Below, piece by piece: positions 1-64,000 of a stretch of DNA of 64,000 nt. The notes below the pieces were generated by a model, which was not told the origin of the DNA, did not search any database, and was given only the letters and a program-made list of their open reading frames with translations. The position numbers and the translations under genes are program-made. Numbering within the stretch: position 1 is the first letter of the stretch; each line of letters begins with the position of its first letter. Source of the DNA: Pseudoalteromonas undina (GTDB lineage: Bacteria; Pseudomonadota; Gammaproteobacteria; Enterobacterales; Alteromonadaceae); the NCBI RefSeq assembly GCF_000238275.3, contig NZ_AHCF03000003.1, positions 1,550,001-1,614,000 of the forward strand, in the 5' to 3' direction.

Positions 1-876
1 TTTTAAGCCTTGATTATCTTTATCGATAACACCTTGTATTGACTCATTAGCTACTTCATTAGGCTCGCAGTCATCGTTTAACTTTGTAAATAACTGCCAC
101 GCATCGTTAAGACAATATTTTGCAAGGTAGGTTTTACTATCAAACGCAGGGGCAAAACGCAGTGTATTGGTTAGTAAATGGCTTAAAACGCCATCAGCTA
201 GGTCGTTATTAAAATCTCCCATTAGTATCATAGGCTGTTGCGTGGCCTCACGACGGCTTATCATTTCTATCATCAGCAATGTTGCTTCACTACCGCGCTG
301 AATAGTTGAGCCCCAGCCACCCGCTACATTCGCTTTTAAAATTTCAATAATGTTTTTTTCAGCTGTTAGCTCTTTATTAGTTTCATCAATCTCAATTAAT
401 GGCCGTTTAGATTTAAAATGCACCACATAGCAATCGGTATTACCGATATGCGGCAAATTTATTGTGGCTCTAAGAACTTTACGACTAAAGGCAAAATCTT
501 CAGTTAAACCTAAAGTATTGGCAAGCTCATAGTCGTGTTTAACGCTCGCTACTTCAACGATGGGGTATTTTGCTGCTATTGCAACAACGGGGCGTTTATA
601 AATAAAATCATCTATTACCTGTGGCTCATCCACCACAGCGAGGTGCGCATAACCTTGCTGCTTTACTAATTCTTTAAGCGACTCAATGCTAAACACTTCC
701 TGAAAGCCAATTACATCGGGCTGATGCTCGGTTAAATAATCAATAATCCAGCGCTGTTTTTTTGCCCATTGCTCCGCGGTATATATCCGCTCAAACTCAT
801 AATAAGCATTAGGTGGCTCAAGATAATTAAACAGGTTAAATGTGGCTATTTTTAATGTTGAATTGGTTATCATCAT
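1..876 (-). CDS. Endonuclease/exonuclease/phosphatase family protein (3' end outside the window)
   Basis: The minus strand reads into the window edge, so the C-terminus is missing. The product carries the EEP (DNase I-like) signatures: an early TFNLFNYLEP strand, the catalytic glutamate in IGFQEVFS, and GDFNND, where the Asp/Asn pair is expected in the active site. Family members cut phosphodiester bonds in nucleic acids, phospholipids or small phosphates; the substrate cannot be told here. I chose the ATG at 874-876. The frame stays open upstream to 1011 but offers only a TTG and no clear ribosome binding site, so a longer form of up to 45 more residues is possible. No signal peptide is visible with the chosen start. 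The family is secure, the function is not. Confidence 0.85.
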   Translation of the reverse strand, partial: MMITNSTLKIATFNLFNYLEPPNAYYEFERIYTAEQWAKKQRWIIDYLTEHQPDVIGFQEVFSIESLKELVKQQGYAHLAVVDEPQVIDDFIYKRPVVAIAAKYPIVEVASVKHDYELANTLGLTEDFAFSRKVLRATINLPHIGNTDCYVVHFKSKRPLIEIDETNKELTAEKNIIEILKANVAGGWGSTIQRGSEATLLMIEMISRREATQQPMILMGDFNNDLADGVLSHLLTNTLRFAPAFDSKTYLAKYCLNDAWQLFTKLNDDCEPNEVANESIQGVIDKDNQGLK

Positions 877-1255
877 CTCAGGGGATTGTTCTGAGTTATC
901 AGTTAAAGGTGATGTATTACAGTCACTAATAATGGTCGCCTTTGAAAGTTTATATTGTGTGCTATTGTCAACATCATATAAGATTTTTGCTGAGTGCCAA
1001 AGCTTGATAACAACTAAAACCAATTAAATCGTTTAAATTTTAAGCAAACGAAACCTATCCCCTTTAAATTTATATACAAGTTGGTATGCTACGCGACCTT
1101 TTTTAACATATGGTTATCAAAAAAGGCAAAGCCAAGGGGCGGCTAATGCTGCAAGGCACTTAGTATAAGTGGCAGCAATATTACAGGCATCACGTTAAAC
1201 AAACGTTAGGTGTAACTTTAAATAGCAATATAAAAAGCACTATTAGGGTCAAACT
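877..1255. other. Intergenic region between divergent genes
   Basis: No convincing gene is present. A compound hairpin lies at about 1147-1177 (TGCTG/CAGCA outer arms and CACTT/AAGTG inner arms) in what would be the leader of the NRAMP-like gene. Just before that gene, AATAG and CTATT half-sites face each other (about 1220-1245), loosely like a metal-regulator operator but too weak to call. This region should hold the promoters of both flanking genes. Confidence 0.4.
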
Positions 1256-2455
1256 ATGCGATTAGGACCAGGACTACTCGTCACCGCTGCCTTCATTGGA
1301 CCAGGGACTATTACCACCGCGAGCGTAGCGGGTGCAAACTTTGGTTTTGCACTAATATGGACATTACTATTTTCAGTAATTGCCACCATATTATTACAAT
1401 CTATGGCGGCGCGCCTAGGCGTAGCCACTGGGCAAGACTTAGCACAAGCACTAAGAGCCCATATTGAAACTCCCCTATTTAAATCTCTCGCTATATTTTT
1501 AGTGATCAGCGCCATTGGTGTTGGCAGTGCCGCCTACGAGGCTGGTAATTTAAGCGGTGCCAGCATGGGATTAATTGAAATATTCCCTCAGGTAAATGCC
1601 CAACTTTGGACGCCACTGATTGCATTTTTAAGTGCCATACTACTTTATAGCGGTAAACACAAAGTTGTTGAAAATGCGCTTATTTTACTAGTGATTTTAA
1701 TGAGCCTAGTGTTTATCTCTACGCTTGTTATGGCGGCTCCCTCGCTCAGTGACGTATTAGCTGGTTTTATTCCTAGCATGCCTGAGGGCTCAGTCACCAC
1801 AGTATTAGCATTGGTAGGTACGACCATAGTGCCATACAACTTATTTTTACACTCAGGGGTACTGGCTGCTCGCCATGACAGCGAGAGTGACAAACAAAAA
1901 GTAATTAAAGAAACCAATATAGATACGGGCGTGTCCATCACCCTAGGTGGTGTGATCACCTTAGCTATTTTATCAACCGCATCAGTGGCATTTTATGGCA
2001 CCGATGCAGGGCAAATTAGCGCTGCCAATATGGCGGTGCAGCTTGAGCCATTACTTGGCGATGCCGCCCATTACTTTTTTGCTATTGGTTTATTTGCCGC
2101 AGGTTTAACCAGCGCAATAACTGCTCCTCTTGCGGGCGCTTACGCCGTATGTGGCATGTTAGGTTGGTCAAATAAAATGGATAACGTTCGCTTTAAAAGC
2201 GTTGCCATTGTTATTTTATTATTTGGTGCGGCGGTGGCTTCTCTGGGTTTAGACCCTGTCGCGGTGATAATTTTTGCCCAAGCTGCCAATGGCTTATTGC
2301 TGCCTATAGTCACCACTTACCTTGTGTGGTTAGTTAATCAAAAAGCAGTAATGGGTAAATACACTAACTCAGTATTGGTAAACCTACTTACTTTACCAGT
2401 GTTAGTACTTATTTTTGGCCTAAGTAGTTACAAGCTCTTTAGTTTGATTTTTTAA
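1256..2455 (+). CDS. NRAMP-related metal transporter with altered metal-site motifs
   Basis: A 399-residue, highly hydrophobic protein with about 11 predicted membrane helices, the usual size for NRAMP proton-coupled divalent metal importers of the inner membrane. The fold signatures are clear: helix 1 carries FIGPGTI (residues 13-19) and helix 6 carries IVPYNLFLHSG (191-201). In standard Mn/Fe NRAMPs these positions read DPGN and MPHN, and supply the Asp, Asn and Met that bind the metal. Here they read GPGT and VPYN, so all three of those ligands appear replaced. This suggests a divergent clade with other substrate preference, so I do not call it mntH. It is preceded by AGGGTCAAACT, a modest ribosome binding site, and followed by a terminator. 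It appears to be a single-gene unit. Confidence 0.85.
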   Translation: MRLGPGLLVTAAFIGPGTITTASVAGANFGFALIWTLLFSVIATILLQSMAARLGVATGQDLAQALRAHIETPLFKSLAIFLVISAIGVGSAAYEAGNLSGASMGLIEIFPQVNAQLWTPLIAFLSAILLYSGKHKVVENALILLVILMSLVFISTLVMAAPSLSDVLAGFIPSMPEGSVTTVLALVGTTIVPYNLFLHSGVLAARHDSESDKQKVIKETNIDTGVSITLGGVITLAILSTASVAFYGTDAGQISAANMAVQLEPLLGDAAHYFFAIGLFAAGLTSAITAPLAGAYAVCGMLGWSNKMDNVRFKSVAIVILLFGAAVASLGLDPVAVIIFAQAANGLLLPIVTTYLVWLVNQKAVMGKYTNSVLVNLLTLPVLVLIFGLSSYKLFSLIF

Positions 2456-2482
2456 TCCTACTCTGCGATTTATGAACACACA

Positions 2483-2509
2483 AAAGCCGCTGTATTAATA
2501 GCGGCTTTT
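2483..2509 (+). terminator. Rho-independent terminator of the NRAMP-like gene
   Basis: AAAGCCGCT and AGCGGCTTT form a 9-bp stem around an 8-nt loop and run into a T tract. It lies about 27 nt after the transporter stop and before the convergent gene, and could work in both directions. Confidence 0.8.
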
Positions 2510-2536
2510 TACATTGCATTGCAAACCAATACTCAC

Positions 2537-2998
2537 TTAAAAACCGTGATGCTCTGTCTTTTGCTTATTTGCCTTAATGAGTTTTGCAAATACATAACCC
2601 CCTACTGCACCTGCACATAATTGCGCATAAAACCCCCAGCCTCTTGCACCCGCAATAATAGTAATATTCATAATAGATTCAATAGCAATTAACGCTGTTG
2701 CAAACGCTACAATACCCGCAGTTACAAATAATTGTATCCCCTGATTTTTAAGCTTTTTCGCGATAAACCAAGTCACAAAAAATGCGAGAGCAAGTGCAAT
2801 CGCAATAATAGCGCCGTAAGTAGGTAGCAAGCCAAGCCAATCTTCAAGGGTTAAATTAACACGATCATTAAAGCCCACCACTACACCTACATTAACTAAT
2901 TGATTGACAACGTATTGGCTATGAAACAAGCTAGCAAGAGTGAATGTAAGTAACCAAGAAACTAAAAATGAAGGGAGTGTACGTGTTAAAAACTGCAT
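2537..2998 (-). CDS. Small four-helix membrane protein, function unknown
   Basis: A 153-residue protein with four likely membrane helices: about residues 8-28, 60-80, 88-108 and 122-142. A short charged C-terminus ends in KTEHHGF. The hydrophobic stretches, a loop rich in Asn/Asp between helices 1 and 2 (GFNDRVNLTLEDW) and good codon structure argue that it is real. I do not recognise the family beyond the impression of an uncharacterised Alteromonadales membrane protein. Its start overlaps head-to-head with the beginning of the PQQ dehydrogenase gene on the other strand, so the two promoters must lie inside each other's coding regions or share a very compact region. Confidence 0.7.
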   Translation of the reverse strand: MQFLTRTLPSFLVSWLLTFTLASLFHSQYVVNQLVNVGVVVGFNDRVNLTLEDWLGLLPTYGAIIAIALALAFFVTWFIAKKLKNQGIQLFVTAGIVAFATALIAIESIMNITIIAGARGWGFYAQLCAGAVGGYVFAKLIKANKQKTEHHGF

Positions 2999-4164
2999 GG
3001 TTATCTCAACTTAAAATGAAACTTTTTCCTTACACTAGCAAAGGCTTGCAGGGTAAACAATCTCTACGTTGTATTACGCTACTCTCGCTTTTAACGTTTT
3101 CTTGTAACGTCAGTGCCGAATTACCAACACAGCAATATACTGCTAGTACCTTAGCAACAGATCTCAATTCACCATGGAGCATGGTTAAGCTCCCAAACAA
3201 TACGTGGTTAGTTACAGAGCGTGATGGCCATGTTGTCATCATTAAAAACAACCAACAAAGCCGAGTTAAAATAAACTTCGAGGGCTTATACGTTGCAGGG
3301 CAAGGCGGTTTACTCGATATAGTACTTTCGCCAAATTACAGTGAATCAAAAGAAATAATATTCACTTATGCCCAAGGTGAGCTTGATGCAAACAGACTCG
3401 TTATTGCCAAAGCTAAGTTTGATGGCGAGCAGTTTTCAGTACCAAAAGTTATTTATAAAGTTGCCACCGATAAGGGCACACCGCAGCATTACTCTGGCCG
3501 GGCGCTTGTACTGCCCGATAATAGCTTACTGTTTTCAAGTGGTGATGGCTTTGACTACCGCGAGCAAGCACAAGTTATAACCAGCCAATTAGGTAAAGTG
3601 CTACGAATTAATTTAAATGGCACTATTCCAAGCGATAACCCGTTTATTAAACATGAAAACCCTACCGCGCATGCCATTTATTCACTCGGGCACCGTAACT
3701 TGCAAGGCTTGGTTTATGATTACGATACCAAGCAAATCATTAGCCACGAACACGGCCCCGCAGGCGGTGATGAGCTCAACTATTTAAAGGCTGGCACCAA
3801 TTACGGCTGGCCAGTAATAACCAACGGTGATGACTACTCGCAAGCACGTATTTCGCCCTTTAGAGACTACCCAGGCATGGCTAAACCAACCGTAGATTGG
3901 ACGCCCTCAATTGCGCCATCAGGCATGGCATATTATGGCTCTATGCATGCAGCCTTCCCTTCACTGCAACGCCACGTACTCATTACCACATTGGTCGATA
4001 AAAAGCTCTACAGCGTTAATTTAAAAAATGGTGAATTCACCCAGTCGCATATTTTTCCAGAAGCCACAGGCAGGCTCAGAGATGTGTTTGTTACTGCTGA
4101 AGGTAATATAGCGATATTAACGGATGGAAAAGAGGCAAGGTTAATGCTGGTAACGCCAAAGTGA
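2983..4164 (+). CDS. PQQ-dependent aldose sugar dehydrogenase, periplasmic (YliI/GDH-B-like)
   Basis: About 390 residues forming a six-bladed beta-propeller of the soluble glucose/aldose dehydrogenase (GSDH) family. It oxidises aldoses in the periplasm using pyrroloquinoline quinone. Seen in the sequence: LATDLNSPWSMVKLPN at the start of the propeller, the GQGGLLDI blade motif, HYSGRALVLPD, SLGHRNLQGLVYD and EHGPAGGDELNYL, all hallmark stretches. An N-terminal hydrophobic segment ends in NVSA, giving a Sec signal peptide. I chose the GTG at 2983, which has AAGGGAG five bases upstream. An in-frame ATG at 2968 lacks a ribosome binding site, and another ATG at 3016 has none either. The gene overlaps the divergent membrane-protein gene. 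No PQQ synthesis genes are in the window, so cofactor supply cannot be judged. Confidence 0.88.
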   Translation: MLKTAWLSQLKMKLFPYTSKGLQGKQSLRCITLLSLLTFSCNVSAELPTQQYTASTLATDLNSPWSMVKLPNNTWLVTERDGHVVIIKNNQQSRVKINFEGLYVAGQGGLLDIVLSPNYSESKEIIFTYAQGELDANRLVIAKAKFDGEQFSVPKVIYKVATDKGTPQHYSGRALVLPDNSLLFSSGDGFDYREQAQVITSQLGKVLRINLNGTIPSDNPFIKHENPTAHAIYSLGHRNLQGLVYDYDTKQIISHEHGPAGGDELNYLKAGTNYGWPVITNGDDYSQARISPFRDYPGMAKPTVDWTPSIAPSGMAYYGSMHAAFPSLQRHVLITTLVDKKLYSVNLKNGEFTQSHIFPEATGRLRDVFVTAEGNIAILTDGKEARLMLVTPK

Positions 4165-4189
4165 TATTCACTTAAATGAATGGTGATTA

Positions 4190-4239
4190 TCTCGTAGGAT
4201 TTATTTTAAAAGTTAAACATTAAAATAAATCCTACGAGA
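4190..4239. repeat. Perfect 20-bp inverted repeat between convergent genes
   Basis: Arms at 4190-4209 and 4220-4239 are exact reverse complements around a 10-nt loop. The arm begins TCTCGTAGGATTTATT. There is no T tract after the right arm, so it is not a standard terminator, although its place between convergent genes suits one. It could be a dispersed palindromic element. Confidence 0.75.
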
Positions 4240-4308
4240 CTAAAAGTAGCAGCAAGCTAAATTCATACTTAAAGTCAGACCCTTTAGGGAAGCTTTACTA
4301 AAAGATTT

Positions 4309-4701
4309 TTATAGTGTGTTTAAATTAACTTTGCTCTCGCAGGCTTTTTGAAAATCATCAGGAGAAATTACGATTTGCCGCGTTGTATTTTTAACCTTCT
4401 TTTTTATCTCTTCTTTATTAAAAACTAAGTAACAGCCACTGCCGTCACTTATCTCAATTGAAGATAAATATTTATCCATTATTTTTGATTCACTTGATGA
4501 CTGTTCATATTGCCAAACGTTTACTTCATCTGCTTTTAATGGCATGTCCATTACCTGAGTACCGTACTCAGTTTTAAACACCACTTTAACCATTAATTCT
4601 TCAGCCGTAGAGTTTTTAACACTAGCCCAGTAAATACTTGAACATGAGCTCAATACAAAAGTTATTAGTAATCCAAAAATTAATACCTTTAATCTTTCCA
4701 T
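4309..4701 (-). CDS. Small lipoprotein, function unknown
   Basis: A 130-residue product with a lipoprotein signal: MERLKVLIFGLLITFVLSSC gives the lipobox LSSC with Cys at residue 20. The mature part has no motif I know; it alternates beta-like hydrophobic stretches and charged residues, with two further Cys (in GSGCYLV and QKACES) that might form a disulfide. The start overlaps the last 13 bases of the upstream HEFGH reading frame, so the two were probably co-transcribed. If that upstream fragment derives from a toxic metalloprotease, this could be an immunity lipoprotein, but that is speculation. Confidence 0.65.
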   Translation of the reverse strand: MERLKVLIFGLLITFVLSSCSSIYWASVKNSTAEELMVKVVFKTEYGTQVMDMPLKADEVNVWQYEQSSSESKIMDKYLSSIEISDGSGCYLVFNKEEIKKKVKNTTRQIVISPDDFQKACESKVNLNTL

Positions 4702-5045
4702 AGAACCTCAGAACTCCAAATTAATCTTTTTATATCAACGTCAAGCGCTTCACTGCGTGTAATGCGTTGCTTCAAATTAGCGGTATTTTTTGTGTCATTG
4801 TAATACTTCATGAGATCAATCTTTCCTTGATTTGGATAACCTAGAGAAGACGCTTTAACATTTTGAAGGAGAACATTTGTACTACCTTTATGACCCCAAG
4901 ATAAATTAATACCTCCTACATACATAAGTATACAATGGCCAAACTCATGCGCTGAAACCCAGCGTATCGAGGATAAATACTTTAAACTATTGAGTGAGCT
5001 CAGCCCATTGATTATGCCAATCCCATTTTGTGGTTGGGTAACCAT
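4689..5045 (-). CDS. Truncated HEFGH (zincin-like) metalloprotease fragment in a chimeric ORF
   Basis: A 118-residue open frame. From about residue 30 it reads as the end of a zinc metalloprotease: VSAHEFGHC is an HExxH motif, followed by an intact-looking soluble tail to the stop. The first 28 residues look non-natural, because the same DNA in another frame encodes the beginning of an alpha/beta hydrolase (next entry). The ATG at 5043-5045 has no good ribosome binding site. The simplest reading is that a recombination event near 4955-4970 joined two gene fragments and that this is the surviving 3' part of a larger metalloprotease gene. It overlaps the downstream lipoprotein gene by 13 bases. 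Whether it is expressed is unclear. Confidence 0.45.
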   Translation of the reverse strand: MVTQPQNGIGIINGLSSLNSLKYLSSIRWVSAHEFGHCILMYVGGINLSWGHKGSTNVLLQNVKASSLGYPNQGKIDLMKYYNDTKNTANLKQRITRSEALDVDIKRLIWSSEVLWKD

Positions 5046-5169
5046 GGATCAGTAATAAACTCAGCGCTCCCTCTTCCCCTTGCACATGATATCTAATCTC
5101 ATGACCTTGAAGTTCAAACGTCGATTGGCTCTTATGCCACGAAGCTAATAGTAAGTAATTATTGTAGTG
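4948..5169 (-). pseudogene. Remnant of an alpha/beta-hydrolase N-terminus
   Basis: In a different minus-strand frame from the HEFGH ORF, this DNA translates to a typical alpha/beta-hydrolase start: SWHKSQSTFELQGHEIRYH, then LLLIHGYPTTKWDWHNQW, which contains the oxyanion-hole HGYP motif, then AELTQ, a TAG stop at 4987-4989, and FKVFILDTLGF, the usual next strand. After that the similarity ends abruptly and the HEFGH frame begins. There is no ATG upstream before a stop at 5172. An internal stop, a missing start and the loss of everything after about 65 residues mark it as a dead fragment, perhaps of a haloalkane-dehalogenase-like hydrolase. Confidence 0.6.
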
Positions 5170-5370
5170 TTACTAATGACATTCATGACGATTTCGGCGC
5201 ATTTATAGGATTATAAACAAATGAATAAAGTATCTATCATAATAAACTTTTAATGTGGTGTTACTTAAGTGCTCCATGAAAATGTACATGAATTTATTAT
5301 TTGCGGGTAGCCATTTCCATGACTAATATCATTTAAGATAGGACGACAATAACGAAATTAAGGAGTCAAA

Positions 5371-6483
5371 GTGAAAATATTGTCCGTTGACGATAACCCT
5401 CAAAATAGAAACATCATGGAAATTGCGCTTTCTAAGCAACACGATATTGCTTCATCTGATGGAACCGAGCCAATATTAGCACTAATGGAACAGCACCAGC
5501 CACAAGTCGTCTTAATGGATATTTTACTTAGTAATGGCCTTACTGGTTATGATTTAGTTGAACAAATAAAACAATCCGGTGAATACGATGATTGCGAAAT
5601 TATATTTATATCCGCTTTAACATCAAGTGAAGACAAACTCACAGCATATGGGTATGGCGGCGATGATTATGTTGCCAAGCCAGTAGACTTTAAGGAACTA
5701 AACGAAAAATTAAAGCGTGTTGAACTGCGTATTACAGAGCGAAATAATCTAAAAGAAATGTACGATGTGGCCTCTACAACTGCTTTTACCTCAATGCAAC
5801 AAGCAAGTGAACTCGGAGAGTTAGTTTCATTCTTTACTGACAACCTTGACGTAACCGATTTAGATACATTATTTGCTAACGTACAGCAGTACTTTACCAA
5901 TGCAGGCGCCAGCTGCTGTGTAGAGTTTAGAGTAGCAGACCAATATCACCAATTTCCAAAACAAACTATTTCTGAACTAGAAAAAGAAATTCTTGAACTG
6001 GGAAGAAGAGCAAAACGAATAGTGCCATTTAGCTCTAACTTATTATTTAACGCACCTGCTTGCTCAATACTTGTAAAAGGAATAAATGCAAAAGATGAAG
6101 GCTTACTCGGACGACTTCGAGATAATTTTGCTATTTTACTTACTATTATAGAAAGCCGAATGGAATTTATTGAACAGCAATTAGAAAAAGCGACGATACG
6201 TCAACAAGCTTTAAACACCCTCAAGAGCCAACTTGCTGATGATTTTAGTACCATAAAAAAGCTATGCTCAGAGCAAGATAAGCAAGTAAAAATACTCGTT
6301 AATGATTTATCTCAAGCTATACAATCAAAAATGATCACTCTAGGTTTGGATGAAGAGCAAGAGTCGGAGCTAGTAGGATTAGTTGATGAAACGAAAGAAA
6401 TTGTAGAAGAAACCTTAGTCCTGTCTTTTACACTAGAAGAAAAATTACAAGCCATAACAAAACGCTTAAAAGCAGTTGAATAA
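5371..6483 (+). CDS. Orphan response regulator with an unusual C-terminal region
   Basis: A 370-residue protein. Residues 1-120 are a complete receiver domain: acidic pair D7/D8, phospho-acceptor D50 in VLMDI, S81 in FISAL and K103 in VAKP. The remaining 250 residues have no helix-turn-helix, GGDEF, EAL or HD motif that I can see. They hold a possible globular part (about 130-250) and a long, charged, heptad-like C-terminal half suited to coiled coil. The start is GTG at 5371 with AAGGAG seven bases upstream. No histidine kinase gene is adjacent. Output is probably by protein-protein contact; the kinase and target are unknown. Confidence 0.85.
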   Translation: MKILSVDDNPQNRNIMEIALSKQHDIASSDGTEPILALMEQHQPQVVLMDILLSNGLTGYDLVEQIKQSGEYDDCEIIFISALTSSEDKLTAYGYGGDDYVAKPVDFKELNEKLKRVELRITERNNLKEMYDVASTTAFTSMQQASELGELVSFFTDNLDVTDLDTLFANVQQYFTNAGASCCVEFRVADQYHQFPKQTISELEKEILELGRRAKRIVPFSSNLLFNAPACSILVKGINAKDEGLLGRLRDNFAILLTIIESRMEFIEQQLEKATIRQQALNTLKSQLADDFSTIKKLCSEQDKQVKILVNDLSQAIQSKMITLGLDEEQESELVGLVDETKEIVEETLVLSFTLEEKLQAITKRLKAVE

Positions 6484-6529
6484 ATTAAGTACAATTTATA
6501 GACTGAGCTCGATAGAACCGTAGAACTCT

Positions 6530-6561
6530 GTTGGGTGGCGCCTTTGGCTTAACCAACCTAC
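6530..6561 (-). repeat. REP-like palindromic element (inverted copy)
   Basis: On the minus strand this reads GTAGGTTGGTTAAGCCAAAG followed by GCGCCACCCAAC. It is related to the element at 6570-6605: GTAGG start, GGTTAAG or GGATAAG middle, CCACCC or CCATCC end. The two stand in opposite orientation with an 8-nt gap, as paired REP elements do. Confidence 0.6.
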
Positions 6562-6569
6562 CTTTAGAC

Positions 6570-6605
6570 GTAGGTCGGATAAGTGGCGAAGCCACGCCAT
6601 CCGAC
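6570..6605 (+). repeat. REP-like palindromic element
   Basis: GTAGGTCGGATAAGTGGCGA followed by AGCCACGCCATCCGAC. Outer arms GTCGGAT/ATCCGAC and inner arms GTGGC/GCCAC around GAA give a nested stem. A nearly identical copy lies at 41531-41566, 35 kb away, so this is a dispersed genomic repeat. Confidence 0.8.
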
Positions 6606-6666
6606 AAAAATGATGAATTGACTTGGGGCAACCCGATTTATCATGCTGTGTATAATATGCAAAATT

Positions 6667-6690
6667 GCGGCTTAAATTAAGCCGCTTTAA
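6667..6690 (-). terminator. Terminator of the retropepsin-like gene
   Basis: GCGGCTTAA and TTAAGCCGC pair into a strong hairpin just after the stop of the minus-strand gene. Reading on the minus strand it is followed by AATTTT, a short T tract. Confidence 0.65.
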
Positions 6691-7119
6691 TTACTCATAA
6701 TCAGCTAATGGCTCACTAATTGTCAGTGTATCAGTGCCAAAATCTAGCACCGCTTGGTATTTTCTAAAAAATGGAGAGCCTAATAATCCATGTATTATAT
6801 TGTCACCACCAGCTACCTGAACATGGTCTAGGTTTAGTGTTACAAACTCTGTACTTTCAAACAACTGCCCTGCTAATTCAAATTTCAAAACGTCTATTAA
6901 GCCCATCTTGTGGTCGGCTGTACCTAAACCTGCGGCATTTTCTTCACTAAACACTTCTTCTATTCCAAGCTTTTGAATACATGCCCTATCTAAAACAGAT
7001 GCACCCGCCGCTGTATCTAAAATTAAATTTACTTTATGCCCGTTTATTTTAGCTTGTATTATTTGATGACCTGTTTCTGTTACTTCAAATTTCAAACTTG
7101 TGGTTTTGGCTAATTCCAT
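6691..7119 (-). CDS. Retropepsin-like aspartic protease domain protein
   Basis: A 142-residue single-domain protein of the retropepsin-like (clan AA) fold, which acts as a dimer in known members. Seen: KVNLILDTAAGASVLD, where D35-T-A replaces the more common DTG catalytic triplet, and a C-terminal HGLLGSPFFRKYQAVLDF strand-turn typical of the family. No signal peptide or membrane helix is visible, so it should be cytoplasmic. Its target is unknown. It has its own downstream hairpin and sits just beyond the cassette array; since it has no attC after it, I take it as a resident gene or a fixed last cassette. The ATG at 7119 is preceded by AGGAACATTC, a fair ribosome binding site. Confidence 0.75.
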   Translation of the reverse strand: MELAKTTSLKFEVTETGHQIIQAKINGHKVNLILDTAAGASVLDRACIQKLGIEEVFSEENAAGLGTADHKMGLIDVLKFELAGQLFESTEFVTLNLDHVQVAGGDNIIHGLLGSPFFRKYQAVLDFGTDTLTISEPLADYE

Positions 7120-7452
7120 GAATGTTCCTTATTCTATATTTAGGTTAATTAATAGACACTATATTACAAACACTTATGAAAACAACCCACCTTATAAATA
7201 AGTAAACAAATGGCTTTTCACCAACGGCTATATCGTAATTATAATTTGCTAAAAATAACTCTCCCCAAATGCACAAAACTTATGTTGGCAAAGCAACATT
7301 AATTCACAAAGAGGATAAGAGACGCTTCGCTTTTAGAGGAAGAATAACAGATTAAATTAAGGCGTTTTTGTAAATTTAAGTGCTGATGTCTGAAGTCAAG
7401 ATTTGACCACCTTTGGTTTTAACAAATAAAATTATTCGAATTCGCATCTGAC
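7120..7452. other. Gene-free stretch between the protease gene and the cassette array
   Basis: AT-rich, with many stops in all frames. No motif, tRNA or attC-like site was found. It should contain the promoter of the retropepsin-like gene. Confidence 0.4.
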
Positions 7453-7553
7453 GCATAACGCTTGCCTAACCGGCGCGAAATAGCAGGCTAAAATTAGCGA
7501 CGAAGGAGCGCAAGCCTGCTGATTTGCGTCCGTGGTTTAGGCACTTGTTATGT
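7453..7553 (-). other. attC site 1 (3' end of the lipoprotein cassette)
   Basis: On the minus strand: R'' ACATAAC, L'' GCCTAAA, a central stem AGCAGGCT/AGCCTGCT around a loop containing GCTCCTTCGTCGCT, L' TTAGGC, R' GTTATGC. Spacing and the imperfect symmetry match bacterial attC recombination sites. The loop motif is shared with site 2. Confidence 0.85.
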
Positions 7554-7809
7554 TTCGCTACCACAAAAACTTGCTTTTAATGTTATCGCTCGGAACCATA
7601 CTTTTCTCTGTTCTGCCCAAAACATCGTACTTTTTTTTGGCAAAAACAGCCATGAAAGTAACCTCTGCTTTACCTAGGTAAATCGTGAATATATCCATCT
7701 CAGCCTGTTCATTTCATTCAGGTAATAAATACCTTATGAACTTCAACTGATGTGCTATAGATGAACTAATGGTTCTGAACTGTAAGGTTCCTTTTCTTGT
7801 TATGTAGTG
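7554..7809. other. Non-coding tail of the lipoprotein cassette
   Basis: About 255 bases between the lipoprotein stop and attC site 1. No open frame with a start and ribosome binding site was found. It is long for a cassette 3' region and may hold a decayed second gene. Confidence 0.35.
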
Positions 7810-8295
7810 TTAGTCGAAAACGATATCAGTTGTATAGTTAGGGAAAGCTTGTGCTAACCTTTTTTTCGATAATTGTAACCAAAGTTTACTTTCACCAATC
7901 AAAAATGGAGCTGAAGTATAAGCATTAATTACATTGCCGTGTTTAGGTAAGTTCATAGTGTCGATAAGTACATCGCCATCAGGTTTAACAAACTCGAGAT
8001 TATCAATATAAATTAAAGTGCCATGCCTTAAAAGAGGAGGAATACAAGGATCTGTCATAACAAATTTTTGCACCCGAGAGAACAAATCGTCAATTTTTTC
8101 TTTGTCATTAAAATCTATATCTTTGATAAATATTTGAAACCCGACTCTACTTTTACTTTCAGCTTCAATACAAATAAGACTAGCAGCAGGTAGCTCTGTT
8201 TTTTGAACCAGTTTTGAAGCACTATTTTCTTTTTTAGCGGCACATGAGGCTAAAAGGCACATTGACCCAATTAAAATTGATTTTCTAAGATACAT
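7810..8295 (-). CDS. Cassette-borne lipoprotein, function unknown
   Basis: A 161-residue protein with a clear lipoprotein signal: basic start MYLRK, hydrophobic core and lipobox LLASC with Cys at residue 18. The mature domain of about 140 residues has three Cys (in LICIEAE and TDPCIPP plus the lipidated one) and no motif I recognise. The start lies 25 bases inside the cassette boundary at 8320, the tight spacing usual for integron cassettes, and the gene is on the minus strand like its neighbours. It is probably anchored in the outer or inner membrane. Confidence 0.7.
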   Translation of the reverse strand: MYLRKSILIGSMCLLASCAAKKENSASKLVQKTELPAASLICIEAESKSRVGFQIFIKDIDFNDKEKIDDLFSRVQKFVMTDPCIPPLLRHGTLIYIDNLEFVKPDGDVLIDTMNLPKHGNVINAYTSAPFLIGESKLWLQLSKKRLAQAFPNYTTDIVFD

Positions 8296-8319
8296 ATAAC
8301 GTCATTCAACTAAATAGAA

Positions 8320-8419
8320 ACATAACGCCCTGTTAATGGGCAAAATATAGTTGGTTAGAGTAAGCGACGAAGGAGCAAAAGCCAACAGTATTTTGTCCTT
8401 GTTTAACAGTTTGTTAGCT
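8320..8419 (-). other. attC site 2 (3' end of the small membrane-protein cassette)
   Basis: On the minus strand: R'' AGCTAAC, L'' CTGTTAAA, a central imperfect stem (GGACAAAATA against TATTTTGCCC), a loop with TGCTCCTTCGTCGCT, L' TTAACAG and R' GTTATGT. L''/L' are complementary except for an extra base, as expected for attC. Confidence 0.82.
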
Positions 8420-8433
8420 GTAAATTACATTAG

Positions 8434-8625
8434 TTATTGCATGCCTGCCATTTTATATAAGAAATATGCAAAGCCAGAAAATGCTAGAGCGCCAACAACG
8501 ACCATGATTGTTAGTGTTTTTGATTTTGTCATTGAATCTACAAGTGCAACTTCGGTTTGCATCCGAATAAGATCTAGATTGTCATTTGATTCTTTTAACT
8601 GAGGCTTACCACTTTTCTGTTCCAT
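8434..8625 (-). CDS. 63-residue single-span membrane protein in a cassette
   Basis: MEQKSGKPQL opens a charged, mainly helical N-terminal half (residues 1-36), followed by one membrane helix (about 37-57) and a short end KMAGMQ. I place the start at 8625 because GGAG lies nine bases upstream. The longer open frame, up to 8724, runs through the neighbouring attC site, so its first 33 codons are very likely not protein. An ATG at 8640 in the same frame is a weaker alternative. The stop sits 14 bases before attC site 2. Function unknown; small membrane proteins of this shape are common cassette cargo. Confidence 0.6.
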   Translation of the reverse strand: MEQKSGKPQLKESNDNLDLIRMQTEVALVDSMTKSKTLTIMVVVGALAFSGFAYFLYKMAGMQ

Positions 8626-8661
8626 GAAAATATACTCCATTAGTTGATATGATTCTTGTAC

Positions 8662-8758
8662 TGCTAACGCCGCATTAAGGTGTGAGCGACGCTTGGCTAT
8701 ACTTGAGCGAAGCGAAAGCGCCAAGCGTTGTGAATCACTCTTAAATGCTTTGTTAGGT
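8662..8758 (-). other. attC site 3 (3' end of the P-loop cassette)
   Basis: On the minus strand: R'' ACCTAAC, L'' GCATTTAAG, a long central stem (ACGCTTGGC against GCCAAGCGT), L' CTTAATGC and R' GTTAGCA. L'' and L' pair with one extra T, the classic extrahelical base of attC. R'' matches the consensus RYYYAAC exactly. Confidence 0.88.
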
Positions 8759-8762
8759 AAAT

Positions 8763-9179
8763 TTACAAGTGAGAGTAAATTTGTTTAGCACGACCGATAT
8801 AGTATGGCGGATTTTTAGGACCACTATGATCTACGATTTCAACAGATGACACATTAAAACCATTATTCATCAAGGTTGATTCAATATGACTATACAGTGA
8901 ACCAGCTTCACTAGGCGGTCTTGTTGCTACAACTAACAAATCACGATTCGATAATGTAGCTAACAATGCTGCTAATGATGTTGTTGAATGACCTGCTTCT
9001 TCAAAACTCTGAGTTCTCACTTCGCCAGTAATAAGCTTATTAGTTTTGGAATCAGTGAGATGGAACACACGTTGTCCACCACTTAAACCGACTAAAGGCT
9101 TAAAATGCTCTTTGAGTGTGTAACTCTTCCCCGCAAAATGTTCACCAAACACAATTACTGCATTTTTCGCTGATGGCAT
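8763..9179 (-). CDS. Small P-loop protein in a cassette, function unknown
   Basis: A 138-residue protein that starts MPSAKNAVIVFGEHFAGKSY: a hydrophobic strand followed by GEHFAGKS (12-19), a good Walker A nucleotide-binding loop. A later RDLLVVATRPPSE could be the Walker B strand. It is short for a complete P-loop NTPase, and I recognise no family; a role in nucleotide-dependent signalling, kinase activity or defence cannot be told apart. I chose the ATG at 9179 with AGGA eight bases upstream, rather than the TTG at 9197. Its stop lies just before attC site 3 and its cassette begins at 9266. Confidence 0.65.
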   Translation of the reverse strand: MPSAKNAVIVFGEHFAGKSYTLKEHFKPLVGLSGGQRVFHLTDSKTNKLITGEVRTQSFEEAGHSTTSLAALLATLSNRDLLVVATRPPSEAGSLYSHIESTLMNNGFNVSSVEIVDHSGPKNPPYYIGRAKQIYSHL

Positions 9180-9259
9180 AAAACTGATCCTATACAAGCT
9201 GTTGATAGTACTTAAATAAGGGAGATTACTAACTTTTCAAGGGCTGAACTCAATTATTT

Positions 9260-9371
9260 ACCTAACAACTTTGTATCCGACATTTGTCGCTTTATAAACC
9301 GACAAATGTCCAAATATTACAATTAATCTAATTTAACCAGCGAATAAGCACATGTAAACAATTAGTTAGCT
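9260..9371 (-). other. Probable degenerate attC or array boundary
   Basis: ACCTAAC at 9260-9266 (GTTAGGT on the minus strand) is the left end of the P-loop cassette. About 105 bases away, GTTAGCT at 9365-9371 could be the partner box. Between them is a strong hairpin, GACATTTGTCG/CGACAAATGTC, at about 9279-9310. The inner L boxes pair poorly, and no gene lies upstream before serS, so this may be a decayed attC left after loss of a cassette. Confidence 0.4.
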
Positions 9372-9563
9372 CTCATCTAAATTTACTGGATGCAGAAAAA
9401 CACCAAAATGGTGGAGATCAGTAATATTGGACAAAAAGTGTTGTGCAAATAAACAATAAAGGCAGGTTTATTATTTTTACTGACAAATAGCGTAACTTAG
9501 ACTTTTATTTTCGCCTTGAGCCTTTCTCCTCGAACCTTTTCCCTTTAACCTTTTCCCTAAAAC
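9372..9563. other. Gene-free stretch downstream of serS
   Basis: Contains a short hairpin (CACCAAAATGGTG, about 9402) and a pyrimidine-rich run of CCTTTTCCC-like repeats at about 9520-9560. No open frame is convincing. Confidence 0.4.
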
Positions 9564-9596
9564 AAAAAAGCCGCTGTTCGTTAAAACAGCGGCTTT
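9564..9596 (-). terminator. Terminator of the serS operon
   Basis: AAAGCCGCTGTT and AACAGCGGCTTT form a 12-bp stem with a 7-nt loop, and the minus-strand reading ends in a T-rich tract. It lies about 50 nt after the serS stop. Confidence 0.8.
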
Positions 9597-9643
9597 CTTT
9601 ATTAAAGCTTACAGCTAAAAACTGACAGCTTACAGCTAGTACT

Positions 9644-10957
<1,314 letters not shown>

Positions 10958-11344
10958 TTAACCTTTTTGCATTACTAGCTGAAGGCCCAGCCAAGCCATA
11001 AAAATACACACCATCACGTTTAAGATGATATTGAGGGCCATTTTAATAAAGTGACCTTGTTGTAATAACAACAACGAATCCATTGAGAATGTTGAAAAGG
11101 TGGTTAACGCACCTAAAAAGCCAATTCCGATGAGGGTTTTAGCGGGACTCACGGCAATAACCTGCTTATCGATTAAACCGTACAAAATGCCCATCAACAA
11201 TGAACCCAGAATATTAACCGTCAACGTGCCAAAAGGGAATCCCCTACCGAGGAGTTTTAGCATGGTTTCGCTAATAAAAAACCGTAAACAGGCTCCTGAG
11301 GCTCCGCCAAGGGCTATCATCATGTAAAGTTTAATCATGCTCAT
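10958..11344 (-). CDS. crcB: Fluoride ion channel CrcB/Fluc
   Basis: A 128-residue inner-membrane protein with four helices, the right size for Fluc channels, which work as dual-topology dimers and expel fluoride. Family motifs are present: [11 protein letters not shown] in helix 1, NILGSLLMG in helix 2 with the conserved Asn, and [13 protein letters not shown], the phenylalanine-box region with the TTFSTF signature. It overlaps the end of rarA by 14 bases; an internal second ATG (MIKLY, two codons later) is an equally possible start. Placement between rarA and serS suggests operon membership. No fluoride riboswitch is visible, as expected for an internal gene. Confidence 0.93.
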
Positions 11345-12674
11345 AACGTTTTACTGGGCTTTGCGCGTCGCGCTCTTTTAAATAATCGAGCTTTTGTTTA
11401 ATTTTTTGCTCAAGTCCACGATCACTTGGCTGGTAGTATTGCTTGCTATCCATTTCTGGCGGTAGGTATTTTTCGCCAGCAGCAAATGCACCCTCTTCGT
11501 TATGCGCATAACGATACTCTGCGCCATAGCCTAAGTTTTTCATTAAATTAGTGGGGGCATTACGTAAATGCTCTGGTACAGGGTAGCTTGGCTGATTTTT
11601 AGCATCATCTTTGGCTTGATTAAACGCCATATAAACCGCATTGCTTTTAGGCGCACTAGCCAAGTACAAGGTGGCCTGTGCAATGGCGCGCTCGCCTTCG
11701 CTTGGGCCAACACGTTGGAATATATCCCATGCGTTTAAAGCCACTTCCATCGCTCGCGGATCGGCGTTGCCTATGTCTTCGGTGGCAATTGCTAATAAGC
11801 GCCTTGCAACATACAGCGGGTCGCCGCCACCTGCTAAAATACGGCAGTACCAATAAAGCGCACCATCGGGTGAACTGCCTCGCACCGATTTATGAAACGC
11901 CGAAATTAAATCGTAAAATTCATCGCCGCCTTTATCGTATTTCGCTAAATGCGTCGGCAGTACTTGGCTGAGTACCTGTTCATCAACATGAAATTGGCCG
12001 TTTTGCTCAGTGGTTAAATCGACTGCTTGCTCGAGTAAATTAAGCACTTTACGAGCATCGCCACCACTTGCTTGGCATAGCGCCTGTTTGGCGTTATCTG
12101 CAATCACGATGTGTTTTTGGCTTAATTGCTCATCTTGTTTAAGTGCACGCTCTATTACCGTGTATAAATCGCTTTCCTGCAAGGATTTTAAAACATACAC
12201 CCTTGCACGAGACAAAATCGCGTTATTAAGCGCAAACGAGGGGTTTTCGGTGGTGGCACCAACAAATATAAAAGTGCCATCTTCAATATGCGGTAAAAAC
12301 GCATCTTGCTGAGATTTATTAAAGCGGTGTACTTCATCAACAAACATTAAAGTGCGCTGACCACGGCTTTGTAAGTTATCGCGCGCTTGGGTTACGCTAT
12401 CGCGTATATCTTTTACGCCCGCCGTTACTGCCGACATTTGAATTAGTTCAGCGTCGGCATGGTTGGCAATAATTTGCGCTAGCGTAGTTTTACCTACCCC
12501 TGGAGGGCCCCATAAAATTAAACTATGGCAACGTCCTGCAACAATAGCTTGATGCAGCGGTTTGTCGCTACTTAGTAAATGCTGTTGCCCTATGTAATCG
12601 TTAAGCGATAAAGGGCGCATACGCGCAGCGAGTGGACGTACATCGGGCCCAAAGTTAAAACCTAAATTACTCAC
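11331..12674 (-). CDS. rarA: Replication-associated recombination protein A (RarA/MgsA), AAA+ ATPase
   Basis: A 447-residue AAA+ ATPase related to clamp loaders that acts at stalled replication forks. Seen: Walker [10 protein letters not shown] (residues 56-64), Walker [11 protein letters not shown] (109-118), sensor 1 GATTENPSF (139-147), then the RarA-specific C-terminal helical part (residues about 255-420) with [14 protein letters not shown] and the [10 protein letters not shown] stretch. Length matches E. coli RarA. Its start overlaps the end of lolA by eight bases and its end overlaps crcB. The order lolA-rarA-serS is the classic gammaproteobacterial one, with crcB inserted here. Confidence 0.96.
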
Positions 12675-13293
12675 CGTTACTCTGATCGTCTATTTCTACA
12701 CCCGCTGGCGGGGTAAATTCAAAAGTTGTTTTATCAAGCTCAGTATTAACCTGTGCATTGCTAAATATAAACGCAGACAGCTGGCCTGAGTTATCTTTAA
12801 CCACCAGTTTTGCAAGCCCCTGCTCGTTATCAGCAAAAGTAATATCAAGCTGCTCTACTTGGCTTTCTACGCCTTTATTTGGGGTAATGCTAAAGCCTAA
12901 GTCGGTGGCAAGCACACTGTACTTTTCCCATTGCGCAGGGTCTTTAGAGGTGAGCAATATAAACGGTGTAGAGTCAATTAAACCGCTGGTTTTCATGATG
13001 GTTACTTGCTCAGCAAAGCTATCAAAGTAATAGGTTTTATCGCCGTTTGACACAAATAAAGTGTCGTCTGGGTTAGTTTGCTGCCAGCGAATCATCAATG
13101 GCTGTTGCAAGGCAATATTGCCTTGGCCTTGCATTACCAGTTGGCCTTCACCGTCGGTTACGTTTTGTTTAAATTGTGCTTTAAAGCTTTTTAAGGTCGA
13201 TAACTTATCTTGTAATGCTTGGCTGTCGTCAGCAAAACTTGGCATAGCAACTAAACTGCCCAATACCAATAATAAACTACTTAATTTTTTCAT
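12667..13293 (-). CDS. lolA: Outer-membrane lipoprotein carrier protein LolA
   Basis: A 208-residue periplasmic chaperone that carries lipoproteins from the LolCDE exporter to LolB at the outer membrane. Residues 1-21 are a Sec signal peptide cleaved after PSFA. The mature part has the LolA pattern: [23 protein letters not shown] start, the [16 protein letters not shown] strands and [11 protein letters not shown]. The ATG shares a base with the ftsK stop (TAATG), implying translational coupling, and the 3' end overlaps rarA. Confidence 0.95.
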
Positions 13294-15782
13294 TAATTTG
13301 CTCCATTAGGTACTAATACATCGCGAGCGCCGTTATGTCCTGGTGCACTCACGATACCTGATGTTTCCATTTGTTCTACTAAACGTGCAGCACGGTTATA
13401 GCCTACACGTAATTTACGTTGCACTGATGATACCGATACTTTACCGGTTTCTATTACAAAGGCGACCGCTTCGTCGTATAACGGATCTGACTCTTCATCG
13501 CCATTTTCGCTGGCTTCACCTGGTAATAGAATATCTTCCGTAGCATCACCATTTAAAATCTCGTCTATGTAGTTTGGTTTAGCACGGGCTTTCCAATCGT
13601 TTACTACAGCATGTACTTCATGGTCGTCTACAAACGCGCCATGCACACGCTCAGGTACACTGGTACCTGGCGGTAAATAAAGCATGTCACCCATGCCTAA
13701 TAAATTTTCTGCGCCTTGTTGATCAAGTATGGTGCGCGAGTCTATTTTACTTGATACCTGAAACGCCATACGTGTAGGTATATTCGCTTTAATTAAACCG
13801 GTTATTACATCAACCGACGGACGCTGCGTTGCCAAAATTAAGTGAATACCCGCAGCACGCGCTTTTTGCGCAATACGAGCAATTAGCTCTTCAACTTTTT
13901 TACCTACAATCATCATCATATCGGCAAATTCGTCAATAACCACAACTATGCTAGGTAATTTATCTAGCTCATCAGGGCCCTCTTTCATGCCGTCGGTGTC
14001 TTTAAATAATGGATCCATAATTGGGTAGCCCGCTTCTTTGGCTTCCATTACTTTTTGGTTGTAACCTTTTAAGTTACGCACACCTAATGCCGACATCAGC
14101 TTATAACGGCGTTCCATTTCACCTACACACCAACGCAGTGCGTTAGCCGCTTCTTTCATGTCGGTCACAACTTCACATAATAAATGCGGAATGCCTTCGT
14201 ATACTGAAAGCTCAAGCATTTTCGGGTCAATCATGATCATACGAACATCTTCAGGGCCCGATTTATACAGTAAGCTTAATATCATTACATTAACGCCCAC
14301 TGACTTACCTGAACCGGTTGTACCGGCCACTAATAAATGTGGCATTTTACCTAAGTCGGCACACACAGGTTGCCCTGCAATATCTTTACCAAGCACCATG
14401 GTTAATGGCGATGGGTTTTGCTCAAACTTAGGTGCGTTTATCACTTCTGACAAACGTACAATTTCACGGTATTTATTAGGCAGCTCAATACCGATATAGG
14501 TTTTACCCGGAATAACTTCTACCACGCGCACACTAATTGCCGATAACGAGCGCGCTAAATCTTTTGACAACCCAGTAATTTTAGACACCTTAATACCCGG
14601 TGCTAAATCAAGCTCAAAACGAGTAACAACGGGCCCGGGGTAAACTCCAACCACGGTAGCTTGCACGTTAAAATCGAGTAATTTTGTTTCTACAAGGCGC
14701 GATACACTATCAAGCTCTTCTTGTGAAATTGGGTTTTTTGCTTTGTCGGGTCTGTCGAGTAAATCTAATGATGGCAATGGCCCCGGAGGTGGCTCTTGCT
14801 CTAATAATTGCTCAAACTTCTCTTTGGCAGTTGGCGGCGGTTGAAACCCTGATTTTGGCTTGTTAATTGGCCTTGCTGGTGAAACCACGGTTGTAGCTGG
14901 TTTTTCAGGTTCAACCACTGGGCTTTGATCGAGCGCATTAAGTGCTGCTTCTGTGTCCATAGGTTCATCGTCTATGGCGCTAAAACTAATTTCTTGATCG
15001 AGTATTTGGTCAAGCTCGTCAAACGGCATAAACTCGTCGTCTTGCGGCGCGTTTACTTTAGTTGTTGGTTTATCGATTGCTTTTGGTTTGTCTGCTTTTT
15101 TATTAGCAAGTTCAGGTTCTTGTTGTCGTGTATCGTCTTCAAAATAGGCATCGGGTTGCTCGTCTTGTACTTTACCTGCAATGTGCTCGCGCTGCATCCA
15201 ACCTCGAGCATAGGTGACCAAAAAGCGGTATAACCTAACTATTAAGTCACCTAAATAATCAACAAATTGTACCCACGACACACCTGTTAATAGCGTTAAC
15301 CCTGCAAAAAAGAAACACAGCAGTAAAATAGAGGTACCGGTAAAATTAAACGCTGGCATCATCGCCGATGCAATCACATCGCCCACCACCCCACCGGATG
15401 AAAAATTATAAATATCATCAAAATTAATACTGCTAATAGCGGTTGCTGAGGTGATAAACAGCGCAAAGCCAATAATGCGTAATCCAAGTGTGGTGTAATC
15501 GAGTTGTAAAATACGGTGTGGCTGCTTAAACACCAAGTAACCTAGCAGCTGAATAGCCGCTGGCACAAAATAGGCAAGCCAGCCAAAGGTAAGGAGTAAA
15601 ATATCGGCCACCCACGCGCCCGCTGTACCCGTAATATTTTGTACATTGGTAAATTCACCCGTTTGCGACCAAGCAGGATCGGCTGGGTGAAAACTAATTA
15701 AAGCACATAAAATAAATACCGCTGCAAAGGTGCTGACGATGAGCCCCGTTTCTAATAGTCTTTGTACACCGTTTAGGCGCAT
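13293..15782 (-). CDS. ftsK: DNA translocase FtsK
   Basis: An 829-residue septal DNA pump that moves chromosome termini and activates XerCD at dif. The N-terminal 190 residues contain four to five membrane helices. Residues about 195-330 form a low-complexity Pro/Asp/Glu-rich linker, much shorter than in E. coli (1329 residues), which explains the smaller size. The motor domain carries Walker [13 protein letters not shown], Walker [13 protein letters not shown] and [13 protein letters not shown]. The last 65 residues are the winged-helix gamma domain ([20 protein letters not shown]) that reads KOPS sites. It heads the ftsK-lolA-rarA-crcB-serS run and has its own intergenic region of about 200 bases after lrp. 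Confidence 0.97.
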
Positions 15783-15978
15783 AATTACCTATCCCTCATT
15801 ATTATTTTTTACACTCACTTGGCAATAGAATACCTTAGCAGGAAATGTATTTTGATGCACTTTATCTTAACCATGATGGCCTGATTATGAACAAGTTTTT
15901 ATTATTTAGTCGTACACTCATTAAAAAAGCAAAGTTGGTTGCAACAATAAAAGTATATTAAAGGCTGTTACTTTATCA

Positions 15979-16458
15979 TTAAGCAACAAAAGGACGAATA
16001 ACAACGCCTTCTTCACCTTTTACTTCTTCCATCACTACGTAGGTACGACTTTCACTCACATTGGGCAGCTTTAATAATATATCACCGAGTACGCCTCGGT
16101 ATTCTGACATATCGTTAACCCGGGTTTTTAATAAAAAGTCGAAATTACCCGAAACCAAATGACATTCTATAATTTCCTCGTGCTTTCTAACAGCAGCACT
16201 GAACTCTTCAAACACGTCGGGCGATGTTTTAGTAATGGTTACTTCCACATACACAGAAAGCCCTTGACCAAGTTTGGCAGGATCCACCACTGCTTTATAG
16301 CCTAAAATATACCCTTCTCGTTCAAGCTTTTTCACTCGCTCTAGACAGGGCGTGGCGCTTAGGCCAACTCGTCGGGCCAGTTCAACATTTGACAGGCGGC
16401 CATCAAGTTGTAATTCGACTAAAATTTTGCGATCAATACGGTCTAATAAGTTATGCAT
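15979..16458 (-). CDS. lrp: Leucine-responsive regulatory protein Lrp
   Basis: A 159-residue Lrp/AsnC-family regulator. The N-terminal helix-turn-helix (residues about 5-55: DRIDRKILVELQLDGRLSN, VGLSATPCLERVKKLE) and the C-terminal RAM effector domain with ECHLVSGNFDFLLKTRV and RTYVVMEEVK are nearly the E. coli Lrp sequence, so this is the true global regulator rather than a distant paralogue. It lies upstream of ftsK as in E. coli, and is divergent from ald with 139 bases between. Lrp-family control of the neighbouring alanine dehydrogenase gene is therefore likely. Confidence 0.95.
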   Translation of the reverse strand: MHNLLDRIDRKILVELQLDGRLSNVELARRVGLSATPCLERVKKLEREGYILGYKAVVDPAKLGQGLSVYVEVTITKTSPDVFEEFSAAVRKHEEIIECHLVSGNFDFLLKTRVNDMSEYRGVLGDILLKLPNVSESRTYVVMEEVKGEEGVVIRPFVA

Positions 16459-16597
16459 GGCTTTTTAGTTTTTTATTCTAATAAAATTAATTTTACAGAT
16501 ACTAACACTACAAAGAGCTTAAAAAAAGGTGAGACACACTACCCTAGCATGAATATAATAGTGGAAAATTTTTATCCCGTTCTAACAAGGCAAAATT

Positions 16598-17719
16598 ATG
16601 ATTATTGGTGTACCTAAAGAAATTAAAAACCACGAGTACCGTGTAGGTATGGTTCCTGCGAGTGTTCGCGAACTTGTAAATCACGGCCACCAAGTGATTG
16701 TTGAAACGAATGCTGGTATGGGCATTGGTTTTACAAATGATGATTATGTTCAAGCAGGCGCTGAAATTTTAGAAACAGCTGCTGACGTTTTTGCAAAAGC
16801 AGAAATGATCATCAAGGTAAAAGAGCCACAAGCTGTTGAGCGTGCAATGTTACGTGAAGACCAAATTCTTTTCACTTACCTTCACCTTGCACCGGATCTT
16901 CCTCAAACTGAAGACCTTGTTAAAAGTAAAGCAATCTGTATTGCTTATGAAACAGTAACTGATTCACGCGGTGGTTTACCACTTTTAGCGCCAATGAGTG
17001 AAGTTGCTGGTCGTATGTCTATTCAAGCAGGTGCACAAGCGCTAGAAAAAGCTAACCACGGTCGTGGTATGTTACTAGGTGGTGTACCCGGTGTTGAGCC
17101 AGCTAAAGTTGTTGTTATTGGTGGCGGCATGGTTGGTCGTAGCGCTGCACAAATGGCGGTTGGCTTAGGTGCTGAGGTTGTTGTACTTGACCGTAACATC
17201 GACGTACTACGTGCACTAGACGCACAGTTTGGTAACAAAGTTAAAGCTATTTACTCAACAGCTGATGCGCTTGAAAAGCACGTATTAGAAGCTGACCTAG
17301 TAATTGGTGGCGTGCTTATCCCAGGTGCTGCTGCACCTAAACTAGTGACTGCTGAACACATTAAAGCAATGAAGCCAGGTGCTGCTATTGTTGATGTTGC
17401 GATTGACCAAGGTGGTTGTATTGCAACCTCTAAAGCAACTACGCACGCTGATCCTACTTTCATCGTTGATGAAGTTGTTCACTACTGTGTTGCTAACATG
17501 CCTGGTGCTGTTCCACGTACATCGACGTTTGCACTTAATAATGCAACATTACCGTTCATCATTAACCTTGCAAACAAAGGTTACAAAAAAGCACTACTAG
17601 ATGACGCTCACTTCTTAAAAGGCTTAAACGTAATTAAAGGCCAAGTAACATACAAAGAAGTAGCTGAAGCGTTCAACATGGAATATGTTGACCCACGCAC
17701 TGCAGTAGAAAACGCGTAA
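16598..17719 (+). CDS. ald: Alanine dehydrogenase
   Basis: A 373-residue NAD-dependent enzyme that interconverts L-alanine and pyruvate plus ammonia in the cytoplasm. Active-site residues K75 (in IIKVKEP) and H96 (in YLHLAPD) fall at the same numbers as in the well-known Bacillus enzyme. The Rossmann motif is [14 protein letters not shown]. The ribosome binding site is AACAAGG before ATG. The gene is divergent from lrp. Codon use is noticeably optimal compared with its neighbours (few rare codons), suggesting high expression. Its placement between lrp and trxB is a difference from the E. coli order. Confidence 0.97.
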
Positions 17720-17770
17720 CTATTATTGTTACCGCTTATACCTAAGCCATAATTTAGGTATAAGCATTAA

Positions 17771-17797
17771 AAAAGCAGCTAATTAGCTGCTTTTTTT
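17771..17797 (+). terminator. Bidirectional terminator between ald and pssA
   Basis: AAAAGCAGCTAATTAGCTGC then TTTT is a perfect palindrome with A tract before and T tract after. It lies between convergent ald and pssA and can serve both. Confidence 0.85.
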
Positions 17798-17837
17798 GTA
17801 TCTAAATTTTAGGGTCTGTGGTCAACAGACCCTAATG

Positions 17838-19163
17838 TTATATAAATCGTTTAATAATAAAGTCGACTTTTACGCGCTTAGCTTGACCAAGCAGTTTTTT
17901 CACTGGCTGCGGGTAATCGCTCATAGTTTCTAAATCATCAGGGCCGGTTAAACGACGACAATGCTTTAAAATTTCTTGGCGTTCATTATCAATGTCGCGC
18001 ATTATCGTTTGCTCAGGGTCTTCTATCAGAATACCATTTTCGATATCTAGCCCCCATGCACGCGGATTTAAATTATGCCCGCTAAGTAAATGCACTTTAC
18101 GGTCACAACAAATCCCTTTTAAATGAAACGAGTTACTCTCGTGTTTCCACAGGTATACGTTTAAGTTGCCATTATCTATGTGGCGTTTTTGCGATTTTAC
18201 AAATTTATGCAAAATAGTTTCGTATAAATACGGTAATGCACCAATTTTACTAAACGGCTCGCTAGGTGGCAGGTAAAAATCGTTTGCGGTTTTATCGCCC
18301 ACCACAATAGTGACTTGTTTACCTTGCTTTAATAAGCGACGTAAAGAGCGCATTAAAGGAGCCGGGAAATTAAAATACGGCGTGTATAACACCAACTCTT
18401 GCTCGGTAGTATCAAACAGCGCTTTGATTAAGCGATTAAGTTCGTTATTACGACGGCCTAAACCCAAAAACAAACGAATGCCCATTGCATGAGTATTCAA
18501 TAGTTGCGCACTTTTATAGCTTGCCGATTTAAGCTCACGCATAAGTTGCTTTTGTTCAAGTTTAAAGTCAGCCATGCGTTTAAGCGGTCGTTGATCAATT
18601 CTTGGAACTGCTTCAGAGCTCAATAACGTTGATTCGATAAAGTCGACTACTGAGTCACATAACTCGCTTTGCGAAACTAAAAAGTATCGATCAAGTCGGT
18701 ATCGGTCGCTATATTGCAAATACACATTATTTAAACTGGCACCGCTATATAGCAATGTGTCGTCTATAACAAAGCCTTTTAAATGCAATACCCCAAACAG
18801 TTCTTTTGCCTTTACGGGAACACCATACACTTGAACGTTTGAATTAAACTTCTCTAAGCTGTCGCAATATAAGCTTGCATTGCCCTCTGACTTTTCTGCA
18901 CCAATTAAACCACGCTGTGCGCGATGAAAATCAACCAGTACTTTTATTTCAAGCGAAGGGTTAGCTAACGATGCACTGTGTAGTGCGGCTAATATTTCAC
19001 GACCCGCTTCATCATCTTGTAAGTAAAGTGTGGTGATATAAATTCGTTTTTTTGCGTTGGCAATTAAATCTAACAATTGCGTACGGTATTCTTGCGCATT
19101 GGTTAAGACGTTAACGTCTTTTGAAGTCAACCCAAATGCGGGTTTTTCTTGCCAAAATAACAT
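17838..19163 (-). CDS. pssA: CDP-diacylglycerol--serine O-phosphatidyltransferase (type I)
   Basis: A 441-residue phospholipase-D superfamily enzyme that makes phosphatidylserine, the precursor of phosphatidylethanolamine. It has two HKD half-sites: HLKGFVIDD (H127, K129, D134) followed by SGASLNN, and FHLKGICCDRK followed by SGHNLNPRAW. Length and motif spacing match the peripheral-membrane PssA of gammaproteobacteria (451 residues in E. coli), not the integral type II enzyme. The ATG at 19163 has no strong ribosome binding site. It is divergent from trxB with about 275 bases between. Confidence 0.95.
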   Translation of the reverse strand: MLFWQEKPAFGLTSKDVNVLTNAQEYRTQLLDLIANAKKRIYITTLYLQDDEAGREILAALHSASLANPSLEIKVLVDFHRAQRGLIGAEKSEGNASLYCDSLEKFNSNVQVYGVPVKAKELFGVLHLKGFVIDDTLLYSGASLNNVYLQYSDRYRLDRYFLVSQSELCDSVVDFIESTLLSSEAVPRIDQRPLKRMADFKLEQKQLMRELKSASYKSAQLLNTHAMGIRLFLGLGRRNNELNRLIKALFDTTEQELVLYTPYFNFPAPLMRSLRRLLKQGKQVTIVVGDKTANDFYLPPSEPFSKIGALPYLYETILHKFVKSQKRHIDNGNLNVYLWKHESNSFHLKGICCDRKVHLLSGHNLNPRAWGLDIENGILIEDPEQTIMRDIDNERQEILKHCRRLTGPDDLETMSDYPQPVKKLLGQAKRVKVDFIIKRFI

Positions 19164-19430
19164 AGTTGCCTATTCACTTAGGTCACATAATTAAGCAGTG
19201 ACAAATCAAAATTAGTTAAAAGATAACAAAAAAAATCAGGCTGGTCATGAATTAACGTTGTTTTATTGGCTAACAGTCTATTTATTAGGCGAGCACTGTC
19301 TTTAACGCATTTACTAGTACACATTAATGAACAGCTTCGCAATTTGCGAAAAAAAATAATCTCATCTTTTATTTACTTCCTGCTTGTTTTTCTTAGAATC
19401 GGGCGCATTAAAACCGTATTAAACGTTTAG

Positions 19431-20390
<960 letters not shown>

Positions 20391-20410
20391 GCATACATAG
20401 CATACTTTTG

Positions 20411-20434
20411 GGGCTGAATTTTCAGCCCTTTTTT
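20411..20434 (+). terminator. Terminator of trxB
   Basis: GGGCTGA and TCAGCCC pair around a 4-nt loop and are followed by six T, about 20 nt after the trxB stop. Confidence 0.85.
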
Positions 20435-20696
20435 GTGCCCAATTATTACGCCCGAGATAATTGTATCCGCACCAACATTCACTAGGATTATAGTTGAAAT
20501 TAGTCTTATTTATACAATTAATGGCTCAGGTACGATAGGATCTAAGGGTGAGCAACAAATACCGTCAAATTATATAAGTAAAACTAGCTATAATTATCGT
20601 CAGGAATAAAAGCTTTATTCATTTAGGCATTACTAGAAACTGTAAAATCAGTTAAAATGCTTAACTTCATATCAAGTAAATTACCGAGAGTTTTCT

Positions 20697-23510
20697 ATGA
20701 GTTTGTATACAAAATATATGGAAGAAATCCAAACCCGTAAAACGGAGCTTGGATTAAGCCCACAACCAATCGATAGCGCTGAACTAGTATCAGAAATAAT
20801 TAATCAAATTAAAGATACTAATAACGAGCACCGTAAAGATTCACTGCATTTCTTTATTTTTAATACTTTACCTGGAACAACCAGTGCTGCGGGCGTTAAA
20901 GCACAGTTTCTAAAAGAAATCATTTTAGGTGAAGAGCACGTTGCAGAGATCACTCCAGAATTTGCATTCGAACTACTTTCACACATGAAAGGCGGCCCAT
21001 CGATTGAAATGCTAATTGATTTAGCCTTTGCTGATGACGCAAAAATCGCAGCACAAGCTGCAGAAGTACTGAAAACTCAGGTATTCTTATACGATGCAGA
21101 TATGGAGCGCATTAAAGCGGCCTACGAATCAGATAACCCAATTGCTAAAGAATTACTAGAGAGCTTCTCAAAAGCTGAATTCTTCACAAAACTACCTGAC
21201 ATCGAAGAAAAAATCGAAGTAGTAACTTACATTGCTGGTGAAGGCGACATCTCAACTGATTTACTGTCTCCAGGTAACCAAGCACACTCGCGTGCTGACC
21301 GTGAATTACACGGTAAGTGCATGATCACTGAAGAAGCACAACAAGAAATTGTTGCCCTTCAAAAGAAACACCCTAACGCTAAAGTAATGCTTATTGCTGA
21401 AAAAGGCACCATGGGCGTTGGTTCATCACGTATGTCTGGTGTGAATAACGTAGCACTTTGGGCTGGTAAACAAGCAAGTCCATACGTTCCTTTCATCAAC
21501 ATTGCACCTGTTGTTGCAGGTACTAACGGTATTGCACCAATCTTCTTAACAACGGTTGATGTAACCGGCGGTATTGGTCTTGACCTTAAAAACTGGGTTA
21601 AAAAAGTAGATGCAGACGGCAATACAGTAACTGATGCAAATGGTGACGCTGTGCTTGAAGAAGCCTACTCTGTTGCTACTGGTACTGTGCTAACAATCAA
21701 TACTAAAGAGAAAAAACTTTATAACGGTGATAAAGAGCTTGTTGATATTTCATCAGCATTCACACCGCAAAAAGTTGAATTCATGAGAGCTGGCGGTTCT
21801 TACGCAGTTGTATTCGGTAAAAAACTACAAACGTTTGCTGCTGAAACTCTTGGCATTGAAACGCCGCTTGTTTATGCACCTTCAAAAGAAATTTCACACG
21901 AAGGCCAAGGCTTAACAGCGGTTGAAAAAATCTTTAACCGTAACGCGGTAGGTGTACTATCAGATACGCCACTTCACGCTGGCTCAAATGTTCGTGTTAA
22001 AGTGAACATCGTTGGTTCGCAAGATACAACCGGTCCAATGACAGCGCAAGAATTAGAAGCCATGGCTGCTTCAACGATTTCACCTCTTGTTGATGGTGCC
22101 TATCAATCTGGTTGTCATACAGCATCAGTATGGGATAGCAAAGCACAAGCAAACATTCCTAAACTAATGGCGTTTATGAATAAGTTTGGTTTGATCACTG
22201 CACGTGACCCGAAAGGCGTTTACCATGCAATGACTGACGTTATTCACAAAGTATTGAACGACATTACAATTGATGATCGCGCTATCATCATTGGTGGTGA
22301 CTCGCATACACGTATGTCTAAAGGCGTTGCCTTTGGTGCAGATTCAGGTACTGTTGCTGTTGCACTTGCAACCGGTGAATCTGCGATGCCGATTCCTGAT
22401 TCAGTTAAAGTAACGTTTAAAGGCAAAATGGCTAAGCATATGGATTTCCGCGATGTTGTACATGCAACGCAAGCGCAAATGCTTAAGCAATTTGGCGGCG
22501 AAAACGTATTCCAAGGTCGTATCATTGAAGTTCATATTGGTACCCTAATGGCTGACCAAGCGTTTACCTTCACTGACTGGACTGCAGAAATGAAAGCGAA
22601 AGCGTCAATCTGTATTTCAAATGATGAAACGTTAATTAAGTCAATTGAACTTGCTAAGTCACGTATCCAAATCATGATCAACAAAGGTATGGAAAACGAA
22701 GCACAAACGCTACAAGGTCTAATCGATTTAGCCGACAAGCGTATTGCAGGTATTCAATCTGGTGAAGAGCCAGCACTTTCTCCAGACGACAACGCTAAAT
22801 ACCACGCAGAAGTTGTGGTTGATTTAGACCAAATCGTTGAGCCAATGATTGCCGATCCAGACGTTAATAACGATGATGTTTCTAAGCGTTATACTCACGA
22901 TGTGATCCGCCCTGTTTCTTTTTACAACGACAAGCCTGTTGATTTAGGTTTTGTTGGTTCGTGTATGGTTCACAAAGGCGATATGAAAATTATTGCTCAC
23001 ATGCTACGTAACCTTGAGAAGAAAAACGGTTCTATCTCATTCAAAGCGCCATTAGTTGTTGCGCCACCAACATACAACATTGTTGATGAGCTTAAAGCGG
23101 AAGGCGATTGGGATATTCTTGCTAAATACGCAGGTTTTGAATTTGACGATGCAAAACCAAAAACGGCTGCACGTACTAAGTATGAAAATATCTTATACCT
23201 AGAACGTCCTGGTTGTAACCTATGTATGGGTAACCAAGAAAAAGCAGAACCAGGTGATACTGTTATCGCAACATCAACACGTCTTTTCCAAGGCCGTGTA
23301 GTAGCCGATACATCTGAGAAGAAAGGTGAATCACTTCTAGGTTCTACGCCAGTTGTAGTTCTATCTTCTGTTCTTGGTCGTTTCCCGACTATGGAAGAGT
23401 ATAAGTCTGCGGTTGAAGGTATTGACCTTACATCGTTTACACCTGTTGAAGAAGCAATGACAACTAAGTTCAACGCAGGTGAAGCTGTACCAGTAAAAGT
23501 GGTTAGCTAA
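20697..23510 (+). CDS. acnB: Aconitate hydratase B (aconitase 2 / 2-methylisocitrate dehydratase)
   Basis: A 937-residue TCA-cycle enzyme that isomerises citrate and isocitrate using a [4Fe-4S] cluster. The AcnB order is present: an N-terminal HEAT-like region, the small swivel domain with MGVGSSRMSG, then the cluster domains with GSQDTTGPMT, GGDSHTRMS, FVGSCMVHKG and PGCNLCMGNQ, which supply the cluster cysteines. It is about 70 residues longer than E. coli AcnB (865) and diverges from it in many places, resembling a long form. It is monocistronic: 300 bases of leader upstream and a terminator after it. A second aconitase-family gene (acnD) in the prp operon has a different role. Confidence 0.95.
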   Translation: MSLYTKYMEEIQTRKTELGLSPQPIDSAELVSEIINQIKDTNNEHRKDSLHFFIFNTLPGTTSAAGVKAQFLKEIILGEEHVAEITPEFAFELLSHMKGGPSIEMLIDLAFADDAKIAAQAAEVLKTQVFLYDADMERIKAAYESDNPIAKELLESFSKAEFFTKLPDIEEKIEVVTYIAGEGDISTDLLSPGNQAHSRADRELHGKCMITEEAQQEIVALQKKHPNAKVMLIAEKGTMGVGSSRMSGVNNVALWAGKQASPYVPFINIAPVVAGTNGIAPIFLTTVDVTGGIGLDLKNWVKKVDADGNTVTDANGDAVLEEAYSVATGTVLTINTKEKKLYNGDKELVDISSAFTPQKVEFMRAGGSYAVVFGKKLQTFAAETLGIETPLVYAPSKEISHEGQGLTAVEKIFNRNAVGVLSDTPLHAGSNVRVKVNIVGSQDTTGPMTAQELEAMAASTISPLVDGAYQSGCHTASVWDSKAQANIPKLMAFMNKFGLITARDPKGVYHAMTDVIHKVLNDITIDDRAIIIGGDSHTRMSKGVAFGADSGTVAVALATGESAMPIPDSVKVTFKGKMAKHMDFRDVVHATQAQMLKQFGGENVFQGRIIEVHIGTLMADQAFTFTDWTAEMKAKASICISNDETLIKSIELAKSRIQIMINKGMENEAQTLQGLIDLADKRIAGIQSGEEPALSPDDNAKYHAEVVVDLDQIVEPMIADPDVNNDDVSKRYTHDVIRPVSFYNDKPVDLGFVGSCMVHKGDMKIIAHMLRNLEKKNGSISFKAPLVVAPPTYNIVDELKAEGDWDILAKYAGFEFDDAKPKTAARTKYENILYLERPGCNLCMGNQEKAEPGDTVIATSTRLFQGRVVADTSEKKGESLLGSTPVVVLSSVLGRFPTMEEYKSAVEGIDLTSFTPVEEAMTTKFNAGEAVPVKVVS

Positions 23511-23533
23511 TTCGATTAGTTTACCATTTAATT

Positions 23534-23560
23534 AAGCGCGTTTTTTAACGCGCTTTTTTT
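23534..23560 (+). terminator. Terminator of acnB
   Basis: AAGCGCG and CGCGCTT pair around TTTTTTAA and run into a T tract, about 24 nt after the acnB stop. Confidence 0.85.
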
Positions 23561-23702
23561 ATGCCTGTAATTTGCTTTACAGATATAGTTCTTAGAATGT
23601 AAACCGTGTAGGAGGCTTTGGACAACACAATAATTTGTGGTTTGTGATTTTAAAGCAACAGGTTACACTTTATCTTGACCATGCAGTTATTCAATCGGTG
23701 TT

Positions 23703-24419
23703 ATGACTAAACAACTTTATCAACTCGCTCAAAGCCACTTTACTTTTCCTGATCCCAACCATGCATTAGATGATCCAGATGGTTTGCTTGCCATTGGTGG
23801 ATGTTTATCGGTAACGCGGTTAAAAAATGCCTATTTATCTGGTATTTTTCCGTGGTTTAGTGAGCAAGAGCCAATTATGTGGTGGTCACCGAGTGAGCGC
23901 GGTATTGTTGAGCTTAATGACTTTCATGTTAGTAAAAGCTTACGAAAACATTTAAAAAAGCACCCGGTCACCGTAACTATTAATCATGCCTTTGAAGAAG
24001 TGATAGAAGCGTGCCGCGATCAACGCATTGATACCGATGGCACTTGGATAACCCCGCAAATGCAACAGGCGTACATAAAAGCGCATTACAATGGCATAGC
24101 TCATAGTTTAGAGGTATGGCGTGAGGGAGAGCTTGTAGGCGGCTTATATGGGATTATGCAAACTGGCGTTTTTTGTGGTGAATCAATGTTTCATCATCAA
24201 ACAAATTGCTCCAAACTGGCGATGTGGGCGCTGGTTAATTGGCTTAAGCGCCATAATGCGCATTTTATTGATTGCCAATTAGAAAATCCTTATTTAATGT
24301 CGTTAGGTGCCAGCGTGATTCCACGTGAAGAATTTTTAACTAAACTTAATAAAGCACAGTGTTACACCCCAGCTGCCAGTATGTGGCAGCCACAGGAGCT
24401 AATCGCGATATATGAATGA
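23703..24419 (+). CDS. aat: Leucyl/phenylalanyl-tRNA--protein transferase
   Basis: A 238-residue enzyme that adds Leu or Phe from tRNA to proteins starting with Arg or Lys, marking them for ClpS-ClpAP. Family signatures: FPDPNHALDDPDGLLAIGG near the start, GIFPWFSEQEPIMWWSPSER, GTWITPQMQQAY, and GGLYGIMQTGVFCGESMFH. The length is normal. It overlaps bpt by eight bases (ATGA-type junction), so the two transferases are translationally coupled. ClpA and ClpS, the degradation machinery for the same pathway, lie 1-4 kb away on the other strand. Confidence 0.97.
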   Translation: MTKQLYQLAQSHFTFPDPNHALDDPDGLLAIGGCLSVTRLKNAYLSGIFPWFSEQEPIMWWSPSERGIVELNDFHVSKSLRKHLKKHPVTVTINHAFEEVIEACRDQRIDTDGTWITPQMQQAYIKAHYNGIAHSLEVWREGELVGGLYGIMQTGVFCGESMFHHQTNCSKLAMWALVNWLKRHNAHFIDCQLENPYLMSLGASVIPREEFLTKLNKAQCYTPAASMWQPQELIAIYE

Positions 24420-25116
24420 ACAACTTCCGGCTCGTATAGGCCTAAGCCAACCGTTTGAATGCAGTTATTTACCTGATCGCCAAGAACAATTGCTGGTGAT
24501 ACTCGACCCAAGTTGTTACAGCAGCAACAAGTTTGAATCATTATTAGGATTAGGCTTTCGTCGCAGCGGTAACCAAATTTACCGTCCGCACTGCCCTATT
24601 TGCAGCGCATGTAGTTCTGTGCGCGTTTTAGCTGATGAGTTTATGCCGACAAAATCGCAAAAACGTAAACTTAACAAAGCAAAAAACCGCTTTGAGGTAA
24701 AATATTCACAGGTTGAACGCGAACAATACTACCCACTTTACAGTAAATACATTAGTTTACGTCATCAAGACGGTTCTATGTATCCACCTGATAAATCACA
24801 ATTTCAAAGTTTTTTGTTTTGTAGCTGGTTAACCATCACCTTTATAGAGCTTTGGGATCAAGAAAACTTAGTAGCCGTTGCTGTAACTGATTGTATGGAC
24901 AACGCTATTTCCGCTATTTATACATTTTTTGACCCTGACTACGAACACTTCAGTTTAGGGACTGTAATGATATTACAGCAGCTTAAATTTGCTAAACAGC
25001 AACACAAACAGTTTGTTTATTTAGGCTATCAAATAGATGAATGCGACAAAATGAAGTATAAAACCCAGTTTTTACCTGCCCAAAAACAGCTCAATGACCA
25101 GTGGGTGGCTATTTAA
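24412..25116 (+). CDS. bpt: Aspartate/glutamate leucyltransferase (Bpt, formerly arginyltransferase-like)
   Basis: A 234-residue aminoacyl-tRNA protein transferase that adds Leu to N-terminal Asp or Glu, giving the bacterial N-degron pathway a branch that E. coli lacks. Seen: CSYLPDRQEQLLVILDP, FRRSGNQIYRPHCPICSAC with the CPICSAC cysteines of the ATE N-domain, SQKRKLNKAKNRF, and the GNAT-like C-domain with SAIYTFFDPDYEHFSLGT and YLGYQIDECDKM. It overlaps aat by eight bases and is followed by infA after 90 bases. Confidence 0.96.
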   Translation: MNEQLPARIGLSQPFECSYLPDRQEQLLVILDPSCYSSNKFESLLGLGFRRSGNQIYRPHCPICSACSSVRVLADEFMPTKSQKRKLNKAKNRFEVKYSQVEREQYYPLYSKYISLRHQDGSMYPPDKSQFQSFLFCSWLTITFIELWDQENLVAVAVTDCMDNAISAIYTFFDPDYEHFSLGTVMILQQLKFAKQQHKQFVYLGYQIDECDKMKYKTQFLPAQKQLNDQWVAI

Positions 25117-25188
25117 TTTACAAAAATAGCCCCTGCGCCTTTACTTATTGGCGTATTTTGGGCAAAATCTGCAGCGTTTAACTATTAA

Positions 25189-25425
<237 letters not shown>

Positions 25426-25477
25426 GTAAGTGCGTAAACGAGATTTAGTTTTTGGCTAGTGAAAACTAGCTTTAAGC

Positions 25478-25527
25478 GTTTATTAAATGTAATTACTGGC
25501 TACTACCATTAATTACATTTAATAAAC
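25478..25527. repeat. Perfect 18-bp inverted repeat after infA
   Basis: Arms 25478-25495 and 25510-25527 (GTTTATTAAATGTAATTA and its reverse complement) flank a 14-nt loop. It lies immediately before the infA terminator and after a shorter hairpin GCTAGT-GAAA-ACTAGC at 25455-25470. The infA 3' region therefore holds three hairpins in a row; the purpose is unknown. Confidence 0.75.
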
Positions 25528-25555
25528 AAAAAACCCAGCCTTTGCTGGGTTTTTT
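25528..25555 (+). terminator. Terminator of the aat-bpt-infA unit
   Basis: AAAAAACCCAGC and GCTGGGTTTTTT form a 12-bp stem around CTTT, with terminal A and T tracts, usable in both directions. Confidence 0.85.
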
Positions 25556-25577
25556 GTTGCCTATTTCTTTGGCAAAT

Positions 25578-25605
25578 AAAAAAGCCTGCATAAAGCAGGC
25601 TTTTT
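25578..25605 (-). terminator. Terminator of clpS-clpA
   Basis: AAAAAGCCTGC and GCAGGCTTTTT pair around ATAAA just after the clpA stop. Read on the minus strand it ends in a T tract. Confidence 0.82.
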
Positions 25606-25625
25606 AAATTGCTAACTTTTTTAGT

Positions 25626-27893
25626 TTAGGCTGGCGTTAAGTCACTCTCGTAATCAAAACGCAGTTTTTTATCTTTAACCGATACTTTTACCGTACCGCC
25701 AGAAATTAGCTCACCAAACAGTATTTCGTTAGCCAATTGCTTTTTAAGATCTTCTTGGATAACACGCGCCATAGGACGCGCGCCCATTGCTTTGTCATAG
25801 CCTTTATCAGCCAACCACTCACGAGCTTTAGAAGTAAGCTCAAGGTTAACTGACTTCTTATCCAGTTGCGCTTGTAACTCAACAACAAATTTATCAACCA
25901 CTTGCAAAATAACCTCTTTTTCGAGGTGATTAAACCAAATAATGTTATCTAAGCGGTTTCTAAATTCAGGTGAAAATACTTTGTTAATTTCACCCATTGC
26001 ATCGTGTGTGTGATCTTGCTCACTAAAACCAATCGACTTACGCGTGGTTTCTTGCACGCCGGCATTGGTGGTCATCACCACTACTACGTTTCTAAAGTCA
26101 GCTTTTCGGCCGTTATTATCTGTTAGCGTACCGTGATCCATAACTTGTAATAAAATGTTGTAGATATCAGGATGCGCTTTTTCAATTTCATCCAGCAATA
26201 CCACTGCATGTGGGTTTTTGATCACCGCTTCTGTTAATAAGCCGCCTTGTTCAAAACCTACATAACCCGGAGGCGCACCAATTAAACGGCTCACCGCATG
26301 GCGCTCAACGTATTCAGACATATCAAAACGAATAAACTCAACACCCATGCATTTAGCTAATTGCTTGGTAACCTCTGTTTTACCTACCCCTGTTGGGCCT
26401 GCAAATAAGAACGAACCAACCGGTTTGTTCTCGTTTGCTAAACCTGAGCGCGATAAGCGAATAGCAGAAGTTAATGCATCAATGGATTGATCTTGTCCAA
26501 ACACCAACATTTTTAAATTACGGTCTAAGTTTTTCAGCGTTTCTTTATCAGACGACGACACATTTTGAGGCGGAATACGCGCCATTTTAGACACAATCAT
26601 CTCAATATCAGATACACCAATGGTTTTTTTACGCTTAGACGTAGGCAGTAGCCGTTGGCTTGCGCCTGCTTCATCAATAACGTCAATCGCTTTATCAGGT
26701 AAGTGACGCTCATTAATGTACTTGGCACTTAGCTCGGCGGCTGCTTTTAACGCTTTTTGCGTATAACGAATACCATGGTGTGCTTCGTAACGATCTTTTA
26801 AGCCGTTAAGAATTTTAGTGGTATCTTCAACGCTAGGTTCAAGCACATCAATTTTTTGAAAGCGACGGACAAGGGCGCGATCTTTTTCAAAAATATTCTT
26901 GTACTCACCGTAAGTGGTAGAACCCATACAACGTAATTGCCCACTTGAGAGTAACGGCTTAATTAAGTTTGAGGCATCCATTACCCCACCTGAGGCAGCA
27001 CCTGCACCAATAATGGTGTGAATTTCATCAATAAATAAAATTGAACCTGCTTTTGCTTGTAACTCTTTTAATAAACTTTTAAAGCGTTTTTCAAAATCGC
27101 CTCGGTATTTGGTACCGGCAAGTAACGCGCCCATATCTAAGGAGTACACAACCGCATCAGCAATGACTTCAGGCACTTGTTCGTTAACAATACGATAGGC
27201 TAAGCCCTCGGCAATAGCAGTTTTACCTACGCCGGCTTCACCAACCAGTAATGGGTTATTCTTTTTACGACGACACAGCACTTGCACTGTGCGCTCTACT
27301 TCACTATCACGGCCAACAAGCGGGTCAATATTACCCTCTTTAGCGTGTATATTAAGGTTAGTTGTAAAGCTGTCGAGCTTACTCGCTTCTTCGCTTGCTA
27401 CTTCTTGCACCTCTTCATGAATATCGTCGGTATCATCGCCTAATTCGTCGTCACCTTTGGCGATACCATGAGAAATGAAGTTAACAATATCAAGTCGAGA
27501 AATATCATTCTTTTTAAGTAAGTACACGGCTTGGCTTTCTTGCTCAGAAAAAATAGCGACCAGCACATTAACGCCTGTGACTTCATTTTTGCCAGAAGAT
27601 TGCACATGAAATACAGCGCGCTGTAATACCCGCTGAAAACCAAGTGTTGGTTGAGTTTCGCGCTCTTCTTCTAAATCAGGAATAACCGGTGTGGTTTCAT
27701 CAATAAATTCAAGTAACTCTGTTTTTAATCCAGAAACGTCAACACCACACGCATTAAGCGCTTCTCCAGCTGATGGGTTGTCGAGTAGAGCTAATAAAAG
27801 GTGCTCTACGGTCATAAACTCATGACGACGTGTACGCGCTTCACGAAACGCAGTGTTCAAAGTTAGTTCTAAGTCTTTATTTAGCATTGGCAA
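25626..27893 (-). CDS. clpA: ATP-dependent Clp protease ATP-binding subunit ClpA
   Basis: A 755-residue class 1 Clp/Hsp100 unfoldase that feeds substrates to ClpP. An N-terminal ClpS-binding repeat domain (residues 1-145) is followed by AAA+ domain 1 with [15 protein letters not shown] and [15 protein letters not shown], and AAA+ domain 2 with [15 protein letters not shown] and [14 protein letters not shown] ClpP-contact IGF motif is visible (KSIGFSEQ). Length matches E. coli ClpA (758). It follows clpS by 62 bases and ends before a terminator. Its adaptor and the two tRNA-protein transferases that make N-degrons are neighbours. Confidence 0.97.
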
Positions 27894-27955
27894 CCCCTTA
27901 CAGAGATAATAATTTTATACCGCACTTCAAAGATGAAAGTTCACCTTTGTGGTAT

Positions 27956-28273
27956 TTATTCCTGCTCACAACTACATAGCAGTGGATGCTCGTTATCCCT
28001 TGAGTAGCGGTTAACTTGCTCAGCCTTAGTATGTGCTACGTCGGCGCTGTAAACACCACATATGCCCTTACCTTGCTGATGTATTTGCAGCATCACATCA
28101 GTTGCTCTATCGCTATCCATATTAAAAAACGTCATTAAGATCTCTATTACAAAATCCATCGGCGTGTAATCATCGTTGTTTAACACAACTTTATATTTTC
28201 GCGGTGGCTGCAACTTTTGCTTTTCACTATCGCGAACGGTGTCGATAACACCAGAATCTTTCATACCACTCAT
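27956..28273 (-). CDS. clpS: ATP-dependent Clp protease adaptor ClpS
   Basis: A 105-residue adaptor that binds N-terminal Leu, Phe, Tyr or Trp and delivers such proteins to ClpA. The signature [20 protein letters not shown] contains the N-end-residue pocket (NDDYTPM), followed by the conserved helix stretch and [20 protein letters not shown]. It is first of a clpS-clpA operon and is divergent from cspD, exactly as in E. coli. Confidence 0.97.
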
Positions 28274-28355
28274 AATTAAATATAGTCTTGTCTTTGTAAC
28301 TCAAGCAAACTTGAATAAAAAAATAAATAAAATGTTAAAAAATAACCTAAAACAC

Positions 28356-28383
28356 TTGACTGGTTGCTTAAATAAACTACAGT
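28356..28383 (+). promoter_or_regulatory. Candidate sigma-70 promoter of cspD
   Basis: TTGACT, a 16-base spacer and TACAGT lie about 90 bases before the cspD ATG. The match is moderate and unsupported by anything else. Confidence 0.3.
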
Positions 28384-28473
28384 CAAATGGTGATTGATTA
28401 AACCTTAGTCAGTCTAGCAAACAATACAGTTTAGGATAACTAAATTAGTCAACTTATAGAAGGATGTAGAAGT

Positions 28474-28692
28474 ATGGCTTGTGGTAAAGTCAAATGGTTC
28501 AACAACGCCAAAGGTTTTGGTTTCATCGTAGAAGACGGTTGCGAGAACGACATTTTTGCTCATTACTCCACTATTGTAATGGACGGATACAAGACGCTTA
28601 AAGCTGGTCAAGATGTTACCTTCGAATTACAACAGGGCCCTAAAGGTCTACACGCTACTAATATAGCCCCTAACGGCGATATTATAGAGTGA
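28474..28692 (+). CDS. cspD: Cold-shock-domain protein CspD
   Basis: A 72-residue single cold-shock domain. RNP1 (KGFGFIVED) and RNP2 (DIFAHYSTI) are present, so it should bind single-stranded nucleic acid; E. coli CspD inhibits replication in stationary phase. MACGKVKWFNNAKGF and the position divergent from clpS identify it as cspD rather than a cold-induced paralogue. The ribosome binding site is AAGGATG eight bases before ATG. There is no long cold-shock type 5' leader in front. Confidence 0.93.
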   Translation: MACGKVKWFNNAKGFGFIVEDGCENDIFAHYSTIVMDGYKTLKAGQDVTFELQQGPKGLHATNIAPNGDIIE

Positions 28693-31369
<2,677 letters not shown>

Positions 31370-31385
31370 ATCAGTTAAATGAATG

Positions 31386-31412
31386 AAAAGGCGCTCATAG
31401 AGCGCCTTTTTT
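31386..31412 (+). terminator. Terminator of icd
   Basis: AAAAGGCGCT and AGCGCCTTTT with a CATAG-type loop, then extra T, 16 nt after the icd stop. Confidence 0.85.
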
Positions 31413-31422
31413 GTGCCTAAGA

Positions 31423-31446
31423 AAAAGGCCGCTAATGCGGCCTTTT
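31423..31446 (-). terminator. Terminator of the amidohydrolase pair
   Basis: AAAAGGCCGC and GCGGCCTTTT around TAAT, just after the stop of the minus-strand gene at 31465; A/T tracts on both sides. Confidence 0.8.
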
Positions 31447-31464
31447 CAATTCAACTTTAAAAGT

Positions 31465-32706
31465 TTATTTTGTGTACGCGCGTGGCATGTTCGATTCTGT
31501 TGTATAGCGCTCACGCAGTTTATCTTGGCGAGATTCAGTACTAACCTCAACTCCATTGATAAACATTTTATTCACGTGGCTGCTCAGCTCAAACGGGTCG
31601 TTACTCCACATAACAACATCAGCGGCTTTACCTACTTCTAAGCTACCGGCATTAATACCAAATACATCAGCTACATTCGAGGTCATGGCCTTTAATGCGC
31701 CTTGTTGGCTCATACCGTAAGACACTGCGTTACCGGCATCGTAGCGAAGCTGGTAAACATTGTGGCTGGCATCGCCACCCACAGTTAATAGCACTTTAAC
31801 ACCGGCTTTTTCTAGTATGCCGGCATTATTTAAGCTTGCATTAAGTGAGTCGAAACTGCCTGGTAAGTTATCCATTGCACTAATGATCACAGGAATGCCT
31901 GCTTTAGCGATGCGATCTTTAACTACAACGGCATCTTGAGCGCCATTAAGGACAATGTTTACGCCAAACTGCTGTTTCACTTTTATTAGTTCAACAATAT
32001 CAGCCGAACGCGACACACTAATTAGTAATGGCATATCGCCTTTTAGTACTTTAGCCATTATGGTGTCTTCAGCACTTGGCTTAGCGTCGTCTTTTTTAGC
32101 TTCTTTGCTTGCTTTAGTTTGATGCTCATCTAACTTATTGATAAGTGTTTGCAAGGTAAATGCACGAGAGCCTTTGCTGCGTTCACCCAAATGAACCACT
32201 AATGCTGCTTGCTTTTTATTTACGCTTTCGAAGCTACCACTTAAATCAACAACACTTGCAAGGCCTGCAAATATGCTGTCACCACCGTAAGGGGTGATCA
32301 AATCGCGAGTAATACCGCCTTTACGTGCATAAGGAATTAAGCTTGAACGAGGATTAAATGCCAAGCTTGCATCAAAATCGATACCCGCTTTGTCTTCTCC
32401 TGCATCGCGAGAACCGGCAACCGCACCTACTTCAACTAAGCCAAGCTGGTTTACACTGGCTATAAAACCTGGGGTCACTATTTGACCTTGAGCATCAATA
32501 ACTTTGTCAACTTTAAAATCGCTAGGGTTAATGGCAGTGATTTTGCCATCATTCATAACTATGCTAGCTCCTTCTAATACACCTTGATCTGAAGATGTAT
32601 GCAAAGTTGCATTAATAATTGCCAGTGACTCTGCGCTCACGGTACCCGATGCTAATAGCCCTGCAGCAACCAGAGAAAGCGAAAACGAACGTGATAATTT
32701 TTTCAT
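31465..32706 (-). CDS. Exported amidohydrolase-like protein lacking the HxH metal motif
   Basis: A 413-residue periplasmic protein: Sec signal peptide (residues 1-25, cleaved after TVSA), the amidohydrolase N-terminal beta-sandwich (IINATLHTSSDQGVL, GKITAINP) and the C-terminal part typical of the superfamily (NVADVFGINAGSLEVGKAAD, VVMWSNDPFELSSHV). Where active members have the HxH zinc motif after VTPGF, this reads VTPGFIASVNQLG, so two metal ligands are missing. It may be an inactive partner of the next protein, eleven bases upstream in the same operon. The pair order (active, then degenerate) fits a two-subunit or accessory arrangement, which is inference. Substrate unknown. Confidence 0.85.
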   Translation of the reverse strand: MKKLSRSFSLSLVAAGLLASGTVSAESLAIINATLHTSSDQGVLEGASIVMNDGKITAINPSDFKVDKVIDAQGQIVTPGFIASVNQLGLVEVGAVAGSRDAGEDKAGIDFDASLAFNPRSSLIPYARKGGITRDLITPYGGDSIFAGLASVVDLSGSFESVNKKQAALVVHLGERSKGSRAFTLQTLINKLDEHQTKASKEAKKDDAKPSAEDTIMAKVLKGDMPLLISVSRSADIVELIKVKQQFGVNIVLNGAQDAVVVKDRIAKAGIPVIISAMDNLPGSFDSLNASLNNAGILEKAGVKVLLTVGGDASHNVYQLRYDAGNAVSYGMSQQGALKAMTSNVADVFGINAGSLEVGKAADVVMWSNDPFELSSHVNKMFINGVEVSTESRQDKLRERYTTESNMPRAYTK

Positions 32707-32717
32707 TCTGGGGCTCC

Positions 32718-34100
32718 TTATTGTTGACCTAACATAAAATCACTTTGTGCTTGGAATGCGCTATCGTTTCTATCGTAAACTTTTGCACCATCAACAAACA
32801 CTTGCTCTGCTTTTGCATAAACACTAAACGGGCTTTGATTCCAAATAACAACATCAGCTTGTTTACCTGTTTCAAGTGAGCCTGTTTTATCTTCAATACC
32901 TAACGATTTTGCGGCATTAGCTGTGATCCACTTAATTGCATGCTGCTCAGAAATATCAAACCCATTTTGGTTTGCACTGAACATAACTTTCGCTGCTTCT
33001 TGGTTTAAGCGTTGAATCGTCGTGTCAGAATCTGAGTGCACAACGGCACATGAGTTTTTAACGGCATCAACAATTGCTACGTTCTCTTGCACCATATCGT
33101 AGGCTTCCATTTTAAAGCCCCACCAGTCTGGCCAAAGTGCAGCACACGAGCCGTTTTCAGCCAGTAAATCAGCAATTTTGTATGCTTCAATACCGTGATG
33201 GAATGTGCCCGCATGATAATTAAACTCTTTTGAAAGGTCGATCATCATCGCCATTTCTTCTGCTTTGTAGCAGTGATTGTGAATACGAACGTCACCTTCT
33301 AAAACACCGCGTAATGTATCGTATTTAATATCTCGGTGTGGAGCTTCTGGGTTTTTACCCGCAGCGTAATCAGCATCGTATTTATCCCACTCACGCTTAT
33401 ATTCTTGAGCACCAATCCATGCTGTGCGATAACCTGCCATATTACCCATACGTGTCATCGGTAATACACCTTTTCGACCGTAAACACGTTTAGGATTTTC
33501 ACCACAGGCCATTTTTAAACCGTATGGCGCATCAGGAAATTTCATTCCTTGCATGGTATGAGCCGGTACATTTTTAAGGGTAACGCCACGTCCACCAAAT
33601 AAATTAGCTGAACCTGGTAAAATTTGTAATGACGTAATACCGCCTTCGCGTGCACGATTAAAACCTGGATCTTGTGGCCAAATTGAATGCTCAACCCATA
33701 CTTCTGCCGTATTAGGGCTGGTCATTTCGTTACCATCTTGATGAGACTCAACCGATGGATTTGGATAAGCACCTAAATGTGAATGAACGTCAATAATGCC
33801 TGGTGTTACCCATTTACCTTGCGCGTCAATAGTGGTGTCTGCATTAGCGGTTAAATCTTTACCAACTTGCTGCACTTTACCGTCAACAATCAGTACGTCA
33901 GCTTCATCTAAACGCTCACCCGTACCTGTTAATACCGTTGCATTAGTGATCAAGGTGCTTGATGTCGCTACTGGCTGATAAGTACTTGGGTATGGGTTTT
34001 TATTAATGGTTACTTTTGGATCTTGTGGGCCGCTTTCTTGGCAACCAACAAGTGCTGCTGCTAAACCAACAGCTAACAATGAGGGAGCAAATTTTTGCAT
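32718..34100 (-). CDS. Lipoprotein amidohydrolase
   Basis: A 460-residue metal-dependent hydrolase of the amidohydrolase superfamily with a lipoprotein signal peptide (AAALVGCQESG, Cys at residue 20). Metal-site motifs are intact: WVTPGIIDVHSHLGAYPNP with HSH, then a run of His (RIHNHCYKAEEM, FNYHAGTFHHGIEAYK) and CAVVHSDSD for the catalytic Asp region. The C-terminal repeat of the sandwich domain is SLETGKQADVVIWNQSPF. It is anchored to a membrane facing the periplasm and is first of the pair; it could act on peptides or cyclic amides, but the sequence does not tell. Confidence 0.88.
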   Translation of the reverse strand: MQKFAPSLLAVGLAAALVGCQESGPQDPKVTINKNPYPSTYQPVATSSTLITNATVLTGTGERLDEADVLIVDGKVQQVGKDLTANADTTIDAQGKWVTPGIIDVHSHLGAYPNPSVESHQDGNEMTSPNTAEVWVEHSIWPQDPGFNRAREGGITSLQILPGSANLFGGRGVTLKNVPAHTMQGMKFPDAPYGLKMACGENPKRVYGRKGVLPMTRMGNMAGYRTAWIGAQEYKREWDKYDADYAAGKNPEAPHRDIKYDTLRGVLEGDVRIHNHCYKAEEMAMMIDLSKEFNYHAGTFHHGIEAYKIADLLAENGSCAALWPDWWGFKMEAYDMVQENVAIVDAVKNSCAVVHSDSDTTIQRLNQEAAKVMFSANQNGFDISEQHAIKWITANAAKSLGIEDKTGSLETGKQADVVIWNQSPFSVYAKAEQVFVDGAKVYDRNDSAFQAQSDFMLGQQ

Positions 34101-34200
34101 GTTTTTAGGTTCTCCTGTTTTTTTACTACTTTAGCGAAAGCAAACGCATAAAGCTAAAAAAACAGGTGAAAAGGCCGTTATTTAAGGTGAGTTTCTGTAA

Positions 34201-34986
34201 TTATTTTTTTATATAATTGTTATAAAGCTTATCCAGAGCTCCTTCGGTGGTGAGCGATGGATCTTTACTTATAAAGTGTTTAACCGTTCGGGTTACAAAA
34301 TCTGAGTTTTGCTTATGTAATTTTGAAAAATCTTTAATCAATGTATTACCATCTTTTGCGGCTGTGACTTTATCATGGCGATGTCTGTATTGGCTCAATG
34401 CCTTATTAAAATCACCTTGATAGTCTTCCACTAAAATTTTATAAAAATCACTTTTTTGTACCTTTAAAACATTAATGCAATAATTAAGCGCTTCTTTAAA
34501 GTCGTAAAATACAGTGCCTTCTACATCAAACTCTTTGGTTTTTTCACGCACTGTGACACGTGCTTCTTCAGTGGCATAACTAAACCCCGTAAAAGCGAGT
34601 CGCTCAGCAGCTTCTTTACCGAGTTTCATACCCGCTTGAATACTATGAGCAAATTCATCACTCATGTCAGCGAGCTCGTTTTCTTCCCACATGTTATAAA
34701 CGCGCAAAGGCTTTGCATACTTATTAGATAACTTCTTTTTAAGTTTGCTAAATCGCTCATCAATGGTCATTAATCGCTCATTGTGAAGTAATGCATGGCA
34801 TTCATAACAAGCTGCAATGGCAACAAAGTCAGCTTCTTCACCTAGATCAATAATACTTTGTAGCATATGCAATGGCGGGCAATGATCGCGCTCTGTTGCC
34901 TCACAGCCGCAATAAAAACATTGGTTAAAATGCTGTTGCTCACAAGCATAAGCTTGCTGGTAGTAACTTGCTAACGTTTTATTCAC
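34201..34986 (-). CDS. HNH-like zinc-finger protein, function unknown
   Basis: A 261-residue cytoplasmic protein. The first 70 residues look like an HNH/treble-clef fold: CFYCGC (C23, C26), ERDHCPP (D34, H35) and CYECHALLH (C60, C63, H68). The Asp-His pair between two Cys-x-x-Cys knuckles is the HNH pattern. The remaining 190 residues are helical and charged with no motif I recognise. It may be a nuclease, but a structural zinc finger is possible. It is single, and upstream of the lipoprotein amidohydrolase on the same strand with 100 bases between. Confidence 0.75.
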   Translation of the reverse strand: MNKTLASYYQQAYACEQQHFNQCFYCGCEATERDHCPPLHMLQSIIDLGEEADFVAIAACYECHALLHNERLMTIDERFSKLKKKLSNKYAKPLRVYNMWEENELADMSDEFAHSIQAGMKLGKEAAERLAFTGFSYATEEARVTVREKTKEFDVEGTVFYDFKEALNYCINVLKVQKSDFYKILVEDYQGDFNKALSQYRHRHDKVTAAKDGNTLIKDFSKLHKQNSDFVTRTVKHFISKDPSLTTEGALDKLYNNYIKK

Positions 34987-35230
34987 AATTGCGCTCCAAA
35001 AATATAAAATGCCACAAATTTAGGGCGCGATAATAACAGCCTGAAAAAATATTTCAGTAGGAAAACGCTAAAGTGTGTCAAAAATAAATTATTTATGAAC
35101 AACTTTTCATACACCTACAAAATTGCACGATTTATATACACATCTTCTTACAGCTTACCCCATTCAGTTAACAACATTTCGGCTACATTAAGCAATACTT
35201 AAGTTGCATATAAACAAAGAGGCAAATACT

Positions 35231-35593
35231 ATGATTTCTTTCAAAGCAACTCTATATTCAACTGTATTATTGGGCGCAGCAACATTAACAGCTCCTGTAA
35301 TGGCGGCCACTTTTGTTGCCGCTGATTCATCACCCGGTACCCAAGCTTGCATGGCCGTTGCATCTAACAAAAGACTGACACTGCTCAGAACAATGAAAAA
35401 TCTACGTATAGATAAACATGTAATTAGCAAAAAATTACTCTGTAATGATTTATCAGTGGGTGACTTTGTAACGCTGTATGATTTAAATAAATCAGCACAA
35501 TTTTTAAATATTGAAGCATCTACTAGTACGTCAATAAGAGATTTAGCAAAAGTAAACAAACCGCTTGTAGTTATTATGGCGGGATCTAAATAA
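35231..35593 (+). CDS. Exported DUF3718-type small protein
   Basis: A 120-residue secreted protein: signal peptide MISFKATLYS...PVMA (about 25 residues), then a small domain with two Cys (TQACMAVAS and KKLLCNDLS) likely bridged, and repeated Arg/Lys. It matches my memory of the DUF3718 family of Alteromonadales periplasmic proteins of unknown role. I chose the ATG at 35231, with AGAGG eight bases upstream, over the ATG at 35204. The minus-strand frame over the same DNA is a shadow. Confidence 0.75.
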   Translation: MISFKATLYSTVLLGAATLTAPVMAATFVAADSSPGTQACMAVASNKRLTLLRTMKNLRIDKHVISKKLLCNDLSVGDFVTLYDLNKSAQFLNIEASTSTSIRDLAKVNKPLVVIMAGSK

Positions 35594-35695
35594 CCTGAGT
35601 TCTAATTAAAAAATCGTGAGTTTTAAATGCGTTTAATTTACTCTAGCCAAACACGTTAGGCAGGGCTTAGTACCTGCTTAACGTGTATTTAATTA

Positions 35696-36388
35696 TTAAA
35701 TAAGCGCTGCCAACAAGCCAAACAAACCACCAAATACCCCACCCCACACAACGAGCCAGCCTAAATGTTCGCGGATCATGGTTTGAATTATTTCTTTTAC
35801 CATTTTAGGGGTGAGTTCATCTAAGCGTTCATCCACTAACTTAAGCACCGTATTATGCAAACTTTCCGCGTTATTACCTTGGGTTAACATGTCGCTTAAT
35901 AGCGTTTTAAAATCGTCGGTGTCGCTTATTTGCACCAGCGATAATTGCATTTTTTCAATAAACTTTTCTCGCATTGGCTCAACGGCTTCAGTGCCGCCAA
36001 ACATTGCAAGCATGCTACCAAATTGTGATTGCTCAATAACCACTAACAAATTATCGAATGCAGGGTTTAAATCTACTTTATAAATTACCGATTCAAAATC
36101 AATCGTTGGCTGTGCCTTACTTAGAAGCTTGTCTATTTTATGCTCAGAAAAGAACTCCGTAAGTATTAAATTTCTTATAGCCACTTTAAAGCTTTCAAAC
36201 TTAAGCGCAATTACACCTGATCCATATAAAAACGGTACTTTTTCAAACAGCATATGAATAGCGAGTAAATTTGTAACCGCACCAGAGAGTGCAAATAAAC
36301 CCACTGAAAGTACAATGGCTTGATCAAATACAAAACCAATAACAACACAACACGCTGCTAATAAGTTAGTGATAAAACTTTTATTCAT
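35696..36388 (-). CDS. DUF445 family membrane protein
   Basis: A 230-residue protein with an N-terminal pair of membrane helices (8-26 and 30-50), the SGAVTNLLAIHMLFEKVPFL motif diagnostic of DUF445, a helical soluble middle, and a C-terminal helix (GWLVVWGGVFGGLFGLLAAL). The family is thought to be a membrane-anchored scaffold but has no established role. It is shorter than the typical 400 residues. A stand-alone gene. Confidence 0.82.
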   Translation of the reverse strand: MNKSFITNLLAACCVVIGFVFDQAIVLSVGLFALSGAVTNLLAIHMLFEKVPFLYGSGVIALKFESFKVAIRNLILTEFFSEHKIDKLLSKAQPTIDFESVIYKVDLNPAFDNLLVVIEQSQFGSMLAMFGGTEAVEPMREKFIEKMQLSLVQISDTDDFKTLLSDMLTQGNNAESLHNTVLKLVDERLDELTPKMVKEIIQTMIREHLGWLVVWGGVFGGLFGLLAALI

Positions 36389-36509
36389 TTTTATTCCATT
36401 TCAGTGATTTGTATCAGAAATTGATAGTCTTAATTTTACACCGATTAATTTGTTTATTTAATCCCTTTTTGCCATAGTTTATTTATAGGTTTAAAAGGTG
36501 ACTATTGTT

Positions 36510-37376
36510 ATGTGGAAAACAATCAATCAACAGATCAGCCAAGCTATCCATTACGATTTTAAACACACCCATAAACGTCAGTTGCAAAATACATCCACCG
36601 ATAAGTTGTTTCACTTAAGCGATGGCAAGCACAATTACTTAGTTAAAATTGCGCAAAAACATGAACTAGAACGCTTTGAGGCTCAAGCTCAAGGTTTAAA
36701 ACAGCTTACTCAAAACAGTGTATTTATGGTGCCCGACTGCATTACAACTGGGGCCAATATAGAATTCGCCTTTATTGTATTAGAGTGGCTTGCACTTGAC
36801 GAGCTCCCCCATACCCATTGGTCAGCTATGGGGGAGCATCTTGCTATGTTACATCAAAAACACCAGCAAGCGATGTTTGGTTTTGACACCGACAATTATT
36901 TAAGCTCAACACCTCAACCCAATCAGTGGCATAAAAAATGGGATGTATTTTTTGCAGAAGAACGTATTGGTTGGCAATTACAGCTATTAGCTGAAAAAGG
37001 CATTGTACTTGCAGACTCCGAGCAACTGATAAATTTAGTAAAAGAGCAACTGCATAATCATCATGTTTTACCCTCACTATTACATGGCGATTTTTGGCGC
37101 GGTAATATGGGCTTTGTAAACAACATTCCGACCTTATTTGACCCTGCCTGCTATTACGGTGATCGGGAGGTCGATATTGCTATGAGTGAGCTTTATGCCC
37201 CCCTCCCTGAAGAGTTTTATAGTACCTACAATCACCAATACCCTTTAGCTCAGGGTTATGAACAACGTAAGCTTGTTTACCAGCTTTACCCTATTTTAAA
37301 CAACGCCAACATTTATGCGGGGCATTATTTAAATCAGGCTAAAGACCACGTTGATAAACTAATTAAACTAAAATAA
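36510..37376 (+). CDS. Fructosamine kinase family protein
   Basis: A 288-residue protein kinase-like fold enzyme; family members phosphorylate ketosamines on glycated proteins, or related sugars. Seen: LVKIAQKHELERFEAQAQGL with the ATP-binding Lys and the Glu, LEWLALDELP hinge, the catalytic loop LLHGDFWRGNMGF (HGD-x5-N), and the metal-binding DPACYYGDREVDIA. Cytoplasmic. The ATG at 36510 is used; a GTG at 36498 in frame is possible but sits directly on the AAAAGG. The E. coli counterpart is YniA. Confidence 0.9.
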   Translation: MWKTINQQISQAIHYDFKHTHKRQLQNTSTDKLFHLSDGKHNYLVKIAQKHELERFEAQAQGLKQLTQNSVFMVPDCITTGANIEFAFIVLEWLALDELPHTHWSAMGEHLAMLHQKHQQAMFGFDTDNYLSSTPQPNQWHKKWDVFFAEERIGWQLQLLAEKGIVLADSEQLINLVKEQLHNHHVLPSLLHGDFWRGNMGFVNNIPTLFDPACYYGDREVDIAMSELYAPLPEEFYSTYNHQYPLAQGYEQRKLVYQLYPILNNANIYAGHYLNQAKDHVDKLIKLK

Positions 37377-37466
37377 ATGTAGTAAACAAAATATAAGCAC
37401 TATAGTTATTATTAGCTCGTTGTGTGTTACCCACGTAAAAAAACTTAGTTTTTATGAGGTGTTATT

Positions 37467-37670
37467 ATGAAAGACTTTTTATCACAACGTATCGCCTGCC
37501 CACATTGTGGACACCATATTCATTTAGATCTCGATGCCAGTATGGGCGATCAAGACTACTATGAAGAATGCAGTGCCTGTTGTAACCTTATACACTTAAA
37601 CATGCACATAGATTATGCACGTAATAAGTTAGAGTTACATGTAGACAGCGATGACGAACAAATATTTTAA
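37467..37670 (+). CDS. CPXCG-motif cysteine-rich protein
   Basis: A 67-residue protein with two Cys pairs, CPHCG (residues 10-14) and CSACC, an arrangement suited to binding one zinc. Acidic C-terminal half. The CPXCG family is widespread in marine gammaproteobacteria and uncharacterised. A TGAGGTG ribosome binding site precedes it. The stop lies against the end of the convergent ribE. Confidence 0.85.
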   Translation: MKDFLSQRIACPHCGHHIHLDLDASMGDQDYYEECSACCNLIHLNMHIDYARNKLELHVDSDDEQIF

Positions 37671-38293
37671 CTATGTTGGCGCATGTAGTTTTCAACGGTG
37701 TTTATAATTGCATAGGTTTGCTGGTCGACTTCAATATTGAACTCATCACCCACAACGGCTTCACCTAAATTAGTTATATCGAGTGTTTCTGGTATTAAAT
37801 GCAACCAAAAGCCAAACTCATCAGTATTACCCACCGTTAAACTTGCACCATTAACAGATACAAATCCTTTGTATAGCACATATTTTTGCCATTTTTGTGG
37901 TAGGCTGAGCTGTATTTTGTAGTTGTTTTCTAACTTCACTATTTGCGCAATTTTTGCGGTGCAATGAATATGTCCAGATACAATGTGCCCACCCAACTCA
38001 GTACCAAACGACACTGAACGCTCGTAATTAACTAAACTACCCAATTCCAGTTGCCCAAAATTAGTTAGCTGCAGGGTTTCATCAATAACATCAAAATGCA
38101 CTTGAGCAACCACATCATGATTACTTAGCTCTACTTTCACAACAGTCAAACAGCAACCATTTATAGCGATGCTGGCACCTAAGTCTAAATGCTTCACGTA
38201 TTGCTCATTAACAGAAACTACCAAGCGTAATACGCCCTGTGCATGGGTTTTAGAAACTACCGTTGCTTGAGTTTGAATAATACCGGTAAACAT
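37667..38293 (-). CDS. ribE: Riboflavin synthase subunit alpha
   Basis: A 208-residue enzyme that dismutates two lumazine molecules to riboflavin. Two lumazine-binding repeats are visible: MFTGIIQTQATV with INGCCLTVV in the first and GHIVSGHIHCTAKI with FVSVNGASLTVG in the second. The start MFTGII is diagnostic. Length is normal. It is divergent from the MATE exporter, as ribE and mdtK are in E. coli. No FMN riboswitch is visible in the 190-base gap. Confidence 0.95.
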   Translation of the reverse strand: MFTGIIQTQATVVSKTHAQGVLRLVVSVNEQYVKHLDLGASIAINGCCLTVVKVELSNHDVVAQVHFDVIDETLQLTNFGQLELGSLVNYERSVSFGTELGGHIVSGHIHCTAKIAQIVKLENNYKIQLSLPQKWQKYVLYKGFVSVNGASLTVGNTDEFGFWLHLIPETLDITNLGEAVVGDEFNIEVDQQTYAIINTVENYMRQHS

Positions 38294-38483
38294 AAAAATC
38301 GCTTCTATTTCTTACAAAGTGCTAGTTTAACGTATCAAAAGACAAAATCATTCACTTAATAGCACTTATTCATGGTTATTTTCACCACCAAGATGAATTA
38401 AATACAAACACCGACCACCAGCATAGCTTGGCTGATCACAATAGATTACAATGCGACTATGTTTTTCTGAATAGCTGTTTTTT

Positions 38484-39839
38484 ATGACTTTTTGTAGTTG
38501 GGAAGCCAAACGTTTACTTTCTCTTGCCGTTCCCGTTTTTTTAGCACAAGTAACTTTAGTATTAATGTCTGTGGTTGACACCATTATGGCCGGACAAGTG
38601 AGTCCTACCGATTTAGCTGCACTGTCAATTGCAACGGGGATATGGAACCCAATTTTATTAGCAATACAAGGGATTTTATTAGCATTAACGGGCGTTATTG
38701 CACAATTCGCTGGTGCTAAAGATCGTAACGGCATCAGCCATTATTTTCAGCAAGCCCTTTATTTAACACTCCTTTTAAGTATTGCTGGTTTTAGTGCGGC
38801 GCAGCTTGCCAATACTGTTATTTTACAGCTAGATACCACCCCTGCAATTGCTGGACTTGCTTTTGACTACATTCATTTTGTTAAATGGGGTGTATTTGGC
38901 TTTTTAATTTTTACCGTTTACATAAATATGACCGAAGGCATGGGGATGACCAAGCCTGCATTTTATATTAGCCTACTGGGGCTTGCGGTAAATATTCCAC
39001 TCAATTATATTTTTATCAATGGCTTATTTGGCCTACCAGCATTTGGCGGAGCCGGTTGTGGTATTGCTACCGCACTCGTATTTACTGTTATGGCCATTGC
39101 GCAGGTGACTTATTGCCAGCTCAGCAAAAAAGTAGACGCCAAAGGCTTATTAACAGGCTTTGAAAAACCTAACTTTAAAACCATAGGTATTATTACCAAA
39201 CTCGGTATTCCTATATCACTAGCCACTTTTTTTGAAGTAACCTTGTTTGCCTGTATACCTTTATTTATTGCGCACTTAGGAGCTGTGGCCGTGTCTGGCC
39301 ATCAAATTGCAGCCAGTGTTACGGCACTATTATTTATGATGCCTCTTAGCCTCTCAATTGCAATTAGCATACGAATTGGTAATTTATTTGGGCAAAATCA
39401 TTTAGAACAATTAAAAGTAGCCGTGTCTACAAGTTATATTTTAGCGGCAATTATCGCTCTATTTATTGCTTTTATTACTTTTATAGGTCGCGATGTGATT
39501 AGCCAGCTTTATAGCGATAGCCCTGCGGTACTCGCACTTGCTTCATCAATTATGATTTTAGCCTGTATTTATCAACTTCCTGATGCATTACAAGTAGCTG
39601 CAAATGGTATATTGAGAGGCTTAAAGCACACCGCGCCTATTTCTTATATCACTTTTATCTCTTATTGGTTAATCGGCTTTAGTTTAGGTTACGTATTAGC
39701 AAGAACAGACTTAATAGTGCCAGCAATGGGCCCTCACGGTTTTTGGATAGGTATTATCGTTGGATTATCAGTTGCAGCTGTACTACTGATGCTGACAGTG
39801 CATAGGCGATTTAAACGTGAACCATTTATTCTCTCTTAA
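38484..39839 (+). CDS. norM: MATE family multidrug efflux transporter
   Basis: A 451-residue inner-membrane protein with twelve predicted helices in two related halves. MATE signatures: VPVFLAQVTLVLMSVVDTIM at the start, MAGQVSPTDLAALSIATGIW, and in the second half LGIPISLATFFEVTLF with AHLGAVAVSGHQIA. It exports cationic drugs in exchange for Na+ or H+. Its position divergent from ribE and near tRNA-Val genes matches mdtK of E. coli, which supports orthology. The start has no strong ribosome binding site. It overlaps the next gene by 23 bases. Confidence 0.92.
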   Translation: MTFCSWEAKRLLSLAVPVFLAQVTLVLMSVVDTIMAGQVSPTDLAALSIATGIWNPILLAIQGILLALTGVIAQFAGAKDRNGISHYFQQALYLTLLLSIAGFSAAQLANTVILQLDTTPAIAGLAFDYIHFVKWGVFGFLIFTVYINMTEGMGMTKPAFYISLLGLAVNIPLNYIFINGLFGLPAFGGAGCGIATALVFTVMAIAQVTYCQLSKKVDAKGLLTGFEKPNFKTIGIITKLGIPISLATFFEVTLFACIPLFIAHLGAVAVSGHQIAASVTALLFMMPLSLSIAISIRIGNLFGQNHLEQLKVAVSTSYILAAIIALFIAFITFIGRDVISQLYSDSPAVLALASSIMILACIYQLPDALQVAANGILRGLKHTAPISYITFISYWLIGFSLGYVLARTDLIVPAMGPHGFWIGIIVGLSVAAVLLMLTVHRRFKREPFILS

Positions 39840-40866
39840 TCAACCTAAAACTACCACACTGCCACTTAAATGGTTACTGGCAGTGTGTTGTATCTTACTT
39901 TTTGGCTGCTCAGAGCAGCCCAGTGAGGCAAATAAAACCTATTTGTCTCGCTTAAGTAGTACCTTGCAAGTTCCTAAGCCAAACACAAACCCATTGCAAC
40001 AACTTACTTTAGTTGAGCCTGTTGAAGCTTTACAACCAGCAATTAAAATTGGCATAACTGAACTTGCTGGTATTAGCCAATGTAAACTGAACGTTTTAAT
40101 AAGCGAGCATAATAATCAGTTAGGTAAAACAGCCACCGCTGCTAGCCAATTGAAGTACCAAATAGATTTTATTCAAAGCGCGCAAAACTGTTTAAATAGC
40201 TTGGATAAACAAAGCAAGATTTACAACAAAATTGCTGCGGCAAAAACTCAAAAACAAGCTCAGCTTACTCAGTTTTTCAACAATATGTTATTTAGTGAGC
40301 CCGAACTCAACAGCAGTTGGCAATTAACCGGCCAAGAGCTCAGCACTCAACCGGCTGGGTTTAGCGACACAGTTGAGGGGCTTAAAAAGCTAACTACCAT
40401 AAAACAGCTAATAGAAAACCAAAATAGTATGGCAATAAACAGTGATGATATTTTGTCAGCGCTTGAGCCGCTTAACAAATACGAGTTTAACCAACAACTT
40501 ATTCAAGCCGCGCGTGAACAAATTAGCTTAAATCATGCGGCCACCCAGTTTGTAAATACTTTAACGCTTGAAGATATATGCCCAAAGGGTAAAAACAAGC
40601 AGCAAGCTAAAATTGTCAGTAATATATTCAATAAATATTATTTGAAACAAATTCAGCCTTATCAAGCTCAGCTTAGTGGCTATTTAGAAACATTGCAGCC
40701 GCTTTATGTGCAGCTGTGGTTTAATCAAGCAGTAAGCAGTGAAGAAGTAAATGCCCTTCTTGACCCAAACGCTAAAAACTTACTCGCTCAGCTAAAATCG
40801 TCAGCAAAAGAGCATGTTATATGGTGGCAAAAATTTTATAAAACGTGTGAAATCAGTCCAATATGA
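39817..40866 (+). CDS. DUF3080-type lipoprotein
   Basis: A 349-residue protein with an early membrane-spanning signal (LKWLLAVCCILLFGCSEQ): lipobox LFGC, Cys at residue 31. The mature part is Gln/Leu/Asn-rich and helical with Cys in ISQCKLNVL, SAQNCLN, EDICPKG and KTCEIS. I recall this as DUF3080, uncharacterised and often beside the MATE gene in Alteromonadales. It overlaps the MATE gene by 23 bases, implying co-expression. The 16-residue stretch before the hydrophobic core is longer than usual, so a downstream start is possible. Confidence 0.78.
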   Translation: MNHLFSLNQPKTTTLPLKWLLAVCCILLFGCSEQPSEANKTYLSRLSSTLQVPKPNTNPLQQLTLVEPVEALQPAIKIGITELAGISQCKLNVLISEHNNQLGKTATAASQLKYQIDFIQSAQNCLNSLDKQSKIYNKIAAAKTQKQAQLTQFFNNMLFSEPELNSSWQLTGQELSTQPAGFSDTVEGLKKLTTIKQLIENQNSMAINSDDILSALEPLNKYEFNQQLIQAAREQISLNHAATQFVNTLTLEDICPKGKNKQQAKIVSNIFNKYYLKQIQPYQAQLSGYLETLQPLYVQLWFNQAVSSEEVNALLDPNAKNLLAQLKSSAKEHVIWWQKFYKTCEISPI

Positions 40867-40979
40867 ATAAAAAAACGGCAAATGAACTCAAATAGCATAA
40901 ACATGCTTGATTCACTCCCCATCACGCTATATATTAGCGACCGTTGTTAAGCAATTAACAACTCTTAAATACATGCAGT
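40867..40979 (+). promoter_or_regulatory. Candidate promoter region of the tRNA-Val cluster
   Basis: TTGTTA at 40944 and TAAATA at 40966 are 16 bases apart, just before the first tRNA-like sequence. A perfect hairpin GTTGTTAA-GCAA-TTAACAAC (40943-40962) overlaps the -35 element. Suggestive only. Confidence 0.3.
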
Positions 40980-41076
40980 ACAACTGTAGCTCAGTTGGGC
41001 GAGATTGGACCGAAGCAAAGCTTCGCAGCCGAACGAGGTGGAGGCAGGACGCCGACAGGATGAAGCTTCATGGACG
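40980..41076 (+). pseudogene. Truncated tRNA-Val 5' end joined to a hairpin-rich sequence
   Basis: ACAACTGTAGCTCAGTTGG (40980-40998) repeats the 5' acceptor and D-arm of the tRNA-Val genes that follow, with one base changed in the acceptor stem. The next bases do not continue the tRNA. They form their own hairpins (GAAGC-AAA-GCTTC at about 41011, GATGAAGCTTCATG at about 41059). The segment cannot fold as a tRNA. Confidence 0.7.
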
Positions 41077-41102
41077 AATTAAATAATATGTAGACTTATA
41101 GT

Positions 41103-41179
41103 ACGACTGTAGCTCAGTTGGTTAGAGCACTACCTTGACATGGTAGGGGTCGGTGGTTCGAATCCACTCAGTCGTACCA
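41103..41179 (+). tRNA. tRNA-Val (anticodon GAC), copy 1
   Basis: 77 bases including the encoded CCA. Acceptor ACGACTG pairs with CAGTCGT; D-arm GCTC/GAGC; anticodon arm CTACC-TTGACAT-GGTAG with anticodon GAC reading valine GUC and GUU; T-arm GGTGG-TTCGAAT-CCACT; discriminator A then CCA. Confidence 0.97.
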
Positions 41180-41208
41180 AAATTAGTAAAAAATATATTT
41201 AAAATTGT

Positions 41209-41285
41209 ACGACTGTAGCTCAGTTGGTTAGAGCACTACCTTGACATGGTAGGGGTCGGTGGTTCGAATCCACTCAGTCGTACCA
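41209..41285 (+). tRNA. tRNA-Val (anticodon GAC), copy 2
   Basis: Identical in sequence to copy 1, 29 bases downstream, with the same stems, anticodon GAC and encoded CCA. Two tandem tRNA-Val(GAC) genes near mdtK are also found in E. coli. Confidence 0.97.
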
Positions 41286-41309
41286 ATTCAAAAAATACCT
41301 TAAGAAAAA

Positions 41310-41372
41310 GCACTACCCTCTCTTAATCACCCGGTCCACAGGTCGATAACTCGAATCCACTCAGTCGTACCA
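41310..41372 (+). pseudogene. Degenerate tRNA-Val remnant A
   Basis: Begins AGCACTACC like the tRNA anticodon side, then diverges through the anticodon and variable loop, and recovers as CGAATCCACTCAGTCGTACC plus A, the exact tRNA 3' end. The anticodon arm cannot form, so it is not a functional tRNA. Confidence 0.75.
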
Positions 41373-41392
41373 ATTCAAAAACACCTAAAGAA

Positions 41393-41458
41393 AGAGCACT
41401 ACCTACTCTTGATCACCCGGTCCAGAGGTCAGTGGTTCGAATCCATTCAGTCGTACCA
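41393..41458 (+). pseudogene. Degenerate tRNA-Val remnant B
   Basis: AGAGCACTACC, an altered anticodon region, then GGTCAGTGGTTCGAATCCAT TCAGTCGTACCA, one base off the intact T-arm. The 5' acceptor strand and D-arm are missing. The altered block (CACCCGGTCCA) is shared with remnant A, so one arose from the other or both from a common damaged copy. Confidence 0.75.
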
Positions 41459-41489
41459 ATCTCCATATCTACACTGTTAAAAAAGAAAA

Positions 41490-41507
41490 AGCACTACCCT
41501 CTCTACA
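41490..41507 (+). pseudogene. Degenerate tRNA-Val remnant C (short)
   Basis: AGCACTACCCTCTCTAC repeats the start of remnant A and nothing more. A trace of a further tandem copy. Confidence 0.45.
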
Positions 41508-41530
41508 TATCTACACAATAAAAAAAGAAT

Positions 41531-41566
41531 GTAGGTCGGTTAAGTGGCGAAGCCACGCCACCCGAC
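41531..41566 (+). repeat. REP-like palindromic element, second locus
   Basis: GTAGGTCGGTTAAGTGGCGA then AGCCACGCCACCCGAC. Differs from 6570-6605 at only two positions, both in the outer arms, one in each (GGAT to GGTT, CCATCC to CCACCC). Confidence 0.8.
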
Positions 41567-41769
41567 ATCGGTGAAACACCCCAACACCAAACATCACCCA
41601 ACATAAAGCAAAACTGCACCGATATTGGTTAATATCCAACACCGTCGGATGACATCCATTTTATCACCCTGCAAAGTCAGTATTTATTGCTTGATAATTC
41701 ATACTATGTTAACAAATAGACTATCTTTTAAATTAATACATCAAAAGCACGCTAAGAAAGGATTTAACT
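41567..41769. other. Non-coding stretch before the solute-binding protein gene
   Basis: No gene or RNA motif found; low complexity in its first part (CACCCCAACACC). It must hold the promoter of the next gene, which has AAGGATTT nine bases before its ATG. Confidence 0.35.
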
Positions 41770-42585
41770 ATGAAGTTTGTTACGCTCATTTTACTAGCCT
41801 TACTTGGCTTTTCAGTTGAAGAAGCTCATGCAAAAACGGTGGTTAAAGTAGGTGGCTATGAGTTCCCTCCTTATATAGAAATTGTTGATGGGCGTGCTTC
41901 TGGTCTTACCGTTGAATTAATAAGCGAGCTCAATAAAATACAGTCTTCTTATCATTTTGAATTAGTACTAACCACGCCTATTCGTCGCTTTAAGGATTAC
42001 CAAAAAGGCCTATTCGATTCGGTTTTTTTTGAGAACCCGAACTGGGGGTGGCAACAAGGGAATAATGTAATTAGTAACTCCCCTGTTATAGCCATAGATA
42101 CAGAAGTATTTATTGCTTTAAGGCAATTTGCAAAATCTCAAGCCTGGTTTGATAACTTAGAAGATAAAACCTTAGTGGGTATTTTAGGCTACCATTATCC
42201 GTTAGCTAATTACGAAAGTAGTCCCTCAGTTCTTGAAAACGAATATAAAATGACTTTATTAAGCAGCCATAAAAGAAGTATTGAATTAGTATTAAAAAAA
42301 CGCAGCGATTGCGCTATTGTTACTCGCTCTTACCTAAATCAATACTTTAGCAAGTATCCAAAAAGCAAGCGTTTGCTACTTGTGTCTGAGCGAGTTGCAC
42401 AAACCTATAATAATCAGTTATTACTGCGCCCAAACCACACGCTAGATATAAACACCTTGTATAAATGGGTAAAGCAAGCACTCACACAAGGCAATATTGC
42501 AGCTAGGCTAAAGCAACTTGGGCTTCAACAATCCCCTCTAACTACACCTTTACTGCTCACTAGCCAAACAAATACTGCTAATTAA
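41770..42585 (+). CDS. Periplasmic solute-binding-like protein (SBP_bac_3 type), orphan
   Basis: A 271-residue protein with a 21-residue Sec signal ending AHA. The mature domain has the type II periplasmic binding pattern: VKVGGYEFPPYIEIVDGRASGLTVELISELN, then IRRFKDYQKGLFDSVFFENP, and the hinge-crossing RSDCAIVTRSYLNQYF. No ABC transporter permease or ATPase is near, so it probably feeds a sensor or acts on its own. It is convergent with the coiled-coil gene; four bases overlap. Ligand unknown; amino acids or related small molecules are typical. Confidence 0.78.
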   Translation: MKFVTLILLALLGFSVEEAHAKTVVKVGGYEFPPYIEIVDGRASGLTVELISELNKIQSSYHFELVLTTPIRRFKDYQKGLFDSVFFENPNWGWQQGNNVISNSPVIAIDTEVFIALRQFAKSQAWFDNLEDKTLVGILGYHYPLANYESSPSVLENEYKMTLLSSHKRSIELVLKKRSDCAIVTRSYLNQYFSKYPKSKRLLLVSERVAQTYNNQLLLRPNHTLDINTLYKWVKQALTQGNIAARLKQLGLQQSPLTTPLLLTSQTNTAN

Positions 42586-43505
42586 TGACAGTAACTAGAA
42601 AACTTACTATTTTCATCATTTGTCGCAAACTCAACTAATGTCATTAGCAAATCACTGTGCTTATGCGTAAACCCAGTATTAGAAAGACGCTTTTCTAAAT
42701 AGGCGGTAAAGTTTTTTCGCTGCTGGTGTTGGCTTTGTAACTTAATTAAAAGCTCTGACTGTTTTTGGTTAATTAATCGTGTCTCGTATATCGGGTCTTC
42801 ATCTGGCCAATTCTCTACTGGAGAGCCCTTTTGTTGAAACACAAAATCACTCAACGAGCGTTCTATTTTATTATAATCATGTTCCCCTAGCAGTTTTTCT
42901 ATCTCTTTTAGTAAACTTGAGTATAACACCCGAGGAAAAAGCTTATAAAAATCATGATTTTTGAAAGACTCACCAGAGGGCGTTTGCTGCCAATTTTCAA
43001 AGCTTGCTCGTAAAGCATGTACTAATATACGCCCTACATAATGGCTTTTTTGAAACGAAACGCCTTGCGACTCTAATCTCGATAAAACATGGTTTAACCT
43101 TTGCTTTAAACTACGTACTTCTAGTTGTAGTTCGCTTTTTTGAGTCTCTAGTAATTGTATTTCGTCAGCACTTGTTGTTATTTTTTGTTCTAACTTATTT
43201 ATTTTAACTTGTGCACCATGAAACAAATCACGTGTATCTTTGAGCTCGGCCAATACACTGGCATTTTGTAATTTTATAGGCGAATTACCATCGCCTTTAT
43301 AAGTTATGGTCTGTTTACTGTTTTTTAATGCTTCGTTTAACGCGTTCTCTAATTTACTGTCTATTACTTGACCAGACTTACTGCCTTTAAGCAACGTGGT
43401 TAGAGTTAAAGAAATATGCTTTTGATACCAATTTTGGATGTGCTCACACTGCACATCAGATAAATTAGCAAATGGATTATCTTCACTTATTGGCTTATTA
43501 GCCAT
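42582..43505 (-). CDS. Coiled-coil protein, function unknown
   Basis: A 307-residue cytoplasmic protein. I chose the ATG at 43505 (MANKPISEDN) because GAGGGA lies seven bases upstream, not the start at 43529. Residues about 80-150 are a long heptad-rich coiled coil (LKDTRDLFHGAQVKINKLEQ region), followed by a helical domain with HYVGRILVHALRASFENW. There are no catalytic motifs and no signal peptide. It sits between two solute-binding-like genes on the opposite strand. Confidence 0.72.
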   Translation of the reverse strand: MANKPISEDNPFANLSDVQCEHIQNWYQKHISLTLTTLLKGSKSGQVIDSKLENALNEALKNSKQTITYKGDGNSPIKLQNASVLAELKDTRDLFHGAQVKINKLEQKITTSADEIQLLETQKSELQLEVRSLKQRLNHVLSRLESQGVSFQKSHYVGRILVHALRASFENWQQTPSGESFKNHDFYKLFPRVLYSSLLKEIEKLLGEHDYNKIERSLSDFVFQQKGSPVENWPDEDPIYETRLINQKQSELLIKLQSQHQQRKNFTAYLEKRLSNTGFTHKHSDLLMTLVEFATNDENSKFSSYCH

Positions 43506-43819
43506 AAAAGTTCCCTCTTGTAAAAACACCTCTAATTATCATACCAACACGATTGGTGATTTATTACAGCACCTAGAAATAGAGTGATATGAAAATTATT
43601 TATATAGTTGTTCTATTTAATACGATTGAATTTTCATGTTATTAATAAAATAAGTACTAAATCGTATTTAAGTTAAATTACTTGTATTCGCATGTTAATA
43701 GTTATCGCTTTTTAAGGCTATATTTAATTGTATGAATACTAAAAGAACCTTACCATTTAAGTTGTTTATTCCAGATAACAAACTAAACTTAACTGTACAT
43801 ATAAAAATGCATTATCCTT

Positions 43820-44719
43820 ATGAGAATATTTTTAGTCGCTACCTTATTTATTTCACTTTTTGCTTACGCAGATCCTGCGCCAGTAACTTACACAGTTAAT
43901 GATAAAAATATCACCCTTCCTGGCGAAAAATACAAAAGCGGTTACGGTTATAATTTAGAGGCTGATACCGTCCTTCGTTTAGTCACTCTCAACTGGCCTC
44001 CCTACATAGACGATAACTTATGCAATAAAGGCTGGCTATACCAGCTCACAGTTAGCATGCTGGTAAAGCGTGGTTATGGCGTTCATATTGAATTTTATCC
44101 TTGGGCGCGTGCAGTTCGCGAAGCAGAGCTAGGCAAAGCCGATATATTATTTCCTGAGTACTATATTGACGACGATGTCATATCCGAAAATATTCTAACA
44201 AAAACACGAAATCAGTTATTGGCGCTATCAGAACCAATTCCAGGCGGCGATTTATCATTTGTTGCGCTAAAGGATCATACTATTGACTACGATGGCAGCA
44301 TTAACTCTGTAAAAAACCGAGTGATGGGCGTCGTTCGTTCATACAAGAATAGTGCTAAACTCGATGAACTTATTGATCAAGGTGAAATAAAAACCATTGT
44401 GGCAAACAGTGAATATCAGCTTATTCATTTGCTTTTAAACGGTCGTGTTGAGCTTATTGTTGCTGACTTAGAAGTACTTAGAGCCAGCGTTTACAAGTCA
44501 CTTTTATCAAATAAAGATAAAAAAAGGATGCTAAATGCGCTCGTTGCATTAATGCCAAGCATTGAGTACAAAAATCTATATTATTCTGTAACTAAAAGTG
44601 CACCACAATGGCAATCTATTTTGGAAGATATAAATACTGAAATTGCGAATATGCGTGCAAACAATGAGTTTGATAGCTTTATAAAAAATAAAAAACAACA
44701 GTGTTATAACCTTGGATAA
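43820..44719 (+). CDS. Periplasmic solute-binding-like protein, second orphan
   Basis: A 299-residue protein with a short Sec signal (MRIFLVATLFISLFAYA). The body contains LRLVTLNWPPYIDDNLCNKGW and YQLTVSMLVKRGYGVHIEFY, then PWARAVREAELGKADILFPE, which are the ligand-pocket region of SBP_bac_3 domains, and a C-terminal MRANNEFDSFIKN helix. Cys in NLCNKG and QQCYN may form a disulfide. No transporter genes lie nearby; it is related to but not a copy of the 41770 protein. The start is preceded by TCCTTATGAG, a weak ribosome binding site. Confidence 0.78.
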   Translation: MRIFLVATLFISLFAYADPAPVTYTVNDKNITLPGEKYKSGYGYNLEADTVLRLVTLNWPPYIDDNLCNKGWLYQLTVSMLVKRGYGVHIEFYPWARAVREAELGKADILFPEYYIDDDVISENILTKTRNQLLALSEPIPGGDLSFVALKDHTIDYDGSINSVKNRVMGVVRSYKNSAKLDELIDQGEIKTIVANSEYQLIHLLLNGRVELIVADLEVLRASVYKSLLSNKDKKRMLNALVALMPSIEYKNLYYSVTKSAPQWQSILEDINTEIANMRANNEFDSFIKNKKQQCYNLG

Positions 44720-44754
44720 TTAACGATTTATTTTAAACTACATGGTAACTATAA

Positions 44755-44780
44755 AGCTGATGCTCTCAAAGCCATCAGCT
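44755..44780. terminator. Terminator between the binding-protein gene and the prp operon
   Basis: AGCTGATG and CATCAGCT pair around a 10-nt loop between the convergent genes. The minus-strand side reads into TTTAT. Moderate strength. Confidence 0.55.
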
Positions 44781-44792
44781 ATTATACAATGT

Positions 44793-45965
44793 TTAAAAAT
44801 CAAATGGCGCTCTTACCCAGCCTTCCATTAAAACACGCGCGCTGCGGCTCATACTGGCTTTGCTAACCTGCCATTGGCCATTTGTAACCACCGCCTCTGC
44901 TCCCACTTTTAATGTGCCCGAAGGGTGACCAAAGTTAACTTCATTAATAGCACCACCACCGGCGGCTAAATTAACTAATGTTCCTTCAACTGCCGCAGCA
45001 GTACCAATAGCGACAGCGGCAGTGCCCATCATTGCATGATGTAACTTACCCATTGACATAGCACGGACTAACAAATCGATATCACTTGCATTAATCTGCT
45101 TACCACTTGAGGATATATAATCATGTGGAGCAGCCACAAATGCCACTTTAGGTGTGTGTTGGCGTGCTTGTGCTTCATTAATATTATTAATTAAGCCCAT
45201 TTTTACTGCACCATGTGCACGAATGCTTTCAAGCTTAGTTAGTGCGGCTTCATCAGCGTTTATGTCATCTTGTAGTTCAGTACCGGTATAACCAATATCA
45301 CTGGCATTTACAAAAATAGTAGGGATACCAGCATTGATCATAGTTGCTTTTAACGTGCCCACGTTTGGAACTTCTAAATCATCAACTACATTGCCTGTTG
45401 GAAATAGCGCACCATCACCATCAGCAGGGTCAATAAATTCAAGCTTTACTTCAGCGGCAGGAAAGGTAACACCATCTAACTCAAAATCACCGGTTTCTTG
45501 TACTTCACCATTGGTCATGGGCACATGCACTAAAATACTTTTTTTAATGTTAGCCTGCCATACACGCACAATGGCAATGCCATTATCAGGTACTCTGCCT
45601 TTATCGACTAAACCATTACTAATGGCAAATGCGCCCACAGCAGAGGTTAAATTACCGCAGTTGCCACTCCAATCTACAAACGCTTTATCAATCGCGACTT
45701 GACCAAATAAATAATCAACATCGTGATCGGGCTGTTCACTTTTACTTAAAATAACCGTTTTACTGGTGCTTGATGTTGCGCCACCCATACCATCGGTTTG
45801 TTTACCGTATGCATCTGGGCTACCAATAACGCGCAATAATAAGCTATCGCGCGCCTCACCTGCCACTTGGGCAGGTGCAGGTAAATCTGTTAAATTAAAA
45901 AACACGCCTTTACTGGTGCCACCACGCATGTATGTCGCTGGCACTTTAATTTGTGGTTTAAACAT
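44793..45965 (-). CDS. prpF: 2-methylaconitate cis-trans isomerase PrpF
   Basis: A 390-residue isomerase that converts the product of AcnD (4-methylaconitate) into 2-methyl-cis-aconitate in the 2-methylcitrate cycle. The family start KVPATYMRGGTSKGVFF is present, with the conserved Lys of the active site, and GNCGNLTSAVGAFAI carries the Cys region of the PrpF/diaminopimelate-epimerase fold. Length matches. It is last of the operon prpB-prpC-acnD-prpF, 12 bases after acnD. AcnD and PrpF together replace the PrpD dehydratase used by E. coli. Confidence 0.95.
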   Translation of the reverse strand: MFKPQIKVPATYMRGGTSKGVFFNLTDLPAPAQVAGEARDSLLLRVIGSPDAYGKQTDGMGGATSSTSKTVILSKSEQPDHDVDYLFGQVAIDKAFVDWSGNCGNLTSAVGAFAISNGLVDKGRVPDNGIAIVRVWQANIKKSILVHVPMTNGEVQETGDFELDGVTFPAAEVKLEFIDPADGDGALFPTGNVVDDLEVPNVGTLKATMINAGIPTIFVNASDIGYTGTELQDDINADEAALTKLESIRAHGAVKMGLINNINEAQARQHTPKVAFVAAPHDYISSSGKQINASDIDLLVRAMSMGKLHHAMMGTAAVAIGTAAAVEGTLVNLAAGGGAINEVNFGHPSGTLKVGAEAVVTNGQWQVSKASMSRSARVLMEGWVRAPFDF

Positions 45966-45977
45966 AAATGTGTGTCC

Positions 45978-48587
45978 TTATGATGCTTGCGTAGCTTCTA
46001 AAAAGTCTTGCGCAAAGCGTTGTAACACACCGCCTGCAGCATAAATAGAAAGCTCTTCTTGCGTGTCTAATCGGCACTTCATTGGTACGTTTAATACCTC
46101 ACCATTTTTACGTGTAATAACCAGTTCCAAAGTTGCTCCTGGTGTTGGCTCACCCTTTACATCGTAGCTTTCGCTACCATCTAGGTTAAGTGTTTTACGC
46201 GTTGTGCCAGGCTTAAACTCAAGCGGCAAAACGCCCATACCAATTAAATTAGTACGATGAATACGTTCAAAGCCTTCAGCTGCAATAACCTGAACACCAG
46301 CAAGCCTTACGCCTTTTGCTGCCCAATCGCGAGACGAACCTTGACCATAGTCAGCACCGGCAACAATAATAAGCGGTTGCTTACGTTGCATGTAGGTTTC
46401 GATGGCTTCCCACATACGCGTGTTTTCACCTTCTGGCTCTATGCGTGCGTACGATCCTTGCTTCACTTCGCCGTTTTCATCCAATACCATTTCGTTTAAT
46501 AATTTAGGATTGGCAAACGTGGCGCGCTGCGCGGTTAAGTGATCGCCTCGGTGCGTTGCGTACGAGTTAAAATCTTCTTCTGGCACATTCATTTTAGTCA
46601 AGTATTCACCTGCCGCGCTGCTTGCCATAATCGCATTAGAAGGTGATAAATGATCGGTTGTAATGTTATCGCCAAGTACCGCTAATGCACGCATACCACT
46701 CATACTGCGCTCACCTGCTAATGCCCCTTCCCAATAAGGAGGGCGACGAATATACGTACTTTCTGGGCGCCAATCGTATAATGGGTCGTTATCTTCGCCG
46801 TAATCAACGGTTAAGTTAAACATAGGCTCGTATACTTTTCTAAATTGCTCAGGCTTAACGCTTTGCTTGATCACTGCATCTATTTCTTCATCAGATGGCC
46901 ATAAATCTTTTAAGGTTACATCGTTACCTTGCTGATCTTTACCGAGTATATCTTTTTCTATATCAAAACGGATGGTCCCGGCAATTGCATAAGCAACTAC
47001 AAGCGGTGGAGACGCTAAAAATGCTTGCTTTGCATACGGATGAATACGACCATCAAAGTTACGGTTACCGGAAAGCACCGCTGTTGCGTATAAATCGCGA
47101 TCAATGACTTCTTGTTGAATTTTAGGGTCTAGTGCACCACTCATACCGTTACAGGTAGTACAGGCAAAACCAACAATACCAAAACCAAGCTGTTCAAGCT
47201 CTGGTAATAAGTTTGCATCTTCAAGGTACGATTGCACTGCTTTAGAACCTGGTGCCAATGAGGTTTTAACCCAAGGTTTACGCATTAAACCTTTTGCATT
47301 GGCGTTACGCGCCAATAAACCTGCCGCAATTACATTGCGCGGGTTACTGGTATTCGTACAGCTAGTAATAGCGGCAATAATACATGCGCCATCGGGCATT
47401 AAGCCTTCTTCGTTTTCAACAACGCCCGAAATACCTTCTTTAGCTAAATCGCTAGTTGATACACGACGATGCGGATTTGAAGGCCCTGCAATGTTGCGCC
47501 CTACACTTGATAAATCAAATTTAAGTACACGATCGTAATGCGCTGTTTTTAAGCTGTTGCTCCATAGCCCTGCTGTTTTAGCGTAGTTTTCTACAAGGGC
47601 AATTTGCTCTTCATCGCGACCTGTTAAACGTAAGTAATCAATAGTTTTATCGTCAATGTAGAACATAGCAGCCGTTGCGCCAAATTCAGGAGTCATATTC
47701 GAAATGGTTGCTCTATCACCAAGAGTTAATGCATCAGCCCCTTCACCGTAAAATTCGAGGTAAGTCGATACCACACGTTGCTCGCGTAAAAATTCGGTAA
47801 TAGCCAATACAATATCGGTTGCAGTAATGCCCGGTTGGCGTTTACCGGTAAGCTCTACGCCAACAATATCGGGTAAACGAATGTACGATGCGCGCCCAAG
47901 CATTACACTTTCGGCTTCAAGGCCGCCCACACCAACAGCAATAACACCTAATGCATCAACATGCGGTGTATGGCTGTCGGTACCTACTAAAGTGTCAGGG
48001 AATGCAATACCATCACGGTTTTGAATAACCGGCGACATTTTTTCAAGGTTAATTTGATGCATGATGCCATTGCCCGGCGGGATCACATCAATATTTTTAA
48101 AAGCAGTTTTAGTCCAGTTTATAAAATGAAAACGATCATCGTTGCGTCTGTCTTCAATAGCGCGGTTTTTCTCAAACGCTTCAGGATCAAAGCCTGCGTG
48201 CTCAACAGCTAATGAATGGTCAACAATCAGTTGAGTAGGTACAACAGGATTTACTTTTGCAGGATCACCGCCTTTCGCAGCAATAGCGTCGCGCAGGCCA
48301 GCTAAATCAACTAGAGCGGTTTGCCCTAAAATATCGTGACATACAACGCGTGCCGGATACCATGGAAAATCTAAATCTTGTTTACGCTCAATAATTTGGC
48401 TAAGCGCATCGGTTAGCATATCGGGTTCACAGCGGCGCACTAAGTTTTCGGCAAATACACGCGAGCTATAAGGGAGAGTAGCGTATGCGCCTGGTTTAAT
48501 GGCATCTACCGCGGCTTGGGTATCGTAGTAATCTACATTTGAGCCTGGTAATGGCTTACGGTATTGGGTGTTATTAATAATGGTCAT
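45978..48587 (-). CDS. acnD: Fe/S-dependent 2-methylisocitrate dehydratase AcnD
   Basis: An 869-residue aconitase-family dehydratase that acts on 2-methylcitrate. It is distinguished from AcnA/AcnB by context and by its length and AcnA-like order. The [4Fe-4S] cysteines lie in AAITSCTNTSNP and CTTCNG. DSHTPHVDALGVIAVGVGGL and DWAAKGVRLAGVQVIAAEG carry substrate and swivel-domain motifs. It ends 12 bases before prpF; a 127-base gap separates it from prpC, so an internal promoter or RNA processing site is possible there. Confidence 0.95.
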   Translation of the reverse strand: MTIINNTQYRKPLPGSNVDYYDTQAAVDAIKPGAYATLPYSSRVFAENLVRRCEPDMLTDALSQIIERKQDLDFPWYPARVVCHDILGQTALVDLAGLRDAIAAKGGDPAKVNPVVPTQLIVDHSLAVEHAGFDPEAFEKNRAIEDRRNDDRFHFINWTKTAFKNIDVIPPGNGIMHQINLEKMSPVIQNRDGIAFPDTLVGTDSHTPHVDALGVIAVGVGGLEAESVMLGRASYIRLPDIVGVELTGKRQPGITATDIVLAITEFLREQRVVSTYLEFYGEGADALTLGDRATISNMTPEFGATAAMFYIDDKTIDYLRLTGRDEEQIALVENYAKTAGLWSNSLKTAHYDRVLKFDLSSVGRNIAGPSNPHRRVSTSDLAKEGISGVVENEEGLMPDGACIIAAITSCTNTSNPRNVIAAGLLARNANAKGLMRKPWVKTSLAPGSKAVQSYLEDANLLPELEQLGFGIVGFACTTCNGMSGALDPKIQQEVIDRDLYATAVLSGNRNFDGRIHPYAKQAFLASPPLVVAYAIAGTIRFDIEKDILGKDQQGNDVTLKDLWPSDEEIDAVIKQSVKPEQFRKVYEPMFNLTVDYGEDNDPLYDWRPESTYIRRPPYWEGALAGERSMSGMRALAVLGDNITTDHLSPSNAIMASSAAGEYLTKMNVPEEDFNSYATHRGDHLTAQRATFANPKLLNEMVLDENGEVKQGSYARIEPEGENTRMWEAIETYMQRKQPLIIVAGADYGQGSSRDWAAKGVRLAGVQVIAAEGFERIHRTNLIGMGVLPLEFKPGTTRKTLNLDGSESYDVKGEPTPGATLELVITRKNGEVLNVPMKCRLDTQEELSIYAAGGVLQRFAQDFLEATQAS

Positions 48588-48714
48588 AATAAATTCGCTA
48601 ATTTGGTGACGGGGTTAATCAAGACAGGCTTTAGATTTGAAGGTGTATTGTTTGCATAATTTACTAAAGCCGTAAAAGGTGAGTTGGTAACTCACCTTTG
48701 TATGGACTATATGT

Positions 48715-49839
48715 TTATCTTGATTCAATTGGCGTGTAGCTGCGCGCATCTGGCCCTGTGTAATCTGCACTTGGGCGAATAATACGGTTATTTGCACGTT
48801 GCTCTTTTACGTGAGCAGTCCAACCGGTTACTCGGCTCATTACAAAGATAGGCGTGAACAACTTAGTAGGAATACCCATAAAGTGGTACGCCGATGCATG
48901 GAAGAAATCGGCATTACAGAATAACTTCTTCTCACGCCACATAACTTCTTCGCAGCGCACTGATACTGGGTAAAGCACATCGTCACCCACTTCTGCGGCT
49001 AATTTTTCAGACCATTTTTTAATAATAACATTACGTGGATCTGACTCGCGGTAAATAGCGTGGCCAAAGCCCATAATTTTATCTTTACGCTCAAGCATGC
49101 CCATTAGCGCGTCTTCAGCTTGATCAGCACTGCTAAAGCTTTCAATCATATCCATTGCGGCTTCGTTTGCACCACCATGTAATGGGCCACGTAAGGTACC
49201 AATTGCGCCAGTGACACATGAATGGATATCAGAAAGCGTTGATGCACATACGCGACCAGTAAAGGTAGAGGCATTAAATTCATGCTCTGCGTACAAAATT
49301 AGTGATACATTCATCACTTGTGCAAATAATTCACTTGGCGCTTTATCGTGTAATAGCGTTAAAAAGTGTGCGCCTACTGAATCATCATCAGTTTGGGTTT
49401 CAATACGAACACCGTCATGAGTAAAACGATACCAGTAACAAATAATACTTGGGAAAATTGCCACCATGCGGTCAATCGCATCGTTTGCTTCGCTAAAGTC
49501 ATTTTCCATTTCAAGGTTACCTAGCATAGAACAACCAGTACGCATTACATCCATTGGGTGCGCGTCTTTAGGGATGTTCTCTAGCACTGTTTTTAGTGAT
49601 TCAGGTAAACCACGTAAGCTCTTAAGTTTAGCTTTATACTCTGACAGTTCGTTTGATGTTGGTAACTCGCCGCGCGAAAGTAAAAACGACACTTCTTCAA
49701 ACTGCGCTTTTTCGGCCAGTTCGCTAATATCGTAACCACAGTAAGTTAAACCTGAGCCTGTTTGCCCTACTGTACATAATGCCGTTTGTCCTGCTACTTG
49801 ACCACGTAAGCCTGCGCCACCTAATGCTTTATCTACCAT
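48715..49839 (-). CDS. prpC: 2-methylcitrate synthase PrpC
   Basis: A 374-residue citrate-synthase-family enzyme that joins propionyl-CoA and oxaloacetate. Motifs: GLTYCGYDISELAEKA near the N-terminus, HEFNASTFTGRVCASTLSD, LRGPLHGGANEAAM with the catalytic His, and FGHAIYRESDPRNVII with the second catalytic His and Arg. It lies 25 bases after prpB. Its short length and operon position separate it from the TCA-cycle citrate synthase. Confidence 0.96.
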   Translation of the reverse strand: MVDKALGGAGLRGQVAGQTALCTVGQTGSGLTYCGYDISELAEKAQFEEVSFLLSRGELPTSNELSEYKAKLKSLRGLPESLKTVLENIPKDAHPMDVMRTGCSMLGNLEMENDFSEANDAIDRMVAIFPSIICYWYRFTHDGVRIETQTDDDSVGAHFLTLLHDKAPSELFAQVMNVSLILYAEHEFNASTFTGRVCASTLSDIHSCVTGAIGTLRGPLHGGANEAAMDMIESFSSADQAEDALMGMLERKDKIMGFGHAIYRESDPRNVIIKKWSEKLAAEVGDDVLYPVSVRCEEVMWREKKLFCNADFFHASAYHFMGIPTKLFTPIFVMSRVTGWTAHVKEQRANNRIIRPSADYTGPDARSYTPIESR

Positions 49840-49864
49840 GATTTGTCTCCTGTTGAATTTTTTA

Positions 49865-50743
49865 TTATTTGTCAGATTTTGATGAAAAAAGGTTATCTAG
49901 CGTGTTTTCGTACGAGTGATAATCTAAAAAGTCGTAAAGCTCTGCACGCGTTTGCATGCTTTCAATTTGGCTTTGTTGCGACCCTTCATTCAAAATAGCC
50001 GAGTACACATTAAGAGCCGCTTTGTTCATAGCTCTAAATGCACTTAATGGGTAAAGCACCATTTCTACACCCACATCGCTTAACTGCTCTTTGGTATAAA
50101 TTGGGGTTTGGCCAAACTCGGTAATGTTGGCTAAAATCGGCACATTAATCGCTTTGCTAAATGCTTGATAATCAGCAAGGTCGTGAACGGCTTCTGCAAA
50201 AATGGCATCGGCCCCCGCTTCAACACAGGCTGCTGCACGGTCTATTGCTGCATTTAAGCCTTCTTTTTGAAATGCATCAGTACGTGCCATAATGTAAAAA
50301 TCGCTATCGGTTTTAGCATCAACTGCGGCTTTAATACGATCTACCATTTCAGCTTGAGTAACTATTTCTTTATTAGGACGATGGCCACAACGCTTTTGCG
50401 CTACTTGGTCTTCAATATGAAAACCTGCAGCACCCGCTTTGGTCATTTCTTTAACGGTACGGGCAATATTAAACGCCCCGCCCCAACCTGTATCGGCATC
50501 AACTAATAATGGTAAATCGCTAGCGCCGGTAATACGGCGAATATCTTCAAGAACGTTATCAAGACTCGTCATACCTAAATCTGGCATACCAAATGAGGCA
50601 TTAGCCACACCTGCACCCGACAAGTAAATAGCCTGATGGCCCATTTTTTCAGCCATCATTGCGGTATACGCGTTAATAGTACCCACAACTTGTAACGGGT
50701 GGTTATTTGCAATTGCCTGTTTAAACTTTAATCCTGCTGACAT
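49865..50743 (-). CDS. prpB: Methylisocitrate lyase PrpB
   Basis: A 292-residue enzyme that splits 2-methylisocitrate into pyruvate and succinate. The isocitrate-lyase-superfamily motifs are there: [34 protein letters not shown] with the metal-binding Asp, and [17 protein letters not shown] with the catalytic Cys in KRCGH. It is the first structural gene, 70 bases after the regulator, preceded by AGGAGAAGGTA, a strong ribosome binding site. Confidence 0.96.
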
Positions 50744-50813
50744 TACCTTCTCCTAACTTTGAACGGGGCTGCTCTTTGGCAGCTTAGTATTTTTTAATAA
50801 TGTTACATCTGTA

Positions 50814-51527
50814 CTAGTTTGCCATTTCATTTTGAGTGGCTTGTACTGATTGATATCCATCAAATTTTGTTTGTATATTTGCTTGAGAAGCGCTTATATG
50901 GCGTTTCATTAGCATTTCTGCGAGCTCACCATCATGATTTTCTATGGCGTTAATAATGGCTAAATGTTCGTCAAACGCTTTCGATACGCGTGGCCCAACC
51001 ATACCCATTTGTACACGGTACATTCTTATTAACTGGTATAGATCGTGGCATAACAAATGTATTAAATGAGCGTTTTTACTGCCTTTGATGATTCGATAAT
51101 GAAAGTCTAAGTCGCCTGCTTCTTGATAGTACGACTCACCTTCTTTAACACGCTGAGTTTGCAAATGCTGATTAAGTAATTGTTTCAAGCTTTGTACTTC
51201 ATCGGCTGCCATATTGTCGGCAGCTAACCTACATGCAAGTCCTTCAAGGGCACTGCGCACCTGATACACCTCAATTAAACGCTCTGCGGTTAATGCCACA
51301 ACACGACAACCTATATTGGCTTTGCGCTCAACTAAATAACAACTTTCTAAACGGTTTAATGCCTCTCTAAGGGTTGCACGGCTTACACCATAACGCTTTG
51401 CCAGTTCTGGCTCTGATATTTTACTGCCTTGTGCAATACTGCCTTCTACAATTTCGCGGCGCATATCTACAAACACTTTATCGGAAGCGGTTGTAACTGC
51501 GGTATCGTTTAAAAAGTGCTGTGTCAT
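50814..51527 (-). CDS. GntR-family regulator of the propionate operon (PrpQ-like)
   Basis: A 237-residue FadR/FCD-type GntR protein. N-terminal winged helix (residues about 20-85) with ISEPELAKRYGVSRATLREAL; C-terminal all-helical FCD ligand domain with LEGLACRLAADNMA and DLDFHYRII. It is first in the run regulator-prpB-prpC-acnD-prpF. Similar regulators of the prp operon in Shewanella and relatives have been named PrpQ and bind a TTGTCGACAA-like palindrome; three such palindromes lie just upstream. It likely represses the operon and responds to a cycle intermediate, which is inference. Confidence 0.92.
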   Translation of the reverse strand: MTQHFLNDTAVTTASDKVFVDMRREIVEGSIAQGSKISEPELAKRYGVSRATLREALNRLESCYLVERKANIGCRVVALTAERLIEVYQVRSALEGLACRLAADNMAADEVQSLKQLLNQHLQTQRVKEGESYYQEAGDLDFHYRIIKGSKNAHLIHLLCHDLYQLIRMYRVQMGMVGPRVSKAFDEHLAIINAIENHDGELAEMLMKRHISASQANIQTKFDGYQSVQATQNEMAN

Positions 51528-51540
51528 AAAGTATTTTTAT

Positions 51541-51552
51541 ATTGTCGACAAT
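51541..51552. promoter_or_regulatory. GntR operator candidate 1 (ATTGTCGACAAT)
   Basis: A perfect 12-base palindrome 14 bases before the regulator ATG. Best match of the three boxes to the palindrome reported for propionate GntR regulators. Confidence 0.75.
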
Positions 51553-51628
51553 TTATGGGTTAACTATGTGCTTATTAGCTAACAGTGTCAACCCTAAAAG
51601 TGCTAAGGATGAGCAAAAAACCACCGCA

Positions 51629-51638
51629 TTGTCGACAG
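51629..51638. promoter_or_regulatory. GntR operator candidate 2 (TTGTCGACAG)
   Basis: Contains the TGTCGACA core (51630-51637). Its centre is 87 bases from that of box 1. Confidence 0.6.
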
Positions 51639-51691
51639 CATTAGCCAAAAGTATAATAATTTTTAGTATTGAGTGCGTTTTTCACAATAAG

Positions 51692-51701
51692 GTGTCGACA
51701 C
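51692..51701. promoter_or_regulatory. GntR operator candidate 3 (GTGTCGACAC)
   Basis: A perfect 10-base palindrome with the same core, 63 bases from box 2 and about 80 bases before rsmF on the other strand. It could bring rsmF or a prp promoter under the regulator. Confidence 0.55.
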
Positions 51702-51779
51702 TTTAAAGGTGCTACTATTTCGACTTTAACACTGAAAATAATCGCTAAAAATGCTATTATCCGCCTTTAATTTTATTGT

Positions 51780-53231
51780 ATGAGCCAAATCGTGGACGCT
51801 AACACTTATATCCCCAAGCAATTTATTGACGACGTAAAAACTTATCTGCCTGAGCACCTTACGTTAGATGATTTTTTAAGTGCCTGTCGTCGACCTTTAC
51901 GTAAGTCTGTTCGCGTTAATACATTAAAAATGAGTGTTGAAGAATTTAAACGCCATGCGGCTCAAAAAAATTGGCAACTCACTACTATTCCATGGTGCGA
52001 TGAAGGTTTTTGGCTAGAGCGCCCAAAAGATGAAGAGCAAAATTTAGCGCTGGGCAATACCGATTTACATTTAAGTGGCGCAATGTACGTACAAGAGGCA
52101 AGCTCAATGTTGCCGCCAATAGCACTAAAGCACAGCCTGCAAACTAGTAACACTGTACTCGATATGGCCTCTGCGCCAGGTTCTAAAACCTCACAACTAG
52201 CTGCACTATTGAACAATCAAGGTATTTTGGTTGCAAATGAGCTGTCGTCATCGCGCTTAAAAGTACTCAGTGCCACGCTAAAGCGAATGGGGGTTGGTAA
52301 TTGTGCGTTATCGCATTTTGATGGCGTGGTATTTGGTAATTACATGTTTGAATGCTTTGATAGTATTTTGCTTGATGCGCCCTGTTCAGGTGAAGGCACA
52401 GTTCGTAAAGACAGCGATGCATTAAAAAATTGGTCTATCGAATCAAATGTTACTATTGCCCAAGTACAAAAAGATCTGATTAAAAGTGCATTTTACGCAC
52501 TTAAACCTGGCGGTACATTGGTGTATTCAACCTGTACATTAACCCCTCTCGAAAACCAGCAAGTGTGTGATGCATTGCTAGAAGAGTTTGGTGAGTACAT
52601 TAAGCCAGAGCCTTTAAATGATCTTTTCCCTGGCGCAGAAAAAGCCACTACAGACGAGGGTTACTTACATGTTTGGCCGCAAACCTTCGACAGCGAAGGC
52701 TTTTTTATTGCTAAATTTAAAAAGCACAGCAGCTGCGAAAACCAAAATCTAAAAGTTAAAAAAGGTGCATTCCCTTTTAGTGACTTTGATAGTAAACAGC
52801 AAAGTGCGTTTATGAGCTCCCTCAAAAAGCAATTTGGTTTAACGAGTCTACCAGGCACATTAATGCAGCGAGACAAAGAGCTTTGGCTGTTTCCAGATGA
52901 ATTTGAAGCGATACAAAACAAAATTAAATATGCTCGATTAGGTATTCAGGTTGGTGTTATTCATAAAAATGGGGTACGCCTTGCTCACGAGTTTGCCACT
53001 GTATTTGGTAAGCAATGTAAAAGTAATGTACTGGAATTAACCAATCAACAAGCCAGTGATTACTTTAATGGTAAAGACATTCGTTTGGATGAGGTTGTTA
53101 AGGCAACTGGCGAAGTGATCCTGACCTTATGTGGTTGCCCTATTGGTTTAGGAAAGTGGCAAAAAAATAAGGTTAAAAACTCACTACCTAGAGATTTGGT
53201 GCAAAATACGCAGTTAATAAACTGGGAGTAA
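51780..53231 (+). CDS. rsmF: 16S rRNA (cytosine-1407-C5)-methyltransferase RsmF
   Basis: A 483-residue m5C methyltransferase. An N-terminal region with [15 protein letters not shown] is followed by the SAM-binding core with [30 protein letters not shown] (first catalytic Cys region) and [13 protein letters not shown] with the catalytic Cys of the TC motif. A C-terminal 160-residue PUA-type extension is typical of RsmF (E. coli 479 residues) rather than RsmB. Start ATG at 51780, with no strong ribosome binding site in front. It is divergent from the prp regulator. Confidence 0.93.
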
Positions 53232-53334
53232 ACCCTAACTTAAATGTAACAAAGGTGTGCATAACAAATGTAACCCACTGTAATTATTGCAGTATAAAAA
53301 ACGAACAAAAATGTGTATTTTTGAAGCTTTTGAC

Positions 53335-53346
53335 TATACTTAAATA
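53335..53346 (+). promoter_or_regulatory. Candidate promoter -10 element of a small RNA
   Basis: TATACT at 53335-53340 is one base from the -10 consensus and would place a start near 53347, where a structured transcript begins. The -35 region at the right spacing is weak. Confidence 0.35.
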
Positions 53347-53453
53347 ACTTTCTTCTTCTCCCTAAGAATCTGAAAGTGTCTTTAGTTAGCGCAGGGCTCA
53401 CATGTGAGCCCCTCTATAACCCAGAGTTCCTTATAGCTCTGGGTCTTTTTTTG
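53347..53453 (+). ncRNA. Candidate small structured RNA (or rsmF 3' UTR)
   Basis: Three hairpins in order: ACTTTC/GAAAGT (53347-53377), the perfect palindrome GGGCTCACATGTGAGCCC (53394-53411), and ACCCAGAG/CTCTGGGT followed by a T-rich tract (53419-53453). Together with the -10-like element this looks like a roughly 107-nt sRNA ending in an intrinsic terminator. It lies about 115 bases after the rsmF stop, so a processed 3' UTR is the alternative. I recognise no known RNA family. Confidence 0.4.
53419..53453 (+). terminator. Rho-independent terminator downstream of rsmF
   Basis: ACCCAGAG and CTCTGGGT form an 8-bp stem with a 10-nt loop and end in CTTTTTTT. Confidence 0.85.
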
Positions 53454-53745
53454 TCTAGGCGAAAGTTAACGAGCTTCGGGAGTCGGGTTACGGGCTTAAT
53501 CACTCACCCAGCCCTATATTACAATAAGAACTTAGTGATTTATTTACCACAGAGGATAGGAGCACACATAGAAAGTAATTAAAGAACTGTTGTTAGTTAT
53601 TAGATTTTCAAAATTGAAGCTTTTCTCCGTGTAGCGCGAAGCGCCTCGGTATTCTCTGTGGTTCAAAAAAAGGTTAAAGTTCAGAATTAACGAGGTGCGA
53701 GGTTCAAGGCCCGTTACTCGAAGCTCGCAACCCGTAGCTCGTGTT
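53454..53745. repeat. Repeat-rich intergenic island between rsmF and the polysaccharide cluster
   Basis: No gene. Two families of short repeats are seen. One is an inverted pair, TTACCACAGAGG (about 53544) against CTCTGTGGTTC (about 53656), the second preceded by GTGTAGCGCGAAGCGCCTCG. The other has AACGAGCTTCGGGAGTCGGG (about 53467) and, reversed, the run of CGAG/CTCG motifs at about 53700-53740. Such mosaics are typical of dispersed intergenic repeats. Confidence 0.5.
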
Positions 53746-54459
53746 TTAACCACAGTATTTATTAAACATCCAACTGTTTCTAATAGCCTCATAATGAGAA
53801 CCAAATTGAAGCGATAAACACACTATTGGCAAGCGGTTCATTTCTTTCGCCATACTAAAGATGTTATTAAACTTATAACCATATTTAGAGGCTAATTTAA
53901 GCTCGTTCACATAAAGGGCTTTGTAGGTGGGTGGTAGTTCATTCCAGTGCATTAACGCAATTTGAATAATACCTAAGTGAACATCTAACTTATATGGGCC
54001 AACTTTTTTAGCTTGCTGAATATAATCATATACCCGCTTGGTAGGCCCCTCTTGATAACTTACTACTTGTGCCAAGCTTATCCAGGTTAGCGCCCAAGTT
54101 TGTCTAAGCTCAACCGACTTTAATAACGCCTGCTCAGCTTGTTGGTATGTTTGCTTTACTTTATCTGACTGCTCACTTGATGTGGTATCAATACCGGCTA
54201 AACCTAACAATTTTATATGGGCTAAAAAATGCCAATAATGAGGATGGTCAGGATCCATATTGGTAGCCAATGTAATCGCATTTTCTGCCGCTTGAAGCGA
54301 TGAGCCAGACAAAGCACCATCCGACTCTTGCACAATATTAAGTGCATTAAAGTACCACGCATTTGCTCGCATACTTTGCATACTAGTATAAGCAATTACA
54401 AGCACTATTAGGGCTAAAATAACAGCAGGCACTACCTTGACCATGTTTAATTTAGTCAT
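53746..54459 (-). CDS. Membrane-anchored TPR-like protein of the polysaccharide cluster
   Basis: A 237-residue protein with one N-terminal helix (residues about 10-27) and a helical periplasmic or cytoplasmic domain with tetratricopeptide-like pairs (LQAAENAITLATNMDPDHPH, AEQALLKSVELRQTWALTW). The C-terminus is rich in Trp, Tyr and Asn. Such proteins often end exopolysaccharide operons and may help assembly. It overlaps the upstream phosphatase gene by eight bases. Confidence 0.72.
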   Translation of the reverse strand: MTKLNMVKVVPAVILALIVLVIAYTSMQSMRANAWYFNALNIVQESDGALSGSSLQAAENAITLATNMDPDHPHYWHFLAHIKLLGLAGIDTTSSEQSDKVKQTYQQAEQALLKSVELRQTWALTWISLAQVVSYQEGPTKRVYDYIQQAKKVGPYKLDVHLGIIQIALMHWNELPPTYKALYVNELKLASKYGYKFNNIFSMAKEMNRLPIVCLSLQFGSHYEAIRNSWMFNKYCG

Positions 54460-55180
54460 TAAATAAGTACTCGGTTAGCTGCAGCGGGTTAGTTACAAAA
54501 AGCGCTGTAGCCCGCTCCTCACCTAATAACTGCGCTACTGTTTTCCTAGCTTGACTTAAAATAGGCGGTCGGCGCTTTACTGAATGAGCGTCAGAGGCAA
54601 CATAATTCACTAAACCATCTTGAAGCATTTGTAACGCTATAGTTTGTGCGCTTTCGCCCCACTCACCCTCAATACTCGATGCCGTTAACTGAAAATCACA
54701 GCCTAACTGCTTTAAGTGTTCAATATAATAAAGGTTTGACTGAATATCGCGATTACGCTCAGGGTGCGGAATAATAACGCGTATGTTTTGTTTAGCGAGC
54801 CACTGAATAAACTTATCGTAACCTTGCGGCATGTGTGAATGCGGTAACTCTAATAGCAACACGTTTATGTCTGCCATTTTACCAATAAAAGGCAGTTTAT
54901 TAGCCATCACCATTGCCATAAGCTCTATGTCCAAACGTACTTCAGCAGCCGCAGCCAACTTTATATTAATACCTTCTTTAAGTGCCTCTTGCTTTAAACT
55001 CTCTAAATCGTTTTGTATTTGAGCAGTCGCATTGTTAAAGCGGCCCACATGTATATGTGGCGTTGCCACCATATGAGTAATGCCATCGCTTTCGGCCAAT
55101 TTTAAAAGCGCTAAAGATTCAGTTAAATCTTTAGCGCCATCATCAATACCCGGCAAAATATGCGTATGAATATCAATCAT
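54452..55180 (-). CDS. PHP-type tyrosine phosphatase of the CpsB/CapC family
   Basis: A 242-residue metal-dependent protein-tyrosine phosphatase that removes phosphate from the autokinase next door. The PHP signature MIDIHTHILPGIDDGAKD is at the very start with HTH metal ligands, followed by MVATPHIHVGRF, VIIPHPERNRDIQ and YVASDAHSVKRRPP. This type is typical of Gram-positive capsule loci and found in some marine gammaproteobacteria in place of Wzb-like low-molecular-weight phosphatases. It lies 11 bases after the kinase gene. Confidence 0.92.
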   Translation of the reverse strand: MIDIHTHILPGIDDGAKDLTESLALLKLAESDGITHMVATPHIHVGRFNNATAQIQNDLESLKQEALKEGINIKLAAAAEVRLDIELMAMVMANKLPFIGKMADINVLLLELPHSHMPQGYDKFIQWLAKQNIRVIIPHPERNRDIQSNLYYIEHLKQLGCDFQLTASSIEGEWGESAQTIALQMLQDGLVNYVASDAHSVKRRPPILSQARKTVAQLLGEERATALFVTNPLQLTEYLFND

Positions 55181-55191
55181 AAGTTACTTAA

Positions 55192-57399
55192 TTACACTTG
55201 TGGCTTTTCAGGTTGCTGTGAGTAATCGTAATAATCATAGTAGCCATGGCTATGCTCATCTTTAGATTTACTCATATCTACCTTATTAAGTACCACACCA
55301 GCAACGTGCGCTTTTACTTCAAATAAACGTTCAAGGCCGGCTGTAATTGGTTTAATACGAGTAATGTCTGATTTAACAACATAAACAACTGAATCAACAC
55401 TTTGTGCAATTACCAATGCATCACTTACTGCTTGTGTAGGTGGTGTATCAACAATAATATGATCGTACTGCGCTTTTAACTCACTGAGCAATTGTGCAAA
55501 GCGTGAGCTTGACAACAACTCAAGTGGATTAGATGGTATTTGCCCACTTGGCATAATTGTTACACCCGATTGCGTGTCAACATGAACACACTCAGCTAGT
55601 TGCTCAGTACCTATCATTAAATTACTTAAACCTGGGTGAAATACCGGTATATCAAATCGTTTAGCTAACGTTGGTTTACGTAAATCTGCATCAATTAGTA
55701 GTACTTTGCCCATTTGTGCCAACGACATCGCTAAATTAGCAGAGGTAGTAGTTTTACCTTCCCCTGGGGAGGTAGAGGTAACCGCAATAACTTGATGCGC
55801 TCGATCAAGATGAGTGAGTAACAAACTAGTGCGGAAGGTGCGTACCGACTCAGCAAAGCGGCGATAGCTATCTTCTAAATAGGCATGAATTGGAAAATAG
55901 CTCTTTTTAGGAACTGCAACATGAGGCAATAAACCTAGCATGCGCTGTGCGAGTTTATTTTCTACATCATTTTTATTTTTAACTGTGTCGTTTAGGGCAT
56001 CAAAAACAAAAGTCATTACCACCGCAAAGCCAAAACTGGCAACAAAGGCCAAAATAACAATCAGCTTTTTATTAGGCTTACTTGGGTCTTTTGGTGCATA
56101 AGCACGGTCTGTAAAGCGCGCAGCAGCTGAGCTAAAGTCACTGGTTACTTCGGTTTCTTTAGAACGTGACAAAAAGGTATTAAAAATATTACGGTTTGTC
56201 TCAACTTCACGCTTAAGCTGATTATATTGTGTTTCTTTTCGGGTAATATCTTGGTATTCAGCACGAATTTTAGCTAAATCGCGCTCAAGCGCATTTACAG
56301 TTCGCGTAGTTCTATTTAACTCTTTCTCAATACCCGTAATTAACCCTTTAATTTGCTTATTAAGGTTAGTTTTCACTGTGGCAAGTTCAGATTTAGCTGA
56401 AATCATTTTTGGGTGCTTAGGGCCGTAAACCTCACTAAGCTCACTTACCTTTCGCTCAACTAATACAACTTCGCGTTTAACATCTTGTACAACACGGTGC
56501 GAGGTAATTTCAGGCATACTGCCCAGTAGCTCTATGTTATCGTTACCATATTCGTTAATAACACGATTTATGCTTTCAAGGTTATTTTTAGTTGCTCGCG
56601 CATCTACTAGCTGTTTTGAGGTTTGCTCTAGCTCTTGGGTAACAAGTCCTGCTATGCCCTCTATATCAACCAGCTTTTGTTCTTCACGATAGGCTTGCAA
56701 ACGCACTTCCGAGCTATCTAGTTGTATACGTAATTCAGATAAACGCGTATTTAACCAACTTGACGCCTGCTGTGTAATACCCATTTTAGCGCGCATTTGG
56801 CTTTCTATGTAAACTTCACCTACCGTATTAGCCACTAAAGCAGCTAACTTAGGGTCGCTCGACTCAAAGCTCACTTGCACTAATTGTGTTTTACGAATAG
56901 GAGACACAGTTAAGCGTGACTTAAATGCTGCAAGCAAACCCAACATCTCACGCTCAGCTTGTTCTTCCTCTGTAATAACAGAGCCCTCTTTTTTATTTAA
57001 AAAAGGTAACAGCTGCTTAACCATGCCCTTTACCTCACCTATTAGCGAAGGTTTAGCAATAAAATCCGTATGATCTTTTAAATTAAGTTTAGTAATTACT
57101 TCTCGAGCAACAGTGTTAGACTTAATCACTTCAAACTGGGTTGAATAATACTCTTTTTTGGTAGAGTCTAAACCATATATTTCATCAAAGCTAACCGCTT
57201 TGGTTTGCTCCGACTCAATTAATAAAGTAGCTGTGGCCACAAACCTTGGTGTTAACGTTAAAGCAACCATTATAGTTAATAGTGTAGCAACAACAGCAAA
57301 ACCCAATATTTTCCATATACTTTGCTTAATAATATTAAGATAAGCACCTAAATCAATTAGTTCCTCGTTATTGCTAGGCTTTTCAGATAGTGTATTCAT
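55192..57399 (-). CDS. Polysaccharide co-polymerase / tyrosine autokinase (Wzc-like)
   Basis: A 735-residue inner-membrane protein. Residues about 30-50 and 435-455 are membrane helices bordering a periplasmic Wzz-like domain with long coiled coil (residues 180-420). The cytoplasmic kinase has Walker A TSTSPGEGKTTTSANLA, A' LLIDADLRKP and B HIIVDTPP. The C-terminal tail YYDYYDY is the tyrosine cluster that is phosphorylated. It controls chain length and export. The usual size of Wzc is 720. It is 24 bases after the short export protein. Confidence 0.95.
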   Translation of the reverse strand: MNTLSEKPSNNEELIDLGAYLNIIKQSIWKILGFAVVATLLTIMVALTLTPRFVATATLLIESEQTKAVSFDEIYGLDSTKKEYYSTQFEVIKSNTVAREVITKLNLKDHTDFIAKPSLIGEVKGMVKQLLPFLNKKEGSVITEEEQAEREMLGLLAAFKSRLTVSPIRKTQLVQVSFESSDPKLAALVANTVGEVYIESQMRAKMGITQQASSWLNTRLSELRIQLDSSEVRLQAYREEQKLVDIEGIAGLVTQELEQTSKQLVDARATKNNLESINRVINEYGNDNIELLGSMPEITSHRVVQDVKREVVLVERKVSELSEVYGPKHPKMISAKSELATVKTNLNKQIKGLITGIEKELNRTTRTVNALERDLAKIRAEYQDITRKETQYNQLKREVETNRNIFNTFLSRSKETEVTSDFSSAAARFTDRAYAPKDPSKPNKKLIVILAFVASFGFAVVMTFVFDALNDTVKNKNDVENKLAQRMLGLLPHVAVPKKSYFPIHAYLEDSYRRFAESVRTFRTSLLLTHLDRAHQVIAVTSTSPGEGKTTTSANLAMSLAQMGKVLLIDADLRKPTLAKRFDIPVFHPGLSNLMIGTEQLAECVHVDTQSGVTIMPSGQIPSNPLELLSSSRFAQLLSELKAQYDHIIVDTPPTQAVSDALVIAQSVDSVVYVVKSDITRIKPITAGLERLFEVKAHVAGVVLNKVDMSKSKDEHSHGYYDYYDYSQQPEKPQV

Positions 57400-57423
57400 T
57401 TTATTATTACTGCCTTAAACTGC

Positions 57424-57945
57424 TTAAAACAAGCGTTGCTCTATTTTTATGGTGTCACCGGCTGCAATTTGGCTGTTTAAACTACCTTTTTGTTGCTGCT
57501 GTTTGGTTTGCTCTTTAAAAATAAATATTTTGTCAACCGATGCGCGCTCGGTTAACCCTCCGGCTAATGCAATAGCTTGGTTTACGGTCATAGCAGGCTG
57601 GTAAGGGTAACCACCTGGTTTTTTAACTTCACCATGAATATAAAAAGGACGGTACTCTAACACTTGGGCGTACACATTAGGTTTAACTAAATAATCTGGC
57701 TGTAAGCCACTAATTATTGTTTGCTCAACCTGCGAAACACTTAAACCAACAAGTTTAACCTTGCCTAAAAACGGGTAGTTTATCTCACCACTATTGCCAA
57801 GTAGTGAGGTTACGTCTAAATCAGGCTGACCAAACACTTTTATTTCTATTTTGTCGCCTGCGCCTAATATGTAGTTTTGCGAATCACTCGCAAAACTACC
57901 AAAGCTGAGTAACAGAATTAGGCCTGTTAAAATTCTAGCCTTCAT
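57424..57945 (-). CDS. Short outer-membrane polysaccharide export (OPX) protein
   Basis: A 173-residue periplasmic protein with a Sec signal (cleaved near SFA) and no lipobox Cys. It holds a Poly_export domain (YILGAGDKIEIKVFGQPDLD, VKPNVYAQVLEYRPFYIHGE) and one SLBB-like domain (GGYPYQPAMTVNQAIALAGG). It is less than half the length of Wza (379), lacking the C-terminal membrane-spanning helix, so another protein must form the outer-membrane channel. The beta-barrel gene directly upstream, overlapping by four bases, is the obvious candidate. Confidence 0.88.
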   Translation of the reverse strand: MKARILTGLILLLSFGSFASDSQNYILGAGDKIEIKVFGQPDLDVTSLLGNSGEINYPFLGKVKLVGLSVSQVEQTIISGLQPDYLVKPNVYAQVLEYRPFYIHGEVKKPGGYPYQPAMTVNQAIALAGGLTERASVDKIFIFKEQTKQQQQKGSLNSQIAAGDTIKIEQRLF

Positions 57946-59156
57946 TCATTACCCTTTAATGCAAGTGTAAAGTTAAAGCCCACAATAACACGATCAAACT
58001 CAATATTAGCTTGAGTTGAATTACGGTCAATAAATTCAACATACCCGGTTACCATGCCAAAATTATTAGCTAAATAATTTAGGCCTAAGCGAGCATTTTT
58101 AACTTTATCTTTTCGATTGAAATTACCAGAGTACTGCTGGTCAACGTAATTAGCACTTACTACCGAGCTTAAGTATTCGCTCCAATCATGCTGCCATGTT
58201 GCACCATAAACACTTTCACGAATGTAATCGCCTTGCACTAATGGATCTTTGGCAGCACGGCTGGTCACTAATTGTAGGGATGAGTAAGAAAGCGGCTTCC
58301 AAACAGCGGCAGCTTCCCAACTCAAACCACTAAAGTTATCGCGCAAGTTCGATTCAAAGTCTTTATTTTGATAACCTACTTTAAAAGAACCAGAAGTAAC
58401 AGCGGTGGCTTCCCATTCCATACCTAATAATACTTTAACGTCGTCTGAGTCACGTGAAATTCCGTTTGAATCAATAACATCGTATTGGTAGTTTTCTTGC
58501 TTTACTTCTAAAAAGGCACGGGTTCCTGCTTGAGTATTATAATAACCTGTAATACCTAGCATAGGTTTATCGTAATCACGAAACTGCGATATTGCCGTAA
58601 AGTTTTGGTAATTTTTATTATAATAGCCTGCAGTAAAAGCAACCATTGCTTTAGAGCTAACAGCACCGTATTCATAGCGAGCTATTAGATTTTGCTGCTG
58701 GTAATGAACTAGCTCATCAACAACATTACCTTGACCCTCGGTTAAACCCGCACCGCGTGGCTCATATAACCAATCGGCGTCACCAGTAACATCTAAGCGG
58801 TGTTGACTAGTAAACTCTTTATGCACACCTGCACCCACATTAACTTGGGTAAAGTTATCGGTAGTGTCTTTATTATGAAACGACGTGCTTGATGCAATAT
58901 CAAATTTATAACTGTCTGGGCCGTCTTCAATCAATGCTTCTAAACTCGGCGCTATATTCCATATTAAACGTGACTGAGTGGCCGACGGCGTCATAAAAAA
59001 GTTGTCGTTGCTGCTTACGCCTAGCTGTAGCGTAGGTGTAATCTCAGCGCCGTCTTTAGTCATCACACTGCCTGGTTGTAATTCTACTGCTAAAGCAGGT
59101 GCTGATAAGCCTAACGCAACAAGTAAAGTGGTAATTGTATTAGTACGCATTTTCAC
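57942..59156 (-). CDS. Outer-membrane beta-barrel of the polysaccharide export system
   Basis: A 404-residue protein: signal peptide (cut after PALA), then alternating aromatic/polar beta strands with many D/N turns, ending in FTLALKGNE. The pattern fits the EpsL/BBP2-type 18-strand barrel. Seen: LQLGVSSNDNFFM, VRTNASSTSFHN-like strands, and NFGMVTGYVEFIDR. It partners the short OPX protein, with four overlapping bases, as barrel-plus-OPX pairs do in myxobacterial systems, and overlaps the glycosyltransferase upstream by 17. Confidence 0.82.
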   Translation of the reverse strand: MKMRTNTITTLLVALGLSAPALAVELQPGSVMTKDGAEITPTLQLGVSSNDNFFMTPSATQSRLIWNIAPSLEALIEDGPDSYKFDIASSTSFHNKDTTDNFTQVNVGAGVHKEFTSQHRLDVTGDADWLYEPRGAGLTEGQGNVVDELVHYQQQNLIARYEYGAVSSKAMVAFTAGYYNKNYQNFTAISQFRDYDKPMLGITGYYNTQAGTRAFLEVKQENYQYDVIDSNGISRDSDDVKVLLGMEWEATAVTSGSFKVGYQNKDFESNLRDNFSGLSWEAAAVWKPLSYSSLQLVTSRAAKDPLVQGDYIRESVYGATWQHDWSEYLSSVVSANYVDQQYSGNFNRKDKVKNARLGLNYLANNFGMVTGYVEFIDRNSTQANIEFDRVIVGFNFTLALKGNE

Positions 59157-60543
59157 TTTTAAATCCCTTAAAAATTGTCATAAAAATTATTTTAACATCA
59201 AACCATAAAGACCAATGTTTAATGTAATGTAGGTCGTATTCAACTCGCTTAGCCATTTTATCAAGTGTATCGGTTTCGCCGCGCCAGCCGTTTATTTGTG
59301 CCCAACCGGTAATGCCTGGTTTGGTTTTATGCCTAAACATGTAAAATTCTACTTTTTGGCGGTACTCTTCATTATGTGCAACCGCATGGGGCCTTGGCCC
59401 AACAATTGACATATCGCCTTTTAAAACATTAATAAATTGCGGCAGTTCGTCTAGGCTAGTACGTCGCAAAAAACCACCTAATGGAGTTATGCGGGTATCG
59501 TTTTTAGTTGCCTGAGTCACCACATCGCTGTTTTCGGTCACTGTCATCGAGCGGAACTTCCACACTTTTATTTTTTGCCCATCTAAGCCATAGCGATCTT
59601 GCTTAAAAATAATAGGCCCTTTAGATGTCAACTTTATTGCGGCTGCTATCACTAATAAAACGGGGGTAATTAAGGTAACAATAATAGACGAAACAACTAT
59701 ATCTTCTGTTCGCTTTATAAATTCGTGAGTACCAATACATGGGGCTTCAAACACACTTAACGTATCTACGTCACCCACATGCTCAATGCGAGCATGTATT
59801 AAATTTGAGAGTAAAAAGTCTGGCACTACGTGTACATCTACTGTGGTATCGCCCAACTGCAATAAAATGTCGGCTATACGTTTTTGCGCTTTCATAGGCA
59901 GCGCAATATAAAGTATATCTATTTCGCCATTGCGAGCAGCATCTACCGCACTTTGTATACTGCCCTCAACACCTTGTTGTTCAAGTTGTTCAAATAAGCG
60001 TTCAGGGTTTCTATCGTCGTAAAAACCTTTAAAGTTAAACCCAAGCTCATCGTGTTTAACTATTTCAGCATGTAAATAAGCAGCAGACTCAGTAGCACCA
60101 ATAATGGCCACATTGCGTTGCGATAGTCCTAGTTTACGGCGACTACGTTTATACCAATATACTCCTAAGCGCCAAGTGTATAAATAAGTCACACTTAGTA
60201 AAAACCAAATAACTACACCAACACGAGAAAGAGACTCGGTAAACTTAAATACAAAAGACACAACTAATAAAAACGCAAAAGCAATGAGTACACTACCCCA
60301 TGCACACATTACCATTGTTTTAAATTTACCCGCACGCCAAGAGCGATAGGTAGAGAACAGCTCAGCACTATATAAGTAAGTTAGAGCAACAGTTAATGCT
60401 GAAGCAGCATAAATAGGAGTGAGTTTAAAACTGTAGAGTAAAGCTGCGCACTGAAAAGCTAAAAATAACGCAAATATATCAAATAATCGGTAAAAATTGG
60501 CATCAGAGGAACCTGAAGATTTAAAAGTCCTTGGAGATGTCAT
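59140..60543 (-). CDS. Undecaprenyl-phosphate sugar phosphotransferase (WcaJ/WbaP family)
   Basis: A 467-residue initiating glycosyltransferase that loads the first sugar-phosphate, often glucose, onto the lipid carrier. Five N-terminal helices (residues 1-150) precede a CoA-binding-like fold (NVAIIGATESAAYLHAEI) and the catalytic C-terminal part with KLTSKGPIIFKQDRYGLDG, KVWKFRSMTV, RRTSLDELPQFINVLKGDMS and GPRPHAV. I start at 60543 (MTSPRTFKSS), with AAGGAA nine bases upstream, instead of 60597. It is the first gene of the cluster on this strand. Confidence 0.93.
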   Translation of the reverse strand: MTSPRTFKSSGSSDANFYRLFDIFALFLAFQCAALLYSFKLTPIYAASALTVALTYLYSAELFSTYRSWRAGKFKTMVMCAWGSVLIAFAFLLVVSFVFKFTESLSRVGVVIWFLLSVTYLYTWRLGVYWYKRSRRKLGLSQRNVAIIGATESAAYLHAEIVKHDELGFNFKGFYDDRNPERLFEQLEQQGVEGSIQSAVDAARNGEIDILYIALPMKAQKRIADILLQLGDTTVDVHVVPDFLLSNLIHARIEHVGDVDTLSVFEAPCIGTHEFIKRTEDIVVSSIIVTLITPVLLVIAAAIKLTSKGPIIFKQDRYGLDGQKIKVWKFRSMTVTENSDVVTQATKNDTRITPLGGFLRRTSLDELPQFINVLKGDMSIVGPRPHAVAHNEEYRQKVEFYMFRHKTKPGITGWAQINGWRGETDTLDKMAKRVEYDLHYIKHWSLWFDVKIIFMTIFKGFKSENAY

Positions 60544-60733
60544 TTTGCTTAATTCCTTATAGCTAATACAGTGTGAGTAGCACCTCACAAAATCCACGGG
60601 GATAATATAGTATTAGACGTTTTTGTTCAATTACTGATTCCGACAAAAGTACTAAAATTCATGTTTAAATCTTTTAGCTTATTTTGGCTTTGTTCATTAA
60701 GTATAAAAGAAGATACTCACATTTTATTTAAGT

Positions 60734-61132
60734 TTAATTAAATAAACCCTTAAACCAACTCCAAACTCCAAACGAATATCCGTTAAAAATATTAATTCCC
60801 AATGCCGATTTCATTAGATATAAAACTAGCAATGTAAGTAAAATAATTAAAGTAGCCACTGAGCTTAAAATTATCGCTTGAGCTAATCTTGCTATTCTTT
60901 GCTCTTTTAAGCTTAATTCACGCCTGTTTCGACCTGCTAAAAAAACATAGTAATAACGGAATTTAAAAAACTTAACCACGCCTCTGCAGTCAACAGTGTG
61001 ATTACCCCACTGCCTAGCACCAATGGCTATTTTTAAATACGTTAACTGTTCATCAGTAAATGTAGATTGAATGTTTTTAGGCATTCGCTCTAGTAAACTT
61101 CTAATAGCAGGATCTTGCTGTAAATTCGACAA
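60734..61132 (-). CDS. Small membrane protein of an uncharacterised family
   Basis: A 132-residue protein. An N-terminal soluble half contains LTYLKIAIGARQWGNHTVDC and FKFRYYYVFLAGRNRRELS, and two helices follow (about 82-108 and a shorter C-terminal GVWSWFKGLF). I remember this family as widespread in gammaproteobacteria, sometimes labelled 3-phosphoshikimate carboxyvinyltransferase by mistake; its size and sequence do not support that. It is placed 136 bases upstream of the polysaccharide cluster on the same strand; functional link unknown. Confidence 0.75.
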   Translation of the reverse strand: MSNLQQDPAIRSLLERMPKNIQSTFTDEQLTYLKIAIGARQWGNHTVDCRGVVKFFKFRYYYVFLAGRNRRELSLKEQRIARLAQAIILSSVATLIILLTLLVLYLMKSALGINIFNGYSFGVWSWFKGLFN

Positions 61133-61195
61133 AAAAGCCTCAAATTGAACTTAGATATTAATTGCCAATCATTTTAAGCAACTTTTAAACAATTA

Positions 61196-61220
61196 AAAGC
61201 CAATTAAAGTAATTGGCTTT
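61196..61220 (-). terminator. Terminator of the choice-of-anchor A gene
   Basis: AAAGCCAATTA and TAATTGGCTTT pair around AAG just after the stop; the minus strand continues into TTTT. Confidence 0.7.
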
Positions 61221-61237
61221 CATGAAAAAATACTTTC

Positions 61238-63466
61238 TTATTTCAAATTAGCAGAACGGAAAGTATTATTTTTCTGCCAGCTATTTTCTTGCTGTAGTGG
61301 TAATGAGCCATTTTGATTTATATTCGTGCCCGAAAACGAATGTTGATTCCATACTCGCGTAGCAGGTGTCCACTTACAGCTTCCTGAAGTTTTAACAGAA
61401 ATACCATTCGTTCCGATAGCACCATCTGGTAATAAAAGTGTGTTAGAGACAGATACAATTTCTCCAGAGCCATCACCGTCCAAATCAACTATTATTGGGT
61501 ATTCCCAAATAGTACCTGATGATTGAGGCGAATTATAAATTAACTTGTTTTCAGATGCACTGAATACGTTTAAACCAGTTTCATCAATATTAACTATTTC
61601 ATCTTTGCCGTCGCCGTTGAAGTCATAGGTAATAACGCCGCCACGTTTGCTGGAAGGATCATTAATATTGAAGGAGTTAATTAATACGCCTTGCTTGTTA
61701 AGTACCTTAATAAACTCCCCGCCAGCAACAACAATATCGGGCTCTCCATTACCATCAACATCTCCAATAGAAGGAACACCGCCGCCTAAGTCTTCTGACT
61801 GATATTCCCAAATAATTGAGCCATCGTGCTCTAAGAGTTTGACACTACCATCTAGGTCTGTCAGAACAATTTCAGGGTATTCATCATCATCAAAGTTACC
61901 AATAGCTGAAAAGCCCTGTTGTGTATTTTTATTCCAAAGTACACTTCCATCTTTAGTAAATAATACACCGTTAGCTAAAACTTCCTGTTGACCGCCAAGA
62001 TCAGAGTCAAAAGCAATTGAATCAATAACTTTAAAATTACCTTTGTCGTAGTTTAAAGGTTTTTCAAGCTTGACAATAGAACCATCTATTAGATTTACAA
62101 TGCTATTACCAATTATAAATTCAGCATATCCATCGCCATCTAAATCTGAAATTGATGAGTTTCCGTATGCGAACCCTTTTGGAATAGCTTTTATTAATTC
62201 ACCTGAATTGCTATAGATTTTAAAGCTATGATCAGTCGAATCTCTAACTATAACTTCAACTAAACCATCGTTATTAACGTCAGCTGCAGAAATAGAATAA
62301 GTTGAGGTTGCCTTAATTGTCTTATAATTGAAAGTTCCATCAAGGTTCTCTGTTTTCCATAACTCTTCGCCATCAATGCCACTCAAGGCTCTTACCACGC
62401 CTTGTGCACGATAGTTAGCAATATTAAATGTTACAGCAATGATGTCAGTAACATCTTTCTCATCAATTACACCATCGCCATTATCATCATTCAGGTTTAC
62501 AGCAATAGGGGTTGAGATGACTTGATTATACTCAGGCAAGAACTCACTGCTGTTCCAACTCCATTTATCAACAATATTAATATCGTTACAAATAGGCTCC
62601 CCTATTTGCGGTAAATCGCCATCAAATTGGCCACCCAATAACGCCATTGAACCATGAAAACTTTGGCCAATAATTGGCATTTTAGCGGTACCGTACACAC
62701 CTCTTACATCTGCATGAGGTGCCAATATCACACCTTGCCAACGATTGCCTTTAATATCTAGCTTTTGTGCATTAGTAAAGTTGAATACGGTTTTACTTGC
62801 ATGACGGCGTAAACGCCAAAAGCTTTTACCTTTTACAACTACGTTGTCATCACCTGTAATATTAAAAATTACTGTTGCATCGGCAGGAATTCCCCATACT
62901 TTAAAAGTATGCGCTTTAGCAAAGTCACGAGCATCTAAATTAAATACTTGTCTATCTGAACTGCCATCACCTTGTAGATAAAGACCACCCCATTTACGGT
63001 ATACTGTGCCTGTTTCGTCTAGCTCGCTTAGTTCTGAGCTTAAATCTTTGTAGTATTGTTCTTGCTCATCAAAATTAAATGGCATGGCCGATTCATCTTG
63101 GTTAGAAAGGATTTTAGAACCCCATTCCATCCCCCAGCGTACACCCCAATGAATATCAGCACCACCACCAGCAATCATGCTACCAACATATTGGCGGCCG
63201 TATTTAAATTTTATACTTGATTCACTAATTAAATAGTACTCATCGCGACTGTAAGGGCGGGTGTAACCCACGCTGTAACCATTAAGATCAATTTCACCGG
63301 CGGCAATTGCCCCATCTGCACGACCAAAATTTGATTTAAAATCTTCAAAAACAAATGCAGAATAGTTGTTGGCTACACCTAGGTCAGCAGCAAGCGTTGA
63401 TGAGCTGGCTAAACTAAGTGCAATTACAGCACTCAATTTCTTAAGTTTAAGCAAAGAGTTTGTCAT
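61238..63466 (-). CDS. Secreted choice-of-anchor A protein with FG-GAP/VCBS repeats
   Basis: A 742-residue exported protein. Signal peptide MTNSLLKLKK...TLAA, then a choice-of-anchor A domain (residues about 25-285: GVANNYSAFVFEDFKS to GGQFDGDLPQIG). Behind it are at least six DxDGDG/DxNGDG calcium-type repeats (DLDGDGYAEFIIG, DVDGNGEPDIVV, DFNGDGKDEIVNI, DLDGDGSGEIVS), forming a propeller-like FG-GAP region. The end TRVWNQHSFSGTNINQNGSL is conserved in such surface proteins. I chose the ATG at 63466 with GAGGGA upstream. It probably works in adhesion or the matrix. No PEP-CTERM anchor is visible. Confidence 0.85.
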   Translation of the reverse strand: MTNSLLKLKKLSAVIALSLASSSTLAADLGVANNYSAFVFEDFKSNFGRADGAIAAGEIDLNGYSVGYTRPYSRDEYYLISESSIKFKYGRQYVGSMIAGGGADIHWGVRWGMEWGSKILSNQDESAMPFNFDEQEQYYKDLSSELSELDETGTVYRKWGGLYLQGDGSSDRQVFNLDARDFAKAHTFKVWGIPADATVIFNITGDDNVVVKGKSFWRLRRHASKTVFNFTNAQKLDIKGNRWQGVILAPHADVRGVYGTAKMPIIGQSFHGSMALLGGQFDGDLPQIGEPICNDINIVDKWSWNSSEFLPEYNQVISTPIAVNLNDDNGDGVIDEKDVTDIIAVTFNIANYRAQGVVRALSGIDGEELWKTENLDGTFNYKTIKATSTYSISAADVNNDGLVEVIVRDSTDHSFKIYSNSGELIKAIPKGFAYGNSSISDLDGDGYAEFIIGNSIVNLIDGSIVKLEKPLNYDKGNFKVIDSIAFDSDLGGQQEVLANGVLFTKDGSVLWNKNTQQGFSAIGNFDDDEYPEIVLTDLDGSVKLLEHDGSIIWEYQSEDLGGGVPSIGDVDGNGEPDIVVAGGEFIKVLNKQGVLINSFNINDPSSKRGGVITYDFNGDGKDEIVNIDETGLNVFSASENKLIYNSPQSSGTIWEYPIIVDLDGDGSGEIVSVSNTLLLPDGAIGTNGISVKTSGSCKWTPATRVWNQHSFSGTNINQNGSLPLQQENSWQKNNTFRSANLK

Positions 63467-63505
63467 TTTATCCCTCAAAAAATGAAAGTGCTGTGTAGGC
63501 ACCAA

Positions 63506-64000
63506 ATTGATATTATTTGTTTAACAAAGGTATCGTTTCGTTATGTTTCTGTGGGCATTATATATACAAAAAACTCAAAAAGGAATAAAAACACTACAAA
63601 AGTACTAAATTTAGTAAGATTTAGAAGAAACAAAATTTTAATTCAATAACTTACAGGTTAAAATTAATTTAAAAAAGGTAAAAACCCTCCAAAAGAATCA
63701 TTAAATGTTTAATTATTGTTAACAAAATTGCAAAAAGGGGGGGGTTTAAGTTAAAGCAGTTTGATCGTGCTTTTTCAAAAGGTTCTTAGAGTGATTTGCT
63801 TTATTATGATAAAAGAGATATTTGATTGGTAAGGGCTTTACAGAATAAATAAAAAATTTATGAAAAAGAACAGTATTCTCACTCCCCCAATGACATTACT
63901 TTTATTAAGTAAGCCTCTGATGGTTATTCTGCTCACCCTAACCACTTTGGTTTCAACTTTTTAGATATATTAATATTTCTAACGTCGTTTCGGAGGATAT
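63506..64000. other. Gene-poor, AT-rich end of the window
   Basis: Contains a run of eight G (63737-63744) in otherwise AT-rich DNA, and ends with GGAGGATAT at 63992-64000, a strong ribosome binding site for a gene that starts just past the edge. It is the likely promoter area of the choice-of-anchor A gene and of that next gene. Confidence 0.6.
63860..63964 (+). CDS. Possible 34-residue hydrophobic small protein
   Basis: MKKNSILTPPMTLLLLSKPL followed by a membrane-like end in TLVSTF. It has the length and composition of a one-helix small protein, but no ribosome binding site is seen, so it may be chance. It lies upstream of the partial gene at the window edge. Confidence 0.2.
   Translation: MKKNSILTPPMTLLLLSKPLMVILLTLTTLVSTF

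Follow-up and report, generated by a model that had tools for sequence, protein, structure and literature searches.

The question raised by this locus is how three gene cassettes came to lie directly behind serS in Pseudoalteromonas undina with no integrase gene beside them. The locus is part of a 64-kb stretch of DNA (the window; 64,000 nucleotides, C3:1550001-1614000), and the first-pass annotation had read it as an integrase-less cassette array (CALIN) built by a distant or lost integrase. Comparison with other genomes of the genus (numbered G000 onwards) led us to a more specific reading. The locus is more aptly viewed as what remains, attI included, of a chromosomal integron linked to serS than as a plain CALIN. 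The array very probably descends from a chromosomal integron directly downstream of serS that lost intI and kept attI and three cassettes.

To identify attC sites, we trained a covariance model (R2) on 15 such sites, all taken from arrays linked to intI and none from the window. The covariation in the structure used as input for R2 exceeded that of all 500 shuffles. Up to E = 10, R2 matched the window at three places only, all on the minus strand and one behind each gene. The first-pass claim that each of three same-strand genes is followed by an attC was borne out (E 7.9e-20 to 7.2e-11), and the covariance search proposed as its check returned exactly these three significant sites. The segment 9261-9371, tried as a fourth attC, was rejected, as it gave no R2 match and aligned with attI of relatives. 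The end boxes of each cassette had also been said to match its own attC. This is true of cassette C (start GTTAGGT, own R'' ACCTAAC) and cassette A (GTTATGT and ACATAAC), where the match is perfect, whereas in cassette B (GTTAGCA and AGCTAAC) only three of the four variable bases match. At related sites, the boxes paired perfectly in 60 of 87 cassettes, with a mean of 3.18 matching bases out of four compared to 1.95 with shuffled pairing. Each unit of the array therefore consists of one gene and its attC, with end boxes derived from one circle (perfectly in two cases, in three of four variable bases in the third). These boxes and boundaries show that the cassettes were inserted by integron recombination. 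With three attC sites and no integron integrase adjoining, the locus is indeed a CALIN beside serS by the usual definition. The coordinates of all features are collected in Table 1.

Table 1. Features of the serS-linked cassette array and its surroundings (positions within the window).
Feature	Position	Strand	Remarks
attI, insertion site of the array	9260..9436	-	assigned by homology and position; crossover core GTTAGGT at 9266-9260
Candidate Pc promoter	9330..9358	-	TTTACA-17-TAAATT; consensus match
32-bp palindrome inside attI	9279..9310	.	16-nt arms 94% complementary; conserved columns among attI copies
Scar at the intI position of G035/G064	9437..9522	-	homology to intI-bearing loci interrupted
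Gene cassette C (first in array)	8668..9265	-	598 bp, attI crossover to attC crossover; start box pairs with own R''
attC of cassette C	8662..8758	-	R2 51.0 bits, E 7.2e-11
Cassette C gene	8763..9179	-	138 aa; ATG at 9179; no family
Gene cassette B	8326..8667	-	342 bp between crossovers
attC of cassette B	8320..8419	-	R2 84.4 bits, E 7.9e-20
Cassette B gene	8434..8625	-	63 aa, small protein; ATG at 8625; one hydrophobic stretch (by eye)
Gene cassette A (last in array)	7459..8325	-	867 bp between attC crossovers; boxes perfect
attC of cassette A	7453..7553	-	R2 78.8 bits, E 2.5e-18
Cassette A gene	7810..8295	-	161 aa; lipoprotein-like N-terminus (by eye); no family
serS	9644..10948	-	434 aa; conserved left neighbour; present in 108/108 genus genomes
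Aspartyl-protease-like gene, right-hand neighbour beyond array	6691..7119	-	Pfam PF13650, E 1e-10

The insertion site of an integrase-less array is recognisable here because related genomes keep the integrase beside it. The window attI is 82-83% identical to the DNA that separates intI from the first cassette in G035 and G064, and the serS-side flank of the window is 86-88% identical to the flanks of these two loci. Among the intI-less serS loci, attI showed a mean identity of 84% (55 pairs). Of the parts that make up a complete integron, the window thus has a putative attI, recognised by homology and position, and lacks intI, which is present at the same site in both G035 and G064, between serS and attI (in G008, intI is cut by a contig end). 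Cassette B has a counterpart in G035, the last cassette found in the serS array with intI, to which its DNA is 92.4% identical over 342 of 342 bp. Because the attI homologue lies between intI and the first cassette in G035 and G064, with intI beside serS, we take the window array as the remnant of a serS-linked integron that lost intI. No intI fragment was detected at the window site (no trace at E 0.05), so the loss itself is read from the relatives.

In place of the intI of G035 and G064, the window carries a scar of ~85 bp between attI and the serS-side flank. A 115-bp stretch ending at the ATATTACT motif showed identities of 102/115 to G101 and 99/109 to G016, compared to 61/109 to the intI-bearing G035; in other relatives, the scar region is shorter or diverged. 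In G096, DNA from both sides of intI has been kept, including the first intI codons (by eye), and its intI loss therefore looks independent. One or two intI changes were obtained on the serS tree, which, with 6 of 20 inner branches well supported, is too weak to separate one loss from several.

A search of the window genome for integron integrases gave five matches, one strong (285.7 bits, C3:1496859-1497806) and four weak (at most 62.2 bits), none of them inside the window. The absence of an integrase gene from the window, as first annotated, was thus confirmed, and the proposed search for intI elsewhere in the genome led to the one strong match, ~60 kb away. It belongs to a complete integron with an integrase, five cassettes and its own attI (L007 7502-12812, C3:1492502-1497812). 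This nearby integrase passes the curated TIGR02249 cut-off and is 57% identical to the IntI of the locus type (G035). Its gene lacks a usual start codon at a position where one is present in three close relatives (L001 1470-1535); intact copies exist. A cassette gene of the nearby integron gave a match to PDC-S35, a candidate defence family (E 2.8e-73), and weaker ones to TIR effectors. We considered whether the attI of this integron belongs to the same family as the window attI and rejected this, as there was no match. It is present once in the window genome and matched 20 of 108 genomes, with 24 matches listed; half of these are <40 bp, and the 12 long ones are spread over eight genomes. Since G048, G050 and G092 have two or three long matches each, this attI is not strictly single-copy. 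In G092, a second, broken copy of the nearby-type integrase (C1:791411-792054) lies ~30 kb from an intact-looking one and has its own attI.

The window-type attI has other partners. A full-length or nearly full-length intI was found within 1.5 kb upstream of 7 of 63 attI copies, and the seven IntI sequences, one of them from G035 itself, all share 91% identity or more with G035 IntI. Part of intI remains at five further copies (G016, G101, G015, G017 and G013). The genus also has integrases that are 57-66% identical to G035 IntI; around 21 of their loci, ten attI queries gave no match at E 1e-4. By sequence comparison, the window-type attI goes with one IntI lineage, and the window genome's own integrase belongs to the others. 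The first-pass alternative of a distant or lost integrase is accordingly narrowed: a lost integrase agrees with the kept attI and with intI at the same site in G035 and G064, whereas the integrase ~60 kb away is of another lineage and lies beside an attI of another family.

The proposed course of events would begin with an ancestral integron platform directly downstream of serS, from which the integrase gene would have been removed, judging by the intI-bearing relatives. The attI and three cassettes with well-formed attC sites stayed. The integrase that inserted them was most likely of the lineage found beside the same attI in relatives. At present, the array probably changes slowly or not at all in this strain, because the sole remaining integrase is of another lineage, has another attI and lacks a usual start codon. 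The cassettes are probably transcribed from a promoter inside attI. The candidate Pc there is a weak consensus match from a scan that did not exceed chance (11 sites compared to 8.0 expected), but its hexamers sit at positions that are well conserved among the aligned attI copies.

The locus was also viewed as a true accessory insert in the first pass, and the relatives agree with this. The interval from serS to a sorbosone-dehydrogenase-like gene (named by eye) varies in length from 75 bp (G090) to ~10.7 kb (G096) among the 19 of 20 relatives in which both ends were found. Fixation of the same three genes at this place in all relatives, which would have spoken against an insert, is excluded, since proteins A and C have no homologues in other genus genomes (108 searched, E 1e-5), and protein B has one at 98% identity in G035 and others at 40-52% in eight further genomes.

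Two other origins of the array can be set against the loss of a local integrase. Cassettes may be inserted at chance chromosomal sites outside attI (attG-type insertion). Such insertion is mentioned in the available text of PMC12901181 and PMC12444791. Had an integrase elsewhere in the cell placed the cassettes behind serS in this way, no integron need ever have existed there, and the window genome does have both a complete integron ~60 kb away and six other attC places or clusters without an attI-like sequence. At an attG-type site, however, no attI is expected at the insertion point, and the 175 bp before the first cassette of the window are the attI of an integrase present at the same site in relatives. 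Cassette B is moreover common to the integrase-bearing G035 locus. An attG-type origin is thereby largely refuted, and we regard it as highly unlikely. Slightly less credible still is that these 175 bp are no attI at all and belong to a common type of dispersed repeat with a promoter or regulatory role. The sequence does contain a promoter-like stretch and a conserved palindrome, but 56 of 63 copies end in a GTT core, the attC sites that follow (87 counted) are all in one orientation, and the sequence lies beside intI and before cassettes in all seven copies with full or nearly full intI.

The window attI is not alone in the genus. A 186-bp attI query matched 34 of 108 genus genomes. Counting matches of 80 bp or more, and with up to seven candidates scored per genome, there are at least 75 copies in 31 of the 108 genomes, with at least 20 genomes having two or more and the maximum being at least six. 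Of the 75 copies, at least 8 lie within 500 bp of one of the 31 integrase places taken from the matches listed. The window genome has three copies: one is next to serS and the others are at C3:1297589-1297762 and C4:594374-594541, and no integrase adjoins any of them. The second of these (L101 1497-4200, C3:1297.6k) lies beside a glyoxalase-like gene (by eye), keeps a LexA-box-like sequence and is followed by three attC matches. That every attC cluster of the window genome has an attI was considered and rejected, as six other places or clusters (L183-L188) have none at E 0.01.

Sixty-three copies were examined together with their surroundings (64 places in loci, minus a second copy in L135). 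Sites of the attC type were found downstream of all seven copies with full or nearly full intI, of two of the five with part of intI, and of 26 of the 51 without a trace of intI at E 0.05; among trace-less copies with at least 6.9 kb of downstream DNA, the proportion was 23/40. The other 25 trace-less copies had no attC within the downstream DNA examined, which for some was <6.9 kb. All 87 counted sites are in the orientation proper to attI. This count leaves out five weak matches (E 0.012-0.074), six weaker opposite-strand matches at same-strand sites, one duplicate, and the matches in L064 and L065, which are loci without a window-type attI. For the copies examined, these data show that the window locus is one of a dispersed set of integrase-less insertion stations, most attI copies being without an integrase. 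Six trace-less copies have, ~20 bp upstream, a sequence that we take to be LexA-box-like from its fit to the LexA box pattern, as have most integrase-linked copies; this shared feature suggests that these six once had intI too.

When 84,980 named species genomes, possibly without the window genome's own records, were scanned for part of attI with a pattern that matches only 35 of 64 known copies, 20 stretches were obtained. Eighteen are from Pseudoalteromonas; one stretch in a Paludibacter MAG and one in Enterococcus asini may be chance. There was no match on phages, and the four matches in plasmid records are all on Pseudoalteromonas replicons of 0.68-0.91 Mb. The same ~2-kb insertion was seen at the attI core in five copies from four genomes (L133 1673-3725; G001 C28:576k; G005 serS; G036; G060), as if attI were its target; in L133, it carries a tyrosine recombinase and an IS91-type transposase.

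Whether such stations are still loaded bears on the history of the window array after the loss of intI. One integrase acting in trans could feed a number of intI-less stations, in which case the window array would have been exchanged, in the past or at present, after its own intI was gone. No two of the 14 serS loci compared are alike in the first 400 bp behind attI, even though G000, G101 and G016 share the same kind of scar; in other locus groups, four pairs are alike. The mean identities of attI and of the 170 bp upstream were 0.84/0.62, 0.88/0.74, 0.97/0.92, 0.89/0.80 and 0.89/0.95 in five locus groups, and attI is thus the better conserved part in four of them, whereas the last group, which consists of one pair, shows the opposite. 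The first 170 bp after attI have a mean identity of 0.46-0.51 in the five groups, which we judge to be about the level of unrelated sequences. (The intI classes used in this comparison came from 47 loci with 46 distinct copies; in the recount on all 63, one copy, L141, changed from having no trace of intI to having part of it.) A 438-bp cassette is present, at full length and 94.3% identity, at intI-less stations of two species: in G098 it belongs to the serS array, and in G016 it comes first behind an attI on a different replicon. Integrase action on stations without intI would account for this, but it is one case among 87, and homologous import would account for it as well. Homologous recombination through attI and its flanks would look alike in general, as would repeated independent intI loss after cassette turnover, and the integrase matches of G101 are no better than E 3.1e-16 and fragments only. 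We therefore consider trans feeding of the window array rather unlikely, and would put forward only tentatively that genomes of this genus hold several stations, each an attI with a promoter, which would be under selection after intI loss and receive cassettes in trans from one integrase elsewhere in the cell or population. The differences among the serS arrays could also stem from homologous recombination that brought in entire alleles of the locus, with the stations as passive relics. This is possible, if somewhat doubtful: the cassette-proximal attI of G101 differs from that of G000 and resembles the G035/G096 type (by eye), but the correctly oriented arrays at 26 of 51 trace-less stations are left unexplained unless all of them lost intI after loading.

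The remnant of a serS-linked integron resembles the CALINs of IntegronFinder 2.0 (PMC9024848) in having attC sites without a nearby integrase and differs from them by the kept attI. According to the available text of that paper, attI sites other than those of class 1 are poorly characterised and the program does not detect them, and an attI-bearing locus would therefore be listed only as a CALIN. In Xanthomonas (PMC12444791), intI was lost in many lineages at one locus, and CALINs lie at seven further loci, in positions relatively conserved across species. The available part of that paper reports no attI copies at the further loci, whereas window-type attI copies recur in Pseudoalteromonas; the Xanthomonas arrays are described as stabler after inactivation, in contrast to the serS loci, which all differ right after attI. 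In Shewanella, where CALINs and lone attC sites distant from intI have been described (PMC9229058), most strains have attC clusters away from integrases; these clusters resemble the window array, although no attI is mentioned in the text available. The delta-attI gene cassettes of mobile integrons (PMC12901181, available text) contain attI pieces as part of unusual gene cassettes. They too are attI-derived sites off the usual platform, but in Pseudoalteromonas whole attI copies precede chromosomal arrays. Searches of the open-licence literature, judged by titles and the beginnings of abstracts, gave no report of dispersed attI copies and little on Pseudoalteromonas integrons. Recognising attI offers a way to separate decayed platforms from chance insertions, and attI copies are a possible reason for CALINs at conserved chromosomal places. 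With them, exchange in trans from one station to another also becomes open to a direct test; an attC x attI assay has been demonstrated in a phage study (PMC9892861, as far as its available text goes). If stations are fed in trans, many CALINs would be attI-bearing expression stations and not decayed arrays.

The cassette proteins A and B gave nothing significant in Pfam, NCBIfam or PADLOC, and the same was true of protein C, for which the query (8763-9182) was one codon longer. Protein C contains the sequence GEHFAGKS, presumably a P-loop-like motif from its pattern. The gene starts used here differ slightly from those of the longest open reading frames (in C and B, the ATG positions of Table 1). 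On the far side of the array, the aspartyl-protease-like gene is found downstream of serS also in G096, G065, G064, G035 and G016. Beyond it, a repeat-like stretch at 6527-6610 was seen, by eye, downstream of serS in G092 as well.
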